From NCBI GenBank assembly GCA_015075625.1, contig JABTTZ010000001.1, forward strand, positions 496,001 to 560,000: 64,000 nucleotides of DNA, in the 5' to 3' direction. How positions within the stretch are numbered: position 1 is the first letter of the stretch; each line of letters begins with the position of its first letter. The position numbers were made by a program, and so were the translations under genes. The notes below the pieces were generated by a model. That model was not told where the DNA came from. It made no database searches and saw nothing but the letters and a program-made list of their open reading frames with translations. Below, piece after piece: positions 1 through 64,000 of the stretch. The DNA comes from Anaerolineales bacterium. GTDB lineage: Bacteria > Chloroflexota > Anaerolineae > Aggregatilineales > UBA2796.

Positions 1-213
1 CTGGGCAAAGAGGCGCGGACGATCAGCGGTGAACTGAACGATGTGGCGCAAACAACACGCTCAGCCTTTGTTGGGGCAAGCACCGTAACCGCCCCCGCTG
101 CCAACACGAATACAGCAAACACAGAGACACCTCCCACCCTAGCAGAGCAAGGCGACCCACCCACCCCCACAAACGGAGACGGGCAGAAGTACGACGCATG
201 GCTACCCCAATAA
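1..213 (+). CDS. TatA/TatB-type translocase subunit, C-terminal end (partial)
   Basis: An open frame enters from the left edge and stops at the TAA at 211-213. It begins LGKEARTISGELNDV, which resembles the amphipathic helix and following region of TatA/TatB proteins of the twin-arginine export pathway. The remainder is a Thr/Pro/Asn-rich tail ending DAWLPQ. It overlaps tatC by 16 bases, as expected for a tatAC or tatBC operon. The membrane anchor and the residues that separate TatA from TatB lie outside the window, so the subunit type is unresolved. Confidence 0.65.
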   Translation: MGKEARTISGELNDVAQTTRSAFVGASTVTAPAANTNTANTETPPTLAEQGDPPTPTNGDGQKYDAWLPQ

Positions 214-1013
214 CCCCTACGAACACGCCGGCAAACACAGCGGCGAATACACCCCCTGCCACCACCCCAGAGGTGGAAGGGAAGGTGATGGGCTTTTTTG
301 ATCATATTGATGAACTGCGCGTTCGCTTCATCCGTGTCGTAGTGGCGGTAGTCATTGGGATGATCCTCTCCCTGTTCATCACGAACGAGGTCATCGCCTA
401 CCTTGCCCGCAGCTATGGGCAGCGCCTTGCCCTCACCGAACCGACTGATTCGGTAGTGACCTTCTTCCGGGTGGCGCTTCTGTTGGGGGCGATCTTTGCC
501 ATGCCGATCATCACCTACCAAACGCTGATGTTCGTCCTCCCCGCGTTAACCCGCAAAGAACGTCGATGGGTGTTTTGGGCAATCCCCGGCACAACAGCAC
601 TTTTCCTGATCGGCTTGCTCTTTACATGGTTTTTCCTCGTTCCCCTTTACATCACCTTTTTGGCGACCTTCCAAAGTGATATTTTCGTCACCATCTGGAC
701 GGCGGATTCGTACATCACCTTCGTCACCGCTGTGCTGTTCTGGCACGGGGCAGCCTTTGAGACACCGCTTATTTTTTATGTTTTGGGGCGAATGGGGATG
801 GTCACGCCGCGCAGCATGGTCAAATTTTGGCGGGCGGCAGTGGTGGGAGCGGCGGTGGTGGCAGCCCTCGTCACCCCAACGGTAGACCCCGTTACGATGT
901 CGGTGGTCATGGTCATTTTATTGGGGTTGTATGTGGCGAGCATTGGTCTGGTGGCTATCGCTGTTCGCATCAACAAACGCCGCCTACAGGCAGCAGAGGC
1001 AGCACACCCTTAA
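198..1013 (+). CDS. tatC: Sec-independent protein translocase TatC
   Basis: TatC is the multi-spanning membrane receptor that recognises twin-arginine signal peptides on folded export substrates. The protein has 271 residues, near the usual length. The N-terminal motif FDHIDELR (residues 34-41) matches the family F-x-x-H-x-x-ELR signature, several hydrophobic spans follow, and a TPTVDPVTM segment near residue 226 matches the conserved region before the last spans. The first 30 residues are a Thr/Pro/Ala-rich extension, and an internal ATG at residue 31 (MGFFDHIDEL) is a possible alternative start. The ATG lies inside the end of the upstream Tat gene, suggesting translational coupling. The next gene follows after 2 bases. 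Confidence 0.92.
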   Translation: MATPITPTNTPANTAANTPPATTPEVEGKVMGFFDHIDELRVRFIRVVVAVVIGMILSLFITNEVIAYLARSYGQRLALTEPTDSVVTFFRVALLLGAIFAMPIITYQTLMFVLPALTRKERRWVFWAIPGTTALFLIGLLFTWFFLVPLYITFLATFQSDIFVTIWTADSYITFVTAVLFWHGAAFETPLIFYVLGRMGMVTPRSMVKFWRAAVVGAAVVAALVTPTVDPVTMSVVMVILLGLYVASIGLVAIAVRINKRRLQAAEAAHP

Positions 1014-1015
1014 CC

Positions 1016-3529
1016 ATGCCAATTCGAGTCAACCTTTGGGCGCGAACAATTCTCTTTTTCCTGTGTGTCTACAGCGTCCTCGGCGGGGCAACCTTCAGCG
1101 GCGGGATGCTCACCCCACGCTACCAAATTGTCAACCTAATTCTCATCAGTGCCGTAGGATTGCTGTGGTTTGTTGCCCATTGGCGGGGCTATGGGCGGCG
1201 TGTCCCCCGCTGGCGGTGGGGCGCTGTTCCGCTGGAACTGGCAATCGGGCTGTGGGTGGTCACTATTGGCGTTTCTCTGGCGGCAAACCTTGAACTATGG
1301 CGGCGCATTGCTATTGGGATGTGGTACGTTGGGCTGTATATCCTCGTCTGGTACGCTCTTCAAGATGCCCTTGCCAACCGCACCCTGACTCCGGCGGCGC
1401 TCACCGAAGGAATACTTCTGGCGGGTGGGGTGGTCATGGTGCTGCCCACCGTTCAACTCGTCCAACGCTTGACTGCCTACCTCGCCATTCCGGGCGATAT
1501 ACGGGGGGCAATGACCCCGCTCAGCGACCTTGTGCGGCTGTCGGGAACGCTTGAAAATCCGAATCGCTTAGCCGTGTTTCTTGTCTTGCTGCTTCCGCTT
1601 GCGCTGGCGCGGATGGTGAACGCCCTCCGCGCCCATCGGCGGGTGGGGGGCGCGTTCTGGGCAGGGTACAGCGCTTTGGCCGGGGTGCTGCTGATCTTCG
1701 CTTTCAGCCGAGGGGGATGGCTGAGCGGAGCAGGGGCGGTGATCGCCTTTGCCGCGCTTTTGCTGCTCCATTCCGGGTTCACCAGTCCCGCCCGTGTGAG
1801 GGCATGGTGGCAGGAACAAAGTGGGCATGCGAAGGCACTGGTTGGCGCTTCGGCGCTGATTATACTTATCGCTGGCGTTGGCGCTGTCCTCGTTTTCTTT
1901 CGTATCTCGGCAACACAAACCCGTTTGGGAGATCAGCGGGGGATGTTCTACACGGCGGCAGTGGCGCTCTTTCAAGAAAAACCGCTCACCGGAACAGGGC
2001 TATACACCTATGGGCAGGGCTTGCTTCGCTTTGACTCCATGCCCCCCCGCCAAGTTCACAGCCACGCCCACAGCGTCCCCTTCACTGTTGCCGCTGAGTT
2101 GGGTCTTTTGGGGTTGATCGCTCTGACCGTCTCTGGGGGCTTCGTCGTCTGGGGGGTATCAAAGCAATGGCGAGCGCTGAACAGCCCCGAACATGCTGGT
2201 GAACGGATTCTGCTGGCGGGTGGAATCGCCGGAGTGGTCGGCTTTTGCCTCCACCATCTGACAGACTTCACCGCTGTCACTGCGGTGATCCCGCTGGCGG
2301 GGTTGGTCGTCTTAGCCGCTATTGTGCCAGCGCCGCTTCACCTTAGTGGGGCAAAACCCGCAGAGCGTTACCATTGGCGAGGGATTGTTTCCCTTTTGCT
2401 GCTGGCTGTCCTGCTTGGCGGGGCGCTTTATAGTTACAACGCTTATGCCCTTTATTACGATGCCTTGGTGGGCGGCTATCCAACGGGTGACTATCGCCGT
2501 GTGGCGGAAGGGAGCGCGGCAGCGCAGCAGCGCGATCCAAACATGCCCGTATACCCGCTCATGGCGGCGTACTTTACGATGGTTGATGGGACGGAGGTGA
2601 CACGCCCAAGGGTTGAGTCTAGTCTCGCCTTTTATGATGCCTTCCTCGCCCTTGAACCCTATTACGCGCCAGCGTGGGCAAATGATGCCGCCTTGCACTG
2701 GTGGCTAGGGCAAGAAGGACAAAAAGACGAAGACCGCCAGGCGGCAATTCGTGCCATGCGCCGTGCGGGGGAGGTTGCCCCTGATGCGTGGGAGTTTCAC
2801 TACAATCTGGGGGTCTATCTTGAGCAGATGGACTTTGATGAAACGGGGATGCGGACGGCTTACGAGCGGGCATTAGAACGTTACCCAGGCAGTCGCTTCT
2901 ATCAGGGGTGGGAGGAAAGCGCCCTCCGCCGTCAGATTGCCGAAACCTATATCCCGCTGATGCCGCTGACCGCCTTTCAAGAGACTCTGCGGCATCTTCA
3001 AAAGGAGACCATTCCGCAGGCAGTGGCGGTGTGGGCAGATGCCCCTCAGCGGGAGCAGAACGATATGGCGGGCATGGCGCTTTCGGTGATCCTTGCGGTT
3101 GAGTCAGGGGCGGACATTGATTCCGTTGAGTTGGCGTTGAACCGCCTCGAACGCTACAGCGAAACGCTGAAAGCCTTTTATGCAGTAGCGGATATTCCTT
3201 TTTATGGGGAATGGCTGGCATTGGGGCGGGGCTACGGGGCGTGGCGTTTAGGAGACAAGGCGACAGCAGAAAAAAATATCAGGGCTGTTTGCGAGGCATT
3301 TCCCACCGCGCCACGTTCGTTTCCCGATATCGTCTCGTCGCACTTCTTACGGATTGCCGTCCCCGATTACCTTCTGCCGCAGGTCTATTCGCCAAAACAT
3401 CCGGCAGAGGTGGAATTTTTGCTGCGGCGCTTGGTCGGGCGTGCTGATCTAGCGAATGCACCAACGCTTAGTGAAGAATGCAAGGCAGAATGGGGGCTAG
3501 TTTCGCCATTGCCTGTCCCCGGTGGCTAA
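1016..3529 (+). CDS. O-antigen ligase/polymerase family membrane protein with TPR-like C-terminus
   Basis: A membrane protein of about 837 residues. The N-terminal two thirds hold about a dozen hydrophobic segments. A SRGGWLSG motif near residue 230 and a HSHAHS segment near residue 347, followed by a hydrophobic stretch, are typical of the Wzy_C/O-antigen ligase superfamily that joins or polymerises surface glycans using lipid-linked donors. From about residue 560 the sequence is soluble and resembles TPR helices (for example WEFHYNLGVYLEQ), an arrangement often seen in this family. I start at the ATG at 1016, two bases after the tatC stop. The frame stays open upstream to 827, but that part is tatC read in another frame. 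The acceptor is unknown. The 3' end overlaps the convergent rdgB gene by 62 bases. Confidence 0.75.
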   Translation: MPIRVNLWARTILFFLCVYSVLGGATFSGGMLTPRYQIVNLILISAVGLLWFVAHWRGYGRRVPRWRWGAVPLELAIGLWVVTIGVSLAANLELWRRIAIGMWYVGLYILVWYALQDALANRTLTPAALTEGILLAGGVVMVLPTVQLVQRLTAYLAIPGDIRGAMTPLSDLVRLSGTLENPNRLAVFLVLLLPLALARMVNALRAHRRVGGAFWAGYSALAGVLLIFAFSRGGWLSGAGAVIAFAALLLLHSGFTSPARVRAWWQEQSGHAKALVGASALIILIAGVGAVLVFFRISATQTRLGDQRGMFYTAAVALFQEKPLTGTGLYTYGQGLLRFDSMPPRQVHSHAHSVPFTVAAELGLLGLIALTVSGGFVVWGVSKQWRALNSPEHAGERILLAGGIAGVVGFCLHHLTDFTAVTAVIPLAGLVVLAAIVPAPLHLSGAKPAERYHWRGIVSLLLLAVLLGGALYSYNAYALYYDALVGGYPTGDYRRVAEGSAAAQQRDPNMPVYPLMAAYFTMVDGTEVTRPRVESSLAFYDAFLALEPYYAPAWANDAALHWWLGQEGQKDEDRQAAIRAMRRAGEVAPDAWEFHYNLGVYLEQMDFDETGMRTAYERALERYPGSRFYQGWEESALRRQIAETYIPLMPLTAFQETLRHLQKETIPQAVAVWADAPQREQNDMAGMALSVILAVESGADIDSVELALNRLERYSETLKAFYAVADIPFYGEWLALGRGYGAWRLGDKATAEKNIRAVCEAFPTAPRSFPDIVSSHFLRIAVPDYLLPQVYSPKHPAEVEFLLRRLVGRADLANAPTLSEECKAEWGLVSPLPVPGG

Positions 3530-4055
3530 GGCGGTTTTTCTCCACTTCGGAAAGTTCCGCCACTGTCCGCCCATTAGGGAGGACAAAAAGCGGATCATAG
3601 CCAAAGCCGCCTGTCCCGCGTGGGGCATCCCCGATGCGCCCCTCACAAATCCCCTCAGCGACGATTTCCACCCCGTTGGGCGTGACACAGGCAATAGCAC
3701 AGACAAAGCGGGCGCTACGCCGCTCGGCAGGGATATTCTCTAGGGCTGCCAACAGTTTTGCGTTCCGTTCGGCTGTTGTGGGCGCATAGCGGGCGGAATA
3801 GATCCCCGGTGATCCATCAAGCGCATCGACCATCAACCCGGAATCATCGGCAAGGGTGATCACTCCGGCGGCGGCGGCATATGCCCGCGCCTTGATCAGA
3901 GCATTTCCGGCAAAAGTGACCCCTGTTTCGGGAACATCCATTCCCGCCAAGCCAACATCGGCAAGCGTCCGCCATGTGATAGGTAGATCGGCAACCATGC
4001 TGCGATATTCGGTCAGTTTGCCCGGGTTTGTGGAGGCGATTAGAAGGGTAGGCAT
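3468..4055 (-). CDS. rdgB: XTP/dITP diphosphatase (RdgB/HAM1 family)
   Basis: This is a house-cleaning nucleotide pyrophosphatase that removes dITP, XTP and ITP from the pool before they enter DNA or RNA. At 195 residues it has the usual length. Visible family motifs are STNPGKLTEYR at residues 8-18, ADDSGL near residue 69, and GGFGYDPLF near residue 148, followed by the conserved SHRGQA. The coding end runs 62 bases into the opposing ligase gene, so the two transcripts are antisense at their ends. The short gap to the ugpC-like gene contains a hairpin. Confidence 0.93.
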   Translation of the reverse strand: MPTLLIASTNPGKLTEYRSMVADLPITWRTLADVGLAGMDVPETGVTFAGNALIKARAYAAAAGVITLADDSGLMVDALDGSPGIYSARYAPTTAERNAKLLAALENIPAERRSARFVCAIACVTPNGVEIVAEGICEGRIGDAPRGTGGFGYDPLFVLPNGRTVAELSEVEKNRLSHRGQAMAKLAPILPCILH

Positions 4056-4081
4056 AGGGGTGTGACCGTGTTATAGCGTGC

Positions 4082-4108
4082 GGGGACGTTCAAATAACAA
4101 ACGTCCCC
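4082..4108 (-). terminator. Hairpin after the ABC ATPase gene
   Basis: GGGGACGTT at 4082-4090 pairs perfectly with AACGTCCCC at 4100-4108 around a 9-base AT-rich loop, and GTG/CAC outside can add pairs. It lies 15 bases past the stop of the minus-strand ABC ATPase gene and before rdgB. No strong T-run follows, so factor-independent termination is likely but not certain. Confidence 0.5.
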
Positions 4109-4122
4109 ACACACGAGATGCC

Positions 4123-5226
4123 TTAAATAGCTTTTTCTGTCTTACGATCAAAGATGTGAATGCTGGTCACATCGATCAGGACGCGCATCCGCTGCCCAAC
4201 CAGAGATGTGGTACGAGGGTCAAGACGGGCGATGAAGGTCTTTCCACCTTCTTCAAGGTAGATGATCTTCTCGTTGCCCATCTGCTCAACGACATCAACG
4301 TTGGCTTCAACAGGCGCCGGGTCGATACCGGGGGGCGGTAGCTGGGCATCGTGAATGTGTTCGGGGCGAACGCCGAGGATAACCTCGCTGCCAATGTAGG
4401 GGCGATAGCGATCATAATTGGCGGCGGGGACATGAACACGGAACACGCCCGTATCAATGAATAGCTTTCCACCTTCTTCAACAAGGCGGCTATTATCAAA
4501 GAAATTCATTGAGGGGCTGCCAATAAAGCCAGCCACAAAGATGTTGGAAGGCTTGTCATAGAGCAACTGGGGTGTATCCAATTGCTGAAGTTCACCAGCA
4601 CTCATGACGGCAATCCGCGTCCCCATGGTCATGGCTTCTACTTGGTCGTGGGTCACGTAGATGAATGTCGTCCCCAAGCGTTGGTGCAGTTTGCTAATGA
4701 ACGCCCGCGCCTCAACGCGCAGCTTTGCATCAAGGTTGGAAAGCGGCTCGTCCATGAGGAATACTGCGGGTTCGCGGACGATTGCCCGCCCCACCGCAAC
4801 ACGCTGCCGCTGACCGCCAGACAGTTGGCGGGGTTTGCGATCCAGCAGCTGCTCAATGAGCAGGCTCTTGGCAACCTCGCGGACGCGCTGATCAATGACC
4901 TGTTTGGGGGTCTTGCGCAGGCGCAGACCGAATGCCATGTTCTCGTAAACGGTCATGTGCGGGTAGAGGGCATAGCTCTGAAAGACCATAGCGATATCGC
5001 GGTCTTTCGGGGCGACATTATTCACAACGCGATCCCCAATCAGAATTTCGCCATCGGAAATTTCTTCCAGCCCCGCCAACATACGCAGGCTGGTGGATTT
5101 CCCACAACCAGAGGGACCGACAAGGACAAGAAATTCTTTATCGGCAACCTCGATGTTCAACTCGCGCACGGCGATGACATCCCCGGCATAACGCTTCCAA
5201 ACATTACGGAATGAAACACTAGCCAC
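4123..5226 (-). CDS. ugpC: ABC transporter ATP-binding protein, UgpC/MalK/MsmK type
   Basis: A 367-residue ATPase of the carbohydrate-uptake (CUT1) subfamily, which energises sn-glycerol-3-phosphate or oligosaccharide import. Walker A GPSGCGKST lies at residues 37-45, the LSGGQRQR signature at 135-142, and Walker B VFLMDEP at 155-161. The C-terminal third is the TOBE/OB regulatory domain with a typical KPSNIFVAGFIGSPSMNF entry. Translation starts at a GTG with a clear GGAGG eight bases upstream. No permease or binding-protein gene is adjacent, so it probably serves several importers, as MsmK does. Its roughly 96-base leader is unusually structured (separate entry). The gene symbol reflects the family, not a proven substrate. 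Confidence 0.85.
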   Translation of the reverse strand: MASVSFRNVWKRYAGDVIAVRELNIEVADKEFLVLVGPSGCGKSTSLRMLAGLEEISDGEILIGDRVVNNVAPKDRDIAMVFQSYALYPHMTVYENMAFGLRLRKTPKQVIDQRVREVAKSLLIEQLLDRKPRQLSGGQRQRVAVGRAIVREPAVFLMDEPLSNLDAKLRVEARAFISKLHQRLGTTFIYVTHDQVEAMTMGTRIAVMSAGELQQLDTPQLLYDKPSNIFVAGFIGSPSMNFFDNSRLVEEGGKLFIDTGVFRVHVPAANYDRYRPYIGSEVILGVRPEHIHDAQLPPPGIDPAPVEANVDVVEQMGNEKIIYLEEGGKTFIARLDPRTTSLVGQRMRVLIDVTSIHIFDRKTEKAI

Positions 5227-5260
5227 TGATCAATCCTCCATTGCAAACTTTTTTCGCGCA

Positions 5261-5317
5261 GCACAATAAAGCCTGAAAAACCCGCCTTAAAGCGGAAGGA
5301 ACGAGTATTTATTGTGC
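5261..5317 (-). promoter_or_regulatory. Structured leader of the ABC ATPase gene (long-range stem enclosing a hairpin)
   Basis: Bases 5261-5270 (GCACAATAAA) and 5308-5317 (TTTATTGTGC) form a perfect 10-bp inverted repeat. It encloses a smaller hairpin (CCGC at 5282-5285 with GCGG at 5292-5295) which on the minus strand is followed by GGGTTTTTC. The predicted transcription start is near 5322, so the outer stem would begin a few bases into the RNA, with the Shine-Dalgarno sequence left outside it. This suits an attenuator or cis-regulatory RNA, but a DNA operator is equally possible. Confidence 0.45.
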
Positions 5318-5328
5318 GTTAGGGTGAT

Positions 5329-5357
5329 TATGACATCCTTTTTCACTTTGCACAACC
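5329..5357 (-). promoter_or_regulatory. Candidate sigma-70-type promoter for the ABC ATPase gene
   Basis: On the minus strand TTGTGC (5352-5357) and CATAAT (5329-5334) are separated by 17 bases. The -10 matches five of six consensus bases and the -35 three of six. It sits about 100 bases upstream of the GTG start, directly before the structured leader. Confidence 0.4.
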
Positions 5358-5550
5358 AATTTTTACCGAAAACCATCGATTTTCGTGCAAATTTGATAGA
5401 TCGCCTAAAACATAAAGAATTCATTGAGAGACAATGAAATTTCAATACATTTCACATTTAAGGGTAGATCCTGGTTCAAAAAATGCCTGTAGGGATTACA
5501 CGCTTGTCCTCATCCCCCTACCCCCTTCAATCTACCCCTTTCGATGAATA

Positions 5551-5582
5551 CGTCGTAAAGGGGCAATCGCCCCGTTACGACG
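5551..5582. repeat. Perfect-arm hairpin in intergenic repeat DNA
   Basis: CGTCGTAA (5551-5558) pairs with TTACGACG (5575-5582); inside, after one mismatch, GGGG (5560-5563) pairs with CCCC (5570-5573) around a 6-base loop. The inner GGGGC...GCCCC core resembles the GGGGCG hairpin family found elsewhere in the window. Confidence 0.6.
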
Positions 5583-5762
5583 ACGAAGCCAAGCGCAACC
5601 GTATGGCAAGCCAACGGCAATCGTGCCATACTCGTTATTGATTGGCAATTTACCACTGCTGATGCCCGTATCAACCTTAAATAGCGTTACCGATCATTTT
5701 ATTGGGAAAGCAATTGGGAGTTTCTAGTAGTCCATCGGGAAGGTAACCACAGAAAGAGACAG

Positions 5763-5836
5763 CCCTCACCCCCTCGCCCGCAGCATTTCTCCCCTTTCCC
5801 CGTAGACAGGGAAAAGGCGCGGGGGATAGGGGTTCT
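5763..5836. repeat. C/G-rich intergenic repeat (GGGGATAGGGGTTCTT family)
   Basis: The element runs from CCTCACCCCCT through CCCTTTCCCCGTAGACAGGG to GGGGGATAGGGGTTCTTT. Related copies, whole or partial and in both orientations, lie at 6750-6800, 23124-23200, 23766-23838 and 34085-34137. The central part is a near-palindrome (CCTTTCCC...GGGAAAAGG). Confidence 0.6.
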
Positions 5837-5877
5837 TTAGGAATTTTCTTGACGAACTATTGGTCTATGAAGGCGGT

Positions 5878-6675
5878 GTGACCTTGCTCACCTTTGTCAA
5901 ATTGGGCGGATCGCTGATTACCAACAAACAGGAAGCCGAATCTTTTCACGCCGATCTAATGGCGGAGGTTGCCAGCGCGTTAGTTCATGCTTTTGAACAA
6001 GGCGTTCCCCTTTTGGTTGGGCATGGCAGCGGATCGTTTGGGCATAGCGCCGCCGCCAAACATGGCACCATGGACGGGGTGCGTACCGCTGATCAGTGGA
6101 TCGGCTTTGCCGAGGTTGCCTTCGTCGCCCGCCAGCTAAATACCCTTGTTGTTGACGCTCTGGCGTCGGCGGGGCTGCCTATTTTCGCCTTCCAACCTTC
6201 GGCATCGGCACGCTGTCGGGATGGTGTCCTCGAATCCATGGAGGTTACCCCGCTGACCTTAGCGCTAAGCGAAGGGCTTGTCCCTGTTGTCTATGGCGAT
6301 GTCGCCTTCGACTCGGTGCGGGGGGGGACGATCATTTCCACCGAGACGATATTTCGTTACCTTGCCGGAAGGCTAAAGCCCTCCCGGATATTCCTCATTG
6401 GCGATATGGCAGGGGTCTATGATCAGCGCAAGCAGATCATCCCGCTGATTTCCCCCGCCAATTACGAAGCAGTGGCGGCGCAGATTGGCGCATCAGGGGG
6501 GGTGGATGTCACCGGCGGCATGGCGACGAAAGTGCGCGATATGATCGCCCTAGCAACGGCAGTGCCTGGGTTGGACATTCGCATCTTTGGCGGCGGCACG
6601 CCCGAACAAATTTCCCAAGCCCTGCTTGGCGAAAGCGAGCCAGGGACGCGCATTATTGGCGATGAGCCGCTCTGA
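5878..6675 (+). CDS. Isopentenyl phosphate kinase (amino acid kinase superfamily)
   Basis: It phosphorylates isopentenyl phosphate to isopentenyl diphosphate, the last step of the alternative mevalonate route known from archaea and some Chloroflexota. The KLGGSLITNK motif (residues 8-17) and the glycine-rich GHGSGSFGHSAAAKHG segment (about 48-63), whose histidine near residue 56 is characteristic of this kinase rather than of glutamate or aspartate kinases, support the call. GDMAGVYD and GGVDVTGGM segments are typical of the nucleotide-binding half. I start at the GTG at 5878, which has GAAGG four bases upstream; an in-frame TTG at 5860 is possible but has no ribosome binding site. No other mevalonate-pathway gene is nearby. 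Confidence 0.85.
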   Translation: MTLLTFVKLGGSLITNKQEAESFHADLMAEVASALVHAFEQGVPLLVGHGSGSFGHSAAAKHGTMDGVRTADQWIGFAEVAFVARQLNTLVVDALASAGLPIFAFQPSASARCRDGVLESMEVTPLTLALSEGLVPVVYGDVAFDSVRGGTIISTETIFRYLAGRLKPSRIFLIGDMAGVYDQRKQIIPLISPANYEAVAAQIGASGGVDVTGGMATKVRDMIALATAVPGLDIRIFGGGTPEQISQALLGESEPGTRIIGDEPL

Positions 6676-7061
6676 TTTTTCGCCGCGTTGTTGTCCATGG
6701 TCTACCCACCGTTTCACCCGCCGCGATGGAATCATCTATCGGCTTAGCCCCTTCTCCATCCGGCAGCGTTCCGCCCTTCCCTGTGTATGAGGATAGGGTT
6801 CTTTCGGAATCGTGCTGATGAACGACTGAGCGCGTTGCGGCATTTTTCGGTAAGATCATTCTAAGTACCGCCACAAAAGGTGTTTGGAGTGAGGAAAGCA
6901 GAAAACCCTGTGCAACAACGCCTTTCAAGCTCCGAAGGGGTGGCTGCTTTCAGCCCGGCGCTTTAGCGTCGGGATCATCAGCGATCCCGCCTGTTCATTG
7001 TGGTCGTACTTGGCAACCCTCCAACGAATGATTCACGGCAAACGCAAAAAGGACGGCGATC
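6676..7061. other. Intergenic region carrying two repeat copies
   Basis: The 386 bases between the kinase and gnd hold no supported gene. A degenerate copy of the TAGGGTTCTT-type repeat lies at 6750-6800, and a copy of the bipartite CCGAAGGGG/CGGCGCTTTAGCGTCG repeat at 6927-6975. The last 20 bases include the gnd ribosome binding site (AAAAAGGACGG). Confidence 0.7.
6927..6975 (+). repeat. Bipartite palindromic repeat, copy 1
   Basis: The left half (CTCCGAAGGGGTGGCTG) and right half (CAGCCCGGCGCTTTAGCGTCGGG) each form a small hairpin. Other copies are at 23224-23271, 23704-23751, 29662-29712 and, partially, 47470-47494 and 52913-52952. Confidence 0.7.
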
Positions 7062-7970
7062 ATGAAACTGGCACTCATTGGGCTTGGGCGCATGGGCTTG
7101 AATATGGTGAAACGGATGGTGAAGGGAGGGCATGAGGTAGTCGCCTTCAACCGCAGCCCCGAACCCGTTCAGGAGGCGGCGGCAGCAGGCGCTATCGCGG
7201 CGGCGTCCCTTGAAGATGCCGTCAGCAAGCTAAGCGCCCCTCGCGTTGTTTGGCTCATGTTGCCCGCTGGCGATGTGACGGAAAAACACCTCACCACGCT
7301 GATGACTCTTCTCAGCCCGGGTGATCTGATTGTGGATGGGGGCAACAGCAATTTTCATGACACAATGCGCCGTGCAGCGATGCTCCGCGAAAAAAATATT
7401 TACTATGTAGATGTTGGCACAAGCGGCGGCATTTGGGGGCTGGCAGAGGGCTACAGCATGATGGTTGGCGGGGAGAAAGCAGCCGTAGAGATTCTCCGTC
7501 CAGCGTTGGAAACGCTTGCCCCCGCACCCGATCAAGGCTGGGGGCATATGGGTCCGAGTGGCTCAGGTCATTACGTCAAGATGGTTCATAACGGAATTGA
7601 GTACGGGATGATGCAGGCATATGCCGAGGGGTTCGAGATCATGCGGGCGCGGAAGGAATTCAACCTTGATCTCTACCAGATTGCCGAGGTGTGGCGCTTT
7701 GGCAGCGTCGTCCGCTCATGGCTGCTCGATCTCACCGCCAACGCCTTGAAAGAGGATCAAGAATTAAGCGACCTGAAGGGCTATGTTGCCGATAGCGGCG
7801 AGGGGCGCTGGACTGTCTTTGAGGCGATTGATCAGGACGTTCCCGCACCGGTGATCACGCTCTCGCTCCAAATGCGCTTCCGCAGCCGTCAGGATGATAG
7901 CTATGCCGGGAAACTTCTCGCCGCCATGCGCAATCAATTTGGCGGTCACGCGGTGAAGAAAAACGAATAG
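7062..7970 (+). CDS. gnd: 6-phosphogluconate dehydrogenase, decarboxylating (short, YqeC-type)
   Basis: It oxidatively decarboxylates 6-phosphogluconate to ribulose 5-phosphate in the pentose phosphate pathway. The 302-residue length identifies the short class, whose members often prefer NAD+; cofactor use is not read from the sequence here. The Rossmann motif GLGRMG lies at residues 7-12, DGGNSNFHD near 90, and the substrate-binding segment HNGIEYGMMQAY near 175. A ribosome binding site (AAGGACGG) precedes the ATG. zwf follows after 13 bases, so the two genes very probably form one operon. No 6-phosphogluconolactonase gene is present in the pair. Confidence 0.92.
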   Translation: MKLALIGLGRMGLNMVKRMVKGGHEVVAFNRSPEPVQEAAAAGAIAAASLEDAVSKLSAPRVVWLMLPAGDVTEKHLTTLMTLLSPGDLIVDGGNSNFHDTMRRAAMLREKNIYYVDVGTSGGIWGLAEGYSMMVGGEKAAVEILRPALETLAPAPDQGWGHMGPSGSGHYVKMVHNGIEYGMMQAYAEGFEIMRARKEFNLDLYQIAEVWRFGSVVRSWLLDLTANALKEDQELSDLKGYVADSGEGRWTVFEAIDQDVPAPVITLSLQMRFRSRQDDSYAGKLLAAMRNQFGGHAVKKNE

Positions 7971-7983
7971 GCGGAGAACGCCC

Positions 7984-9429
7984 ATGGTCACCAACAGCAT
8001 TGTCATTTTCGGCGCGTCGGGCGATCTGACGCGACGCAAATTAATTCCCGCTTTGTTCAATCTCTGCCGCAAGGGGCGTTTGCCCGAAAGCCTCCAAATT
8101 ATTGGCATGTCGCGCACCGTTTACAGCGATGCGGAGTTTCATGCGACGCTGATCGAAGGGGCAAAGGCAGCCTTAGGCGCTCACTGGCACGCCGAACAGT
8201 GGGACGATTTCGTCAAGCGCGTCCATTACCTCGCCGGCGATGCGGCAAAGGCGGAGGATGTTGCCACACTGAAGAACTTCCTCGCCACGTCCGAAGGGGA
8301 AAGTGCGAACCGCTTGTACTACCTATCTACCGCCCCCTCGCTTTACATTCCGATCACGGCGAACCTCGGCACAGCCGGATTGACCAGCGAGGAGAACGGG
8401 TGGCGGCGGGTGGTCATTGAAAAACCGATTGGCTATGACCTGAAAAGCGCCCGCGAGTTGAACGCTGCGGTACGGATGTCTTTCAACGAGCATCAGGTGT
8501 ACCGCATCGATCACTACTTGGGGAAAGAGACGGCGCAAAACCTCTTGTTTTTGCGCTTTGCCAACACCATCTTTGAACCCGTGTGGAATCGAAACTACGT
8601 TGAATATATCCAAGTGACGGTGGCAGAACAGGTGGATGTTGGTACACGGGGTGATTATTACGATCATGCCGGGGTGCTGCGCGATATGTTCCAAAACCAC
8701 CTGTTGCAATTGATGGCGCTGGTGGCGATGGAGCCGCCCCCTTCCTTTGACGCCGATCTCGTCCGAAACGAGACGGTGAAGGTCTTAAACTCCGTCCGCC
8801 CCATTACCCTGAGCAACACTGTTCGGGCGCACTATCGCGGCTATCGTGAGACGCCCGGGGTGAAGCCCGATTCCCAAACGCCAACCTACGCCGCCCTGAA
8901 GCTCTACATTGATAATTGGCGGTGGCAAGATGTTCCCTTTTACCTTCGTTCGGGGAAGGCGCTGGAACGCAAAGACAGCGAAATTGTGATCCGTTTTCGC
9001 CGCCCTCCCCATCTTATGTTTGAACTTCCGCCGGGGGCAAGTTTTGAGCCGAATACCCTCTCCATTTGCATTCAGCCCGACGAAGGGATTCATTTGAAGT
9101 TTGAGGCAAAAGTGCCGGATGCCCTCCGAGAGACGCGCTCTGTCGATATGGAATTCCATTACCGCGATGAATTTGCCGATAAAGCCATTCCTGAAGCCTA
9201 TGAGCGCTTGCTCCAAGACGCAATGAGCGGCGACGCCTCGCTTTTCGTCCGCAACGACGGGGTCGAGTCATCATGGCGGCTGATCGACCCGATCTTGCGG
9301 GGGTGGGAAACACCCGATGCCCCCCCACTAGCAATCTATGAGAAAGGGACATGGGGTCCCACCGAGGCGGATGAACTCATGGCGCGTGATGGGCATCAGT
9401 GGCGCTTGGGCTGCGGCGGGCATGAGTAA
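7984..9429 (+). CDS. zwf: Glucose-6-phosphate 1-dehydrogenase
   Basis: First enzyme of the oxidative pentose phosphate pathway, converting glucose 6-phosphate to 6-phosphogluconolactone with reduction of NAD(P)+. The protein has 481 residues, as usual. The nucleotide-binding motif GASGDLTRRK is at residues 10-19 and the active-site RIDHYLGKE near residue 174. GGAGA upstream of the ATG is a good ribosome binding site. It is the second gene of the gnd-zwf operon and is followed by a hairpin at 9460-9478. Confidence 0.96.
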   Translation: MVTNSIVIFGASGDLTRRKLIPALFNLCRKGRLPESLQIIGMSRTVYSDAEFHATLIEGAKAALGAHWHAEQWDDFVKRVHYLAGDAAKAEDVATLKNFLATSEGESANRLYYLSTAPSLYIPITANLGTAGLTSEENGWRRVVIEKPIGYDLKSARELNAAVRMSFNEHQVYRIDHYLGKETAQNLLFLRFANTIFEPVWNRNYVEYIQVTVAEQVDVGTRGDYYDHAGVLRDMFQNHLLQLMALVAMEPPPSFDADLVRNETVKVLNSVRPITLSNTVRAHYRGYRETPGVKPDSQTPTYAALKLYIDNWRWQDVPFYLRSGKALERKDSEIVIRFRRPPHLMFELPPGASFEPNTLSICIQPDEGIHLKFEAKVPDALRETRSVDMEFHYRDEFADKAIPEAYERLLQDAMSGDASLFVRNDGVESSWRLIDPILRGWETPDAPPLAIYEKGTWGPTEADELMARDGHQWRLGCGGHE

Positions 9430-9459
9430 GCGCCTGAGCAATTCACCGTTCCTCAGTAG

Positions 9460-9478
9460 GGGCGTATGGTATACGCCC
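9460..9478 (+). terminator. Hairpin after zwf (GGGGCG repeat family)
   Basis: GGGCGTAT (9460-9467) pairs perfectly with ATACGCCC (9471-9478) around a 3-base loop, followed by TTCCTT. The preceding TAGG makes it a member of the TAGGGGCG hairpin family. It sits 31 bases after the zwf stop and can plausibly end the gnd-zwf transcript. Confidence 0.5.
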
Positions 9479-9609
9479 TTCCTTATCCGTTTAAGAGTGT
9501 GTCGCCACCTCTGTTCCTCCCCCCTCCCCAAATCCTCCGCTCATGGCGGTACTTTAGGAAGGGGGTTAGAATCTCGTTTGTCTGAGATCTGTCATAAAGG
9601 GGCATAAGT

Positions 9610-12600
9610 ATGTCCAGCCCAACCGATGGCAAAATCCGTATCCTATTCCTCGCGGCAACCCCCCGCGCCACTGATCCTCTCCAACTTGGGGAGGAAGTGC
9701 GCACCATTGATGAACGCCTTCGTGCCGCCCAATTTCGGGATCGTTTTGAACTGACTCAACATTGGGCGGTACGCCTGACCGACCTCTCCGAATTGCTCTT
9801 GCGTCATCAGCCGCACATCGTCCATTTTTCCGGGCATGGCAGCACACAGGGCGAGATTGTCCTTGAGGATGCCAAAGGACGCCCCGTCACTGCCCCTGCC
9901 GCCGTCCTCAGCGATCTCTTTCGTATTTTGAAAGACAACGTGCGCTGTGTGATTTTGAATGCCTGCTGGTCGCAAACCCAAGCGGAAGGCATTGCCGCCG
10001 AGATTGACTGTGTGATCGGCATGGCGCGGGAGATTGACGACGACGACGCGCTCAGTTTTGCCGGTGGGTTTTACCGTGCGCTTGGCTATGGGCGCAGCGT
10101 TGCCGAGGCATTTGACTTGGGGCGAAATGAACTCGCCCTCAGCGATCTTTCTGCCGCTGCGACGCCACATCTGATCACGCGGCGGGTCGATGCCAGTGCC
10201 ATGCGCTTTATCGAAAGCGCAATTCCCCTACCGATGACCGCAGAGACGGTAGATGCCCTGCTCACCTCTGTGTTCATCTCCTATTCCCGCGCCGATAAAC
10301 CCTTTGTGGATCGTCTGACGAATGATCTAAAGGAAAACGGGGTTGATGTCTGGGTGGATACGCTAGGGCTAAAGCCCGGCACGCGCAACTGGGAACAGGC
10401 GCTGCGGGAGGCGATCCGCCTCGCCCGCTCCGTCTTGTTGGTCGCCTCCCCCAATTCACGCCGCTCGGTTTATGTTCAAGACGAACTCGCCATTGCCGAG
10501 ATGTATAACCGTGAGGTGATCCCCATCTGGGCAGATGGCGATACATGGATGGACTCGATTGCGATGGGGATGGGCAAGCGCCAATTTGCCGACCTTCGCG
10601 GCAATCATTACGCAGCGGGGTTCGCGCAGGTGGTGGAAGTCCTCACCGGGAGAGCGCCCCTACCCATCCCCGAAAAAGCGCCGCCAGAAACGCCCGATTT
10701 CCCCCCCCGCAATCCGTACAAAGGGCTGCGGGCGTTCAAAGCGGATGATCAGGCTGATTTTTTCGGGCGCGATGAGGTCATTGCCGCACTCACAGCGAAA
10801 ATCGAACAGCCTTCAACAGAGAGTCGTCTTGTAGCGATCCTCGGCGCGAGTGGGTCAGGAAAATCGAGTGTTGCCATGGCGGGACTCCTCCCCGCGCTCC
10901 AACGCCGTCACCCCGATTGGGTCTTTCTGCCGACGATTGTCCCCGGTATCCACCCATTGGATCGCTTGAATACGGCGCTCTCAGAGGCATTTCACCAAAC
11001 GACGGCGCACATCCAAAAGGCGCTTGACGATCCCTCGACACGCGGGCTACATCTCTTGACGACGCAGCATGTTGGACGCGGGGAGCGCCGTGCCGTCCTC
11101 TTGATCGACCAATTTGAGGAACTTTTTACCCAAACGGCGGACGAGCGTGAACGCGCCGCCTTCATCGATCTCATTACGACGGCGGCAAGCGAACCCAACG
11201 GGGCGCTAATCGTCATCCTCACCATGCGGGCAGATTTCTATGATCGCCCGATGAATTATCCCGAATTAGGGCGGCTGATCAGCAGCGGCGCATCCCCCAT
11301 CTTGCCCATGTCTCTGACCGATCTGCGGGACATCATCGAAAAGCCGGCGGCGCTCCCAGACGTACAAGTGACCTTTGACGAGGGGTTGGTTGGCGAGCTT
11401 GTCTTTCAACTGCGCGAACAAGTTGGCGCTCTCCCACTGTTGCAATTCACCCTCGATCAGCTTTTCGAGAAGCGCGAAGATCGCCGCCTAACGTGGCATT
11501 CTTACGATGCCATTGGCGGGGTACATGGGGCGCTGGCGCGGCACGCCGAAGCAACCTACATGGGGCTACCTACCGAGCGCCACCAAGCGCTGGCGCGAAT
11601 TTTATTCCTCCGCCTGATTGAACCCGGCGCCACCGAACAAGATACCACCCGCCGCCGTGCGCCGCTGAGCGAACTACGCCTGCCCGACCCCACCCAAAGC
11701 ACGCTCTTGGCAGAGGTGCGCGATGCGTTCGTGGAAAACCGCCTGCTGACGACGAACAAACATGACACGATTGAGACCATTGAGGTCAGCCACGAGGCGC
11801 TCATTCGGGAATGGGTGCGCTTGGGGGATTGGCTGAACAGCGCCCGCGAAGACCTTCGCTTTCAGCGCGGTTTTGCCCTTGATGTTGCCGATTGGCTGCG
11901 CAAGAACAAACCCAAAGACGATTTGTATCGCGGGGTGCGCCTCTACGAAGCCCAAACATGGGCAGCAAAAGCGGAAAACGCCCCTAGCGACGATGAGATC
12001 GCCTTCATCACTGCCAGCGCCGAAGAAGCCGCCCGCCAAAAGAAACTTCAAGAGGGGCTGGAACGCCGCGCCCGCCGCCGGACGCGCATCGCGTTGGGCA
12101 TTTTTGCCCTTGCTGTGCCGATCATCGCGGTGATCGCCCTTGTCGCGTTGAACAGCGCCCGTGTCTCGGCAGAGAATCAGCGCCGCTCGGAGAGTCTGCG
12201 CCTTGCCGCTGACGCTATTTTGCAAACGGACATTCGTCAAAGCGAGACGGTGGCGCTGCTCAGTATTCGGGCGTTGAAAAATACCTATTCCGTGCAGGCG
12301 GATGCGGCGTTGGGACGCGCCCTCGAAAACTTGGGAACAATCCGCATCTTTGGTCCGTACAGAGATGCCTACGCCAAGAACAAAGCCGGGCATATCCAGC
12401 GCGTCCGCGCCGTTGAACTTCTGAAGGATGGCAAGACGTTCGTCAGCGGCGGCTACGACAATTCCGCCCGCTTGTGGGAGCTAGAAACAGGGCGCGAACT
12501 CCAAATTTATCTTGCCGATGAAGCCGTCCTTTGTGTAGCTGTCTCCCCCGACGAACGCTATATCGCTGGCGGAACATACCGAGGGACAATCTTCATTTGG

Positions 12601-15393
12601 GATCGGGCAAGCGGGGAAGTCGTCCGAAAGTGGTACGGGGAGGCAAACCAGATTTTGGGTGTCGCCTTCTCCCCCGATGGATCGCGTCTGCTTTCAGGTG
12701 GGGCAGATCGCTTGAATTTGCTGAATGTTTGGGATGTGGCAACTGGCACAGGTATTCGCTCTGTGCGGGGGCATAATGATTACATCACAAGCATCCATTA
12801 CTCGCCTGATGGCTTCAGCATCCTCACCACAAGTGCCGATTACACTGCCCGTCTGTGGGACGCCAATACCTTTGAGGTGATCCGCGTCTTCAGTGGACAC
12901 ACGCTCGAAGTGATGGCGGGGGCGTTCAGTTCTGATGGACGCTATATCCTTACAGGCAGCGTCGATAATACCGCCCGCTTGTGGAGTGTGACTCAAGGGG
13001 CAGAGGTGCGCCGTTTTGTTGGGCATACGGATACCGTGCGGGCGGTTGCCTTCAGTCCTGATGGGCGTTATGCCGTCACCGGCGGGCAGGATAATCTCGC
13101 CCGCTTGTGGGATGTCACTGATGGGACGCTCTTAGGAACGCTCGTTGGGCATGGACAGTCAACCGATATTGACTTTACCCGTTACGATTACAGCATTCGT
13201 GTTGCCGACGATCAGCCGCGCCAAGCGGGGGCGGTGGATGCCGTTGTCTTTCACCCCAACGGAACGATGATCTTGACTGGGGGACGGGATGGGACAATCC
13301 GCTTATGGACATTCCTTGCCCGAAAATTCATCGGACACAGCGATGCCATTAGCCATGTCGCCTTTAGCCCTGATGGAAAATACATCCTCAGCGGGGGGCT
13401 GGATCGCACCGTTCGTTTGTGGGATGTGCTCAGCGGCTCGGAAGTTCGGCAGTTTGCTGGGAGTATCTTTGATATCTACCATGTTGCCTTTGCCCCTGAT
13501 GGTAAGTACGTGGCGGCGGGTGGCAAAGACGGCGCGACCCGAATTTGGGAAACTTCTACTGGGTCGCTCTTGCGGCAAGTCCCCCCGCCAGAGACGTGGG
13601 ATTCGGCTACGTCCTCAACAATCTGGAGCATCGCCTTCGCCCCTGATGGCAAAACCCTTCTCACCGCAGATGAGGAAGGAAACATCATCGCGTGGGATGT
13701 TCTCAGTGGGGCAAGAAACCTCCTCTATACGCCCCTTGATTCCCAAGCCAATCTAAGCGGGGGGAGTAGATACTGGAATAACACACAAATTTTTGATCTC
13801 AATTTTTCCCCAAATGGCGGCTATGTACTGAGTGCGGCAAACGACACCACTGCCCGCTTGTGGCTGCCCGAACAGGGCAAAGATATTCGTTGGTTTGTTG
13901 GGGAGACACTGGCGGGTGTCTACAGTGCGGCAATGACCGCCGATCATCGCTATGTGGCAACCGGCGGTGTAGACCGTGTGGCACGGCTTTTTGAGGTCGG
14001 GCGCAGTAAAATGATCCGCGAATTTCGCGGTCACACCGATTCGATCCTGAAGGTTGCCTTTTCCCCCGATGATCGATTCCTCTTGACGACCAGCAAAGAC
14101 GGCACAGCGCGGCTGTGGAATGTCGAAACGGGTGAGGAAATCCGCCGCATGGTGGGGCATACGGGGGCTGTTCTTAGTGCCGCCTTCAGCCCCGATGGGG
14201 CGTACATTGTCACAGCAGGGGCAGACGGGCTGCTCCGTTTGTGGGACACGGATTACCTCAATTTCGTGCGCTTTGCTTGCCGCCAACTCGCCCGTGATTT
14301 TACCGAGGGGGAACGGACTGCCTATGCCATTACGGATAGTGCGGCAACTTGCCCCACAGAGAGTAACCCCGCCGGACTCCCCCCGGCGTGGACGCCCGTC
14401 CCCACCCGCAGCGCACCGCCAAGTGTCCCGCTAGGGACGCTTGTCCCCCCCGCGCTGCCCCCCAATACGATCATGGAATATCGGGCGGATCTTATCCGCG
14501 ATTTTAGCCTGTTCCCCGATGGATCACGCTTAGCGCTCTACACGAACGGCATTGTGAAGATTATCGATAGCGAGAGCGGAAAGGAACTGCAAGAATTAGG
14601 GACACCGCAAAAAGGGAACGGCTATTATTTCGGCGGGGCAAAGATCACCCCTGATGGGCGCTATGCCTTGATCCGTACCGATAGCGACGACATTGAACAG
14701 TGGGATGTTCAAGATCGCTACCGTGTCCGCACCTTCGCCACGAAGCGCTATCCGGGCTTTGAAACCTATCTTTTGCCTTCTGCTGTGGGTAAGACACCCT
14801 ACTTTGCTGTTTCGACGTGGGAAACGTGCGTTGTCATTGACCTGACAACGGGGGCGCGTGTTTTAGAAACAGAAGCGGGCTCCCCTTGTGTATTTTCCCC
14901 CGATGGCACACGGATAGTCGATAACAGCTACACCATCTACAACGTCGTCACCGGGCAGAAAGAGCTAGTCCTCAGGGGCGTCCCCATGCGCAATCGCGCC
15001 CCATTGATGCTGGATAACAACACCGCCCTTATCGCCTATACTACGCAAGCCAATGGGGTGGCGCTATCCCTTTGGAACAGTGATACGGGGAAGGTGCAAG
15101 CGGTCTTGGCTCACCCCATCACCCCCCCCGCTGGTCAATATACGCAAGCGATCCTCAGTTACCGGATTATGCCCGATGGCCGGTATATGCTGACGAGCGC
15201 CATTGATAATGCCTTGCGTTTGTGGGATATGCAGGATGGCACGCTGCTGCGCACCATCCGCCTAGAGACAGGCGTTAGCCCTGAGCCTTATCCCCCCACC
15301 ATTCTTGCTATTGCGCCGGATGGAGAAAGCGCGTTTATCCAGATAGGAGGCTTGGGAATCATCCGACGGGTGCGCCTGACAGCCGCCCCCTAA
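9610..15393 (+). CDS. CHAT protease - TIR - STAND NTPase - transmembrane - WD40 multidomain protein
   Basis: A 1927-residue protein. Residues 1-200 are a CHAT-type (caspase-like) peptidase: HFSGHG gives His76 and ILNACWS gives Cys119 as the likely catalytic pair. Residues 219-347 are a TIR domain (VFISYSR at the start) with a candidate catalytic Glu292 in VQDELA. NPYKGLRAF leads into an nSTAND1-type NTPase with Walker A GASGSGKSS (412-420) and Walker B AVLLIDQFEELF near 500. A hydrophobic segment at about 825-848 would anchor it in the membrane. Then come about 14 WD40 blades (to about residue 1550, ending in ARLWDV-like strands), a Pro-rich linker and a degenerate third propeller. By analogy with bacterial NLR-like proteins, WD40 senses, STAND oligomerises, and TIR/CHAT act as NADase and protease. 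Function and trigger are inferred. It stands alone, with no partner gene closely spaced. AAGGGG precedes the ATG. Confidence 0.88.
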   Translation: MSSPTDGKIRILFLAATPRATDPLQLGEEVRTIDERLRAAQFRDRFELTQHWAVRLTDLSELLLRHQPHIVHFSGHGSTQGEIVLEDAKGRPVTAPAAVLSDLFRILKDNVRCVILNACWSQTQAEGIAAEIDCVIGMAREIDDDDALSFAGGFYRALGYGRSVAEAFDLGRNELALSDLSAAATPHLITRRVDASAMRFIESAIPLPMTAETVDALLTSVFISYSRADKPFVDRLTNDLKENGVDVWVDTLGLKPGTRNWEQALREAIRLARSVLLVASPNSRRSVYVQDELAIAEMYNREVIPIWADGDTWMDSIAMGMGKRQFADLRGNHYAAGFAQVVEVLTGRAPLPIPEKAPPETPDFPPRNPYKGLRAFKADDQADFFGRDEVIAALTAKIEQPSTESRLVAILGASGSGKSSVAMAGLLPALQRRHPDWVFLPTIVPGIHPLDRLNTALSEAFHQTTAHIQKALDDPSTRGLHLLTTQHVGRGERRAVLLIDQFEELFTQTADERERAAFIDLITTAASEPNGALIVILTMRADFYDRPMNYPELGRLISSGASPILPMSLTDLRDIIEKPAALPDVQVTFDEGLVGELVFQLREQVGALPLLQFTLDQLFEKREDRRLTWHSYDAIGGVHGALARHAEATYMGLPTERHQALARILFLRLIEPGATEQDTTRRRAPLSELRLPDPTQSTLLAEVRDAFVENRLLTTNKHDTIETIEVSHEALIREWVRLGDWLNSAREDLRFQRGFALDVADWLRKNKPKDDLYRGVRLYEAQTWAAKAENAPSDDEIAFITASAEEAARQKKLQEGLERRARRRTRIALGIFALAVPIIAVIALVALNSARVSAENQRRSESLRLAADAILQTDIRQSETVALLSIRALKNTYSVQADAALGRALENLGTIRIFGPYRDAYAKNKAGHIQRVRAVELLKDGKTFVSGGYDNSARLWELETGRELQIYLADEAVLCVAVSPDERYIAGGTYRGTIFIWDRASGEVVRKWYGEANQILGVAFSPDGSRLLSGGADRLNLLNVWDVATGTGIRSVRGHNDYITSIHYSPDGFSILTTSADYTARLWDANTFEVIRVFSGHTLEVMAGAFSSDGRYILTGSVDNTARLWSVTQGAEVRRFVGHTDTVRAVAFSPDGRYAVTGGQDNLARLWDVTDGTLLGTLVGHGQSTDIDFTRYDYSIRVADDQPRQAGAVDAVVFHPNGTMILTGGRDGTIRLWTFLARKFIGHSDAISHVAFSPDGKYILSGGLDRTVRLWDVLSGSEVRQFAGSIFDIYHVAFAPDGKYVAAGGKDGATRIWETSTGSLLRQVPPPETWDSATSSTIWSIAFAPDGKTLLTADEEGNIIAWDVLSGARNLLYTPLDSQANLSGGSRYWNNTQIFDLNFSPNGGYVLSAANDTTARLWLPEQGKDIRWFVGETLAGVYSAAMTADHRYVATGGVDRVARLFEVGRSKMIREFRGHTDSILKVAFSPDDRFLLTTSKDGTARLWNVETGEEIRRMVGHTGAVLSAAFSPDGAYIVTAGADGLLRLWDTDYLNFVRFACRQLARDFTEGERTAYAITDSAATCPTESNPAGLPPAWTPVPTRSAPPSVPLGTLVPPALPPNTIMEYRADLIRDFSLFPDGSRLALYTNGIVKIIDSESGKELQELGTPQKGNGYYFGGAKITPDGRYALIRTDSDDIEQWDVQDRYRVRTFATKRYPGFETYLLPSAVGKTPYFAVSTWETCVVIDLTTGARVLETEAGSPCVFSPDGTRIVDNSYTIYNVVTGQKELVLRGVPMRNRAPLMLDNNTALIAYTTQANGVALSLWNSDTGKVQAVLAHPITPPAGQYTQAILSYRIMPDGRYMLTSAIDNALRLWDMQDGTLLRTIRLETGVSPEPYPPTILAIAPDGESAFIQIGGLGIIRRVRLTAAP

Positions 15394-15698
15394 GAGATTC
15401 TGAAAGAGGGTAATTCCTATACCAGACATATGCTATACTCGTGGGATACGTTTAAAATGCAAAGAACACCTTTCAAAACCACACCATAGTTAGGAGTTAT
15501 GCACTTGCCCTCATCCCCCTGCGATGCGCCTTCGGCGTGTACCCGCTCTCTCTCAGGGAGAAAGGGGAAAAGAGGGATTGAGGGGGAAGCCCCCCCAATC
15601 TACTGCTTTCGATCAATACGGGGTACACACGTTCAACTGCGTAAGTTCTCATCATGGTTGGATAAACAGGAAAGATGCCCTCGGAAGGGTAGAATGCC
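15394..15698. other. Intergenic region with mosaic repeat
   Basis: The 305-base gap has no supported gene. Bases 15506-15548 match, in inverted orientation, the right end of the element at 23602-23643 (GGGTACACGCCGAA...GGATGAGG). Bases 15595-15620 match 5528-5551. A TATACT at about 15433-15438 could be a -10 box but has no good -35. Confidence 0.65.
15506..15620 (-). repeat. Mosaic intergenic repeat
   Basis: It starts CTCATCCCCCTGCGATGCGC and contains G-rich segments (GAGGGATTGAGGGGG) before an AATCTACTGCTTTCGATCAA block. It shares its outer end with the repeat at 23447-23645 (opposite orientation) and its inner block with 5528-5551, so it looks like a shuffled mosaic. Confidence 0.55.
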
Positions 15699-16148
15699 AT
15701 GTCTGGTAACACAAACCCACCCACCAATGCCAGTGCCGCTGATTCTGATTCGTCTAAACGGCGGGTCGCCCTGATTATTGAAGATAATGAGGATCAGGGT
15801 GAGATTATGAGCGCTACCCTGCGCCGCCTTGACCTTGAGCCGATTGTTGAGGCGCGGGGACAAGATGCTATTGCCAAATACAACGAATTGCATCCTGTCT
15901 TGATCATGTTAGACATTAACCTTCCAGACATGAGCGGGTGGGAAGTCCTTGACGCCCTGAAGGAATCAAACCCCGATGCCCCACCCCGTCCGGCGGTAAT
16001 CGTCCTGACGGCGTTTGGCGACCAAAAAAACCGCTTGGCAGGAAAGATACGCGGCGTTGATGAATATTTGGTGAAGCCGCTCTTGCCCGATCAGATTTTG
16101 AACATTGTTCGTAAGGTGCTGGTGGATCGGGAGAATGACACACCCTGA
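15699..16148 (+). CDS. Single-domain response regulator (receiver)
   Basis: A 149-residue CheY-like receiver without an output domain. The acidic pocket is Glu28/Asp29 (IIEDNED), the phosphoacceptor is Asp72 (MLDINLP), a conserved Thr follows in VLTAFG, and the conserved Lys is in YLVKPLLP. The first 20 residues are a low-complexity extension. No histidine kinase is encoded nearby, so the phosphodonor is unknown. The ATG has GGAAGG upstream. The following TPR gene starts 14 bases before this stop, suggesting translational coupling and a functional link. Confidence 0.88.
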   Translation: MSGNTNPPTNASAADSDSSKRRVALIIEDNEDQGEIMSATLRRLDLEPIVEARGQDAIAKYNELHPVLIMLDINLPDMSGWEVLDALKESNPDAPPRPAVIVLTAFGDQKNRLAGKIRGVDEYLVKPLLPDQILNIVRKVLVDRENDTP

Positions 16149-17502
16149 CCATAATCCTCAACAAGGGATGCTTAGGCGTGTGGGGCGGCTGGTTGTTTTG
16201 CTCGCCTTTTTAGGCAGCACGATTCTCATTCTTGGGATGGTGGGTGAACCGCGCCCGGATCGTACCGTGAAACGCGCTGTCTTAGATGTGCATTACCTTA
16301 CCGCCCAAAAACAGAAGCGCCCTGGGCTTAGCAAAGCCTATCTGAGCTTGATCGCCGCCCATGAAGGCTGGACGCCCGATACGCTGCGCCGCTTGGGTGA
16401 TCTCTACCAGCAGCAGCGGAACATAACGGCGGCTGCGGCTGCCTATGAGCGTTCCCTGCGAGGGCAACCACCCGAAGATGCCGATTTGCCCGCGCTGCGC
16501 CTTTTAACAGAGGCTGCCCTTCAGCGCCTTGACTGGATGGCTGCCCAAAGCGCCTTACAGGGGATTATCCGCCTTGTCCCCACCGATCAAACCGCGCATC
16601 TCCAACTTGGTTTGTTGTTGCTGCCCACCTCCCCCACCGAAGGGCTGCGCCATATGGCGCAAGCTGCTGAGGGGTACCCCACCCTCTATACGGTGATTGG
16701 GGCAACACTGGTAACCTATAGCGATGATCCCCCGCCGATAAAAGCCTATCGCCTTGCCCTTGTCTATCTGAATACGATTCCCTCCTCAATTGACTCCTTG
16801 CCTTTTGTGGAATATGCCCTCGTTACTGCTCTTAATGGGGAGTACAATGCCCCAGGCGTGTGGGCGATTCTCGGCTTGGTGCGGGCGCGAAGTGGGCGTG
16901 AGGGTGAGGCGCTGATTCGTCGGGCGCTAGAAGCAGCCCCAGACGATCCAACGGTGAGCTATGCAGCGGGGGCATATTTCCGCTTGCGTGCCGATTATCG
17001 TGAGGCTCTGAGGCTGCTTCTGACGGCGGCGGCACTCGCCCCGGAAAACCCTGCCATTCCTGCTGAGATCGGGGCGCTCTACCGCGATCAGGGCTTGAAC
17101 GCAGAGGCGGCAACATGGTTTGCCAATGCCGCCGCTCTCGCCCCTGATAATCCAACCTATGGGGCGCTCCAAGCGACCTTCTATGCCGACGCCAACGTTG
17201 ACCTGACGGGCGAAGGGTTGGCCGCATTGCAGCGTCTTTCCGCCCGCTTTCCCACTAGTGCGGATGTTTTAGCCGCCTTGGGGTGGGCGTATCTTTCTGG
17301 CGGGCGTCACGATGAAGCACGGCTCATGCTCTCTCAAGCGCTGGCGTATGAACCGGGGAACAGCCGCGCATGGTTCTATTATGGCGTTCTTTTGGAAACA
17401 CTTGGGGAAAAAGGTGGGGCGGTAGAGGCATATCGGGTCGTTGTGCGGGCAGGGGGACTGTTTCGAGAGAATGCCGCACGGGGCATAGCCCGGTTAGGAT
17501 AA
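16135..17502 (+). CDS. Membrane-anchored TPR protein
   Basis: A protein of about 455 residues with a single N-terminal hydrophobic segment (LVVLLAFLGSTILILG, about residues 18-33), followed by TPR-like helical repeats to the end (for example AAAAYERSLRG, AALGWAYLSGGRHDEARL). It is probably an extracytoplasmic or membrane-tethered scaffold; no enzymatic motif was seen. I choose the ATG at 16135 because the upstream in-frame ATG at 16105 lies deeper inside the receiver gene. The overlap with the receiver gene before it, and another receiver 29 bases after it, suggest one operon of receiver-TPR-receiver. Confidence 0.75.
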   Translation: MTHPDHNPQQGMLRRVGRLVVLLAFLGSTILILGMVGEPRPDRTVKRAVLDVHYLTAQKQKRPGLSKAYLSLIAAHEGWTPDTLRRLGDLYQQQRNITAAAAAYERSLRGQPPEDADLPALRLLTEAALQRLDWMAAQSALQGIIRLVPTDQTAHLQLGLLLLPTSPTEGLRHMAQAAEGYPTLYTVIGATLVTYSDDPPPIKAYRLALVYLNTIPSSIDSLPFVEYALVTALNGEYNAPGVWAILGLVRARSGREGEALIRRALEAAPDDPTVSYAAGAYFRLRADYREALRLLLTAAALAPENPAIPAEIGALYRDQGLNAEAATWFANAAALAPDNPTYGALQATFYADANVDLTGEGLAALQRLSARFPTSADVLAALGWAYLSGGRHDEARLMLSQALAYEPGNSRAWFYYGVLLETLGEKGGAVEAYRVVVRAGGLFRENAARGIARLG

Positions 17503-17531
17503 ATAGTTAGGAGCAATGGCGAGGGGGCATC

Positions 17532-17912
17532 ATGGCATCAAAAGATATTCTAGTTGTAGAGGATGATCGAGACGCTCAAGAGCTATTGATGTATATTTTT
17601 AAGACAGAGGGCATTTCGGCTGATATGGCTTCAACCGCAGAAGACGCCGAAGGGCATCTTGCGCTCACACACTATACATTTGCCTTGATTGATCTTTCTC
17701 TTAAACCGGGGATTGATGGTTGGGAGTTGTTCTCAAGAATTAAAAAGAATCCCCAAACGGCTACCCTGCCTTGTTATGCCTTAACAGGGTATGGTGTGGC
17801 AGATTTAAAAAAGGCACTTCAGGAAGAGGGATTTTTAGAACTGATTCAAAAACCCATTGATGTTAAGGTCTTTCGTTCATGGCTGCGGAGTAAGCTAAAT
17901 AGTCCTATGTGA
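17532..17912 (+). CDS. Single-domain response regulator (receiver)
   Basis: A 126-residue free-standing receiver. The acidic pocket is Glu10/Asp11/Asp12 (VVEDDRD), the phosphoacceptor is Asp54 (LIDLSLKPG), Thr is in ALTGYG, and Lys is in IQKPID. It is visibly more AT-rich than its neighbours (for example the 17575-17600 and 17800-17840 stretches), hinting at a different origin from the receiver at 15699. It is the last gene of the receiver-TPR-receiver group and its end overlaps the opposing glycosyltransferase remnant by 8 bases. Confidence 0.87.
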   Translation: MASKDILVVEDDRDAQELLMYIFKTEGISADMASTAEDAEGHLALTHYTFALIDLSLKPGIDGWELFSRIKKNPQTATLPCYALTGYGVADLKKALQEEGFLELIQKPIDVKVFRSWLRSKLNSPM

Positions 17913-18261
17913 GCCGTTGACTTCTCCTTGTACGGCGGGAAACACCCCAGAGCGCCACCATAAGCCGAAGGGCAGAGACAAGTTTTGACCACAAATAGGT
18001 GCTTAAAAAGGGAAACAGCGGCAGCCGTGCGTTGATCGCTGCCCCCTGCCCCCTATCCAATTCGCTGTGCCAATAGGCAAAGTGGGCGGCATAGCGCTCA
18101 ATGATTGAACGGCTCTCATCATGACTGTTGCCATCAATAAGAATGTATTCTAGATTGGGATCCCCTTGCTCTAACACCGAACAGATTATCTGTTCAAGGT
18201 AACACCCCTGATTAAAGGACGGCGTGATAACCGTAATCTTAGGATAGGCTGTAGGCGGCAT
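17905..18261 (-). pseudogene. Family 2 glycosyltransferase remnant (internal deletion)
   Basis: The first 80 residues are a normal GT2 N-terminus: ITVITPSFNQG, SVLEQGDPNLEYILIDG with the first acidic motif, and a YWHSELDRGQGAAIN segment. The protein then jumps to a hydrophobic/basic tail (LPLFPFLSTYLWSKLV to the end) at only 118 residues, whereas such enzymes are about 250-330 residues. The DxD/acceptor half that normally follows GQ-x-x-AIN is missing. The simplest reading is an in-frame internal deletion joining the N-terminus to the original C-terminal end. It probably has no transferase activity. A perfect 14-bp palindrome lies 25 bases upstream of the start. Confidence 0.65.
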
Positions 18262-18795
18262 TGATGGGCAGAAACACCCCTCAGTTGATCAATTGATCAT
18301 TTTCAACGATAATAGACAGTAACGACATGATAGCAAAAAGATACCATCTTCGTCATCTCTACAATCCAGCGGATTTGCCGCCATGTCGCCCTAAAATTTT
18401 TGCCTTGAATCTACAACCAACGGCAGTGTGGTAGACCAAACGGATTCCGTGTCTGAGACAGGTCCCGATTATAGGGATGATGCGGCAACTTCCGTTTGCT
18501 ATGAGGAACATGAACGAACAACCGCAATTCGCGTGCGCTGGTCAGCGGACAGTAGTGGCGTTACTGAGAGCGCTGCACCGAAGAACGTTGATGGGTCACA
18601 AAACTATCGCCATACGAGGCAGCCGCCTGTGATGGACGAGGGGCGTTCGATACGCATCCTCCGATAACGATTCGCGCTGTGGCGCGGTGTTCAATGGTTG
18701 TGCTTCTCCCGCACGCCGTGATGTGGATTCACTCACGGCTTGTTGTGTTTTAAGACGACGGTGGATAGACAACGCCACCGGGGAGAGCAGCACCT
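18262..18795. other. Long leader/intergenic region before ribonuclease Y
   Basis: This is 534 bases without a convincing protein gene. A 79-codon GTG-started frame (18428-18667) has no recognisable homology and no ribosome binding site. The DNA is not made of the window's repeat families and is of ordinary composition. It contains small hairpins, such as GCCGTGA with TCACGGC near 18715-18741. It could be a long 5' UTR or encode a small RNA, but I recognise no known RNA family. Confidence 0.5.
18286..18299. promoter_or_regulatory. Perfect 14-bp palindrome, operator-like
   Basis: TGATCAATTGATCA is perfectly self-complementary and lies 25 bases upstream of the glycosyltransferase-remnant start. 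It could be a repressor site left over from the intact gene. There is no other copy nearby. Confidence 0.3.
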
Positions 18796-20373
18796 GTGCC
18801 AGACCCACTTGTAATGATTTTGATCATCATTGTCGATGCGATTGTCGTTGTCGGCGTCGTGATTGTGGCGATTAATGCCATGCGTTCACGTATCCGTCAG
18901 GATGTGATCGCCGATACTGATGAACTTTTGACCAGCAAACGGCGGCTTGTCGAAGAGGAGACTCACCGCCTTATCTCGGAAGCTACCGCCCGCGCTAAAG
19001 AGGTTGAAATTGCCGCCCGCGATGATGCCCTGCGTTTGACAAACGAGGCAGAAGGGGCAGCCAAAAAGCGCCGAGTCGAACTGGATCGTGAGCTTGAGCG
19101 GCTGGACAAGCGGCGCGAAGAATTGGATAAACGGATTGAGCGCGTTGAACTGCGCGACAAGGATCTGAACAAACGTCAAGCCACGCTGGATAAACGGCGC
19201 CAGGATATTGACAAACTCTATGAGGAGCGGGCGGCAATTTTAGCGCAGATTGCGCAGATGACCCGTGATGAAGCGCGGACGATCTTGCTTAACCAAGTGG
19301 AGGTTGAAACGCGCACCGATATGGCGCGGCGGATGCGCGAAATTGAAGATGAAATGAAAGAGGACGCCGAACGCCGCGCCCGTGACATCATCGCCCTTGC
19401 CATTCAGCGTATGGCGTCTGATCAGGTCAGCGAACTGGCGGTGAGCGTGGTTACCCTTCCCTCCGATGAGATGAAAGGGCGCATCATCGGACGTAATGGG
19501 CGAAACATCCGTGCCTTTGAACAAGCGACAGGCGTCGATGTCGTTGTTGATGACACCCCCGAAGCTGTCACCCTATCTAGCTTTGATCCAGTCCGGCGGG
19601 AGATTGCCAAACGCGCTCTCGGCAAACTTGTTCAAGATGGGCGCATCCACCCGGCGCGGATTGAAAAACTGGTCGATGATTCGCGCAAGGAAGTAGATAA
19701 GGTGATCCGCGAGGAAGGCGAGGACGCCGCCTACAAAGCGGGTGTTCCAGGGCTGCACCCAGAGATCATCAAACTCTTGGGGCGGCTGAAGTTCCGCACC
19801 AGTTTTGGGCAGAACCAGCACGCCCACAGCATCGAAACGGCACACCTTGCCGGCATGATCGCCGCCGAACTCGGTGCAGATGTCGCCATTTGCAAAATGG
19901 GCGGTTTGCTGCACGATTTGGGCAAGGCGATTGACCACGAGGTGGAAGGGACGCACGCTCTCATTGGCGCGGAATTCTGTTCGCGCTACGGGGTGAATGC
20001 TAAAGTGATCAATTGCATCGCCGCGCACCACCACGAGGTCGAACAGGAATGTGTGGAGGCGATCATCGTTGAAGCCGCCGATGCGATCAGTGGAGCGCGT
20101 CCAGGGGCGCGGCGGGAAAGCCTTGAGACGTACATCAAGCGCGTTCGCCAGTTGGAGGAGATCGCCAACGGCTTTGAAGGGGTCGAACAGAGTTACGCCC
20201 TTCAAGCCGGGCGCGAGGTGCGCGTGATCGTCCGCCCCGATCAGGTTGACGACCTCACCGCCATTCGCTTGGCAAAAGAGATCGCACGGCGCGTCGAAGA
20301 AACAATGCAGTACCCAGGACAGATCAAAGTCCAAGTACTGCGGGAAGTGCGCGCCCTCGATTACGCGAAATAA
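18796..20373 (+). CDS. rny: Ribonuclease Y
   Basis: Membrane-anchored endoribonuclease that initiates mRNA decay in bacteria lacking RNase E. The 525-residue protein has the full family layout: an N-terminal membrane helix (residues about 5-25), a long charged coiled coil (about 35-190), a KH RNA-binding domain (GRIIGRNGRNIRAFE, from about 225), and an HD phosphohydrolase domain with HAHSIETAH near 342 and LLHDLGKA near 372. Translation starts at a GTG with GGGGAGAG upstream. A terminator-like hairpin follows at 20389-20423, so the gene is probably monocistronic. Confidence 0.96.
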   Translation: MPDPLVMILIIIVDAIVVVGVVIVAINAMRSRIRQDVIADTDELLTSKRRLVEEETHRLISEATARAKEVEIAARDDALRLTNEAEGAAKKRRVELDRELERLDKRREELDKRIERVELRDKDLNKRQATLDKRRQDIDKLYEERAAILAQIAQMTRDEARTILLNQVEVETRTDMARRMREIEDEMKEDAERRARDIIALAIQRMASDQVSELAVSVVTLPSDEMKGRIIGRNGRNIRAFEQATGVDVVVDDTPEAVTLSSFDPVRREIAKRALGKLVQDGRIHPARIEKLVDDSRKEVDKVIREEGEDAAYKAGVPGLHPEIIKLLGRLKFRTSFGQNQHAHSIETAHLAGMIAAELGADVAICKMGGLLHDLGKAIDHEVEGTHALIGAEFCSRYGVNAKVINCIAAHHHEVEQECVEAIIVEAADAISGARPGARRESLETYIKRVRQLEEIANGFEGVEQSYALQAGREVRVIVRPDQVDDLTAIRLAKEIARRVEETMQYPGQIKVQVLREVRALDYAK

Positions 20374-20388
20374 GCCTCACCCCAACGA

Positions 20389-20423
20389 GGGAGACTGCGA
20401 CAACGATCACCGTGCGGTCTCCC
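20389..20423 (+). terminator. Hairpin after ribonuclease Y
   Basis: GGGAGAC (20389-20395) pairs with GTCTCCC (20417-20423); TGC/GCG inside may extend it. It starts 16 bases after the rny stop. Only TTG follows, so the T-tract is poor. Confidence 0.5.
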
Positions 20424-20521
20424 TTGTCAGGGGTATCTCCCTTCACTTAACACCCCCTTCACGGATTCGCTGTATGATCACGGGCGAATAGGACATTATT
20501 TCCTAAGTGTAAGGGGGATTT

Positions 20522-22042
20522 ATGAGTGCCGTTGTTGTACCTACTGAGGAAAATGGGCAGTCGCCCTATCGCCGCCGCGCGCTCGCGTGGGCTTTTTACG
20601 ATTGGGCGAATTCCGCCGTTGTGACGTTAATCATCGCCGCCGTGTTTCCCGTCTTTTACAACGGCATTGCCCAGACCGCCCTCGGTGATCAGGCTGCCAG
20701 CGCTTATTCGTTCTCGGTTTCGCTAGCGCTGCTGCTCTCGGCGGTGGCGGGTCCGATTATTGGGACACTCTCCGACATCACCGGACGGCGAAAGTTTAAC
20801 CTGATTGTCGCAACGACCATGGGCGCCATTGCCGTTGCCCTCATGGTCACTATTCAAGATGGCGCATGGCAGTGGGCGTCCATCCTCTTTATTGGGACGC
20901 AGCTTTTCTTGAACATCTCATTAGGGCTGTACGATTCGCTGCTCTCGCATGTCGCTCCCGAAAATCAACGGGATCGCCTCTCGGCGCTTGGCTACAGTTT
21001 GGGATATTTCGGTGGCGGGCTGCAACTGGCGATCAGCGTTGTGATCATCCTCATGTGGGAAAAACTGGGGTTCGCCAGCCGAGGGGATGCCACACGGGTG
21101 ACGCTCATCATGTCTGGCGTTTGGTGGCTGCTGTTTGCCCTGCCGCTTTTCCTACTTGTCCCCGAACCCCCTGCCACCCCACTTAAAGAGGGTACCTCAC
21201 GAAATGCCATTAGCGACACCTTTACCCGCCTGCGAAAGACATTTGGTGAGATTCGTGGCTACAGCGAACTGTTTAAAATGCTGATCGCCTTCCTCGTTTA
21301 CAGCGAAGGCATTGGGACGATCATCCAACTGGCAACCACCTACGGACGCCAACAAGTCGGGCTGGACGACACAACCTTGATCGGCGCACTGCTGCTGACC
21401 CAATTCGTTGCTTTCCCCTATGCATTGATGTATGGACGCTTCCCCGAAGAACAAAACAAACAGCGGACATTTTTTGTGGCACTCATCTGCTGGACGGCGA
21501 TCACCTTCCCAATCATGGGCGTTTTTGCGGCTGCTGGCAATATCAGCACAAACACGACCTTCCTCTTGATTGGGGTGAATCAGGTGGTGGGCATTGCCTT
21601 CTCGTGGTTTGTGGGACGCACCCTTGTAAGACCCCTTGCCACTAGGCTGACCACGAAAACCTCAATTCTTTTTGGCTTGGGGATTTACACAGTCATTGCC
21701 ATCTGGGGCTTTTTCCTCTACACGGCGGCGGAATTTTGGATGCTGGCGTTCCTTGTGGGGACGGTGCAGGGCGGCACACAGGCGATGAGTCGTTCGCTCT
21801 ATTCAAAACTTTCGCCACGCAGCAAATCGGGGGAATTCTTCGGGTTTTATGGCTTCAGCGATAAATTCGCCGGAATTTTAGGTCCTTTGCTCTTTGGGGT
21901 GGTCGGCTTGAGCGGCAATCTGCGCCCGTCGATTCTCTCGGTAGTCATTTTCTTTGTGTTAGGGGGTCTGCTGCTGACGCGGGTGAACGAGAGGGTGGGG
22001 CATCAACAAGCCGAGGCAGGCGAGGCAGCAGCGGGGGACTAA
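20522..22042 (+). CDS. MFS transporter, UMF1 (Atg22-like) family
   Basis: A 506-residue polytopic membrane protein with about 12 hydrophobic segments. The N-terminal signature AWAFYDWANSAVVTLI is diagnostic of the UMF1 family, related to yeast vacuolar amino-acid exporter Atg22, and GTLSDITGRRKF is the MFS loop 2-3 motif. The substrate is unknown for bacterial members; amino-acid or small-metabolite export is only an inference. AAGGGGG seven bases before the ATG is a strong ribosome binding site. It converges with the DnaJ-like gene across a shared hairpin at 22064-22083. Confidence 0.85.
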   Translation: MSAVVVPTEENGQSPYRRRALAWAFYDWANSAVVTLIIAAVFPVFYNGIAQTALGDQAASAYSFSVSLALLLSAVAGPIIGTLSDITGRRKFNLIVATTMGAIAVALMVTIQDGAWQWASILFIGTQLFLNISLGLYDSLLSHVAPENQRDRLSALGYSLGYFGGGLQLAISVVIILMWEKLGFASRGDATRVTLIMSGVWWLLFALPLFLLVPEPPATPLKEGTSRNAISDTFTRLRKTFGEIRGYSELFKMLIAFLVYSEGIGTIIQLATTYGRQQVGLDDTTLIGALLLTQFVAFPYALMYGRFPEEQNKQRTFFVALICWTAITFPIMGVFAAAGNISTNTTFLLIGVNQVVGIAFSWFVGRTLVRPLATRLTTKTSILFGLGIYTVIAIWGFFLYTAAEFWMLAFLVGTVQGGTQAMSRSLYSKLSPRSKSGEFFGFYGFSDKFAGILGPLLFGVVGLSGNLRPSILSVVIFFVLGGLLLTRVNERVGHQQAEAGEAAAGD

Positions 22043-22063
22043 AGAGAAACACAGCCTTTTTGT

Positions 22064-22083
22064 GGGCGCATCGTCATGCGCCC
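22064..22083. terminator. Bidirectional hairpin between convergent genes (GGGGCG family)
   Basis: GGGCGCAT (22064-22071) pairs with ATGCGCCC (22076-22083) around CGTC, preceded by CCTTTTTG on the plus strand. It lies between the ends of the transporter and co-chaperone genes and can serve both. It belongs to the same hairpin family as 9460, 34062, 36558 and 51603. Confidence 0.55.
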
Positions 22084-22101
22084 CAATAGAAGGGTGATGC
22101 G

Positions 22102-22989
22102 TTAGCGCCGCAAGGAACGCAGGTCTTCAAACAACCGCCGTTCTTCTGCGGTCAGCCCACTGGGCAAGATCACCCGAACACGGGCAAACAGATCGCCCCG
22201 CACATCTTTTTGGCGCATGTTTGGCATTCCACGCCCTTTCAGGCGAATCAAGCGTCCATTTTGCGTCCCCTCTGGGATGGCGATCTGAACAACCCCATCA
22301 AGGGTAGACACATCGGCTTTTCCGCCCAAAATTGCCGTATAAAGGGGAATTTCAACATCCGTGTAGAGGTTGTCACCCTCGCGTTCAAAGCGCTCATGGG
22401 GTATCACCTCAATAACGAGGTACATATCTCCCGCGCTCCCACCAGCGCGGGCGGGCTGCCCCTGTCCGCTGATGCGCACCCGCGACCCCGTATCGACGCC
22501 CGCCGGGATTTTCACTTGAACCTCACGCCCTTCGGCAACGAGCATCCGCGCTGCGCCGCGTGCCGCTTCCTCAAGGGTAATCGTCACGGGTGTTTCTATA
22601 TCCCGCCCGCGCTGCGGAGCGCTTCCCCCGCCCGCACCTGCGTTGCGTCCGAACATCTGCTCAAAGAAATCCGAGAAACCGCCGTTGTTGAACCCCCGGA
22701 ACATCTCACCGAGGTCGCCCGTATAGGTGTAGCTATTGGGCGAGCCATTCCCCGCCGCCCCATACCGCGCCCAATCGCTGCCGAGTTGGTCGTATTTCTT
22801 CCGCTTTTCAGGGTCGCTGAGAACTTCATAGGCTTCAGAAATTTCTTTGAATTTCGCCTCCGCCGCTGCATCACCCGGGTTCACATCAGGGTGGTGTTGG
22901 CGTGCTAAGTTACGAAACGCCTTGCGAATCGTCTCAGCATCAGCATCTTTTTTTACGCCGAGAATGCTGTAGTAATCTTTATAGTCCAT
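22102..22989 (-). CDS. DnaJ-class co-chaperone without zinc finger (CbpA-like)
   Basis: A 295-residue J-domain protein that would stimulate the ATPase of DnaK. The J domain fills residues 1-70 with HPD at 33-35. A Gly/Phe/Asn-rich linker (to about 125) follows, and then the two-lobed substrate-binding C-terminal domain (from about TPVTITLEEAARG). The CxxCxGxG zinc-finger cluster of true DnaJ is absent, so it is a class-B, CbpA-like protein. No dnaK or grpE lies beside it. A repeat-rich 881-base gap lies upstream. Confidence 0.9.
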   Translation of the reverse strand: MDYKDYYSILGVKKDADAETIRKAFRNLARQHHPDVNPGDAAAEAKFKEISEAYEVLSDPEKRKKYDQLGSDWARYGAAGNGSPNSYTYTGDLGEMFRGFNNGGFSDFFEQMFGRNAGAGGGSAPQRGRDIETPVTITLEEAARGAARMLVAEGREVQVKIPAGVDTGSRVRISGQGQPARAGGSAGDMYLVIEVIPHERFEREGDNLYTDVEIPLYTAILGGKADVSTLDGVVQIAIPEGTQNGRLIRLKGRGMPNMRQKDVRGDLFARVRVILPSGLTAEERRLFEDLRSLRR

Positions 22990-23175
22990 GGATCCGGTGT
23001 GCCTTTCCGCAGGCGAATCACACTCGCCCTACGGTATGGTTATAGCGGATTTCTGTTAGATCAGCATCGGCGGCACGTTAGAAATCTGCGGATTCACCGC
23101 TAGGCTGTGTTGACGTTTTGGGTCAGAACCCCTATCCCCCCGGTTACTGCGCAGCAGTCACCTTTTCCCGTACAC

Positions 23176-23395
23176 AGGGAAAGGGGGAGAGAGTCCCTCT
23201 CTTTGTTTACGGGGTAGGGTTTCCAAGCCCCGAAGGGGTGGTTACTCCTAGCCCGCTGCTTTAGCGGCGGGCGCTCACAGGCGGCGATGGGCGCAAGAGC
23301 TTGCGTCCCTACGCGGATTAGAATGTCAACAGAACCTAGTTTGTTGCCTCAGATCAAGCCGAAGAATAGAGGGAAAGGGGGAGAGAGTCCCTCTC
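23176..23395 (+). repeat. 26-base direct repeat, two copies
   Basis: The same 26 bases, beginning AGGGAAAGGGGGAGAGAG and ending TCCCTCTC, occur at 23176-23201 and 23370-23395. Each is followed by a TGTTTACGGG-like stretch that recurs a third time near 23678. The copies flank bipartite repeat copy 2 and a GGGCGCAA hairpin, as if a segment was duplicated or inserted. Confidence 0.7.
23224..23271 (+). repeat. Bipartite palindromic repeat, copy 2
   Basis: Left half GCCCCGAAGGGGTGG contains a CCCC-GAA-GGGG hairpin. Right half CCCGCTGCTTTAGCGGCGGG is an imperfect palindrome centred on TTTA. It is nearly identical to copy 3 at 23704-23751. Confidence 0.8.
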
Positions 23396-23446
23396 GCTGT
23401 TTACGGGCTGAGGGGGCGACACTTTCGGATCGATGAGGATAACAGC

Positions 23447-23645
23447 CCTCTCATCCCCCTTGCCCCCTTCTCTCCCACGATGTGGGAGAGAAGGGGGATT
23501 ATCGTGTGGGGGCGTCCCCCCACACCCCCCAGAGTGGGGCATGGGAGCGGTCTACCCCTCCGAATTGCGATTCACCCTTTGCCCGTATGTGGAAGAAGCG
23601 GGTACACGCCGAAAGTGGATCGCAGAGGGATGAGGGTAACCAATG
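23447..23645 (+). repeat. Mosaic repeat with two adjacent strong hairpins
   Basis: The ends are CTCATCCCCCTT and GAGGGATGAGG, an imperfect terminal inverted repeat. Inside is a perfect 16-bp stem (23463-23478 with 23482-23497, 3-base loop). Next comes a perfect 9-bp stem GTGTGGGGG/CCCCCACAC (23504-23512 with 23517-23525). The right end matches the inverted sequence at 15506-15548. The shape is that of a non-autonomous MITE-like or REP-like element. Confidence 0.65.
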
Positions 23646-23703
23646 CCTGTACACCCTACTGTCACCCCCTCAGCACTGTTTACGGGGCGGGGGGAAAGGT
23701 TTC

Positions 23704-23751
23704 TAAGCCCCGAAGGGGTGGCTGGGTTTAGCCTGCTGCTTTAGCGGCGGG
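23704..23751 (+). repeat. Bipartite palindromic repeat, copy 3
   Basis: Same structure as copy 2 (AGCCCCGAAGGGGTGGCTG, then CCTGCTGCTTTAGCGGCGGG), differing mainly in the spacer between the halves. Confidence 0.8.
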
Positions 23752-23870
23752 ATCACCTCTATGTTGTCCCCACCCTGCCCCTATCCCCCGCCCCCTTTCC
23801 TTGCAGGCAAGGAAAGGGGGCAAGCAAAGAGGCGTTTTGCTAAGCCCTCAGCGAGGCTACCGGAGAAGGT

Positions 23871-25910
23871 TTATTCCTCACCGGATTCGTCAGGGGCATC
23901 CTCGTTAATGGTGGGTTCTTCATCGCTGATAAAGGATGCCCATTTCCCGTGCATCCCATCCTCAGTGACACCATAGAAGATGCGCAGTTTCCCCTGATCA
24001 CGCAGCACAAGGTCATAGCGGATCATACCGCTACGTCGATAACGTTTGCGCAAGCCATAATCGCCCTCCCATTGAACAGCTTTCGCTTGGAGGGGCTTTG
24101 TCTCATGCTCAATAATGGCATAGTGCCACAGTCGCCGCGCCGAACTACGGGTGACATTCTTCACAACGGCTCCCTTTCGGAGGTCACGCATGACGTGGTA
24201 TTGTTCGCCTTTGCGTGTTTCCGTTCCCACAATCTCTACGCCTGTGCGGGGAGCGGTGTTGCCCATCATCGGGGGGGCGGGCGGCAAGGGTGCATCATCA
24301 GCGGCGGAATCGTTTTCGTTGGCAAGGGGGCTGGCGGCGGGGGATGCCTCTGGCTGTCCTTTTCCGCCACGCCCTCGGCGGCGGCGGGCTGGTGCTGTGC
24401 CATCCTCAGCCGGCGCTTCGGCGGCAACCGCCACTACTGGCGGCGCAACCTCAACGGGCGCGGTGGATTGTCCTCGCCGCCCGCGCCCACTTTCCCCTTG
24501 CGCGGGACGTTCGCTCTGCTCTGGAGGCGTCTCTTGGCGCTGTGCTTGACGCGGTGGGGAAGATTGACCCTGAGTGATGAGCGCGGCGGCATTGGCGGCG
24601 TACTTTTTCTGCACCAAACCAACGATCTCGTCGCGCACGGCGAGGCTGGTTTCCGTCTCCTCGCGGACGTAGATTTTGTTGTCATCAATCGCATAGGGCG
24701 GATCGTCTCCGCGTGGGATGCGAAGGCGAATCACCGTTTTGCTGCCCGTCTCTTGGGCGTCAATCTCCACCTCTAGGGTGGGGTTAATGCGGTGGCTGAT
24801 CTCCGTTTGAAGTGTTTCGATGCTCTCGCCAACGTTGGAGACGCCAACGGGCGGGATCGTTAAATCATGCGAGACACCAATGTAAACTGTCCCCCCATTT
24901 GTGTTGGCAAAGGCGCACACATCGGCAAGGACGCCGTAAAGTCGCCCACCCTGCCGCGCCATCGAATCGTGGAAAGATTGAACGATGCTCGGTCCTGCCT
25001 CACGCGCTGATTGAATGTGATCGTAGACCTCTGTCCCTGTGCCGCGATAGGGGCGTGTGCGGGCGAAATCGTTCCCCCGGATCACCTCAAAAATTGCCTC
25101 AAAGGTGCGTTCGGGCAGGAAAATCTCGGTGATGCGGTCACCCACACCGGGGTTGCGGTCTCCGCGCTGGTCGCGGACGAGGCGATGGGCATCTGAGCCT
25201 TGAATACAGCGCATCCGACGGGGGTATTCGGGTTTTGTGCCATCGAAGAAGCGGGCGGTGGTGCTGCGTCCGCGCCGATCCAAATCGGTCACTTCAAGGG
25301 CATGAAGGTGGGCATCTTGGGTGTAGGCAATGCGTGTTTGCCCGCCGAAATCGAAGCCGCGCATAGCAACCCCGTGTGTTGAATTTGCGTGGGCAGCAAT
25401 GACCATCCCGCCGGCATCATTGATGATACGGTATGCGGTCAGCACATCGGAAGATGCCCCCACTGCTGGATTGCCTTCATCCAAAATGGCGGGGGGGACA
25501 CGCAGGCTAAGCAGCACATGCTCAATCTGCCGAACGGGGACACTGGGCGAAAAAAGCCCCAAAATGTGAAAGCCAAAGGTCGCGGTGAACTCGAACCCCG
25601 GCAAGACGAGGATTTTATCCAGCAGGCGTTGGTATTCGGCAAGGCGGCGCTTTTCTTCGGGGAGCGCCCGTTCCCGTTTGGTGAGCATCTTTAGCTCATG
25701 AATTTCATCGAGCATAGCCGCATAGCCGCGCACGGTGTTGTGATCGGTGAAAGCGATAATATCCAGCCCGCGCATTTCGGCACGGCGTAAAATATCAAGG
25801 ATGGTCACGTTCGGCTCTTGATAATCGAGCGAGCCGGGCGTATGAAGATGCAAATCCATACGATACCACTGCATCTTCTTGGATTTTTGTGTAGTCGGTT
25901 TGTTACTCAT
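23871..25910 (-). CDS. PHP metal-dependent hydrolase fused to AlbA_2/Schlafen-type nucleic-acid-binding domain
   Basis: A 679-residue protein. Residues 15-300 are a PHP phosphoesterase-like domain: HLH (His21, His23), FTDHN (Asp57, His58), AAHANSTHG near 190 and GSDAH near 262 supply the metal ligands. Residues about 318-440 match the AlbA_2 (divergent AAA_4/Schlafen-like) domain ([24 protein letters not shown]). A Pro/Ala/Arg-rich disordered linker (about 445-565) precedes a C-terminal domain I do not recognise ([12 protein letters not shown] region). It may be a nucleic-acid-directed phosphoesterase or a regulator; the function is inferred. It is the last gene of the hsp20-lon-receiver group, 29 bases after the receiver. 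Confidence 0.8.
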
Positions 25911-25939
25911 AGTATCCGTTCATGTTCAATTCATGTGAA

Positions 25940-26299
25940 TCATCTCCCGCTCAACAGTTGGGTAAATAGCCCTGCAAGTTTGGCGGGTTCAAAGGGTTTG
26001 ACAAGGAAAACCGACGCACCAACTTTTAATGCCTCATCCTCAACATTCATCCCAGAAACCATAAGAATCGGCGTCTTGGCAAACTCCGTCTGAGCGCGAA
26101 GTTCCTTGATCACCTGTATTCCGGTAATATCGATGAGGTTGTAATCGATCATGAAAATGTCAGGGCGTTCGCGTTGGGCAGCAGCCAATACTTCTCCCCC
26201 ACGCGACACGACCACCACCTCGAACCCGTCTAAACTGAGCAGCGTTTGAAGCAGCGTCACGGTGATGCGGTCATCGTCAACGATCATTACTTTAGCCAA
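25940..26299 (-). CDS. Single-domain response regulator (receiver)
   Basis: A 119-residue CheY-like receiver. The acidic pocket is Asp8/Asp9 (IVDDD), the phosphoacceptor is Asp52 (MIDYNL), Ser is in MVSGMN, and Lys is in LVKPFEP. There is no output domain and no kinase nearby. It sits between lon (31 bases upstream) and the PHP/AlbA gene (29 bases downstream) on the same strand, so it is probably co-transcribed with the hsp20-lon proteostasis genes, which is unusual company for a receiver. Confidence 0.88.
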   Translation of the reverse strand: MAKVMIVDDDRITVTLLQTLLSLDGFEVVVVSRGGEVLAAAQRERPDIFMIDYNLIDITGIQVIKELRAQTEFAKTPILMVSGMNVEDEALKVGASVFLVKPFEPAKLAGLFTQLLSGR

Positions 26300-26330
26300 G
26301 GCATTTTTCCTTTGTGGGTACGTCAGTTAC

Positions 26331-28898
26331 TTACGTTCCGCTTTTGCCGTTCTTTGCGGCTCTGGCGGTTTTCTTGGCGGGTGGGGCATCCTCTAAGGCG
26401 GCATCTAAGACATCTTCGACGCGCTCAGCAAGGATAAAGGTCATCGCCTCCCGAATATCGGACGGAATATCCTCTAAATCGGGTTCGTTGCGGCTAGGCA
26501 AAATGACGGTATCCACACCAAAGCGGTTGGCGGCAAGGACTTTATCTTTGATCCCACCAACAGGGAGAACTTGCCCGCGAAGGGTGATTTCCCCCGTCAT
26601 GGCAACGTTGTGATGGACAACCCGCCCCGTAATTAACGAGGCAAGGGCGGTTGCCATGGTCACCCCGGCGGAGGGACCATCTTTGGGAACGGCTCCGGCA
26701 GGGACGTGCAGGTGAATATCGTTTTTCTCGAAGAAATCCTTCGGGATATTCAGTTCCCCGGCACGGCTGCGGATGTAGCTGAGCGCGGTGCGGGCGCTCT
26801 CTTGCATCACTTCCCCTAGCTGCCCTGTATATTGAAAGCCCTTCGCGCCGGGCATCGCCGTTGCCTCAATGAACAGGACATCTCCCCCAAAGGCGGTTGC
26901 CGCCAGCCCTGTTGCCACACCCGGCAGAGTCGTCCGTTGGGCAAGCTCATCTTGGTAGCCAAAACGCGGTTTTCCCAACAGGTCGCGAAGTTGCTTTTCG
27001 CTAATCCGCGCTTTTTTCTTGATCCCCTCGGCAATCTGCGTGGCAATTTTGCGCACCACCCCACCAATAGAGCGCTCCAAACTGCGCACGCCCGCTTCCC
27101 GCGTATAATCGCGGATCAGGGTATGAAGGGCATCATCGGTGAAACTGACCTCATTGCGACGCAACCCGTTTTCCTTGATTTGGCGGGGGACAAGGTAACG
27201 TTTGGCAATCTCCAGTTTTTCCCGTTCGGTGTATCCCGATAGGGCAATGATCTCCATCCGATCACGGAGCGGTCCGGGGATCGGGTCAAGTTCATTGGCG
27301 GTGGTGATAAACATGACTTGCGAGAGATCAACGGGAACATCCAAGTAGTGATCGCGGAATTCAAAGTTCTGCTCTGGGTCAAGCACTTCCAACAGCGCAG
27401 ACGCCGGGTCGCCCCGAAAATCACGCCCTAGCTTGTCGATCTCATCAAGCATAATCACCGGATTGATCGTCTCGACGCGACGCAAGGTTTGAATCACCCG
27501 CCCGGGCAGCGCCCCGATATACGTCCGGCGAAAGCCGCGTATTTCCGCCTCGTCACGCACCCCACCAAGACTCAGCCGGATGAACTTACGCCCCATCGCC
27601 CGCGCAATGGATGCCCCTAGCGAGGTTTTCCCCACGCCGGGCGGTCCAACAAAGCACAGAATCGCCCCTTCGCGGTCACGGCGGACGGGATCGCCCGTCT
27701 TGGCTTTGCCCTCTGCTTTGGCGCGGCGTTCGTCGGGCGTGCCGAACCGCTCTTGCCGAAGGCGGCGCACGGCAAGAAATTCCAAAATGCGCTCTTTGAT
27801 GTCCTTCAAGCCGTAGTGGTCTTCGTCAAGGATACGCCGTGCGCTCCCGATGTTCAGGCTGTCCTCGGTGCGCGTTTGCCAGGGGACGGTGGTGATCCAA
27901 TCAAGGTAGGTGCGAATCACCCCATATTCAGCGCTGGCAGGGGAGAGTCGCGCCATACGATCCAGTTCGCGATTTGCCTCTTTCAACGCTTCTTCGGGCA
28001 TCCCCGCCTTCTCCACACGGAGGCGGAATTCCTCTACTTCGGCAGCCTGATCATCTTCTTCGCCCAGTTCGCGGCGGATTGCCTTCAACTGCTCGCGCAG
28101 GAAGTAATCACGCTGAACATGCTCAATTTCCGACTGCGCCTCGGTTTGGATTTTTCGACCTAACTCCAAGACCTCGATTTCTTTGCTGAGAATGGTCATC
28201 AGCAGGCGAAGTTTTTCAACGACGCTATCAAGTTCAAGGATGCGTTGGTAGTTGTCGATGCTCAGGCGGATGTAGGTGGCAATGGCATAGACAAGCTGGA
28301 GCGGGTCTTCCACATTCAGCGCGGAGTTGATCAACTCACCCGGGATATTAGGGACGAGATCGGCAAGGCGCGTGAACTGATCGATCACGTTGCGCATGAG
28401 CGCCTCAACCTCGATTCCCTTTTCCACCGTTTCGGGGATCGGGGTGACCATCGCCTTCAGGTACGGCTCTGTGGTGACATACTCGCCAATGCGGATACGG
28501 GCAATGCCCTGCACCAAAAGGCGGATCGTGTCATCGGGGGCGCGGAACAAGCGCAGCACCTGCGCCATTGTCCCAATAGTATGAACATCATTCGGTCCGG
28601 GCGTCTCCAATTCGGGGTTTTTGGAGGCGACCAAGCCGATCAACCGCTCGCCCGCAACCACCTCATCAACAAGGCGTTTGGAGCGCGGCTGCCCAATGTT
28701 GAGGGGCATTGCCGTTTGGGGATAGACCACCAACCCTCGCAAGGGCAAGATGGGCAAAACCGCCGGAACAACGGGCAAGCCGTTTTCGGGGGCGGGTGGT
28801 TCATCTTCTTTCAGTTCGACGCCGCGTTCGTCGTCGCTGACCGTCACAGAGAGCAATTCGTCCGTGTCTTGGGGGCGTTTTTTGGGTTGGTCGGACAT
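26331..28898 (-). CDS. lon: ATP-dependent protease Lon
   Basis: An 855-residue AAA+ serine protease that degrades misfolded and regulatory proteins in the cytoplasm. It has an N-terminal LAN substrate-binding domain ([15 protein letters not shown]), coiled middle region, AAA+ module with Walker [10 protein letters not shown] near residue 420, and the protease domain with catalytic Ser near 741 (PKDGPSAGV) and Lys near 784 (GGIKDKVLA). About 20 charged residues (around [17 protein letters not shown]) are inserted just before Walker A compared with the E. coli enzyme. AGGAAT precedes the ATG. Only 6 bases separate it from hsp20 upstream, so both share the repeat-bearing promoter. Confidence 0.96.
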
Positions 28899-28904
28899 GG
28901 ATTC

Positions 28905-29396
28905 CTAACGTTCGTCCGTCTTGGCTGCCTCGTCGCGCTCGACATCGACGTTGACAATATGCACTTGTTGATTTGTAGCGCGTGGAAGCTCAACGCGCAA
29001 AAAGCCATCTTTATAGGTCGCGGCGACGCGCTCTCGTTCGATGGACCAGGGGAGGCTAATTGCCGTGCGAAACTCGCCATAGCGAACTTCCATTTGGTGA
29101 AACGCCATGCGGTCTTGCCCTACCCGCCGCCGAACGCCGCTAATGATTAAACGGCGATCCTGCAAAACGACGTTAAATTCGCTATCACGCATCCCCGCAA
29201 TTTCAACCATGACAATGAGGCGGTCTTCCAACTCGAAAACATCCGTTGGTGGACGCCAGGTGTTCGACTGCTGCATCACGATCCATTGGTTCACTTGACC
29301 ATAATGTGGGGAGTCGAGGGAGAGATCATTCTCTGCACTGCCGAGGATGAGCATGGGAGGTTGGGTGGTGTCCACAGACGACTCCGCAATTGGCAT
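28905..29396 (-). CDS. Small heat-shock protein, Hsp20/alpha-crystallin family
   Basis: An ATP-independent holdase of about 163 residues. The alpha-crystallin domain (NTWRPPTDVFELEDRLIV through RVELPRA) covers the second half of the protein. The VVLQDRRLIISGVR and YGEFRTAISLP strands are typical. I place the start at the ATG at 29396 (MPIAESSVD), preceded by CGGAG. The frame stays open upstream to 29477, but those codons lie across the promoter and the tandem repeats. It is the first gene of an operon with lon, a sensible holdase-protease pairing. Confidence 0.88.
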   Translation of the reverse strand: MPIAESSVDTTQPPMLILGSAENDLSLDSPHYGQVNQWIVMQQSNTWRPPTDVFELEDRLIVMVEIAGMRDSEFNVVLQDRRLIISGVRRRVGQDRMAFHQMEVRYGEFRTAISLPWSIERERVAATYKDGFLRVELPRATNQQVHIVNVDVERDEAAKTDER

Positions 29397-29416
29397 ATCT
29401 CCGAAACTATGGTGCG

Positions 29417-29465
29417 ATTCTACCACACCATTTTGAATCTGACGCAATCTGACGCAATATGATGC
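29417..29465 (-). promoter_or_regulatory. hsp20-lon promoter with three tandem 10-bp repeats
   Basis: Three direct decamers lie end to end on the plus strand: AATCTGACGC (29436-29445), the same again (29446-29455), and AATATGATGC (29456-29465). On the minus strand a TAGAAT -10 box lies at 29417-29422, and the first decamer covers the -35 position, where no TTGACA is present. One-helical-turn spacing over a weak -35 suits an activator bound to direct repeats. No CIRCE-type inverted repeat (TTAGCACTC type) is visible. Confidence 0.55.
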
Positions 29466-29661
29466 AGAAGGGGGCAATTTGGCGGGAGGAGAGTTTCACT
29501 CTGGGGGGGTAACCAATAACCCTTTGTTGTCCGAATATGCTGCCCTTCTTTTGGAAGAAGGGCGTGAGACAAATACACCAGCGCGGGGGTGAGACGCCCG
29601 AGCTAAGAATAGCCACCCCTGTGGAACTTGGAAAGACAAACCACCTGATGTAGTTGCCTTC

Positions 29662-29712
29662 AAGCCCCGACGGGGTGGTCAGCCTTTTAGCCCGCTGCTA
29701 AAGCAGCGGGCG
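29662..29712 (+). repeat. Bipartite palindromic repeat, copy 4
   Basis: AAGCCCCGACGGGGTGGTC is followed by AGCCCGCTGCTAAAGCAGCGGGC. The right half is here a perfect CCCGCTGCT/AGCAGCGGG palindrome, with compensating changes relative to copies 2 and 3 that keep the pairing. It lies just after the pckG stop. Confidence 0.8.
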
Positions 29713-29721
29713 TAACTGTCC

Positions 29722-31587
29722 CTACGCACCCTCGCCGTTTGTCTCCGCGACGTTTAACCATTCGGGTTCGCGCCACAAACTGGAAAGCAGCAGCTCACGC
29801 ACGGCGATCAGTTCCTTTGGCAGGCGGTCATAGAGCTTGATGAACAGTTCTTCATGGCTCAGAATTTCCGCCTTCCACAGTTCCTTATCAATAGACATGA
29901 CGCGCTCAAAGTCCGCCTCGGTGAAGTTTTCCATCCCGCGCCAATCCATATCCGTGTAACGCGGCGCACGTCCTAAAGCAATTTCCTTGCTCCGCGCCCG
30001 TGCCCGCGTCCGATCCACAACCCATTTCAGGACACGCATGTTCTCCCCATAGCCTGCCCACAGGAAGTTCCCCTGGGCATCTTTACGGAACCAATTCACA
30101 AAGAACATGAGTGGTGGCTCAGGAATATAGCGCCCGAAACTGAGCCAGTGGTTGATGTAACTTGCCATGTGGTAGCCAGCAAAAGGGAGCATGGCGAAGG
30201 GATCGCGGCGTACCTCGCCCATCTTCCCAAAGGCGGCGGCGGTCATTTCCGAACCCATCGTCGCCGCGTAGTAAACGCCATAGACCCAATTGAAGGCTTG
30301 GAAAACGAGCGGCACAACAGAATTCCGCCGTCCGCCGAAGATGAAGGCGCTAATCGGTACACCATCGGGGTTTTCCCATTCGGTGTCGATACTTGGGCAT
30401 TGGGCAGCCGGCGCAGTGAAACGGGCGTTGGGGTGCGCCGCTTTTTTGCCCGCCTTGCCGTTTTCTGGTGTCCATTCGTTCCCTTGCCAATCGATCAGGC
30501 GGGCGGGGGGCGTATCGGTCATCCCTTCCCACCACACATCCCCTTCCGGCGTCAGGGCAACGTTTGTGAAAATGGTGTTCGAGACAATGGTTGCCATCGC
30601 ATTCGGGTTCGTCTTGACGTTCGTCCCCGGCGCAACCCCAAAGAACCCCGCCTCTGGGTTAACGGCGTGAAGTTTGCCATCCGATCCTAGCTTGATCCAA
30701 GCAATGTCATCGCCAACGGTGGTCACCTTCCATCCCTCAAAGGCATCTGGCGGGATGAGCATGGCAAAGTTCGTTTTGCCGCAGGCGCTTGGGAAGGCGG
30801 CAGCCACATAGGTTTTGCTGCCTTCCGGCGACTCAACGCCCATAATCAACATGTGTTCTGCCAGCCAGCCCTCATCACGGGCAATGTTGGAGGCAATACG
30901 CAGGGCGAAACACTTCTTGCCCAGCAGCGCGTTCCCGCCGTACCCGCTCCCATACGACCAGATCGAACGTTCTTCGGGAAAGTGAACGACATACTTGTTT
31001 TCAGCGTCCTTTTGGCAGGGCCATGGAATATCCGCTTGCCCCGGCTCAAGCGGCATCCCAACGGAATGCATACAGGGGACAAATGCCCCATCTTCGCCGA
31101 GATAGTCGTACACGGCTTTCCCCATGCGGGTCATGATCCGCATATTCACCACAACATAGGCTGAGTCGGTGATCTGAATCCCGCTGTAGGCAATGTGCGA
31201 TCCTAACGGACCCATGCTGAAGGGAATGACGTAGAGCGTCCGCCCCTTCATACAGCCATCAAAGAGCGTATTCAAGGTGGCGTGCATCTCGCGGGGGTTT
31301 ACCCAGTTATTCGTCGGACCCGCCTCGTTTTTGCTGAGACTGCAAATGAAGGTGCGGTCTTCCATCCGTGCCACGTCACTTGCGTCGCTGCGGGCGAGGA
31401 AACTGTTCGGACGGAGCGCCTGATTCAGGCGGATAAACGTCCCTGCTTGAACAAGTTCTTCGCAGAGCGTGTCATATTCGTCTTGTGAACCGTCGCAGAA
31501 ATGAACATGCGCTGGCTGGCAAAGCTTCACCATGCGCGTGATCCAATCCTTCGCTTTTCCGTGCCGAATGTAGCTCGGAAATTCCAT
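29722..31587 (-). CDS. pckG: Phosphoenolpyruvate carboxykinase (GTP)
   Basis: It converts oxaloacetate and GTP to phosphoenolpyruvate, CO2 and GDP, the entry step of gluconeogenesis. At 621 residues it has the length of the GTP-dependent family. The kinase loop with the catalytic cysteine, [12 protein letters not shown], lies near residue 270, and the N-terminal CDGSQDEYD substrate segment is present. CAGGAGAG before the ATG is a strong ribosome binding site. It appears monocistronic, with repeat DNA at the 3' end and about 200 bases free upstream. Confidence 0.96.
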
Positions 31588-31790
31588 GATTCTCTCTCCT
31601 GTGTGTCGTTATCTGTATGTTTACCTGCCTAAAAGCCTATCATGCACCGTCTGAGGGAAGTACGGCTGAATGGCATGAAACGTGGGTGACATTCCTCGTG
31701 AAATTTTGCACTATCAAACGCCGTAAAAGAAACTAAGGTTATTGGATAGTCAATTGTGCGCGGTGACACCCGCCGCTGTCTGCCCCTATA

Positions 31791-32438
31791 TTAACCCTCA
31801 CCCCCCTTCGCAAGATGCGCATCGGGGGCAAGATGATCGATGCGGTTGCTATAGACCAACTGCCAGCCATCGTCGTTGTATGCCAGTTTCCATAGGGATG
31901 TATTGGCGGGGGGGGGCGGCTCCGCCAGCAGCCCTAAGTGGCGGACAATGTTCCGAATCACCCCGCCGTGTGTGACGATCACAATTTCGCCGCCGGCGTG
32001 GTTCACCCGTGCATGGTCAAGGGCGGCACAGGCACGCACCGCTAATTCATGCGGGCTTTCCCCGCCGGGGAAAGGGCGGTGGTGGCGGTCTGCCTCGCGG
32101 TAGCTGTGTGCGGTGCCATCCCAAAAGCGAATTTCCTCAGCCGTTAACCCTTGCCACTGCCCTAGATCAATCTCGCGGAGGCGCGGATCAAGGTGAAGGG
32201 CTTTGTTCAAGCGCGAGGCGATGATCGCTGCCGTCTCGCGGCAGCGGGAAAGATCGCTGCTGTAAATGGCGCTTGCCATGACCTCACAGGCGGCGAGATA
32301 TGCCGCCAAGCGCCGCGCCTGTTCCCGTCCATCCTCGTTAAGTGGGATTGGGGCGAGTCCCTGCCAGCGCCCCGATCTATTCCAATCGGTTTCGCCGTGC
32401 CGAATCAAGAGAATGTGTGTGGTGGTCATACGGGTCAT
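31791..32438 (-). CDS. Histidine phosphatase / phosphoglycerate mutase family protein
   Basis: A 215-residue branch-1 histidine phosphatase. LIRHGETDWN (residues 11-20) contains the phosphohistidine His14; YSSDLSRCRETA gives the second arginine; and VTHGGVIRNI near residue 155 supplies the second catalytic histidine. The family covers cofactor-dependent mutases, alpha-ribazole phosphatase (CobC) and broad phosphatases. The N-terminal WQG and the substrate loop do not settle which. It starts at ATG 32438 (AGGTG directly upstream) or ATG 32429. It stands alone on its strand. Confidence 0.85.
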   Translation of the reverse strand: MTRMTTTHILLIRHGETDWNRSGRWQGLAPIPLNEDGREQARRLAAYLAACEVMASAIYSSDLSRCRETAAIIASRLNKALHLDPRLREIDLGQWQGLTAEEIRFWDGTAHSYREADRHHRPFPGGESPHELAVRACAALDHARVNHAGGEIVIVTHGGVIRNIVRHLGLLAEPPPPANTSLWKLAYNDDGWQLVYSNRIDHLAPDAHLAKGGEG

Positions 32439-32802
32439 TCACCTACCATGATACGGGTTGCGATTCTGAATTGCGTCCTCTAAGGATAACCTGATATGCC
32501 CGATGATGCCCCTCAGAAGGTATCCGTAACTTCGGGGTTGGCTTGTGATCAGGATCGTGTTGGGAACGATACCTTTGGCAAGCACCGCATCGTTCCCTGA
32601 ACCCCAAACCTCACTGCCTTCTAATATCATATGAGATGTAAGTATTTAATCTCATTAAGGGCTTTGCTACCCCCCAAATCGAGAACTGACCACAGACGCC
32701 GCGCCGATTTCCGATATAATCATAGGGATAGCGTATTCGATAGAAAAATTCGGTACTTTCCTCGAAAACAATGGGGAAACAAGTAAAAAAGGCTGCTAAA
32801 TT
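32439..32802. other. Divergent intergenic region with large hairpin and TATAAT box
   Basis: These 364 bases between the phosphatase and acyl-CoA dehydrogenase genes hold no supported gene. GGGAACGAT (32562-32570) pairs perfectly with ATCGTTCCC (32589-32597) around an 18-base loop, and GGGGTT/AACCCC (32534-32539 with 32600-32605) lies outside. A TATAAT box at 32715-32720 is the best promoter element. The DNA is not part of the repeat families. Confidence 0.6.
32715..32720 (+). promoter_or_regulatory. -10 box of the acyl-CoA dehydrogenase promoter
   Basis: A perfect TATAAT lies 82 bases before the ATG. At 17-18 bases upstream no recognisable -35 is seen, so an activator or an alternative sigma factor may be needed. 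Confidence 0.4.
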
Positions 32803-34020
32803 ATGGATTTCCTCCTCAATGACGATCATCTTATGGCACAGAAGGTCGCCCGCGACTTCGCCCACAAAGAAATTCGCCCCACCATCAAAGATTGGGATCG
32901 CAAACAAGAGCTAAATCCCGCTGTGCTGCCGCGCATGGGCGAACTGGGGATTTTGGGGATCAGCATCCCCGCCCGCTACGGCGGTCAGGGCTATGACTAT
33001 GTGACGCTTGGCTTGGTCTGCGAAGAACTAGAGCGCGTCGATACCACCCTGCGCGTGATCATGTCTGTCCACATGGGCTTGAACAGCCTCGCCCTTCTTC
33101 AATGGGGGACTGAAGCGCAAAAACAAACCTTCCTTGCTCCCCAAGCGCGGGGCGAGAAATACGCGGGCTTTTGCCTGACCGAACCCGGTGTCGGAAGCGA
33201 TGTGGTCAACATGCGCACGAGTGCCAAACGGCAGGGCGATACATACATCCTAAACGGCGAGAAAATGTGGATCAGCCTCGCTACGAAAGCCCATCACTTC
33301 CTTGTCGTCGCCAAGACCGACCCCGCCGCTGGACACAAAGGCATGACGGCGTTCATCGTCACCCGCGACATGAAGGGCGTGACGACGGGCGATATTCATG
33401 GGAAGTTAGGCGTGCGTGCTGGCTCTACGGGGTGGGTTGCCATGCAGGATGTGGAAGTTCCCGCCGAAAATCGCCTCGGTGAGGAAGGTGAAGGTTTCTA
33501 TATTGCTATGTCCTGTTTGGATAATGGGCGCTACACCGTCGCTGCCGGCGCAACGGGGCTGATTCGGGCGTGTCTTGAAGACAGCCTCGCCTATTCGATG
33601 AGCCGCTCCACCTTTGGCAAAGAGATCGCCCGCCACCAACTGATCCAGCAGAAGATCGGGTTTATGCAGCAGTGGTATGATGCTGCTCGCTTGCTCTATC
33701 TGAAGGCGGGCTTCATGAAAAATCGCGGACTGCGCAACACCCGCGAAACGGGCATGGCGAAGTGGTACGCTACTGATCACAGCGTTCAAGCTGCGCTGGA
33801 GGCAATCCAACTGCACGGCGCCTATGGCTTCAGCGATGAATACGACGTGGAACGTTACCTCCGCAACAGCAAGGGGGCGACCATCTACGAGGGGACAAGC
33901 GAAATTCACCAATTGATGCAAGCAGAATACGCGCTTGGTTTCCGCCAAGACCGCCCCTTGCGCTGCGAAATGCCCGCCTATAATGCCGAGTCGTGGCAAG
34001 CCGAGTCGGTAGGGGCGTAA
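32803..34020 (+). CDS. Acyl-CoA dehydrogenase
   Basis: A 405-residue FAD-dependent alpha,beta-dehydrogenase of acyl-CoA thioesters (fatty-acid or branched-chain/aryl acid degradation), passing electrons to ETF. The FAD-binding CLTEPGVGSD and MWISLATKAH segments, the SRSTFGKEIARHQLIQ helix and the catalytic base Glu363 in IYEGTSEIHQ are all visible. The Glu lies in the position typical of short/medium/glutaryl-type enzymes. Substrate chain length cannot be read from the sequence. There is no ETF or hydratase gene beside it. A hairpin terminator follows 7 bases after the stop. Confidence 0.92.
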   Translation: MDFLLNDDHLMAQKVARDFAHKEIRPTIKDWDRKQELNPAVLPRMGELGILGISIPARYGGQGYDYVTLGLVCEELERVDTTLRVIMSVHMGLNSLALLQWGTEAQKQTFLAPQARGEKYAGFCLTEPGVGSDVVNMRTSAKRQGDTYILNGEKMWISLATKAHHFLVVAKTDPAAGHKGMTAFIVTRDMKGVTTGDIHGKLGVRAGSTGWVAMQDVEVPAENRLGEEGEGFYIAMSCLDNGRYTVAAGATGLIRACLEDSLAYSMSRSTFGKEIARHQLIQQKIGFMQQWYDAARLLYLKAGFMKNRGLRNTRETGMAKWYATDHSVQAALEAIQLHGAYGFSDEYDVERYLRNSKGATIYEGTSEIHQLMQAEYALGFRQDRPLRCEMPAYNAESWQAESVGA

Positions 34021-34026
34021 TGGATT

Positions 34027-34044
34027 GGGGGTGAAACATCCCCC
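34027..34044 (+). terminator. Hairpin after acyl-CoA dehydrogenase
   Basis: GGGGGTG (34027-34033) pairs with CATCCCC(C) (34037-34044) across an AAA loop with one G-T wobble, followed by TT. It sits directly after the stop codon, before the convergent pheS. Confidence 0.5.
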
Positions 34045-34061
34045 TTCGGCGCGTCCCGTAG

Positions 34062-34083
34062 GGGCGACCCCTTGTGGTCGCCC
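34062..34083. repeat. TAGGGGCGACC hairpin (GGGGCG family)
   Basis: GGGCGACC (34062-34069) pairs with GGTCGCCC (34076-34083), preceded by GTAG. The sister copy at 36558-36581 has the same arms and a different loop. A degraded GATAGGGGTTCTT repeat follows directly (to 34137) and reaches the pheS stop codon. Confidence 0.7.
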
Positions 34084-34132
34084 GTCGTGTCCCCTTCCCC
34101 TGTATACGAGGGTGGGGGGGATAGGGGTTCTT

Positions 34133-35161
34133 CTAGAACTGCTCTAAAAAGCGCAGATCATTCCCCCAGAAGTAGCGAATGTCGGTGATCCCATGTTTCA
34201 ACATGGTGATCCGTTCGGGACCCATCCCAAAGGCAAAGCCGCTGAATTCTGTCGGATCGTAGCCGCCGTTCGTCAGCACCGTTGGATGGACCATCCCGCA
34301 GCCGGCAATCTCCAGCCATCCCGTCCCGCTGCATACCGAACAGCCCTCCCCTTCGCAGAGGATACACTCCACATCGACTTCCATGCTCGGCTCGGTGAAG
34401 GGGAAGTAAGACGCCCGAAAGCGCACTTTCCGATCCGCGCCGAACATCCGGTGGGCAAAGGCAGTGATCGTCCCTTTGAGGTCGCTTAGGCGAATGTTCT
34501 TGCCCACCGCCAGCCCTTCTACTTGGTTGAACTGAACTTCCTTCCGGGTCGAGATTTGCTCATAGCGGAAGCACATGCCGGGCAAAATGACGCGGATCGG
34601 ACCCGGCGCATAGCGACGCATGGCATGAATCTGCCCCGGCGAAGTGTGTGTGCGCAGGATGACCCCCGGCGTCGTCGTATGGAAGGTATCCCACATATCG
34701 CGGGCGGGGTGGTGCGGCGGGATGTTCAATAGCTCAAAATTCGTCTCGTCGTCTTCCACCTCGCGGGTGCGAAAGACCTGAAAGCCCATCTCCGCCCAGA
34801 TCGCGTAAATTTCCCGCAGTGTTTGCGTCGCCGGATGAATTCCCCCCGTTGGGGTGGGACGTCCGGGGAGCGTCACATCAAGTTCATCTTCTTCAAGACT
34901 TTTGGCAAGATCATGCTGACGAATGACCTCTGCCCGTGCGTTATAAAGTGTCTCCAAGTCGAGTTTGACAGCATTTGCCCGTGCGCCAAAGGCAGCGCGT
35001 TCCTCTTTGGGGAGTGTCCCAACAGAGCGCAGCAAGAGCGTGACCGCTCCCCCGCGCCCGATGTAGTGTTTTTCCCAAGCCTCCAACGCGGCGGCATCTC
35101 GGATGGTGGGGAGTGCCATCTTTGCCTCATCATAGAGACGTTCTAATTCGTGCAGCGACAT
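34133..35161 (-). CDS. pheS: Phenylalanine-tRNA ligase alpha subunit
   Basis: The catalytic subunit of the heterotetrameric enzyme that charges tRNA-Phe. The 342-residue length is normal. The class II motif 2 region (GMCFRYEQISTRKEVQFNQVEGL) and motif 3 (FAFGMGPERITMLKHGI near the end) are intact, and the CILCEGEGCSVC cysteine insert is common in bacterial PheS. AGGACA precedes the ATG. Unusually, pheT does not follow: the gene ends against a convergent acyl-CoA dehydrogenase gene, so the beta subunit must be encoded elsewhere. Confidence 0.95.
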   Translation of the reverse strand: MSLHELERLYDEAKMALPTIRDAAALEAWEKHYIGRGGAVTLLLRSVGTLPKEERAAFGARANAVKLDLETLYNARAEVIRQHDLAKSLEEDELDVTLPGRPTPTGGIHPATQTLREIYAIWAEMGFQVFRTREVEDDETNFELLNIPPHHPARDMWDTFHTTTPGVILRTHTSPGQIHAMRRYAPGPIRVILPGMCFRYEQISTRKEVQFNQVEGLAVGKNIRLSDLKGTITAFAHRMFGADRKVRFRASYFPFTEPSMEVDVECILCEGEGCSVCSGTGWLEIAGCGMVHPTVLTNGGYDPTEFSGFAFGMGPERITMLKHGITDIRYFWGNDLRFLEQF

Positions 35162-35236
35162 GACGTGTCCTGTCTTTCGTGGCTATCTTTGGCAGCGCTA
35201 ATCCCGCCCTTGTGCGCAAAGTATAGCATACGGACG

Positions 35237-35265
35237 TTGACGGGTGAACGGTGGGAGGTTAGAGT
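35237..35265 (+). promoter_or_regulatory. Candidate sigma-70 promoter of the BMP-family gene
   Basis: TTGACG (35237-35242) and TAGAGT (35260-35265) are separated by 17 bases, about 50 bases before the start codon. The -35 matches five and the -10 four of six consensus bases. Confidence 0.45.
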
Positions 35266-35316
35266 TATCTTGTTGGTAAAACGTGTCTGAACAAGACAGG
35301 GTGAAGGAGCGTGGTA

Positions 35317-36513
35317 ATGAAAACGATGCGATGGCTGCTATCGGTGATGGTTGTTACGGCGTTGCTGCTTGGCGCAGCAAACGCCCCTCGGTCTATTGCG
35401 GCGCAAGACGAACTCATTGTTGGGGTTGTCTTGGTCGGTCCCGAAAATGATCGGGGCTGGAGTCAGGCTCATTTTGATGGGGCGGTCTACGCCGAAAACA
35501 TGATCCCAGGCGTCAAGAAGATCGTTCTCGACAAGCTCAATCCAGGGGATCGTCCCAATGTGACTCTTGAGCAGGTGGTTGAGAGCATGGTCGAGCAAGG
35601 CGCAAAGATCATTTTCACCACCTCCGATGAATTCGGTCCCGACACGCTTAAGGCGGCAGAAGCCTTTCCCGATGTCATTTTTATCCATGTCTCTGGCGAT
35701 GGCGTCCTGAAGGGCGTTGCTCCGAAGAACGTGGGGAATGTCATGGGACGTATGGAATATATGAAAATGGCAGCGGGCTGTGCAGCGGCGTTGAAAACAG
35801 AGACGAATTCGATTGCCTACTTAGGTCCACTGATCAACGACGAAACCCGTCGTCTGGTGGTATCCGCCTATTTGGGCGCACGCTACTGCTTTGAAACCTA
35901 TCGCGGTGGGGCAGCCGCCGATCTCAGCTTTGAGGTGAAGTGGATCGGCTTCTGGTTCAACCTGCCCGGCGTCACCCTTGATCCAACCGAAGTGGCAAAT
36001 GGCTTCTTCAACGGTGGGGCAGACGTGATTATTTCAGGGATTGACACCACCGAGGGAATCGTCGTCACAAAACAACGTGCCGATAAAGGCGAGAAGGTCT
36101 ACGCCGTCCCTTATGATTACGAAGGTGCCTGTGAGATTGCCCCAGAGGTCTGTTTGGGAACACCCTTCTTCAATTGGGGTCCCAGCTATGTCAAGATCAT
36201 CCAAGCGATCAAGGATGGAACATGGCAGCCCTCGTGGGATTGGGTTGGACCCGATTGGGAAGACATCAATGATCGGGATACCTCCGCCGTTGGTTTTGTG
36301 AAGGGCGATGCCTTAGGCGACGATAATGCTGTCAGCCTTGATACCTTCATTGCCGGCTTGGGGGATGGCTCGGTTGTTCTCTTTAAGGGACCGCTGAACT
36401 ACCAAGATGGGACGGTTTTCCTGAAGGAGGGCGAGGTTGCCACCGATGAGCAAGTATGGTATTTGCCACAGCTTTTGGAAGGCATGAAGGGCGAGAGCAA
36501 ACCCGCCCAATAA
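35317..36513 (+). CDS. BMP-family ABC transporter substrate-binding protein
   Basis: A secreted binding protein of about 398 residues from the BmpA/Med (PnrA-like) family, which typically captures purine nucleosides for import. A signal peptide occupies about the first 29 residues (hydrophobic WLLSVMVVTALLLGAA, cleavage around SIAAQD; no lipobox cysteine). GVVLVGPENDRGWSQAHFDG and IIFTTSDEFG are family-typical. The start is fixed by GAAGGAG seven bases before the ATG at 35317; the GTG at 35311 lies too close to it. No permease or ATPase gene is adjacent. The substrate is inferred from the family only. Confidence 0.85.
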   Translation: MKTMRWLLSVMVVTALLLGAANAPRSIAAQDELIVGVVLVGPENDRGWSQAHFDGAVYAENMIPGVKKIVLDKLNPGDRPNVTLEQVVESMVEQGAKIIFTTSDEFGPDTLKAAEAFPDVIFIHVSGDGVLKGVAPKNVGNVMGRMEYMKMAAGCAAALKTETNSIAYLGPLINDETRRLVVSAYLGARYCFETYRGGAAADLSFEVKWIGFWFNLPGVTLDPTEVANGFFNGGADVIISGIDTTEGIVVTKQRADKGEKVYAVPYDYEGACEIAPEVCLGTPFFNWGPSYVKIIQAIKDGTWQPSWDWVGPDWEDINDRDTSAVGFVKGDALGDDNAVSLDTFIAGLGDGSVVLFKGPLNYQDGTVFLKEGEVATDEQVWYLPQLLEGMKGESKPAQ

Positions 36514-36557
36514 CAAGTAGCGACGTGCTTACAGCGCGTTCGCCCTCCACCCCCGTA

Positions 36558-36581
36558 GGGGCGACCACATGGGGTCGCCCC
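36558..36581. repeat. TAGGGGCGACC hairpin (GGGGCG family)
   Basis: GGGGCGACC (36558-36566) pairs perfectly with GGTCGCCCC (36573-36581), loop ACATGG, preceded by GTA. It lies 45 bases after the binding-protein stop and may act as its terminator. Confidence 0.65.
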
Positions 36582-36652
36582 TCATCCTTCCCCTCCCCTC
36601 CTCATCGGCGGGTAGGGAGTCACCCCAAGCGTTCCTGCCGCGATTAAACCAG

Positions 36653-36681
36653 TTGACGCCTACCCCGCATAGGACTACACT
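36653..36681 (+). promoter_or_regulatory. Sigma-70-type promoter of padR-recA
   Basis: TTGACG (36653-36658), a 17-base spacer and TACACT (36676-36681) lie 35 bases before the padR start codon, giving a short leader with a GAGGTG ribosome binding site. No LexA-like palindrome is obvious around it. Confidence 0.5.
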
Positions 36682-36716
36682 GAATATATCGGATGCTTGC
36701 CCGTTGAGGTGCGCCC

Positions 36717-37436
36717 ATGACCGACGCCGAACTCGCTGTTCTCAGTTTGCTTTCTGAATCACCCAATTACGATCACCGCTTGAATGAATTGATCGAGGCG
36801 CGAGGGCTGCGCCGTTGGACGGCAATTGGGAATTCCTCCCTTTATTACATCCTCGATAAACTGGAACGACAAGGCTTGATCGCCCGTGTCGTAACCGACG
36901 ATCCGCGCCGCAAATACGAGATCACAGCGGCGGGGACAGGTGTTTTACAAACCGCCGTAACCGACCTTCTGAGCAGCCCCCGTGCCTACGACAAAAGTTT
37001 TGAGCTTGGCTTGGCAAACCTCCATGTCTTAAAGCCCTCCCATGTTCGCGGGGCGCTGGCAAGCCGTGAGCAAGACCTCACCGTCCAGTTGGGGCGCTTA
37101 GAAACGATGGTTGGGGCGGGTAAAGTTGCCGATTCCTTTCAGGCAGGGGCGCTCTTTTCCCACCGAATCACCTTGATCAAAGCGGAATTGGCATGGCTGC
37201 GAACGTTTATTGAGGAATGGTCGGCACAGGCGGGCAGCGATCCCGAAGTGGTCATTGAACCCGCTATCATCCCCCGTAATCGCCAAGTCGTCCTTCCGCA
37301 AGACCCCGACTCAATCCATAAGCAGACAACCCTCGAATTCCCTAGCCACCAGAAAAAGACGCCGCCCGGCTTTGAAACGCCAGCAATGACTTCCCCACCG
37401 ACACCCCCACCAACACCCAGTGAGGATAGGGAATGA
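36717..37436 (+). CDS. PadR-family transcriptional regulator
   Basis: A 239-residue regulator. The N-terminal winged helix (LAVLSLLSESPNYDHRLNELIEARG, then SLYYILDKLERQGLIARV) matches PadR-type proteins, which sense small molecules or stress and usually repress. The middle part (about 90-170) is helical, as in the dimerisation region of the family, and the last 60 residues are a Pro/Thr-rich tail. Its stop overlaps the recA start by 4 bases (ATGA), so the two are translated from one message. PadR beside recA is not a common arrangement; it may autoregulate the operon and thereby control recA. Confidence 0.85.
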   Translation: MTDAELAVLSLLSESPNYDHRLNELIEARGLRRWTAIGNSSLYYILDKLERQGLIARVVTDDPRRKYEITAAGTGVLQTAVTDLLSSPRAYDKSFELGLANLHVLKPSHVRGALASREQDLTVQLGRLETMVGAGKVADSFQAGALFSHRITLIKAELAWLRTFIEEWSAQAGSDPEVVIEPAIIPRNRQVVLPQDPDSIHKQTTLEFPSHQKKTPPGFETPAMTSPPTPPPTPSEDRE

Positions 37437-38434
37437 CCGATGGGCAAGGCGTCGCCAAGAAACGTCAGGCGCTAGACGCGGCAATTCGTGATCTGACGAA
37501 ACGCTTTGGCGAAGGGACGGTGATGCGCTTGGGAGACGCCGAACACCTTGCCCTAGCAACTATCCCTAGTGGGGCGCTCTCCCTTGATGTGGCGTTAGGG
37601 GTAGGCGGTTACCCACGCGGACGGATCACCGAGATTTATGGGGCAGAAAGTTCGGGCAAAACGACGCTCTGTTTGCACGCCATTGCCGAGGCGCAAAAAG
37701 AGGGCGGTGTTTGCGCCTTTGTCGATATGGAACATGCCCTTGATGCACGGTATGCCGCTGGCGTCGGCGTGAACCTGAATCGTCTCTACCTTACGCAGCC
37801 CGACAGCGGGGAAGATGCCCTGACAATCAGCGAAACCCTGATTCGTTCGGGGGCGTTCGATGTTCTCATCTTGGATAGCCTTGCCGCCCTTGTGCCAGCC
37901 GCCGAGATCGCTGGCGAGATGGGCGAGAATCATGTCGGGGCGCAGGCGCGGTTGGTTGGTCAGGCGCTCCGCAAACTGACCGGGGCGATCCACGCCTCTG
38001 GGACGGTGGTGATCATCACCAACCAACTTCGAGAAAAAATTGGCGTGCTCTACGGCAACCCAGAGACGACAACAGGCGGGCGGGCGCTCCCCTTCTATGC
38101 CAGCCTTCGCTTGGAGGTACGCCGCGTTGCCCCCTTAAAGATGGGGTTGGACGATATTGGCAGCCGTGTCAGCGTCCGCGTGACGAAAAGCAAGGTTGCC
38201 CCTCCCCTCCGCGAGGCGGAATTTGACATTATGTTTGGGCGCGGAATCAGCCGCAGCGGGGATATGATCGATTTGGGCGTGCGCGTGGGGATCATTGAGC
38301 GGCGCGGCGCGTTTTACCAGTTTGGCGGGCAGGCGTTGGGGCAAGGGCGGGAGTTCGTGAAGCGCCATCTGGACAATCACCCACAGACACTTGAGGCGCT
38401 GGAAAATGCGATTCGCGCCCGCTTTGGCTTATGA
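37433..38434 (+). CDS. recA: Recombinase RecA
   Basis: A 333-residue strand-exchange ATPase of homologous recombination and DNA-damage signalling. Walker A is GAESSGKTT (residues 70-78; most RecA proteins have Pro at the second position). The DNA-binding L2 region GNPETTTGGRALPFYAS and GEMGENHVGAQARL are recognisable, but many positions differ from the consensus (FVDMEHALD, REKIGVLYG). The protein ends at ARFGL without the acidic C-terminal tail of E. coli RecA. It is translationally coupled to padR by an ATGA overlap and converges with the aminotransferase gene 13 bases on. Confidence 0.94.
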   Translation: MTDGQGVAKKRQALDAAIRDLTKRFGEGTVMRLGDAEHLALATIPSGALSLDVALGVGGYPRGRITEIYGAESSGKTTLCLHAIAEAQKEGGVCAFVDMEHALDARYAAGVGVNLNRLYLTQPDSGEDALTISETLIRSGAFDVLILDSLAALVPAAEIAGEMGENHVGAQARLVGQALRKLTGAIHASGTVVIITNQLREKIGVLYGNPETTTGGRALPFYASLRLEVRRVAPLKMGLDDIGSRVSVRVTKSKVAPPLREAEFDIMFGRGISRSGDMIDLGVRVGIIERRGAFYQFGGQALGQGREFVKRHLDNHPQTLEALENAIRARFGL

Positions 38435-38447
38435 GGTTGCCCCTCGC

Positions 38448-39641
38448 TTAGCGGCGGAAGCGTTCCACCACATCAAAGACGGCGGCGATCACATCCTCCA
38501 CATCGGCATCGGTCATTTTGGGAAAAAGCGGCAGCGACACCATCCGCTGGTATTCGCGGTAGGCAATGGGAAAGGCATCCGCCGCCCAACGATAGCGATC
38601 CCGATAGTAGGGATGGAGGTGAACGGGGATAAAATGGACGCTCGCCCCGATGTTTCGCGCCTTCAGTTCTTCCATCACCTGCGCCCGATCAATCCTCAGC
38701 GTCTCTAGATTCAAGCGCAAGACGTATAAATGCCATGAGGGGACGACATAATCGCGCACTGTTGGCGGTTCAAGGCTAGGGTGATTCGTGAAGGCGGCGT
38801 TATAGCGCCCCGCCACCACCCGCCGCCGTTCTTGAAATTCGGCAAGGCGATTCAGTTGGGCAAGCCCAAGCGCCGCCTGAATATCGGTCATGTTGTATTT
38901 GAAGCCCGGTACCACAACCTCGTAATACCACGATCCCTCATTGCTGTAGCGTTTCCACGCATCCCGATCCAACCCATGCAGACTCCACAACCGCGCCGCC
39001 GCAATCTGATCGGGCGCTCCGGTGAGCATCCCACCTTCGCTGGTGGTGATGTTCTTCGTGGGATAAAAGCTGAAGGCAGTGAAATCGCCAATCGTCCCGA
39101 TTTTTTGCCTCCGATATTCAGCGCTGAGCGCATGGGCAGCATCTTCGATCAGGCGCAGATTGTGGTTTTGAGCAAGAGTGCGGAAGGCATCCATCTCGGC
39201 GGGGTGTCCGGCGTAGTGAACGGGGATAATTGCCCGTGTGCGCGGGGTGATCGCCTGCGCTGTCGCCGCTGGATCAAGGGTTAAGGTGGCGGGGTCAACA
39301 TCGGCAAGGATGGGCGTCGCCCCCATTTGTTCGACCACATTGGCAACCGAGGCAAAGGTGAGCGGCGGAAGAATCACCTCATCGCCCTGCCCAATGCCCA
39401 ACGTCGCCAATGCCACATGAAGCCCACCGGTACAGGAATTCAATGCCAAAGCGCCTTGCGCCGGAAGGTTATGCCATGCGGCAAAGGCGCTCTCAAAAGC
39501 CCCCGTGCGGGGACCGGTGGTCAGCCAATCGGAGCGGAGCGCTTCCACCACAGCGGCAATTTCGTCCTCCCCAATGGAGGGTGGTGAAAAGGGTAAAAAG
39601 GTGCGGCGGCTGACAAAAGCGCCCCGATTGTTTGTTCTCAT
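38448..39641 (-). CDS. DegT/DnrJ/EryC1/StrS family sugar aminotransferase
   Basis: A 397-residue PLP-dependent aminotransferase that aminates a nucleotide-linked keto-sugar. The PLP Schiff-base lysine is Lys196 (FYPTKNITTSEGG) and the PLP-nitrogen aspartate is Asp167 (LIEDAAH). LTTGPRTGAFE near the start and NSCTGGLH are typical of the family. The ATG overlaps the end of the 4,6-dehydratase gene by 4 bases, so the pair would turn a UDP-N-acetylhexosamine into a 4-amino-4,6-dideoxy sugar (bacillosamine- or pseudaminic-acid-like route). The final sugar is not determinable here. Confidence 0.9.
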   Translation of the reverse strand: MRTNNRGAFVSRRTFLPFSPPSIGEDEIAAVVEALRSDWLTTGPRTGAFESAFAAWHNLPAQGALALNSCTGGLHVALATLGIGQGDEVILPPLTFASVANVVEQMGATPILADVDPATLTLDPAATAQAITPRTRAIIPVHYAGHPAEMDAFRTLAQNHNLRLIEDAAHALSAEYRRQKIGTIGDFTAFSFYPTKNITTSEGGMLTGAPDQIAAARLWSLHGLDRDAWKRYSNEGSWYYEVVVPGFKYNMTDIQAALGLAQLNRLAEFQERRRVVAGRYNAAFTNHPSLEPPTVRDYVVPSWHLYVLRLNLETLRIDRAQVMEELKARNIGASVHFIPVHLHPYYRDRYRWAADAFPIAYREYQRMVSLPLFPKMTDADVEDVIAAVFDVVERFRR

Positions 39642-41548
39642 GCCGCAGGATGAACAGGGTAGGATGTTTTTGTACGGGCGTGATCAAAGACAATTTCCCG
39701 CAGCAAACGGCGCACATTTTCCTCAGAATGGTTGTGGGCGGCGACGATCAGGTCATCAATGAAAGTGATTCCGGTATGAACACGCTCCCGCTGATGCTCA
39801 TCGGGCAGTGTCACGCGGTAGATTGCCCCTTCTTCAATCGGTTCGCTGTGTTCATACTCCCAGAAAAGGTCTTCATGGAGTTTTTCGCCCGGTTTTGCGC
39901 CAGTGATTACAATGTCCACATCGCGCCCCACTTCCAACCCGCTGAGCCGGATCATATCGTGGGCGAGATCGATGATGCGCACTGGATCGCCCATATTCAG
40001 CACATAAAGCGAACCGCTATCGACGTGGCTGCCCGCCTTCAGCACAAGAAGGACGGCTTCGGGGATGCTCATAAAATAGCGCGTCATGCGCTCATCGGTG
40101 ATCGTAATCGGACCGCCAGCGGCAATTTGCTGTTGGAACAAGGGGACGACGCTTCCGCGGCTGCCGAGGACATTCCCAAAGCGCACGGCGACAAAGCGGT
40201 TGGGGGCTTTGGCAGCGGCATCCATGATCAACAGTTCGGCAACCCGTTTTGTCGTCCCCATGATGCTTGTTGGGGTAACTGCTTTATCCGTAGAGATCAA
40301 AACCATCCGCTCCACATTCACCGCATTGCAACGCTCAATGATGTTGCGCGTTCCGAGGATATTATTCGTCACCGCCTCAATCAGGTTCGTCTCCAACATG
40401 TTGACGTGCTTATGAGCAGCGGCATGAAAGACAACCTGTGGGCGATGCTGCTCAAAGACTTGGCATAACCGTTGGCTGTCGCGCACATCACAAAGGACGA
40501 CGGATACGGGACAGTTGGGCGCTTCCATCCGCAGACGTACTTCCGTGGCAAAGAGGCTGTTTTCGCCATGCCCCAAAAGGATCAGTTTTGCCGGAATAAA
40601 GCGGGCAATCTGCCGCGCCAACTCTGAGCCAATCGACCCCCCTGCGCCGGTGATTAAGACTGTGCGCCCCTGGATATACTCTCCAATATCATCCATCCGC
40701 AAGTTGACCGGAGCGCGACGCAGCAGATCATCAATGGCGAGCGGGCGGAGCGTATTCACACTGACACGCCCGCTGATCAATTCGTACATCCCAGGAATGA
40801 TTTTGTAGTCCAGTTTGAGCCGATCCGCATCGGCGGCAATCTGACGAATCACGCTGCCCGGGGCGCCGGGCATGGCAATGACCGCCTGATTGATCTCCCA
40901 TCGTTTGGTAACGCTAGGGAGATCGGCAACCTTGCCCAACACACGGTAGCCGCGCACCTGCGCCCCAACTTTTGCCACATCATCATCCAAAAAGCCGATG
41001 ATATTTACCCGCTGGCGGGCATATTCAAGGGCGCTGACAATCTGCGTGCCAGTGTTTCCCGCGCCGATAATGAGGACGCGCTTCTTGTTCAGCGGATCAA
41101 TCTTGCCGATAAGCCACCGCGCGCGAAGATGAAAATAAGCGCGAGAGCTAAACCGTGAGACGCCAACAGCAATCATCACGATGAGTGTATCGGTGATGGG
41201 GACAAAGCGGGGAATTTTCAGATCCGTCGTGGTCAATTGGGCGAAGATAGCAACCGTCAGGAAAATAATCCCCCCCGAAATGAGGGAGGCAGCCGCCACT
41301 GTCAGTAGTTCGCTGGGTCCGGCATTCAGCCAATGGCGCTTGTAGATACCCATCAGGGCAAAGATGGCTAAGCGGATGGGCATGGCAAACATGAGAAAGA
41401 CGACCAACCCCCGCAGCGCATCGGAGGCAAAGGCAAGCCCCTCTAGACGCAGCACATAGCTGGCAAACGCCGAGAGGGTGAAGATGACCAGATCGATCAG
41501 AAAATAATAGCGGTTGCGGATGTTGAACGGATTACGCGCAAAAAGCAT
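39638..41548 (-). CDS. Membrane-bound nucleotide-sugar 4,6-dehydratase (FlaA1/CapD/WbpM type)
   Basis: A 636-residue protein. Four hydrophobic segments (residues about 12-115) anchor it in the membrane. A first Rossmann-like region (IGAGNTGTQIVSAL near 160) precedes the catalytic SDR domain (ITGAGGSIGSELAR near 300). In the active site the usual Tyr is replaced by Met (SIMGTTKR), the Ser-Met-Lys arrangement known from the large WbpM/PglF class that forms UDP-4-keto-6-deoxy-GlcNAc. It is followed by the aminotransferase with a 4-base overlap. It lies 89 bases after the kinase gene, so it may be the tail of that longer operon or have its own promoter. Confidence 0.9.
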   Translation of the reverse strand: MLFARNPFNIRNRYYFLIDLVIFTLSAFASYVLRLEGLAFASDALRGLVVFLMFAMPIRLAIFALMGIYKRHWLNAGPSELLTVAAASLISGGIIFLTVAIFAQLTTTDLKIPRFVPITDTLIVMIAVGVSRFSSRAYFHLRARWLIGKIDPLNKKRVLIIGAGNTGTQIVSALEYARQRVNIIGFLDDDVAKVGAQVRGYRVLGKVADLPSVTKRWEINQAVIAMPGAPGSVIRQIAADADRLKLDYKIIPGMYELISGRVSVNTLRPLAIDDLLRRAPVNLRMDDIGEYIQGRTVLITGAGGSIGSELARQIARFIPAKLILLGHGENSLFATEVRLRMEAPNCPVSVVLCDVRDSQRLCQVFEQHRPQVVFHAAAHKHVNMLETNLIEAVTNNILGTRNIIERCNAVNVERMVLISTDKAVTPTSIMGTTKRVAELLIMDAAAKAPNRFVAVRFGNVLGSRGSVVPLFQQQIAAGGPITITDERMTRYFMSIPEAVLLVLKAGSHVDSGSLYVLNMGDPVRIIDLAHDMIRLSGLEVGRDVDIVITGAKPGEKLHEDLFWEYEHSEPIEEGAIYRVTLPDEHQRERVHTGITFIDDLIVAAHNHSEENVRRLLREIVFDHARTKTSYPVHPAA

Positions 41549-41637
41549 AGCATATACTCCAACGATGATGCACTAAGGGATGAAAGCCTTGATTCATGAA
41601 GATCGTGCTAAGTGTTGTTTGGAATCCCTTAAAACGG

Positions 41638-44600
41638 CTATCGTTGACTGACTAAGGTTTGAATCGCCTCGTCGCTGGTCAGCGTTTTGCCTCGGATAAG
41701 CGCTGCTTGAATAGGAGCAGGTCGGGCTTCCTCAGGATAATTTTCCTCAAATTCCGCCCAAAGGGTTGTAAAGCGCCTCTTTTGCCCGCCGCTGAAGGCG
41801 GGATGGACTTCTGCCGCCCCTAACAACACCGCTGCCCGTTCGCCATCGCCCGGCGCTCCGCGCATTAAGTTGAGTTGGGCAAAGAGCATCAACGCATCTA
41901 CCACTATACCCGATGCGCCGATTTCCTGCGCGAGACTGACCGCCTCCCACCCGGAATCCCCTGCGCCGGGAAGATCGCCCGCTTGCAAGCGGGAAAATCC
42001 TCGGTTAATTAAGGTTGTCGCTGCCCCGGCGCGATCTCCCATCTCACGGAAAAGCGCCAAACTCTCGCTGAAATGAGTCTCTGCCGCCGCATGGTTGTTC
42101 TGGGCGGCGGCGGTGATTCCCAAGCCATCCAAGCCGTTGGCAATTGCCCGCCGGTCTCCGATCTCCCGCCCGATGCTCAAACATTCGGCGTAGTATGCTT
42201 TCGCCCGATTATAATCACCCAGATCATAGGCAACAAAGCCAAGGTTGTTCAAACTGCTGGCAGCCCCTTTGCGATCCCCAATCTCGCGCTTGATGTTCAA
42301 ACTTTCTTCATAATATTGCGCGGCGCGGGGATAATCGCCCGTGCGGTAGGCAATTGTGCCGAGATTGTTCAGGCTAAAGGAAATCCCCCGCCGGTCATGA
42401 ATTTCATTTTGAAGCGTCAGACTGCGCTCGTAATGTTGGCGGGCATTCTGATAATCCCCTAACGCGGATGCCACCGCCCCCAGATTATTCAGGATGATGT
42501 TCATCCCCAAGCGGTTGCCAATCTCGTGCCAAATATCAAAGGTTTCGCTGTAGCGGGCGCGGGCAAGGGGGTAATCGCCCCGCGCATAGGCAACATTTGC
42601 CAAGCTAGTGAGTGCGGCGGCAATCCCTGCACGGTCTGCCAACTCGCGGCTAATGAAAAGGCTGTCCTCATAGTGGCGGGCAGCGTTGCTGTAGTCTGCC
42701 CGTGCGTAAGCGATGTTGCCCAAATTGCTGAAACTGGCGGCAATCCCGCGCCGATCCCCCGCCTTCTGCGCTAGGCTAAGGGCGGCGCGTGCCTGTGCCT
42801 CGCCACGCTCATAATCGCCCCGGCGGTGGGCAACAGCGCTTAAACCGTTGTGCGCCCGCACTTCAAGGGCGGGGGTTGCCGCGCCGCTTTCCAGCGCCTC
42901 CATAAAGCGCATTTGCGCTTCGGGGTAATCGCTTGTCCGTTCCGCCGTTTCGCCAAGCGCCACCAGCGCCTCAACGCGGCGGGCGTGGTCGGTTGGCGGC
43001 AGCAGCGCCAGCGCCCGCGTAAAGAGCTTTCGCGCTTCGGAAAAGAGTGAACGGAGGGCAAGCTGCTCCCCCGTCAGGGTGGCATAGTGCGCTTCTTTAT
43101 CGCGTTCGCCCGCCGCCTTCCAATGATCCATCAGCAGCGGCGCGTAGGCGTCATCTCCCGCATAGATGTTTTCAATTGCCACACCGATGCGGCGGTTTGC
43201 CTGAGCATATTCGGCACTATCCATGGTTTCTAAGAGCGTCATACGCAGTTTTTCATGGGCAAATCGCCAGCGTCCGTCATTCACCTCTAAAACGGCGGCG
43301 TTCACACAGGCGGCAAGCCACCCTTCTACGTTTAGAGTGGGATCAAGGTGAGCGATCACGTTTAGATCGACGAACCGTCCGCCCGCTGCGGCTAGACGCA
43401 GCAAGGGTTGGGCGATCAGCGGCACACGGGCGATACGTCTGAGCAAAATCGACTTGATGCCGCCCGACAAGACATGATCAGGGAGCGTCGCCCGCCCGAT
43501 TGCCCCCAGACTTCCCGCTTCCTCTGCCAACGCCCGAACAACCTCGACCATAAAAAGGGCGTTGCCTTCTGTCTCATGCTCCAGAAGGTTGATCAGGCGG
43601 GGCTGCGTCCCTGCCTCGCCAAGCATGGACTGGCTGAACGCAACGATCTGAGCGGTGTCAAAGCGTTCTAGGGTGAGCAAGCGCATTTCCGGGAGTTCGG
43701 CGGGAAGTTCGGGACGTTCGTCGTCACGATAACTCCCAATAATCATCAGCGGCAGGTCGCCCACCGTCTTGATCATCAATTTCAAGGGATCAAGGCTTTC
43801 CGTCACCCATTGTAAATCTTCAGCAATCAAGAGTATCGGACGGGCATAACGCCGGAACAGATCAAGGATGGTCACGGCGAGGCGCTGCTCTGCCGAACGC
43901 CCATCGAGCGCTGGCGCATCAGGGATGGGACGATCTAGCAAGGCGGCTATATCGGGGATGATGGACTTCAGTGTTCCAGCGTCAAGGTCGTTCACCTCGG
44001 TAGAGAGGAGTAAACGGCGCACCGGATCACGCCAAATCTGGTAGGCAAGCCCCCCGTTATCCACCGCTTGCCCAGTGAGGACAAGGGCACCATTGACGAG
44101 CGCCATCCCGCGAATTTCATCGATTAGGCGCGATTTTCCCACGCCGCTTTCCCCCCCCACCAGCCACGCCGACCCCTCGCCGCGAATGGCGGCATTGAGT
44201 GCCGTTTGAAGCGCTCCCAACGGGCGCTGCCGTCCGACAAATTTTGCCGCCGCCAAGAAGCTCTCGCGGGCGTTGGCGTTCTCGGCAAGTTCCGGCAGCC
44301 CTGTAAGGGCGGCAAGATCATGGAGGGCATCGCCCGCATCGCCATAACGATCTTCAGGAACTTTCGCCAATAGACGCCCCACAAAGGCACGAAGGTGGCT
44401 TGGCGGGGTGGTCGGTTTACGCTGTCCTTCGGGTGGAGTCCCACTCACCTCGGCAAGGGGGATAATCGGGCGGGTGGCGCTGATCAAATCAGCCGTTTTG
44501 GGAACTTCAGCGGCGACGAATGTTTTTGTTTCTTCATCAAGTGGCAGCGACCCTGCGTGAGTGGATGAATCGGGGAGAATGATCGTGATTCCTTCGCTGT

Positions 44601-45366
44601 GGGCACTGCCGCCTGTATAAAGCCGAGGGGCATCAGGATCAAGTCCCTCTGGAATGGGCGTCAGGTCTGGAAGCATGGCGATGATTTGGCGCATCATCAC
44701 TTGTGGCGTGCCCGTTTCAAAAGGATAGCGCCCCGCTAGAAGTTCATAGGACATAACGCCGACGGCATATAAATCCGTTGGGATCACCGGACGATGCCCA
44801 TGCAGTATTTCAGGGGCAAGGTAGGCTAAGGTGCCAGCAACACCGATCGCCTTTTCGGATTCAATGGCAAGCCCAAAATCGAGCAGGCGCAGCACGCCAT
44901 CGGGCGTAACAAGGACATTGCCCGGCTTCAAATCGCGGTGGATGATTCCCTGTCGGTGTAAGTAGCGGAGCGCCTCCAACATTTGGGCGATCAAGCCCAC
45001 CCGCCCCCGTAAATCGAAGCGCTCCGCCGCCTCACGGACATCCACCGCCCCTTCCAAAAGCGGCATGGTGAAGTAGGGCTGCCCGTCCATGGCAAAGCCG
45101 TAATCCAAGACGCTGATGATATTGGGGTGGCGCAGCGAGGCAAGAGTCTGAAACTCGCGTGCCAGCGCCAGACGGAGATCGACCCGCTCAGGGTGCAGCC
45201 CAAAAACAAGGGCAGAGGTCTCCACCGAGACGCGCTTCAAGGCGACGACCTGCCCATTAAGGCGATCCGATGCCCGATAAACGCTCCCCATCCCGCCCGA
45301 TCCAAGCAGTTCCATCAGCACATAGCGGTTGTTGATCAAAGATTGGCTGCCGATGGTCATGATCAT
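41638..45366 (-). CDS. Serine/threonine protein kinase - AAA ATPase - TPR fusion protein
   Basis: A 1242-residue signalling protein. Residues 14-265 are a eukaryotic-type kinase: glycine loop LGSGGMGSVY, Lys44 in VALKRV, HRDLKPGNV near 140 and DFGLA near 163, all intact. A linker (about 270-370) leads to an AAA_16/ORC-like ATPase with Walker A GGESGVGKSR near 407 and Walker B-like ILLIAEDLQW. From about residue 800 a series of roughly 40-residue TPR units repeats the pattern GDY-x-x-A...YEESL...GDR-x-G...LNNLG, very alike to each other and close to LGN-type TPRs. It is cytosolic, with no membrane helix. It would bind a partner by TPR, oligomerise by AAA and phosphorylate targets. It starts 10 bases after the membrane-protein gene. 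Confidence 0.88.
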   Translation of the reverse strand: MIMTIGSQSLINNRYVLMELLGSGGMGSVYRASDRLNGQVVALKRVSVETSALVFGLHPERVDLRLALAREFQTLASLRHPNIISVLDYGFAMDGQPYFTMPLLEGAVDVREAAERFDLRGRVGLIAQMLEALRYLHRQGIIHRDLKPGNVLVTPDGVLRLLDFGLAIESEKAIGVAGTLAYLAPEILHGHRPVIPTDLYAVGVMSYELLAGRYPFETGTPQVMMRQIIAMLPDLTPIPEGLDPDAPRLYTGGSAHSEGITIILPDSSTHAGSLPLDEETKTFVAAEVPKTADLISATRPIIPLAEVSGTPPEGQRKPTTPPSHLRAFVGRLLAKVPEDRYGDAGDALHDLAALTGLPELAENANARESFLAAAKFVGRQRPLGALQTALNAAIRGEGSAWLVGGESGVGKSRLIDEIRGMALVNGALVLTGQAVDNGGLAYQIWRDPVRRLLLSTEVNDLDAGTLKSIIPDIAALLDRPIPDAPALDGRSAEQRLAVTILDLFRRYARPILLIAEDLQWVTESLDPLKLMIKTVGDLPLMIIGSYRDDERPELPAELPEMRLLTLERFDTAQIVAFSQSMLGEAGTQPRLINLLEHETEGNALFMVEVVRALAEEAGSLGAIGRATLPDHVLSGGIKSILLRRIARVPLIAQPLLRLAAAGGRFVDLNVIAHLDPTLNVEGWLAACVNAAVLEVNDGRWRFAHEKLRMTLLETMDSAEYAQANRRIGVAIENIYAGDDAYAPLLMDHWKAAGERDKEAHYATLTGEQLALRSLFSEARKLFTRALALLPPTDHARRVEALVALGETAERTSDYPEAQMRFMEALESGAATPALEVRAHNGLSAVAHRRGDYERGEAQARAALSLAQKAGDRRGIAASFSNLGNIAYARADYSNAARHYEDSLFISRELADRAGIAAALTSLANVAYARGDYPLARARYSETFDIWHEIGNRLGMNIILNNLGAVASALGDYQNARQHYERSLTLQNEIHDRRGISFSLNNLGTIAYRTGDYPRAAQYYEESLNIKREIGDRKGAASSLNNLGFVAYDLGDYNRAKAYYAECLSIGREIGDRRAIANGLDGLGITAAAQNNHAAAETHFSESLALFREMGDRAGAATTLINRGFSRLQAGDLPGAGDSGWEAVSLAQEIGASGIVVDALMLFAQLNLMRGAPGDGERAAVLLGAAEVHPAFSGGQKRRFTTLWAEFEENYPEEARPAPIQAALIRGKTLTSDEAIQTLVSQR

Positions 45367-45376
45367 CCTACTTTGG

Positions 45377-46768
45377 TCACGGCTTGGGCGCGAAACCTGT
45401 CAACTGATGCCCCGCGAGGGACTTGATCCATTCGGGGAGGGCATAGCCCCCGACAACCAGACAGCCATTGGTGTTGTCTCGCTGTCCAGCGGCTGTCTCA
45501 ACAATGCATTGCTCAGCCTCAGCCACAAACGAGCGATGGGCTTCGGCATATTTCACCGTCTCAAGGGCGGCTGAACCGTAAAAGACAGTCCCCAAGAGTA
45601 GCACCACGAGGTTTGCCGTCATGACGAAGGATGGGCGCGTTGTCCTGCTCAGCATATGGCGAAAGGTGAGCGCCATCATACCACTGAGGGCAATCCAAAT
45701 CTGAACAGAAAACGGAATATAGTGTTCTAAAAGCGCCCCCCGTACACCATACCCATCAGCCCGCCCAACGGCAGCCAAAACGCCGAACAGCAGCCCGTAG
45801 AGTGCCAACACACTGCAAAGCAGAATCAAGCGGCGCTCAGAACTACGCCGTAATACCCACAGATTCAGGGCAAAAAGCCCCACCGCCATCGCCCCTAAGG
45901 TCATTGCTGGCAATAGAGCGCTCTCTGGTCCAGCGGCAAAGACTCCGCCAATGTAAGTCACCACAAAGAGCAAACCATTCACAATACGATTAAGTATAAG
46001 CGGGTTTGCCCCCCCTGTCATGTAGAATTCTGAGTTGAGGGTGAAGCCGGGAAGGTTGACAAAAAGCCACAACGAGAGCGCCCCACCAAGCAGCCACGCG
46101 GCGATCATAGCGCGGCGGTAGCCCAACGCCGCCAAAAAAGGGAGCGTTACCAACCATACAATTCCCCCTGAAAAGATGCTGAATGTGGCGAAGAACGCCG
46201 CACCCATTGCCATGAATAACGTTCGCCATGTGGGGCGAAGGCAAACGAGGGCATAGAGCATGAGGTAGGCGCACAAGATGTGCATGTGGAAATATTTGTG
46301 CGCCCCAACAAGAAGCGTATAGCGCTGCTGAACAGCGAGCAGCAAGGCAACGACGGGGATTCCCAACAGCCAACGACGCCCCCCTTCTCGTCCTATGAGG
46401 GATAGCAGCAGCACCGCGTTGATCACAATCAAGAAGTAGTTCAGCATGGCATCCAGCCGAAGATTCCAATGAAGGAGGATTACATTGGGAAGGCTGAGCA
46501 GCCACGAAACCATTTGGGGACCTGGTGGGGCAGCCACAACGGGGCTTTGCAAGCTGATTAGGTGCTGCACCGTGAGCCGTCCATCAAGCCATAAGGTTGT
46601 CAGCGGAACATTCCGAATCCATTCATCGATGGCGAGCGGGTAGGTTGTTGTGTAGGTGAGGATAAACCATACGGCGAGAACATTCACCACGCCGATCCCA
46701 ACCAGCACAAAGACCCTCCCCCACACGGCAAAGGAAGGTTGCACTTGTGCTGCCGATGGGTGGTGCAT
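45377..46768 (-). CDS. Polytopic membrane protein of unknown function
   Basis: A 463-residue protein with about ten hydrophobic segments. The N-terminal region after the first span carries acidic residues (YPLAIDEWIRN) and later HMHILCAYLMLYALV, a layout reminiscent of GT-C-type glycosyltransferases and other polymer-handling membrane proteins, but no diagnostic motif is seen. The C-terminal 75 residues are soluble and contain two cysteines (EQCIVETAAGQRDNTNGC). It lies between a small gene (85-base overlap at its start) and the kinase-AAA-TPR gene (10 bases on), all on the minus strand, so it may be that kinase's membrane partner. I do not assign a function. Confidence 0.6.
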   Translation of the reverse strand: MHHPSAAQVQPSFAVWGRVFVLVGIGVVNVLAVWFILTYTTTYPLAIDEWIRNVPLTTLWLDGRLTVQHLISLQSPVVAAPPGPQMVSWLLSLPNVILLHWNLRLDAMLNYFLIVINAVLLLSLIGREGGRRWLLGIPVVALLLAVQQRYTLLVGAHKYFHMHILCAYLMLYALVCLRPTWRTLFMAMGAAFFATFSIFSGGIVWLVTLPFLAALGYRRAMIAAWLLGGALSLWLFVNLPGFTLNSEFYMTGGANPLILNRIVNGLLFVVTYIGGVFAAGPESALLPAMTLGAMAVGLFALNLWVLRRSSERRLILLCSVLALYGLLFGVLAAVGRADGYGVRGALLEHYIPFSVQIWIALSGMMALTFRHMLSRTTRPSFVMTANLVVLLLGTVFYGSAALETVKYAEAHRSFVAEAEQCIVETAAGQRDNTNGCLVVGGYALPEWIKSLAGHQLTGFAPKP

Positions 46769-47295
46769 AATGGGTCTTTACCCCAAATCACAGTCTCAGT
46801 GAACACCCGCATTATACCCTTTGCGCCGCTGACAACTGTTCTGAAATTGTTGGGGTCTAGAGGGATGGGATCAATATAATCAACGGTTATGGTATGGGCA
46901 GCCTCAAGAATTTCGCCTGCTTTGAACCGTGCAATAAACGCCAAAGCTTGGGGTGGGCTTTCTGTATAGGTCTTGCCCGATTTAACCCGTGTAGAAACGG
47001 AAAGAATGCGCACACTCTCTTTGATTGCATCTTTTTGATCCAACCCATAGCTTTCGCTGATAAGATCACCCAAAATCTCTATCGCTTCTCGTCCACTTTT
47101 TAACTTGCCATAACGAGAACAGAGGAAAACAAAATTAATCGATGTGTCACGCGTTATGCCCCCAAACGTAAAGGGGGGTTTCGGGTCGTCTTCTGAAAAA
47201 ATGAGATTATAAATTGCTTCCTGACTGTTCAGATCGTGGAATCGTGGTTCAAGGAGAAGAGATAGGCGGCGTGCGGCATCTGGAATTGATAACAA
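46684..47295 (-). CDS. Small protein of unknown function with effector-associated-domain-like start
   Basis: A 203-residue frame starting at TTG 47295, supported by GGAGG nine bases upstream and a near-consensus promoter. Residues 1-70 (LLEPRFHDLNSQEAIYNLIF...SRYGKLKSGREAIEILGDLI) have a helical pattern similar to prokaryotic effector-associated domains that plug into STAND/protease systems; this is a weak resemblance, not a match. The last 30 residues run through the start of the membrane-protein gene in another frame and look like accidental extension, so a frameshift or truncation of a longer ancestor is possible. Codon use is more AT-rich than in the neighbours, suggesting transfer. Confidence 0.5.
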   Translation of the reverse strand: MLSIPDAARRLSLLLEPRFHDLNSQEAIYNLIFSEDDPKPPFTFGGITRDTSINFVFLCSRYGKLKSGREAIEILGDLISESYGLDQKDAIKESVRILSVSTRVKSGKTYTESPPQALAFIARFKAGEILEAAHTITVDYIDPIPLDPNNFRTVVSGAKGIMRVFTETVIWGKDPLCTTHRQHKCNLPLPCGGGSLCWLGSAW

Positions 47296-47328
47296 AACAG
47301 GCGCCCTCCATAGCCTTCACTTTCACTT

Positions 47329-47357
47329 AATATACTGATCTTTGCATAATTAGTCAA
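47329..47357 (-). promoter_or_regulatory. Near-consensus sigma-70 promoter
   Basis: On the minus strand TTGACT (47352-47357), exactly 17 bases and TATATT (47329-47334): five of six matches in each box, the best promoter I found in the window. The predicted RNA starts near 47322, giving a leader of about 27 bases that contains GGAGG before the TTG start at 47295. Confidence 0.65.
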
Positions 47358-47469
47358 CCTAGGCGCGTCTTCGCACGAAAACAGGTAGGGTATGGCAATT
47401 TCTTAGAAGCGTTATCTACAGAATACGTCTTTCATTTCTCATAGAAAGAAAAGTGCTAGAGGGCGAATC

Positions 47470-47494
47470 TCAGCCCGACGCTAAAAGCGCCGGA
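47470..47494. repeat. Bipartite palindromic repeat, isolated right half
   Basis: CAGCCCGACGCTAAAAGCGCCGG corresponds to the right-hand palindrome of the bipartite repeat; the CCGAAGGGG half is missing. It lies 27 bases past the meaB stop. Confidence 0.5.
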
Positions 47495-47521
47495 GACACA
47501 AAACATCAGTCTGGTGAACGG

Positions 47522-48529
47522 CTACCGTATCCCAAGCAAGCTCTCTACCGCCCCCGCCGGATCAAGCTGCCGCGCCACAACCTGATCGACCAGCCCTGCC
47601 AAGACCGCTCGGTCTGTCCCTGCCAAAAGTCGGGCAAGAAGCACCTCACGCAGGCGTTCGGTAATTTCCCCCTCAATGGTTGCCCGTTCCCGCAGTGCCT
47701 GCGTCCCAGTGTGAATCAGGTAGGCGCGGTGGGCGGCAATTTGGGCGACAAGGTCGGTGATCCCTGTCCCATTCGTGGCAACCGTTTGGACAATTGGGGG
47801 CTGCCATGCGCTGCTCTCGTCTACGGCAAGGTTCGTCGCCGGAACGGTCAGCAGCCGTCCGTGATGGGCGATTCGCTCTGCCCGATGCCCTAGATCAAGC
47901 ATTGCCCGCAGCGCCCGTTGGGTGTTTTCTACACCGGGGCGGTCTGCTTTGTTGATCACGAGAATATCCGCGATCTCCATGATCCCCGCTTTGATCGCCT
48001 GCACATCGTCACCCAATCCGGGCGCTTCAATGACCAATGTTGTCGCTGCGGCGCTGGCAATATCCACCTCGCTTTGCCCCGCCCCAACGGTCTCAATCAG
48101 GATTATCTCAAAGCCGGCGGCGTCAAGGGCGCGGACGGCATCGCTCGTCGTTCGCGCCAGACCGCCCAAACTGCCGCGTGTTGCCATGCTGCGGATGAAA
48201 ACACCCGGATCGCCCGACAGATCGCGCATCCGAATCCGATCTCCCAACACCGCCCCCCCGCTAAAAGGGCTGGTGGGGTCAACAGCGACAATGCCAACGG
48301 TTTGCTCCAAGCCCCGATAGTGTTTGGCAAGGCTGTTCACAAGGGAGCTTTTCCCCGTCCCCGGCGCACCCGTTACCCCAATGATGTGCGCCTTCCCCGT
48401 CGCCGGGTAAAGCGCCGCCAAGTCAGCGTTCGCCTCACCGTTTTCGATGCGCGTCAGCAAGCGGGCAAGTTCGCGGCGGCTGGCGCGGATAGCTGCTACC
48501 ACAGGGGGCAATGTCAAGCTCGTACTCAC
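47522..48529 (-). CDS. meaB: Methylmalonyl-CoA mutase-associated GTPase MeaB
   Basis: A 335-residue G3E-family GTPase that chaperones cobalamin loading and protects methylmalonyl-CoA mutase from inactivation. The P-loop is [10 protein letters not shown] (about residues 54-63). The family-typical [32 protein letters not shown], and [11 protein letters not shown] segments are all present, as is the guanine-specificity NKAD. It overlaps the B12-binding subunit gene by 4 bases, so both are made together. Confidence 0.95.
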
Positions 48530-48939
48530 GCCGACGCTCCCACCACTTGGCGGATGTGTTTGGCAATATCTTCGGTGTTTGCGCCGGGACCGAACACCCC
48601 GCTAACACCCATCGCTTTCAGCACGGGCAGATCATCATCAGGGACAATACCGCCAAGAATCACTTTCACATCACTCAGGTCATTGGCTTTCATCAATTCC
48701 ATAATGCGGGGGATGAGCGCCATATGCGCCCCACTAAGAATGGACAGACCAATAACGTCCACATCTTCTTGCAAGGCTGCCTCAACAATCATTTCTGGTG
48801 TTTGACGCAGCCCGGTATAAATCACCTCCATGCCAGCATCGCGCAGGGCGCGGGCAACAACCTTCGCCCCCCGATCATGCCCATCCAACCCCGGCTTTGC
48901 CACCAGAACGCGAATTTTTCGTTCTTTTGTCTCAGTCAT
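48526..48939 (-). CDS. Stand-alone cobalamin-binding subunit of methylmalonyl-CoA mutase
   Basis: A 137-residue B12-binding domain, the C-terminal part of acyl-CoA mutases as a separate protein. The lower axial ligand motif D-x-H-x-x-G is Asp19/His21/Gly24 ([12 protein letters not shown]); GLSILSGAH and [10 protein letters not shown] form the rest of the binding fold. Its partner, the TIM-barrel catalytic subunit, is not in the window. Coupling to meaB by a 4-base overlap supports a methylmalonyl-CoA (or similar 2-hydroxyisobutyryl-type) mutase role linking propionyl-CoA to succinyl-CoA. Confidence 0.93.
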
Positions 48940-48995
48940 TGGAAAAACCCTCTAAATTCAGATGTCTTCTGGGAAAATACCCCTGTATTTCTCCC

Positions 48996-49001
48996 ATTAT
49001 A
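48996..49001 (-). promoter_or_regulatory. -10 box of the mutase subunit-meaB promoter
   Basis: TATAAT on the minus strand, 57 bases upstream of the ATG. No convincing -35 is seen at the right distance; an A-tract lies there instead. No cobalamin riboswitch features are recognisable in the leader. Confidence 0.4.
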
Positions 49002-49106
49002 GCCCGAATTTAGGTGTTTTTTTGTAACTGATATTACGCTGCTGAGTTCATTTCCCTTTGGTGCTGCTAAGGGGGAGTTTGAGGGGGCTTCCCCTCCAAA
49101 GACGAA

Positions 49107-49135
49107 CGCCCCTTTTCCGATGGTGGAAAGGGGCG
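49107..49135 (-). terminator. Hairpin after the FTR1 permease gene
   Basis: CGCCCCTTTTCC (49107-49118) pairs with GGAAAGGGGCG (49125-49135), one bulged base and a 6-base loop. It lies 60 bases past the stop of the minus-strand permease gene. Confidence 0.55.
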
Positions 49136-49195
49136 AGGGAATGAAGTCACCGGAGTAAGGTTAGACTGTAAAGATCGGGCAGGAAGGTACAATGC

Positions 49196-51556
49196 CTAAC
49201 CAACCTGACCAGCGATCTTCGTTTCTTTTTTCGCTTTCGCTTGTGTATGTTTCTTGTGGTATATGGCGCGTTCCGCCCAAAAATACGTCCCCACAACATA
49301 GACAAGGGCAGCCGCTTGCAAGCCTATTCCCTGCCATGTGGCGTATAGACCAAACCATTGCCCTACCCAATGGGGCATATAGATGCCTCGGATCGGTGTG
49401 ATCGGCAGCCAGCCCACCGCTTGCAACACGTGAACGGTGTTTCCCACCATGATGAACAGAACAGCGGCAATCATGATTCCGGTGACGATCAGCATTTTCT
49501 TGTACGGTAAGCGCACTTGAAGGGCAAAAGTGATCACTCCCACAATGGCAACACCGATCAAGCCAATCAAAACTCCCTGCAACACAACGCCGATACCCGC
49601 GTCCAATACAAGCGATTGCAAAAAGAGGACGGTCTCGAAGCCTTCGCGGTAGATGCTGCTAAAGCCCAACACCATCAGGCTGATGATCTGCCCTACCGCC
49701 AGCCCGCCAGCGATAATCCGCCCCTTGCGGCTGTGAAAGCCAGCAATCCAGCCCGTCCAATACACCTTGTGGAAAAACCAGTTCAAAATCAAGAGCAGCA
49801 CGCCGATAGCGATCAGGCTAACCACTGCCTCCAATCGTTCCCCATAGCGAATGAGCGCCATGAGCAAACTGTTGGCGATTACCCATGTCAGTGCCGATGC
49901 CCCTAATGCCAGAATCGCGCCACCGATAATCGGTGTGCGGAATTTGCGTGTTTCCGCGCTCCGCAGCGATGCCAGCAGTGAAGCAAGGATCAACACTGCC
50001 TCCAATCCCTCTCGAAAAACAATCACCGCCGAGTTTCCAATCACCGCAGCGGGGGCGCTTTTGCTGCTCAGGTAACTTTCTGCCTCGTTTAGTTTGGCGC
50101 GGAGAACACCCAGCCCACGCATGACCTCCGTAACCGGCGCATGGCTGCCAAGAAGGGTTGCTAACCCCTGCTGCTCGGCTGTTCCATGCCAAAAGAGCAT
50201 TTCAATCTCGTTGCCCAATTCGGGTTGAAACCCGCGCAATTTTTGCTCAATCCCAGAGTCAAGGATCGCGTAGGCTTCTACCCGTGCCGATTCCGCTTTG
50301 TCATACTGACCCGCCCGCAGCGCGGCGGAAAGCTGATCCAATACCGCCTCAATAACATCAAAATCCGATTCCGTATTCAGCGCTCCCCATTCGGTTGGGA
50401 TTAGGGCGCTAAAAAGCACCGCCACCTGATTCACCGAATTGTCCACCTGAGCCGGATTGACCGTTGCCCGAATGTCGGCATCGATTTGGCGCAGCCGCTC
50501 CCGAATCTCGTCCGCCGCAGCCGTCTCTTGCTCTACCAGCGAGAAGTAGAGATCGTCAAATGCCGCTTGCGCCGCATCGCGGAAGGTAAGCGCTTCTTGA
50601 ATTTCAATATCGTTGATAACCTGCCCATCGCGCACACCGCGCCCATATTCCACCGAAACAAGGGCGATGAATCGGCTGAACTGCCCTGCCCGCCGTGCCG
50701 CTGCTGCTGCCGAGAGCGCCACAGCCCGGAATCCCCTCAGCGTGTTTTCCACATCCGTCAGAGCCGGCTCAAAGGGGCGCTCGGCTATGGCAGCATCAAT
50801 CAAGGTGATAAACGCAGCCTGTGCGGTGAGAAGTCCCTCCGCCCCCTTTTGCGCCTCAAAAGGGACGGTCAGGGCGGAAAAATATCCGGCAGCCATACCC
50901 ACAGCCTCGGCGCGTTTGGCTAGGAAATGCCGCGTATTGGCTAGGGCTGCCTCCGCAAATGCCTCATTCATCTTTGCCTGATAGGTATCCCATAAATCCG
51001 CCCGCACCGTCTCCAACGCCACCTTCGCCGTGATTTCCCCCCGTTCGAGGGCGCTTAGGGCAAGGGTGGCATCGGCAGGCGGGCGGCTAAACTTCGTCGC
51101 GGTGCGAAATTCTCTCAACAATAACCATGATTTGGCGGTAGCGGCGTCACCCTGTTCCAATGCCTGAAAAATAATCGCCGCGCTGCCGCCAAGAATCTCC
51201 CCCCAAAGCTGCCCCCGTGCTGCCGCGACCTGCACCGCGTTGCCCGCTGCAATGCCTGCTTCCACCTGCTTAAAAAGCGCTCTGATCCGCTTATCAGTCG
51301 CTTTATCAGCACCTCGAATGGGCGCGGACAGGTCATCATTATAAATTGCCTCTGCCGCCGCGAGATGGGATTGGGCGTCGCTGCCATTTCCCATCATAAG
51401 CGCCGCTTGAACGTTGAACAGCGCCCGACGCATCGTTTCGGCGGATTGCTGAGGGGCAATGGTGCGCCCTCCTTCAGCAAGGACAGGGCGGAGCGTGGTG
51501 AGGCACGCGCTGATTACGAGCATGATGCTTAGGACGACAATGGCAGTACGTTTCAT
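49196..51556 (-). CDS. FTR1-family iron permease with long extracytoplasmic N-terminal domain
   Basis: A 786-residue protein. A signal sequence (residues 1-27; a lipobox-like ISAC at 15-18 makes a lipoprotein possible) is followed by about 480 residues of mostly helical, Ala-rich extracytoplasmic domain, and then by an FTR1 permease domain with seven or so membrane spans. Both REXXE iron-binding motifs are intact: REGLE (515-519) and REGFE (637-641). The usual EfeU permease lacks so long an ectodomain; the arrangement resembles fusions of EfeO-like or similar periplasmic parts to EfeU. The imelysin-like gene lies upstream on the same strand, so the pair is probably an iron uptake system. Confidence 0.9.
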   Translation of the reverse strand: MKRTAIVVLSIMLVISACLTTLRPVLAEGGRTIAPQQSAETMRRALFNVQAALMMGNGSDAQSHLAAAEAIYNDDLSAPIRGADKATDKRIRALFKQVEAGIAAGNAVQVAAARGQLWGEILGGSAAIIFQALEQGDAATAKSWLLLREFRTATKFSRPPADATLALSALERGEITAKVALETVRADLWDTYQAKMNEAFAEAALANTRHFLAKRAEAVGMAAGYFSALTVPFEAQKGAEGLLTAQAAFITLIDAAIAERPFEPALTDVENTLRGFRAVALSAAAAARRAGQFSRFIALVSVEYGRGVRDGQVINDIEIQEALTFRDAAQAAFDDLYFSLVEQETAAADEIRERLRQIDADIRATVNPAQVDNSVNQVAVLFSALIPTEWGALNTESDFDVIEAVLDQLSAALRAGQYDKAESARVEAYAILDSGIEQKLRGFQPELGNEIEMLFWHGTAEQQGLATLLGSHAPVTEVMRGLGVLRAKLNEAESYLSSKSAPAAVIGNSAVIVFREGLEAVLILASLLASLRSAETRKFRTPIIGGAILALGASALTWVIANSLLMALIRYGERLEAVVSLIAIGVLLLILNWFFHKVYWTGWIAGFHSRKGRIIAGGLAVGQIISLMVLGFSSIYREGFETVLFLQSLVLDAGIGVVLQGVLIGLIGVAIVGVITFALQVRLPYKKMLIVTGIMIAAVLFIMVGNTVHVLQAVGWLPITPIRGIYMPHWVGQWFGLYATWQGIGLQAAALVYVVGTYFWAERAIYHKKHTQAKAKKETKIAGQVG

Positions 51557-51602
51557 AAAGCAGGGTCTTTCTACTCGTTATACCAAGCATGAAGATCGGC
51601 TA

Positions 51603-51627
51603 GGGGCGCAACAAACTGATGCGCCCC
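51603..51627. repeat. TAGGGGCGCA hairpin (GGGGCG family)
   Basis: GGGGCGCA (51603-51610) pairs perfectly with TGCGCCCC (51620-51627) around a 9-base loop, preceded by TA. It sits between the imelysin-like gene and the permease gene and could attenuate read-through between them. Confidence 0.65.
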
Positions 51628-51659
51628 AGGTGTCCTATTCAGGATGCAATCGATCTTAA

Positions 51660-52730
51660 TTATTCTGGCAAGGGAATCTTCAACAGGGCAGCCATTTGGG
51701 TGATTTCCCCAACGATTCCCTCGGCACGGGCTTGCGCCTCACTCCCGAACAAGTCGGCTTCCTCAGGCGTAAAGCGCTTCCCCGCTTGTTCTTGCTTATA
51801 CAGTTCAGCAACATAGGTGCGGAGGTCAGCCAGTGCCGCCCCAATCTGATCAGCACGCACGGCATCCACGCCCTTAATCAGCGGCATGACACCCTCATAA
51901 ACGATTGCCAGCCCGCCGAGAATGTCCTGAATATCAGCAAGGCGTGAGATAACAGCAAAGGTTGCCTGTTCGCTGGCGTCTCCGGCAATAAACCGTGACT
52001 GCTTCCAACTTTCAAAATACTCGCTCATGGTGGGGATCATCACCACAAGGGCAGTGAAAGCGTCCGTCTCGTTGGGTGTCCATGCCGAGGCTGCTTCATC
52101 AAGGGCGATCACATAATCGGCAAAGAGAGCAGCCGCCCCTTTCAAAACGTTTGCCTCAGGGAGGACTTCGCCAAACCCAACGACGCCATCGCCATCCAAA
52201 TCGACATCCGCCATGCCCACATAATCCCCATGCGTCCCCCACAGGGTTGATTCCAGCACGCCGAACAGATTTCCCGGTTGGGGGAGGATGCGCCCATCGG
52301 GAAGGGTGAGATCAAAGGGAACAGCGTTTGCTGGGTCTTCTGCGCCGGACGCGCCCGCATCAAGGATCACATCGAATTCGGCAAGACTCGGCACGCCCGC
52401 CACAATCCCTTCCATCTGCTCGTAAAGAGGGCTGGCAGTGATCCATGCCGCTTTCGCCGTCTTTAACGCCTCAGCCAGTGCCTCACGGTTTGTCTTGGCA
52501 AGGGTGGGATAGGCGAAGTTCTGCGCCTCCGCAAGGTCATAATAACGAATACTGGCAAGAAGAAGCGCATCGGCACTCGTCTTTAATGCGCTCGTTTTTT
52601 CAAGAAGATAGGCCTTAATGCCGCCCAAATCGGCAGCGTCTTCGGCACGAACAAAACGATGTGTCAGCATGGGGAGGCACAACGCCCCCACCACGATCAA
52701 GCCAACCCAACGCTTAACCCAACCTGTCAT
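51660..52730 (-). CDS. Imelysin/EfeO-like periplasmic protein with embedded EF-hand loop
   Basis: A 356-residue secreted protein with an N-terminal signal peptide (hydrophobic LIVVGALCLPML, cleavage about residue 29). The rest is all-helical, as in imelysin/M75-type iron-uptake proteins. In the family motif GFHxxExxLWG the histidine is missing, but the glutamate (Glu160 in GVLESTLWG) is kept. Just after it a canonical 12-residue EF-hand loop is inserted: Asp177, Asp179, Asp181, Gly182, Glu188 (DLDGDGVVGFGE), suggesting calcium binding. It probably works with the FTR1 permease 103 bases downstream. No EfeB peroxidase is present. Confidence 0.75.
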   Translation of the reverse strand: MTGWVKRWVGLIVVGALCLPMLTHRFVRAEDAADLGGIKAYLLEKTSALKTSADALLLASIRYYDLAEAQNFAYPTLAKTNREALAEALKTAKAAWITASPLYEQMEGIVAGVPSLAEFDVILDAGASGAEDPANAVPFDLTLPDGRILPQPGNLFGVLESTLWGTHGDYVGMADVDLDGDGVVGFGEVLPEANVLKGAAALFADYVIALDEAASAWTPNETDAFTALVVMIPTMSEYFESWKQSRFIAGDASEQATFAVISRLADIQDILGGLAIVYEGVMPLIKGVDAVRADQIGAALADLRTYVAELYKQEQAGKRFTPEEADLFGSEAQARAEGIVGEITQMAALLKIPLPE

Positions 52731-52912
52731 AGGGCGATCCTTGTGAGTGGTAATTTCCGTTCTTGATAGATGGTTTTAAGGATAAAGCAAGCCTAAGATG
52801 GAGGTCAATGTCAGGGGTGAAAAGAGAGTTTTATACGGATAGAAACGTGTTTTTCACGAGGGTTAAACTCCACACCGAAGACGGTGCGTTAGAAGGGTTT
52901 TGGGATGCCTTT

Positions 52913-52952
52913 AAGCCCCGAAGGGGTGGCTGCGTTCAGCCCGGCGCATAGG
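52913..52952 (+). repeat. Bipartite palindromic repeat, partial copy
   Basis: The left half (AAGCCCCGAAGGGGTGGCTG) is intact and followed by TTCAGCCCGGCG, but the TTTAGC loop and closing arm are lost (CATAGG instead). It abuts the end of the fructosamine kinase gene. Confidence 0.65.
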
Positions 52953-52956
52953 CACA

Positions 52957-53844
52957 TCACCCCATCAGCCGTCCACAAAGAGTATCAATCTGTGCGCCGT
53001 AGCGCTCGCCAAAAAGATTCAAATGGACAAGGAGCGGGTACAACTGGTAGACAAGGCGGCGGCGTTCATAGCCCCCTGTAAGCGGAAATGCCTCCCGATA
53101 GGCGGCGAGAAACCCAGGCGGAAACCCACCAAACAGTTCGGTGAAGGCAATTTCTATTTCCCGATCCGCGTAATAGACGGCTGGATCAACAAGCACAGGT
53201 TGGTTGCCGGCTGTGACAAGGAAATTTCCTCCCCACAAATCGCCGTGAATCAGCGCGGGGGTGGTGGCTGCCCCTTGAAGGCTGTCCTCTAACGTATCAA
53301 CCACACCGCGCAAAAGCCGCTGGCGTGCTAGGGGAAGGCGTTTCCGTGTACGGGCAATCTCAATCTGAGGGAGCAAGCGTCTCTCGCGGTAAAAAGTAAT
53401 CCATGACGGGTTTGCTTTGTTAGACTGGGGCAGTTCCCCAATAAAATTGTCGTGATCCAACCCAAAAAGGGCATCTGGCGATTCAATCCGATGGAGTTCC
53501 GCCAACGCCCGCCCAAAGGTGACGGCAAACGTGAGCGGCTCGGCGCGTGGTGATTCCTCTATCCATTCTAAAATGAGGTAGGCAGGGTGATCGGGAGCGG
53601 CTTCTTCCTGATGAATGACCTCTGGGACGCGAATCGCCCCCACCTCGCGCAGAAGGTGAAGTCCTCGTCCCTCTCGTTCAAAAAAGAGGGAGGGGGCGTT
53701 GTACTTCCACTTCACAAAGTAGGTCTCTTTGCCCACCTCCACCCGTGCCGCCTGGTTGATCGACCCGCCGCCAATGTAGTGAATCTTCGTCGGGGCTTTC
53801 CCCAATACTTGGCTGAGCCGTGCTTTAAGTCCGCCAGCAATCAT
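52957..53844 (-). CDS. Fructosamine/ketosamine kinase family protein
   Basis: A 295-residue kinase of the FN3K family, which phosphorylates sugar adducts on protein amino groups (ribulosamines, erythrulosamines, fructosamines) so that they fall off. GGGSINQAARV is the nucleotide loop, FVKWK gives the lysine, HGDLWGGNF near residue 198 is the catalytic loop and DPAVYYADREIE near 217 the metal-binding motif. The gene end touches a degenerate repeat. It overlaps the LMW phosphatase gene by 4 bases; bacterial enzymes of both families have been linked in ribulosamine-phosphate metabolism, so the pair probably acts in protein deglycation. Confidence 0.9.
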   Translation of the reverse strand: MIAGGLKARLSQVLGKAPTKIHYIGGGSINQAARVEVGKETYFVKWKYNAPSLFFEREGRGLHLLREVGAIRVPEVIHQEEAAPDHPAYLILEWIEESPRAEPLTFAVTFGRALAELHRIESPDALFGLDHDNFIGELPQSNKANPSWITFYRERRLLPQIEIARTRKRLPLARQRLLRGVVDTLEDSLQGAATTPALIHGDLWGGNFLVTAGNQPVLVDPAVYYADREIEIAFTELFGGFPPGFLAAYREAFPLTGGYERRRLVYQLYPLLVHLNLFGERYGAQIDTLCGRLMG

Positions 53845-54332
53845 GGCAGGTCACGCTCCGCACGAATTGCCTTCAACAGTTCCTCTGACCCGCTGCGGAT
53901 CATCGTATAGACGGGTTCTAAAAGGTGTGTGACATAATACGGATCGGGGACGTTTTTGTCAGCGTAATTCGGCGTGTAATCAAGCAACAGGGCAACCTGT
54001 GCGGTGCCATTCAGTGCCTGTTTCGCCCGCATAATATGATCAAAATGAGACCTATCCATCGCTATGATGTAATCATAGGTTGTCACATCATCAGAGCGGA
54101 ACGCACGTGAGGTTGTGCTAAAGGAAATGCCGTGATTGCGCAGCGTTGTCACCGTGCCAAGGTAGGTTGCTTCCCCGACATGATAGTCGCTTGTGCCAGC
54201 CGAATCGATCTCAAACTGATCGGTCAATCCTGCTAGATTGACTAAATAGCGAAAAATACCCTCCGCCATTGGCGAGCGGCAAATATTCCCTGTACAGACG
54301 AATAAAACGCGGATTGGCTTGGCTTCATTCAT
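53841..54332 (-). CDS. Low-molecular-weight protein tyrosine phosphatase family protein
   Basis: A 163-residue enzyme with the C(X)5RS signature: Cys13, Arg19 and Ser20 in VCTGNICRS, the IDSAGTSDYHVG segment, and the general-acid Asp in VPDPYY near residue 130. The family includes protein-tyrosine phosphatases and enzymes acting on sugar-amine phosphates. It is the first gene of a two-gene unit with the ketosamine kinase (4-base overlap), which makes a ribulosamine- or erythrulosamine-phosphate phosphatase role more likely than signalling. Confidence 0.9.
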   Translation of the reverse strand: MNEAKPIRVLFVCTGNICRSPMAEGIFRYLVNLAGLTDQFEIDSAGTSDYHVGEATYLGTVTTLRNHGISFSTTSRAFRSDDVTTYDYIIAMDRSHFDHIMRAKQALNGTAQVALLLDYTPNYADKNVPDPYYVTHLLEPVYTMIRSGSEELLKAIRAERDLP

Positions 54333-54525
54333 AACGTCGTGATACCACCTCTGTTTCTAGCAAAAAGTATACCATAGGCAGATTGTGCTAATGCGGCTCT
54401 CATTGTCTGGTGTTACGCCCCGCTCACATGGATAGGGCGTGCATTTCTCCCCTTTCCACGTGTCCAAATGACCACTGTGCTAAGATTGCTTTATAAATGG
54501 CAATAGAATTTATGGAGTTGCACTC

Positions 54526-56448
54526 ATGGTTCGTTGGCAGCAGCAGATAGCTCGACTCACACTGAGCGTTGTCTTTTTCCTCACCCTCTTCCCGCTCACG
54601 GGGATGCCCGCCCGCGCCCAAAGTGGCGCACTGGCAGCCGTTGAATCGGTCACCTGTTGGTTTCCCGCCCCAAGCGGCTTTTTGGAGGGGAAAACCCTTG
54701 ATTGTGGGTATCTCGTTGTCCCCGAAGTGCGGGGGGCAAATAATGGCAAGACGGTGAAGGTCGCCTTTGCGCGGTTTCGCTCTCCCGCTACCACACCGCT
54801 TGCTGATCCCGTCATTCTTCTTCAGGGTGGACCGGGCGGACCCGGCATCGAACCATTAGGGACGGCTTTGGCGGCGACCTTTGCCCAAACCCTTCGCCGC
54901 GATTTTATTGCCATTGATCAGCGCGGCGTAGGCTATTCCTTGCCCAATTTGGGCTGCCAAGAATTCATCGAGATGACCTACGCGACGCTCACCGTTCAAC
55001 TGACCCCCGAAGAAACCTCGGAGCGCAATCAGGAAGCGGCAGCCGCTTGTCGGGATCGCCTGATTGGTGAAGGGGTCAACCTGAGCGCGTTCAACAATGT
55101 TGAAAATGCGAACGATGTCGCTGATCTGATTCCGGCGTTGGGCTACACCACCGCTAACCTCTACGGCGTCTCGTATGGCTCTACCTTAGCTCTGTCTGTG
55201 ATGCGCTATCGCCCCGAAGTGCTGCGGGCGGTGGTCATTGATGCCATTGCCCCCCCGCAGTGGAATCAGTTTGAAGCGCCCATTGCGGCGGTGGTCGATA
55301 CCTTCGAGCGTTTTTTCGCTGCTTGTGCTGCCAATTCTGCCTGCGCCAATGCTTACCCAACGCTCAAAAAGACAACCTATGACCTGATCACCACGCTGAA
55401 CGCTGCGCCAACGACGATCAGCATAAAACACCCCACGACAAACAAAACGTATGATCTTTTGGTCACCGGCAATGTCCTGCTCAGCCAACTCTACAGCGCC
55501 CTTTACGTGACGAGTTTTATCCCCCAACTTCCGGCGATGATTGACACAGCCAGCAAAGGGGACTTCACCGCCCTTGAATCAATTGTCAGCCAGACCTTTT
55601 TCCAGTTTGAAGATGTCGCCTTTGGCATGTTTTATTCGGTGGGCTGTGCTTCTGAAGGCGCGTATGCAGATCGCGCCGCCATTGAAGAATCCCTGCGCAG
55701 TTTACCGCCCGAATTTGCGGGGATCGCCCCTGGTCTCACCGATAGCTCAACGATCTGCGCCTCGTGGGGCGTTGGAAAAGCCGCTGAGATAGAGACGACG
55801 CCTGTCACCAGCACCCTGCCAACACTTATTCTCTCCGGGGAGCTTGATCCGATCACCCCGCCCGCCAACGGTGCGCTGGCGGTGGAGACGCTCCCCAACG
55901 GCAGCCATTTCATTTTCCCCGGCACAGGGCATGGGGCTGCCCTGAGCAGCAGTTGTGCCTTCGGAATCCTGAGCGCATTTGTGCAAGCGCCGCAAACGAA
56001 ACCAGACAGCGCCTGCATTGAGCAGATGGCTATTGAATTTTTCACCGGGGAACTGCTCACCGAATATGTCGCACCGGGAGGCGCGTTCAGGACGGTGCGT
56101 CCGGTTGGGTGGGCGGAATCCTCGCCGGGGGTTTTCGCGAGCGATGGCGGGCAAAGTCTGTTCCTTGTCACCTCTGCCAGTGTGGGGAAGGATTTGCTCA
56201 CGGAAAGCCTTCTGAACAGTTTGGCGGTCAACACAGACTTGACGGAATTAGGTGTTCAAGAGGCGAATGGTCTCACCTGGACACTCACCGAGTTTGGGTC
56301 GTCCTTTGGGTTGACCTTGACCCTCGCCTTAGCCGAACAAAAGGGAACAACCTATGTCCTCATCGTTGGGGTTGCTCCCAACGCCGACAGCGCCAAAGCA
56401 CGGCAGAATTACCTAATCCCTGCGATTCAGGCATTCCAAATCAAGTAG
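54526..56448 (+). CDS. Secreted alpha/beta hydrolase, tripeptidyl aminopeptidase (TAP)-like
   Basis: A 640-residue exported enzyme. The signal peptide ends about residue 32 (PARAQSG). The alpha/beta hydrolase core has an oxyanion segment LQGGPGGPG near 100, nucleophile Ser216 in GVSYGS, acid Asp in SGELDPITPP near 438 and His in GTGHGA near 468, with the typical TAP-like C-terminal disulphide region. The last 120 residues form an additional domain beyond the core that I do not recognise. It most likely cleaves N-terminal residues or esters outside the cell. GGAG precedes the ATG. A strong hairpin follows. Confidence 0.87.
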   Translation: MVRWQQQIARLTLSVVFFLTLFPLTGMPARAQSGALAAVESVTCWFPAPSGFLEGKTLDCGYLVVPEVRGANNGKTVKVAFARFRSPATTPLADPVILLQGGPGGPGIEPLGTALAATFAQTLRRDFIAIDQRGVGYSLPNLGCQEFIEMTYATLTVQLTPEETSERNQEAAAACRDRLIGEGVNLSAFNNVENANDVADLIPALGYTTANLYGVSYGSTLALSVMRYRPEVLRAVVIDAIAPPQWNQFEAPIAAVVDTFERFFAACAANSACANAYPTLKKTTYDLITTLNAAPTTISIKHPTTNKTYDLLVTGNVLLSQLYSALYVTSFIPQLPAMIDTASKGDFTALESIVSQTFFQFEDVAFGMFYSVGCASEGAYADRAAIEESLRSLPPEFAGIAPGLTDSSTICASWGVGKAAEIETTPVTSTLPTLILSGELDPITPPANGALAVETLPNGSHFIFPGTGHGAALSSSCAFGILSAFVQAPQTKPDSACIEQMAIEFFTGELLTEYVAPGGAFRTVRPVGWAESSPGVFASDGGQSLFLVTSASVGKDLLTESLLNSLAVNTDLTELGVQEANGLTWTLTEFGSSFGLTLTLALAEQKGTTYVLIVGVAPNADSAKARQNYLIPAIQAFQIK

Positions 56449-56459
56449 CAGCCAACCAA

Positions 56460-56499
56460 CGAACCCTCACCCCGCGCTTTAGCGCCGCGTGAGGGTTCG
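56460..56499 (+). terminator. Long hairpin after the hydrolase gene
   Basis: CGAACCCTCA (56460-56469) and TGAGGGTTCG (56490-56499) pair perfectly, and GCGCTTTAGCGC inside adds a second stem. It sits 11 bases after the stop. The inner CGCTTTAGCG resembles the right half of the bipartite repeat. There is no T-run. Confidence 0.55.
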
Positions 56500-56562
56500 C
56501 TGCTCCGCCGTTGACACACCCCTTCAAGACGGCTATCCTACAAACAACGACCTCTTAGGGGT

Positions 56563-57891
56563 ATGGCAAGGGCAATGCGCGATTACGGCTATCTGCGGCG
56601 GGAGCAATCCTCCCTAACACAAGGCTATCTCTTTGGGCGGCGAAAAGGGCGGGGCATTTCCCCGCTCTTTTTGCTTGCCTGGGGAATGGCGATGGCAGGC
56701 GTCCTCTACGTCATTGCCAATATGCAAACAATCCAACCGCAGGTACTGGCAATGGTTGCCGAACACCCCACGATAACCCCTGGCGGAATCAGTTATGCCC
56801 AACGGGGTGATCAGGCATTTTGGGCGGGCGATCTCGATGCCGCTGTTGAAAATTACCGTCGTGCTGCCAACAGCATTCCCAATAACATCTCTATCATCTA
56901 CGAACTTGCCCGCATCCTCATTTACCGCAGCTACGGCGACGTGCGTAACTTTCAAGATATAGATGAAGCCCTTACCTGGGCGGGAAAAGCGATTCAGGTT
57001 GCCCCTGAAAACCCCCGCGCCTATGCCATTTACTGTTTTGCCCTCGTTCGGGCGGGGAAATCTTCTGATGCCTCGCGGGAGTGCCTTCGCGCCCTCGATT
57101 TTGACCCGAACGCTGCCGATGCCCACGCTTACCTTTCGATGGCGTCCTTCGACCTCAGGCGCACGGCAACCGCGCTTGACGAAGCAGAAAAAGCGGTTCG
57201 CCTTGATCCGAAAAATATTGACGCAAACATTGCTTATGCCCGAACGCTTTCCTTTCAGGGGCGGGTAAGCATGGCGCTCACCCATTACGAAGCAGCCGCA
57301 TCGGTCAATATGAATCTCGAATTTCCTTACTTTGAGATGGCATTCTTCGCCTATAACCTTGCCAACCGAAATAACGGCGACGAAGCCCGCTACCGAATTG
57401 CCATTAACGCCTACGAGACCGTTCTAAAACGCAACCCCAAGAGCGTGAAAGCCTATACCCGTCTGTGCCAGACCTATTTGGCAAAGGGTGAGCCGAAACT
57501 CGCCCGTCAATACTGCATGGAAGCGACAGAAGTTGACCCCGGCTATACCGCTGCCTGGCGCTGGTTGGGAGAGGTTTACCATAAGAGTCGCAATTACGAA
57601 GATGCCGTCGATGCCTTTGCCGAGTGCCAGCGCCAAGAGATCGCCCTCGGTTTGCCCACTGATGCCCGCGACCCCACCTGTTGGTGGTTACAGGGCGTCG
57701 GCTACTTCATTTTAGGGCAGTGTGATCGCGCTATTCCCCTTTTGGAGGAGGTTTTGCGGTGGACAACTGATGATATTGCCATTCGGGAGACCAACCGCAC
57801 GCTCTTGAAATGCGCCACTGCCTATCAAGGGACGTACAAAACGCCCACCCCTGTCCCCACCGCCACCCCGCGCCCAACACCGATTTTGTAG
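56563..57891 (+). CDS. Membrane-anchored TPR protein, paralogue 1 of 3
   Basis: A 442-residue protein. A short basic cytoplasmic N-terminus (YLRREQSSLTQGYLFGRRKGRG), one membrane span (about residues 37-55) and then TPR units to about residue 420, ending in a Thr/Pro-rich tail (TPTPVPTATPRPTP). TPR segments such as AFWAGDLDAAVENYRRAA and AWRWLGEVYHKSRNYEDAVDAF recur almost word for word in the next gene. It is a probable extracytoplasmic scaffold; the partner is unknown. The start could be the ATG at 56575 instead. It opens a three-gene tandem array. Confidence 0.8.
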   Translation: MARAMRDYGYLRREQSSLTQGYLFGRRKGRGISPLFLLAWGMAMAGVLYVIANMQTIQPQVLAMVAEHPTITPGGISYAQRGDQAFWAGDLDAAVENYRRAANSIPNNISIIYELARILIYRSYGDVRNFQDIDEALTWAGKAIQVAPENPRAYAIYCFALVRAGKSSDASRECLRALDFDPNAADAHAYLSMASFDLRRTATALDEAEKAVRLDPKNIDANIAYARTLSFQGRVSMALTHYEAAASVNMNLEFPYFEMAFFAYNLANRNNGDEARYRIAINAYETVLKRNPKSVKAYTRLCQTYLAKGEPKLARQYCMEATEVDPGYTAAWRWLGEVYHKSRNYEDAVDAFAECQRQEIALGLPTDARDPTCWWLQGVGYFILGQCDRAIPLLEEVLRWTTDDIAIRETNRTLLKCATAYQGTYKTPTPVPTATPRPTPIL

Positions 57892-58063
57892 GGGGACACC
57901 TACAGCATTTTTCAACGAGATTGACCCTCAGTGGTTGACAGCCCCGCTTATCACGATATACTTGGTGATGGGCAGGCGGTGGCGATCAAGGGAAACGAAC
58001 GACGCCCGTCCTTCTTGTAAGAAGGCTGGTTGCAATCCAACCAGTGAGGGTACTGCAAGCAAT

Positions 58064-59395
58064 ATGTATGTTCGTCGGGATCGCTCTGCGCTGACAAGCG
58101 GTGACCTCTTTCGTGGCACCATCCGCCGCCGCCGGATGCTCTGGGTCTACCCACTGGTCGTTTTTGCTTTAGGGGTGCTAGGGCTGGTGATCTGGCAGAT
58201 CGACTTATTGCGCCCTATTGCCCTCTATGCTGTTGGAATTCGCCCTACCCCAACCCTTTCCCTGCTAGAGAACGCCCGTCGCGGCGATCTTGCCTTTTGG
58301 CGTGGCGATTTGGATACCGCCATTGCTGCCTATCGCGCTGCGCTCAGCCTTGCCCCCAACGAGATTGGCATTGGGTATGAAGTCATTCGGATGCTCGTTT
58401 ACCGCAGCTATGCGGGCGGCGATCAGGGGGCGGCGGATAGACAAGAGGCGGTGACCATAGCGAACCGCCTTTTGGAGGTTTATCCTAACAATGCCCGTAT
58501 ATTGGCAATCACCTGTTTAGCATATGCCCGTGCCAGCGAACCCGAACGCGCCTCGCAATATTGCAACCGCGCCCTCAGCTTTGATACGGAGAACCCCGAC
58601 GCCCTTGCTTTTCTCTCCCAAGTCTATTACGACTTAGGACGGTACGACGAGGCGGTCACCATTGGGCGCAAAGCGCTTGAACTGAACCCCACCAGCATAG
58701 AGGCGAACACCGCTTACGGCTTGATCCAACTCACCTCCCGAACGCCAGAGGCAGGCATCCCCTACTTTGTGAAGGCAGCCGAATATAACAAGCAGCTTGA
58801 ATACCCCTATTTCAACCTTGCCCTCAACGCTTTTGGGGTAGGCTTGCGGCGCGGCGATCCCGACCTACTTCGCCTTGCCGTTGGCGCCTATGACACCATC
58901 CTTGCCACCAACAAGCGCAATGTCCGCGCCTATATTGGCTTGTGTCAGGTCTATTTTGCCATTGGTGAACGCAACCTTGCCCGCGATAACTGTGTCACGG
59001 CGACGGAACTTGCGCCCGATAATTCCCGTGCGTGGCGCTGGTTGGGTGAGATCAGCTACCTCACTATGGAGTATGAGACAGCGGCGCAGGCGTTTGAGCG
59101 TTGTTTCGCCCTAGAGTCGGGGTTCGCGGTTGAAGCCCGCCAGCCAGAGTGTTGGGTGTTTCGCGGCTTGTCCTACGTTCAAATGGGCGATTGCCGCAAG
59201 GCAAATCTGATCTTCACCGAAGCGCTCAGTTGGATTCGCGGGACAACTTCCATCGAACGAATTAATAAAGGCTTGCGCATCTGCACCGGACGTCCGCTAA
59301 ACGTCACCTTGGCTCCAACCGCAACGCCGGAACCCCTTCCCCCCGAACCTGATCTCAGCCCGCGCAGCACCATCGTCTTAGGGACGGGAGGCTAA
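58064..59395 (+). CDS. Membrane-anchored TPR protein, paralogue 2 of 3
   Basis: A 443-residue protein with the same plan as paralogue 1: basic start YVRRDRSALTSGDLFRGTIRRRR, one span (about 25-45), TPRs, and a Pro-rich end. GDLAFWRGDLDTAIAAYRAAL and SRAWRWLGEISYLTMEYETAAQAFERC align directly with paralogue 1. I start at the ATG at 58064, which matches the paralogue's N-terminus. The frame is open from 57935, but the upstream part has no counterpart. It ends 4 bases before paralogue 3. Confidence 0.8.
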   Translation: MYVRRDRSALTSGDLFRGTIRRRRMLWVYPLVVFALGVLGLVIWQIDLLRPIALYAVGIRPTPTLSLLENARRGDLAFWRGDLDTAIAAYRAALSLAPNEIGIGYEVIRMLVYRSYAGGDQGAADRQEAVTIANRLLEVYPNNARILAITCLAYARASEPERASQYCNRALSFDTENPDALAFLSQVYYDLGRYDEAVTIGRKALELNPTSIEANTAYGLIQLTSRTPEAGIPYFVKAAEYNKQLEYPYFNLALNAFGVGLRRGDPDLLRLAVGAYDTILATNKRNVRAYIGLCQVYFAIGERNLARDNCVTATELAPDNSRAWRWLGEISYLTMEYETAAQAFERCFALESGFAVEARQPECWVFRGLSYVQMGDCRKANLIFTEALSWIRGTTSIERINKGLRICTGRPLNVTLAPTATPEPLPPEPDLSPRSTIVLGTGG

Positions 59396-59399
59396 GCGT

Positions 59400-60686
59400 A
59401 TGTACCTAAACACGCCCAAACGCTACCGTAAAACCCGCCGCCGTTTGTTCAACTTCCGCTGGCTGTGGCTCTATATTTTATTTCCGGTGATCATCATTCC
59501 AGCGATGCTTTTGTGGCAGTTTCGTGGGCAGATCAGCGGCGATGTGGGGCGTTGGGTAGAACGAAATATCAAATTCAACGTGAATCCCCCCACCCCAACG
59601 GCGACGATCCCCGCTGTTGACCTCCAAACACGCCTGGTCAGTTATATCCAATCGGGGAACATGAAAAATGCTATCTCCACACTGACCAGTCTCGCCAGCG
59701 CCCGCCCCAATGATCTTGATGCCTATACCCGTCTGACGAAAATGATCCTTTTTCGAGACGACAGCCCCAAAGCCCGTGAGGAGGCACTCCGCGCCGCAGA
59801 GGGCGCTCTGAACGCCAATCCCGAAGCGGCTGATGGGTGGATCATGGTGGCGATGGCGCTGAATGCCCTAGATCGCCCAAGTGAGGCGCTCCCCTACCTG
59901 CTCCGCGCCCGCGATTTTGACACCCGCGATCCCTGGCTGCTGGCGGTCTTAGCAGATACCTATGACGCCATAGGGCGCGGCAGTCGCGCTTTAGGGTTGG
60001 TTGAAGAATCGTTGGAAGCGGCAAAGGCTACAGCCGCCAGCCAGAATGGGAACAATGTCGTTGTTATCGCCTACGCCAATGTGGTGAAGGGGAAAATCCT
60101 CTTGGCGTCCAGCGGCGAGCAAGCGATCCGCGCCTTTGAGGAGGGGTGGCGGGTTGCCCAGCAAGATAGCCAAATGCCCATTGGCTACATTGCCCAATGG
60201 CTGTGGAGTTACTACTTCAACGTCAACGACTTTCAAAAGATCACCGATTCCCTTGATCTTGCCACCGCCCGCGACAAAGACGATCCGATCAATGCCTACC
60301 TTTTGGGGCGCACCTACATCAAAGCGGGCGATCCCAATCGGGCGATCATCAGCCTAGAGCGCTGCCGTGATCTTGACCCCGATCAGGTCAAGTGTTTGCG
60401 CTGGCTAGGGACGATGATGTTTCGTCAGGAAAACTATCAACGGGCGGCAGAACTAGGCTTGCGGGCAATTGAATTAGGGACAACCGATGTGGGGGCATAC
60501 CTCGTCGCTGGCTCAGCGCTTGCCTACAATGGGCGCTGCGGCGAGGCGGTTAGTGTATTGCAAGCGGGGTTAAATCTCGCCCAAACGCAGGGGTCATCTG
60601 CAGATTGGGTGGCGCAATTCCGTGATGCCCTTCGATCATGTGGGGCGGGGAACAATGTGTTTGCTACCCCCACGCCCGGACAGTAA
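59400..60686 (+). CDS. Membrane-anchored TPR protein, paralogue 3 of 3
   Basis: A 428-residue protein: basic start (YRKTRRRLFNFRWL), one span (about 20-38), TPR units (for example LLGRTYIKAGDPNRAIISLERCRDLDP) and a TPTPGQ end. It is more divergent than paralogues 1 and 2, with a Pro/Thr linker (NPPTPTATIPAVD) just after the membrane segment. It overlaps no gene but starts 4 bases after paralogue 2, so the two share a transcript. It converges with the GNAT gene 22 bases on. Confidence 0.8.
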   Translation: MYLNTPKRYRKTRRRLFNFRWLWLYILFPVIIIPAMLLWQFRGQISGDVGRWVERNIKFNVNPPTPTATIPAVDLQTRLVSYIQSGNMKNAISTLTSLASARPNDLDAYTRLTKMILFRDDSPKAREEALRAAEGALNANPEAADGWIMVAMALNALDRPSEALPYLLRARDFDTRDPWLLAVLADTYDAIGRGSRALGLVEESLEAAKATAASQNGNNVVVIAYANVVKGKILLASSGEQAIRAFEEGWRVAQQDSQMPIGYIAQWLWSYYFNVNDFQKITDSLDLATARDKDDPINAYLLGRTYIKAGDPNRAIISLERCRDLDPDQVKCLRWLGTMMFRQENYQRAAELGLRAIELGTTDVGAYLVAGSALAYNGRCGEAVSVLQAGLNLAQTQGSSADWVAQFRDALRSCGAGNNVFATPTPGQ

Positions 60687-60708
60687 GGAACAGACGTAAT
60701 CGCAAACC

Positions 60709-61671
60709 CTAAACAGCCCCCGACACGGCGAGGTACTCACGCCATGCCTTGTAGCCGAGTTTCCCATAGAAATCGACTAAATCTGTCCACCCAATGAGGA
60801 CGTTTCGTGCGCCGCGTGAGCGCAAGATGGCTGATCCCCGCGCCACTAGCGCCAACCCAATCCCCCGCCCTCGCCCTGTTTTCGTCACGCCCACCGCATT
60901 CATCCCGCCCATCCCCGCCCCCAACACAGAGCGCCAGATTGTCTCGCCCCGCGTGGGGTGCGCATCCGGTGAACACATCAGCAGCGTGCCAACTACCGTC
61001 CCATCCCCCTCACGGGCAATCAACACATCGCGGTAATCCCCAACGCGGATTGGGTAGGCAAATTCATCATACCAGCCGGGAAATTCCGCCGCCTGCATCG
61101 TCAGGGCGTCCGCCGCCTCAGCGGGTGATGCGGCGGGGAGGATGCTCACCTTGTCCGCCGCCAACCGTGCGCTGATCGTCTTGGGCGTCACGTACTCGCT
61201 CACATCGCGTACCAGATCGTAAACGTGTTTTTCGCCTGTCCAACCCTGAGTCCGAAAAAAATCGAGGGCGGCGGGTAAGTTCGTCGGGATTCCCGGAAAC
61301 AAACGCGGAACGCGCCCCCCAAGAACCACCCGCCGAATCCCAATCCCGCGCAGATAATCAATGGCAGTCGAGAGCAAATCCCGTCCGATCCCTCGCCGCT
61401 GCTGATCGCGCCGGACGTAGAGCGCGGCAATGCTCCCCGAAGGGTGCGGCGTTCGCTCTGATTCCCGCTGCGTTTGGGTGATCACCGCCCCCACGATCTG
61501 GCCATCGACGCGGGCGACAAAATGATCACGAGCAATACATGACCCATCGGCGCTGAGCATGATGTTTAGCAGATCGGGGGAGGTGTGCCACGCCTCGCCA
61601 AAGGCATCGTTCCAACAAAGGGCAAGGGCGGGCAAATCCGCTGGATGATAGAGATCAATAGTGTGCGTCAT
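60709..61671 (-). CDS. Tandem-GNAT acetyltransferase
   Basis: A protein of about 320 residues with two GNAT folds. The first carries a clear acetyl-CoA loop (ALYVRRDQQRRGIGRDLL near residue 95); the second has GVTKTGRGRGIGLALV near 262. A two-domain layout is seen in mycothiol synthase-like and other GNAT families; the substrate is unknown. I start at ATG 61671 (MTHTIDLYH); an ATG six codons upstream is also in frame. The chosen start overlaps the end of the antiporter fragment by 4 bases. Confidence 0.82.
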   Translation of the reverse strand: MTHTIDLYHPADLPALALCWNDAFGEAWHTSPDLLNIMLSADGSCIARDHFVARVDGQIVGAVITQTQRESERTPHPSGSIAALYVRRDQQRRGIGRDLLSTAIDYLRGIGIRRVVLGGRVPRLFPGIPTNLPAALDFFRTQGWTGEKHVYDLVRDVSEYVTPKTISARLAADKVSILPAASPAEAADALTMQAAEFPGWYDEFAYPIRVGDYRDVLIAREGDGTVVGTLLMCSPDAHPTRGETIWRSVLGAGMGGMNAVGVTKTGRGRGIGLALVARGSAILRSRGARNVLIGWTDLVDFYGKLGYKAWREYLAVSGAV

Positions 61672-61931
61672 AAAGGCAACTCCCAACAAGGATAGTGAGT
61701 ATCCAGCCCGCCAGAGAACAAGACGAAGGCAAGGGAGAGCGACCCTACCAATTGGGCAAGACCGAGGTCATCGAAATAAATGCCCCCCACACCATTCGAT
61801 CCCAAAAGCATCCCGATGAACAGCACCAAGAGCAGCACAGGAGTCCCTAACCGTGTGGACACCTTACTAAGCAAAACGCTCACCAGCAAGGCAATGGTGA
61901 TGATGACTATGGCTACTTCATTGGTCGGCAT
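61668..61931 (-). pseudogene. N-terminal fragment of a CPA1-type cation/proton antiporter
   Basis: The 87 residues match the start of CvrA/NhaP2-like potassium or sodium/proton antiporters: STRLGTPVLLLVLFIGMLLG and LAFVLFSGGLDT are the first membrane segments of that family. The intact protein has about 400-600 residues, but here the frame ends right after FSGGLDT with an unrelated tail (HYPCWELPL) at the GNAT gene. It is a deletion remnant whose 3' part is missing from this locus. Confidence 0.75.
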
Positions 61932-61971
61932 GGGCGTCTCATCTCGTAATCTATCTCCCTCTTTCTAGGGG

Positions 61972-62793
61972 TCATACGGGCATCCACGCAAATCCTTCTT
62001 CTTCTTGGCGGACATGCCCTAAACTGGGAAAGGGGAGGTGATAGGCGAGGGTGAGGACGCCTTCCGCCGCGATCCGCTCTAAAATTGCCCGCCGTGTCTG
62101 TGCCGAAAGCGTTGGGTCTGTGTCAAATTTGGGCGATACATGAGGAAATTTCATCTGCACGACAAGATGAATGGCATCCACAATATCGATCAGACGCTCC
62201 CCGTTTGATTCGATCATCAAGCCGCAGTGACCGGGTGTATGCCCGGGCAGCGCCAGCACAGTGACTCCCTCCGCCAGCACATCCCCATCAGAGACATAAT
62301 GCAGCCGCTCCCCGTAGGGTGACAAAGCTGCCTTGACCAATGCGGTGCGTTCCGCCGGTACGCTGCCGCTCTCTACCCACCACGCCCATTCCTCACGACA
62401 GATATAAACCTCCGCTTGGGGAAACATGGGCGTTCCTTCCGCTGTGAGAAGTCCTCCAATATGATCGCGGTGGCAGTGGGTAATCATGATTTTTGTGATC
62501 GACTCCAGGGCAATCCCTTCCTCGCGCAGACGATCCATCAAATGCCCAGAGCGCGGCTTACTCCCTTCCCCTTCCCCCGCATCGACAAGGATGCGCTCTG
62601 TCCCTGTTTCAAGGTAAACGGCGCTCAGGCTGAATAGATAGGGCTGTACGCCCTCTCGAAACGCCTGTAAAACATCCTCAGAAAGGGGATTCAGCATTGT
62701 TCCTAAGTGTTTTTCCCCCATCACATCGCCACCATCGGCAATGACCATGAGCCGTATCTCGCCAATAGAAAATCGATAAGTTGTCGTTGTCAT
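61972..62793 (-). CDS. MBL-fold metallo-hydrolase
   Basis: A 273-residue metallo-beta-lactamase-fold hydrolase. The zinc motif H-x-H-x-D-H is His106/His108/Asp110/His111 (THCHRDHIGG). ALPGHTPGHCGL supplies the next histidine and YHLPFPSLGH the last. The spacing resembles quorum-quenching lactonases and related hydrolases, but the substrate cannot be assigned. There is no signal peptide. It is divergent from the ABC transporter genes (174-base gap without a clear promoter). Confidence 0.85.
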   Translation of the reverse strand: MTTTTYRFSIGEIRLMVIADGGDVMGEKHLGTMLNPLSEDVLQAFREGVQPYLFSLSAVYLETGTERILVDAGEGEGSKPRSGHLMDRLREEGIALESITKIMITHCHRDHIGGLLTAEGTPMFPQAEVYICREEWAWWVESGSVPAERTALVKAALSPYGERLHYVSDGDVLAEGVTVLALPGHTPGHCGLMIESNGERLIDIVDAIHLVVQMKFPHVSPKFDTDPTLSAQTRRAILERIAAEGVLTLAYHLPFPSLGHVRQEEEGFAWMPV

Positions 62794-62967
62794 ACGGTGT
62801 ATCCTTACGTCACGTCAAGCCCTACGGGAGTGATTCATCTCCAAATTGTAGCGTTTTGCAAAAGGAAATGGCTTTTCCCGCGACCTTGCCGCTGCGGTGG
62901 GGTGCGATACCCCCTTTCTTAATTCTGAAGTTGCCATTCAACCCTTCCTTGCGCTACTGTTTAAGGG

Positions 62968-63735
62968 GTGAACGAACACACAGCGGAGCGCATGGATACA
63001 CTACCACCAGCCTTGATTGAGGCACGCGATCTGACGAAAATCTACCAGATGGGAACAACCGAAGTCCGCGCCTTGCGGGGCGTCAGCTTCGATATTTATG
63101 CTGGCGAGATGGTTGGCATTGTGGGGCAGTCGGGGTCGGGCAAAAGCACCCTTCTTGCCATTCTTGGTGCGTTGGATGTCCCCTCCAGCGGCAGCTATCA
63201 ACTCGATGGCAAAGAGGTTGCCACCCTCAGCGATGATGCGCTGGCCGCCATTCGCAACGAGAAAATCGGCTTTGTGTTCCAGAAGTTCAACCTTCTTGCC
63301 CGCAACACCGCCCAATTCAACGTTGAGCTCCCCCTGACCTATGCCGGTGTTCCGGCGCGGGCAGCACGAAAACGGGCAGCAGAGGTGCTTTCCCTCGTTG
63401 GCTTAGGGGATCGCCTTGATCACAAGCCGAACGAACTTTCGGGCGGGCAGCAGCAGCGCGTCGCCATTGCGCGGGCGCTGGTGAACACCCCTTCCATCAT
63501 CCTTGCTGACGAGCCAACAGGCAATCTGGACAGCCAAACGGGGGAAGAAATCCTCGAACTCTTTCACAAACTCCACGAGGAACAAAAGATCACCTTGATC
63601 GTCGTCACCCACGATCCGAAGATCGCCGCCCAATGCGGGCGGGTGATCAAGCTGCGTGATGGCGTGATCATCCCCGAAGATGAGACTCGCCCCTTCCCCA
63701 AACGCCCCAGTGGGGCAGCCGCGTTGGGAGCGTAG
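62968..63735 (+). CDS. ABC transporter ATP-binding protein, MacB/LolD type
   Basis: A 255-residue ATPase that would power a mechanotransmission-type exporter. Walker [10 protein letters not shown] is at residues 53-61, [15 protein letters not shown] near 156, and [15 protein letters not shown] follows Walker B as typical for the LolD/MacB/FtsE group. The GTG at 62968 is preceded by AAGGG; an ATG at 62992 preceded by GGAG would shorten it by 8 residues and is equally plausible. The permease gene follows after 6 bases. Confidence 0.88.
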
Positions 63736-63741
63736 CCGACG

Positions 63742-64000
63742 ATGCGCCCACTTCAAAATATTCGCATTGCTCTTGATGCCCTCCGCGCCAACAAGCTCCG
63801 CTCTGCCCTGACGATGTTGGGGATCATCATCGGCGTTGGCTCAGTCGTCTCCCTGCTTGCTGTTGGGAACGGAGCGCAGGCGAGCATCCTCAACCAGATC
63901 AACGGGATCGGCACGAACCTCGTCACCATTGTGCCGGGGATTTTGAACCTGAGCGCCGGAGGTCCCCCCCAACAAGCCGGCGCGGTGAACGGTCAGCCGC
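63742..64000 (+). CDS. ABC transporter permease, MacB type (partial)
   Basis: Only the first 86 codons are present. The cytoplasmic start and first span (IALDALRANKLRSALTMLGIIIGVGSVV) followed by AVGNGAQASILNQINGIGTNLVTI is the standard N-terminus of MacB/FtsX-family permeases, just before their large extracytoplasmic domain. It continues beyond the window and forms an exporter with the ATPase gene 6 bases upstream. Confidence 0.88.
   Translation, partial: MRPLQNIRIALDALRANKLRSALTMLGIIIGVGSVVSLLAVGNGAQASILNQINGIGTNLVTIVPGILNLSAGGPPQQAGAVNGQP

Follow-up and report, generated by a model that had tools for sequence, protein, structure and literature searches.

A Chloroflexota protein that joins CHAT and TIR domains to an nSTAND1 switch, a membrane helix and WD40 repeats looks like an adaptor-free fusion

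The window analyzed here is a 64,000-nucleotide stretch of the genome of an Anaerolineales bacterium. It contains a gene that begins with ATG, runs without an internal stop and encodes an unusually composed multidomain protein. The gene and its parts, all on the + strand, are as follows.

9610..15393, +: complete open reading frame, CHAT-TIR-nSTAND1-TM-WD40(14)-beta region, 1927 aa
9631..10218, +: CHAT caspase-like putative protease domain, about aa 8-203 (Pfam core 28-169), from Pfam, fold and dyad conservation
9835-9837 and 9964-9966, +: the CHAT dyad, His76 and Cys119
10264..10638, +: TIR domain, about aa 219-343, from Pfam TIR_2, fold and Glu conservation
10483-10485, +: Glu292 at the TIR catalytic position; Tyr288 replaces the Trp of WxxxE
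10714..11916, +: nSTAND1 NTPase switch, aa 369-769, from Pfam PF20703 and motifs
12088..12144, +: predicted transmembrane helix, aa 827-845, from hydrophobicity; net charge +7 before and +2 after
12364..14247, +: 14 WD40 blades, aa 919-1546, from a repeat profile and Pfam
14248..14490, +: Cys-containing segment and Pro/Thr-rich linker, aa 1547-1627, similar in a same-genome paralogue
14500..15390, +: third all-beta, propeller-like region, about aa 1631-1927, low confidence, from weak Pfam propeller matches and AF2 strands

A preliminary description of this DNA had placed CHAT, TIR, a STAND NTPase, a membrane helix and a WD40 array in this order, and Pfam matches above cut-offs, fold and conservation all agree with it. 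The domain search that it proposed recovered CHAT (PF12770, aa 28-169, 42.7 bits against a Pfam cut-off of 24), TIR_2 (PF13676, aa 221-341, 88.2 bits against 28), nSTAND1 (PF20703, aa 369-769, 363 bits against 27) and WD40, which lies far above threshold in 12 separate stretches. By their E-values these matches are beyond chance. The switch contains a P-loop (GASGSGKS, aa 412-419) with the P-loop lysine (Lys418) and a Walker B motif (VLLIDQFEEL, aa 496-505); profile and motifs together mark it, at the sequence level, as an nSTAND1-type STAND NTPase. The best NTPase model is nSTAND1 and not the NACHT clade of bNACHT proteins, and PADLOC matched CHAT, TIR and generic models and no Avs-named model. 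An NCBIfam search of the N-terminal half returned nothing informative, and Pfam detected no EAD family in the first 367 aa.

The hydrophobic helix is single and strong (2.96 on the Kyte-Doolittle scale). Past it, the repeat profile finds 14 WD40 units, as many as first estimated, which are expected to form two seven-bladed propellers. One further good unit, at aa 1835-1873, is the only clear WD unit in the third all-beta region, where AF2 strands have a pLDDT of about 60; the AF2 model of the WD40 part (pLDDT 59.5) is too low for counting propellers there. A DNA-level search found no tandem repeats in the gene, so the blades were not recently amplified. We considered an assembly chimera and find it unlikely, given one continuous frame, an even G+C content of 55-60% and CHAT+TIR pairs in other genomes.

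Structure prediction gave an AlphaFold2 model of residues 1-360 with a mean pLDDT of 88, in which, as the preliminary description would lead one to expect, both effector-type domains resemble known folds. The CHAT model matches the type III CRISPR SAVED-CHAT protease (PDB 8tl0) with Z 23.1 over 194 residues, with the GHG and LNAC motifs aligned, and caspase-6/7 with Z of about 13. SAVED-CHAT differs in being switched on by a filament of its SAVED domain and in having no STAND switch. The best fold matches of the TIR model are the SPARTA and SARM1 TIRs (Z 14-17), NADases with which it shares the glutamate position; MyD88 and MAL TIR filaments are also among the matches. A common fold is not proof of activity for either domain. 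The TIR_2 profile and fold assign the second domain to the TIR class, and the profile, the caspase-like fold and the His-Cys dyad assign the first to the CHAT class as a putative protease.

The catalytic residues named from the sequence were found at exactly the positions given for them, and they are intact in both domains. His72, His76, Asn117 and Cys119 are invariant across an alignment of 16 diverged CHAT relatives, and Glu292 is kept in 14/14 TIR relatives. The Trp of WxxxE, present in the AbTIR-type and Cat1 sequences aligned for comparison, is Tyr288 here; across the 14 sequences of the family this position is Tyr in nine, otherwise Asn or Ser, and never Trp. NAD cleavage by this TIR is therefore plausible rather than assured. 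The earlier proposal of a dual NADase and protease output gains from the retained glutamate and loses from the replaced Trp, and remains plausible.

Housekeeping genes surround this singleton gene, which lies outside any defense island, between sugar-phosphate dehydrogenase and response-regulator genes (identities from translations). The genome (4.68 Mb in five contigs) was searched by family and region. It encodes a paralogue, L030, with the architecture EAD8-TIR-nSTAND1-TM-WD40, whose TIR and nSTAND1 are 58% and 60% identical to those of the window protein and whose linker past the WD40 array is likewise Pro/Thr-rich. The window CHAT occupies the exact place of EAD8 in this paralogue. On another contig (L029), a gene for an EAD8-TIR-NB-ARC-WD40 protein is followed after 163 bp by a gene for an EAD8-CHAT protein, with a CHAT 55% identical to the window CHAT. 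The EAD8 domain of L030 and the two of L029 are the three confident EAD8 domains that a profile search finds in this genome; among 400 sampled Chloroflexota genomes, four have EAD8 above the cut-off. The same genome also encodes two kinase-nSTAND1-TM-WD40 paralogues (L031, 5669-10327; L032, 8770-13896).

The split arrangement recurs in relatives. In the same genus and family, CHAT domains of the window subfamily are carried by EAD8-CHAT proteins (L119-L123; for L121 and L123, EAD8 was assigned solely by BLAST similarity to the L029 EAD8). In the same order, one genome has EAD8-CHAT, 54 bp and then EAD8-DUF4062-nSTAND1 (L126; the EAD8 of its CHAT protein scores 23.2, slightly under the Pfam cut-off of 27), and another has EAD8-calcineurin and then EAD8-CHAT (L125). 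In two same-family genomes the EAD8-CHAT type gene lies immediately 5' of an ftsK/spoIIIE-like gene (L121, 543-5947; L122, 617-6242).

Other genomes encode further combinations of these parts. Cyanobacterial plasmids have a CHAT-nSTAND1-WD40 protein (L111) and a CHAT gene that overlaps an nSTAND1-WD40 gene (L112), and L115 is a TIR-nSTAND1-WD40 protein. Plasmid3 of Nostoc carneum NIES-2107 encodes CHAT-C14 caspase-nSTAND1-WD40 (L113, 3489-7682; BAY35572.1, annotated as a diguanylate cyclase), which places two protease folds on one switch. A protein of 2247 aa from the same order as the window genome is a protein kinase-TIR-nSTAND1-WD40, with the kinase in the CHAT/EAD8 slot (L132, 1893-8636). 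Two-module N-termini before nSTAND1-WD40 thus recur, as CHAT-caspase in Nostoc and as kinase-TIR in the same order. CHAT and TIR also occur as a pair alone (L034-L036), with AAA_35 (CHAT-TIR-AAA_35, L049), after NB-ARC-TPR (L038), and with TIR ahead of CHAT (L033, L040). These pairs are scattered over separate branches of the CHAT tree, so the pairing probably arose more than once.

A survey of CHAT plus TIR before a STAND switch, which the preliminary description had suggested, thus finds the parts and the dual modules repeatedly, and the exact CHAT-TIR-nSTAND1-WD40 architecture in one genome only, among 154 genomes of the order, 396 of the class and 400 of the phylum. Because the class search (396 genomes, 770-aa query) scored two candidates per genome, this rarity leans mainly on the order-wide search (up to 13 scored) and the CHAT-only search (up to 8 scored). 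No plasmid record covered 80% of the N-terminal half of the protein, and a literature search by the term 'CHAT-TIR' found no paper. The protein combines known nSTAND1 conflict-protein parts in a new way and is not a new kind.

Since split versions bearing EAD8 exist in the same genome and in relatives, we read the window protein as what looks like a direct fusion of parts that are elsewhere joined via EAD8 adaptors. The earlier term 'self-contained' suits it well, as the relatives hold the same modules split. According to a published proposal (Kaur et al. 2020, PMC7159879; 2021, PMC8195603), EADs bring in effectors through homotypic contact, and this idea was applied to an EAD8/nSTAND1/trypsin locus (PMC10907252). 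The fusion of CHAT is the outcome predicted by the recruitment proposal of Kaur et al. In the CHAT tree the window CHAT is not sister to the EAD8-CHAT protein of the same genome (L029), which we therefore dropped as the donor; the source of the fusion may be another.

The occurrence in one genome of the split form (EAD8-CHAT and EAD8-TIR-STAND) and an adaptor-free fused form allows a Rosetta-stone argument, by which CHAT would be a natural output of such STAND sensors, and provides a ready-made test pair. The fusion indicates that parts which relatives keep separate and link by EAD8 probably work together. In front of one nSTAND1, CHAT recurs together with TIR or a caspase, and a kinase together with TIR; such pairing of two modules suggests coupled outputs.

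The charge around the helix bears on where the sensor lies. In 9/9 nSTAND1 proteins whose helix is clear, the N-side flank is more positive than the C-side flank. Three TIR-nSTAND1-TM relatives (L041, L042, L043) have choice-of-anchor Q or POMP-type C-termini, which are surface-type modules, in place of WD40. From the positive-inside flanks, these surface-type C-termini and the Pro/Thr-rich linker, we infer that the effectors and switch are cytoplasmic and the WD40 sensor external. If so, the protein would be a receptor for outside signals, not a sensor of phage proteins in the cytosol, and would differ in this from cytosolic NLR and Avs sensors. 'NLR-like', as the protein had been called, is right for the switch but would be less apt for the position of its sensor.

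We put about even confidence in the reading that this is a membrane-anchored nSTAND1-class STAND receptor for conflict or programmed death, with CHAT hard-wired in the EAD8 slot. The WD40 propellers, probably outside the membrane, would bind a ligand, and the cytoplasmic nSTAND1 would exchange nucleotide and oligomerize, gathering the TIR and CHAT domains. Proximity would activate the CHAT protease and probably an NAD-consuming activity of TIR, and damage to proteins and NAD could lead to cell death or arrest. In the relatives, the EAD8 adaptor would bring in an EAD8-CHAT protease that is a protein of its own, whereas here CHAT is fused in that position. Topology, oligomerization, activity, trigger and outcome are all inferred. 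We hold more tentatively, as possible and no better than that, the specific version in which a single-chain transmembrane death receptor passes a signal from external WD40 through nSTAND1 so that CHAT and TIR fire together, with a protease of the EAD8-recruited type fused to the receptor. We found no biochemical or phage data for any close relative, and an antiviral role is unproven.

The replaced Trp, the MyD88 and MAL filament matches and the constancy of TIR between nSTAND1 and an interchangeable N-terminal part (EAD8, CHAT, kinase or none) are what a scaffold would show. In that reading CHAT is the sole enzyme and TIR a structural, MyD88-type oligomerization domain that arrays CHAT proteases. 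We find it rather doubtful: Glu292 is invariant, NADase TIRs are the top fold matches, and in four proteins (L127-L130) TIR is the sole recognizable N-terminal domain and should be the output there. CHAT may also cut its own chain or that of paralogues, either freeing TIR from the membrane through a cut in the linker or activating a second effector in the manner of an initiator-executioner cascade. The homologue from Nostoc, in which a C14 caspase accompanies CHAT at this position, the closest solved CHAT (a SAVED-CHAT filament protease) and the membrane tether of the window protein are consistent with such a role, which we nevertheless think unlikely.

The two kinase paralogues, the kinase-TIR relative in the same order and the chromosomal housekeeping surroundings fit a signaling or developmental receptor with no role in defense or death. 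We judge this improbable, as outputs of protease and TIR type, accompanied by EAD8 relatives, are characteristic of the conflict systems in the literature (PMC7159879, PMC8195603), and occurrence is patchy even inside the genus. Some nSTAND1-WD40 or related proteins (L055 and that of the L029 gene) have no TM helix, which would suit a cytoplasmic WD40 array, with the helix as a peripheral or re-entrant anchor and the whole sensing phage proteins in the cytosol like a classical NLR. The consistent positive-inside bias, the Pro/Thr-rich linker and the surface-anchor-type C-termini of relatives speak against such an arrangement, and we doubt it.

The nearest described systems are the EAD-bearing nSTAND1 conflict systems (Kaur et al., PMC7159879, PMC8195603), which share the nSTAND1 switch, an N-terminal effector or EAD slot and a C-terminal sensor, and EAD8 relatives of the window protein occur in its own genome and order. 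It differs from them in lacking an EAD, in having CHAT in the place of EAD8 and two effector-type modules, and in placing WD40 repeats after a TM helix where theirs are FGS or CLec sensors. A Nostocales plasmid CHAT-nSTAND1-WD40 protein (ARV63383.1) also has CHAT at the N-terminus but no TIR or other second module, and BAY35572.1 has a tandem second effector-type domain that is caspase-type and not TIR. TIR-nSTAND1-WD40 proteins (L030; Caballeronia WP_213234664.1) have the common core, with nSTAND1 identity of up to 60%, and EAD8 or nothing where the window protein has CHAT. The tripartite plan of effector, switch and repeats is shared with Avs and bNACHT antiphage STAND proteins and with APAF-1, which also uses a WD40 sensor. 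Unlike these, the window protein has an NTPase of nSTAND1 type and not of the Avs, NACHT or NB-ARC clade, a TM helix and dual N-terminal modules.

Elsewhere in the window, a gene at 41638-45366 (- strand) encodes a protein of 1242 aa with the order protein kinase-AAA_16-TPR, a further architecture that resembles a sensor with a switch. The product of a gene at 23871-25910 (- strand) is 679 aa long and contains a Schlafen AlbA_2 domain.

Follow-up and report, generated by a model that had tools for sequence, protein, structure and literature searches.

CtsR, the repressor of the class III heat-shock genes of Bacillota, recognises direct repeats with a 10-bp period at heat-shock promoters, and its operators are built from head-to-tail heptads that overlap the core promoter. 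The HrcA system uses CIRCE, which is an inverted repeat (TTAGCACTC-N9-GAGTGCTAA). Short tandem repeats made by slippage also consist of a small number of nearly identical units arranged head to tail, which occur in one genome and are lacking at the orthologous loci. Finally, the operators of OmpR/PhoB-type response regulators (the Pho box, the CpxR box and the multi-repeat ArcA sites) are direct repeats in tandem, spaced by roughly one turn of the helix, which replace or cover the -35 element. Three to five repeats are present in most ArcA sites, mainly with an 11-bp spacing (PMC3798270), and the CpxR box, GTAAA-N5-GTAAA, has a period of 10 bp (PMC3127752).

We compared with these systems a repeat array located at the promoter of an hsp20-lon operon from a bacterium of the Anaerolineae. 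Positions refer to the window, that is, the whole stretch of 64,000 nucleotides that was analysed, and the features of the locus are the following.

29436..29465, minus strand: three tandem 10-bp repeats (direct reading and repeat search, shuffles, TRF, 460-kb scan)
29440..29445, minus strand: hexamer GCGTCA in the -35 slot, with a 17-bp spacer (sigma-70 scan, orthologue comparison)
29423..29427, minus strand: extended -10 element TGTGG (sequence and orthologue comparison)
29417..29422, minus strand: -10 hexamer TAGAAT of the hsp20-lon promoter (sequence; TGTGR-TANNAT anchor in orthologues)
28905..29396, minus strand: hsp20 (Hsp20/alpha-crystallin, PF00011), ATG at 29396 with GGAG just upstream (Pfam)
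26331..28898, minus strand: lon ATP-dependent protease (open reading frame and Pfam)
25940..26299, minus strand: stand-alone response-regulator receiver domain, PF00072 (open reading frame and Pfam)
23871..25910, minus strand: fourth gene, Schlafen/AlbA_2 domain protein (open reading frame and Pfam; order conserved in most relatives compared)

Since the gaps between these four genes are about 6, 31 and 29 nt, they likely form one operon, hsp20-lon-receiver-AlbA_2. The tight order of hsp20, lon and a stand-alone receiver, which had been read from the sequence, was borne out by Pfam and is kept in relatives: in nine longer relative records (two loci present twice), lon is adjacent to hsp20 in all nine, the receiver comes next in eight and the fourth gene follows in six, and lon lies on the same strand as hsp20 at 70 of 70 orthologous loci, the window's own included. 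Pfam assigned to the operon's receiver PF00072 only, with no DNA-binding domain, and gave for the product of the fourth gene a weak PHP match, just under the curated cut-off. CIRCE is missing from the hsp20-lon promoter, as the original prediction stated; the whole-genome scan, allowing up to 3 mismatches, found only two CIRCE-like sites, both at C1:1617178-1617279, about 50 nt upstream of a gene pair which we take, from the translations, to be groES-groEL. This bacterium thus probably has HrcA-type control, though not of hsp20-lon.

The presence of three tandem 10-bp repeats over the hsp20-lon promoter was confirmed by their coordinates, by shuffles and by TRF. On the plus strand, the units occupy 29436-29445, 29446-29455 and 29456-29465 and read AATCTGACGC-AATCTGACGC-AATATGATGC, copies 1 and 2 being identical and copy 3 differing at 2 of its 10 bases; on the minus (coding) strand, the array reads GCATCATATT-GCGTCAGATT-GCGTCAGATT, followed by CAAAATGG, TGTGG and TAGAAT. 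It ends 13 bp upstream of the -10 hexamer and spans about -26 to -55 relative to the predicted transcription start (around 29410). When a degenerate form of the 30-mer was searched at up to 3 mismatches, the window gave a single match and 100 dinucleotide shuffles gave none; TRF detects the array with a period of 10, 3.1 copies and a score of 48. The background for repeat strength was 460 kb (20 stretches plus the window) of the 4.68-Mb genome. There, the array comes third in a scan for periods of 8 to 13, behind two repeats that both have a period of 12, and 30 TRF rows of any period score at least 48: it is strong but not extraordinary among the tandem repeats of the 460 kb. It nevertheless exceeds chance expectation, with a scan score of 15 against a maximum of 11 in one mononucleotide shuffle of the same 460 kb.

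Three readings of the array as something other than a promoter element were tried and set aside. The frame upstream of the ATG at 29396 is open to a TTG at 29477, but the 10-bp period is not a codon period, and in the sister genome the open frame that precedes the hsp20 homology contains no start codon. An RNA thermometer is at odds with the predicted 5' UTR of about 14 nt and with the folding of the minus strand at 29380-29470 (z of -0.82, 44 of 200 shuffles folding as well), which is hardly better than in shuffled sequence; Rfam gave one sub-threshold hit only, at 29681-29710. Nor is the array part of a dispersed repeat: in a search of the own genome with 29397-29721 (E up to 0.01), its portion of the query matched only itself, and the only dispersed repeat of the intergenic region starts around 29575-29581. 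That repeat, of about 130 nt, has one copy at 29581-29715, between the stop codon of the PEP carboxykinase gene and the hsp20 promoter, and 102 own-genome matches were listed for it (the copy itself included), many of them in tandem clusters at C1:1.58-1.78 Mb. One of these clusters (L165) surrounds an IS200-type transposase (PF01797), which suggests what we presume to be a REP/RAYT-like family. Also upstream of the array, at 29542-29563, two perfectly complementary 9-bp arms (GCCCTTCTT/AAGAAGGGC) flank a 4-nt loop; the terminator scan did not score this inverted repeat as a terminator.

The core promoter of hsp20 has a weak -35 upstream of TAGAAT, as had been proposed: GCGTCA matches TTGACA at 3 of 6 positions, and the sigma-70 scan found no canonical -35/-10 pair at this promoter. 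The extended -10 box (TGTGG-TAGAAT, 29417-29427) ends 20 bases before the hsp20 start codon, and the predicted leader contains GGAG. Promoters with an extended -10 element do not need a good -35, and an activator is in principle unnecessary for them. Transcription most likely starts from this conserved box, whose promoter activity we infer from sequence.

Comparison with orthologous promoters gave the clearest information on the array. Hsp20 matches at an E value of 1e-27 or better were obtained in 81 of the 154 genomes of the order, and 70 of these loci were read (11 omitted). Within 300 nt upstream of the hsp20 homology, the array or a comparable repeat of period 8 to 13 was found at 1 of the 70 loci, that of the window's genome; none of the 69 other upstream regions holds a period-8-13 repeat of comparable strength, and none of them holds GCGTCAGATT within 1 mismatch over these 300 nt. 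Within the genus, where the comparison consists of one other genome, Hsp20 is 81% identical and the DNA aligns with the window promoter at 76%, the alignment reaching only the proximal unit; just TCAGATT is shared, 12 bp from the -10 hexamer as in the window. No second strain of the species was found among the genomes searched. A repeat confined to one lineage, of which the sister keeps only TCAGATT, is what slippage would leave.

A search of the genome for further sites, as the original prediction had proposed, was run with the decamer pair; at up to 3 mismatches, the 4.68 Mb contain no site besides the array. Across the 154 genomes of the order, the sole exact copy of the pair is that of the window; the other matches differ by 1 to 3 mismatches and none of them lies at an hsp20 locus when coordinates are compared. 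This order-wide search gave 61 matches against 15 control counts (reversed control). Among 20 matches checked, from the 59 outside the own genome, 17 are inside an open frame of 90 aa or more, and the only match with 1 mismatch (genome G005) is one of these. In the own genome, TTGCGTCAGATT with up to 1 mismatch has 11 sites against 4 for the reversed control, the only two exact sites being both in the array, and the degenerate pair with up to 2 mismatches has 23 sites against 4 for the control; of the 21 sites outside the array, 16, among them the only one with 1 mismatch, are in open frames of 100 aa or more and 5 are not. The excess over the reversed control, seen with the order-wide pair and with the degenerate pair in the own genome, counts against pure chance; codon composition may account for it, given that open frames contain 17 of the 20 order-wide matches checked. 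Since 69 of 69 other orthologous upstream regions lack the array, the first of the two observations that the original prediction named as refuting it has been made. As there is no second genomic site either, the central claim of that prediction, activation by a direct-repeat-binding regulator, is not supported.

The same comparison revealed a conserved hsp20-lon promoter in the order, which is a more solid finding than the array. The anchor TGTGR-TANNAT is present upstream of hsp20 at 39 of the 70 loci: 9 of 11 in the window's family (f1), 3 of 4 in f3, 16 of 17 in f4, 5 of 5 in f5, 0 of 1 in f6, 6 of 8 in f8 and 0 of 24 in f2. The promoter count left out the 31 loci without the anchor, namely the 24 of f2 and 7 others. 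At 26 of the 39 anchored orthologues, TTGAG is present as the hexamer TTGAGN, with a spacer of exactly 17 bp to the -10 hexamer: 15 of 16 in f4, 5 of 5 in f5, 5 of 6 in f8, 1 of 9 in the window's family and 0 of 3 in f3. In 18 representative sequences, which were chosen by hand among the loci that have TTGAG, for the most part with one sequence per genus, this motif is directly preceded by CTCTTA or a variant, and TTCTW occurs about 11 bp further up. The order-wide promoter can thus be written TTCTW-N6-CKCTWATTGAG at -35 and TGTGG-TAKMAT at -10 (e.g., loci L015, L021 and L026). The GAG of this -35 is non-consensus and conserved, and might reflect a bound factor. Searched together with its -10 at up to 3 mismatches in 18 genomes, the element was found at the hsp20 promoter in 14 and at only 4 other sites, each with 3 mismatches, and its use as the motif of a regulon was set aside. 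The window genome has no close copy of the element in the right slot, which scores -18.1 against 6.5 to 25.6 for the sequences that built the profile. Judging from these counts, the window's family appears to have mostly lost the TTGAG -35, and in the window's genome the repeat fills that slot.

The explanation that we favour, and hold to be rather probable, is that the array is a lineage-specific short tandem repeat which arose by slipped-strand duplication of a unit of about 10 bp in the -35/spacer region, where the TTGAG of the family had already decayed, that the extended -10 most likely drives transcription and that the array is probably not the site of a dedicated regulator. The ancestral -35 would first have relaxed in the window's family, with reliance on the extended -10; the unit would then have been duplicated in the relaxed zone by successive slippage in this species; and transcription would now be carried by TGTGG-TAGAAT without a good -35. 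Two identical copies and one diverged copy are the pattern expected from successive slippage; both the duplication mechanism and the lack of a bound factor are inferred. Compared with other slippage-made repeats, this one is peculiar in lying precisely in a promoter and in having just 3 copies, one of them diverged. Against slippage stands its placement: it lies exactly over the -35, has the period of a helical turn and precedes stress genes, as would also be expected of an array that binds an activator or a repressor. Moreover, short operators turn over quickly and the genus is represented by one other genome, so that non-conservation is not decisive, and close matches elsewhere in the genome would be lacking if the regulator had a single target or a looser motif. 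The array is thus an ordinary, real and probably neutral feature; the chance that it serves as an operator specific to this species is modest.

The alternative that survives best, possible although we consider it unlikely, is a specific form of the activation first proposed: the array would be the operator of an OmpR/PhoB-type response regulator, acting head-to-tail as a class II activator that replaces the missing -35 and induces hsp20-lon under some stress. It has in its favour direct repeats about one helical turn apart over a -35 slot with 3 of 6 matches, as in the known sites of this family, and a receiver domain in the operon. However, that receiver has no DNA-binding domain and the operon no DNA-binding regulator, an extended -10 promoter can do without an activator and the repeats of PhoB and ArcA are 11 bp apart, against the 10-bp period of the array. 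The array misses the consensus strings, since its scores for the PhoB, CpxR and ArcA-like strings are equalled by 23%, 54% and 78% of random 50-nt stretches, respectively, which is no better than background. Furthermore, the recurrence at other regulon or orthologous promoters expected of such an operator was found neither in the own genome, where the 5 degenerate-pair sites outside open frames are intergenic and have 2 mismatches, nor in the order, nor at the 70 loci, so that no regulon came to light.

An improbable, more elaborate scenario gives hsp20-lon of this Anaerolineae order a dedicated control, in which the -35-overlapping TTCTW-N6-CKCTWATTGAG, found almost only at this operon, would be read by a putative single-target regulator; lost in the window's family, the element would have been replaced in this species by the new direct-repeat array, to which either that regulator or a different one would bind. 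Still more doubtful is the view of the array as a degenerate remnant or re-made version of that element, shifted upstream by duplications. The distal and middle units do rank first and third among the best stretches for the element in the 330 nt upstream of hsp20, and TCATATTG is similar to TCTTATTG; but these stretches score low (0.3 against the 6.5-25.6 of the profile-building sequences, the homologous slot being at -18.1) and they do not have the right distance from the -10 hexamer, which is 32 and 22 bp for them but 20 bp for the element. Finally, a CtsR-type repressor operator of heptads with a 10-bp period overlapping the core promoter is very improbable and largely refuted because CtsR (PF05848) was found in 0 of 11 genomes of the family, the own included, in a search that detected it in Lactococcus lactis among 14 control genomes, so that the reading would require some unrelated repressor at the site; although CGTCAGA-TTG-CGTCAGA lies in the same register as A/GGTCAAA-NAN-A/GGTCAAA, and agrees with it at 10 of the 15 positions specified, an equally good match is given by 9% of random 50-nt stretches of the window (9-78% over all four consensus strings tested), and the array is a single genomic site.

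If the array is merely a slippage repeat, it has little import beyond a caution: an operator should not be deduced solely from a neat array with helical-turn spacing at a promoter. If it is functional, a chaperone-protease operon would be controlled by a new kind of direct-repeat switch in Chloroflexota, a phylum for which our full-text literature search found no study of such a switch. The more lasting by-product of this analysis is the order-wide hsp20-lon promoter, with its TTGAG, its 17-bp spacer and its extended -10, which provides a concrete and testable element.
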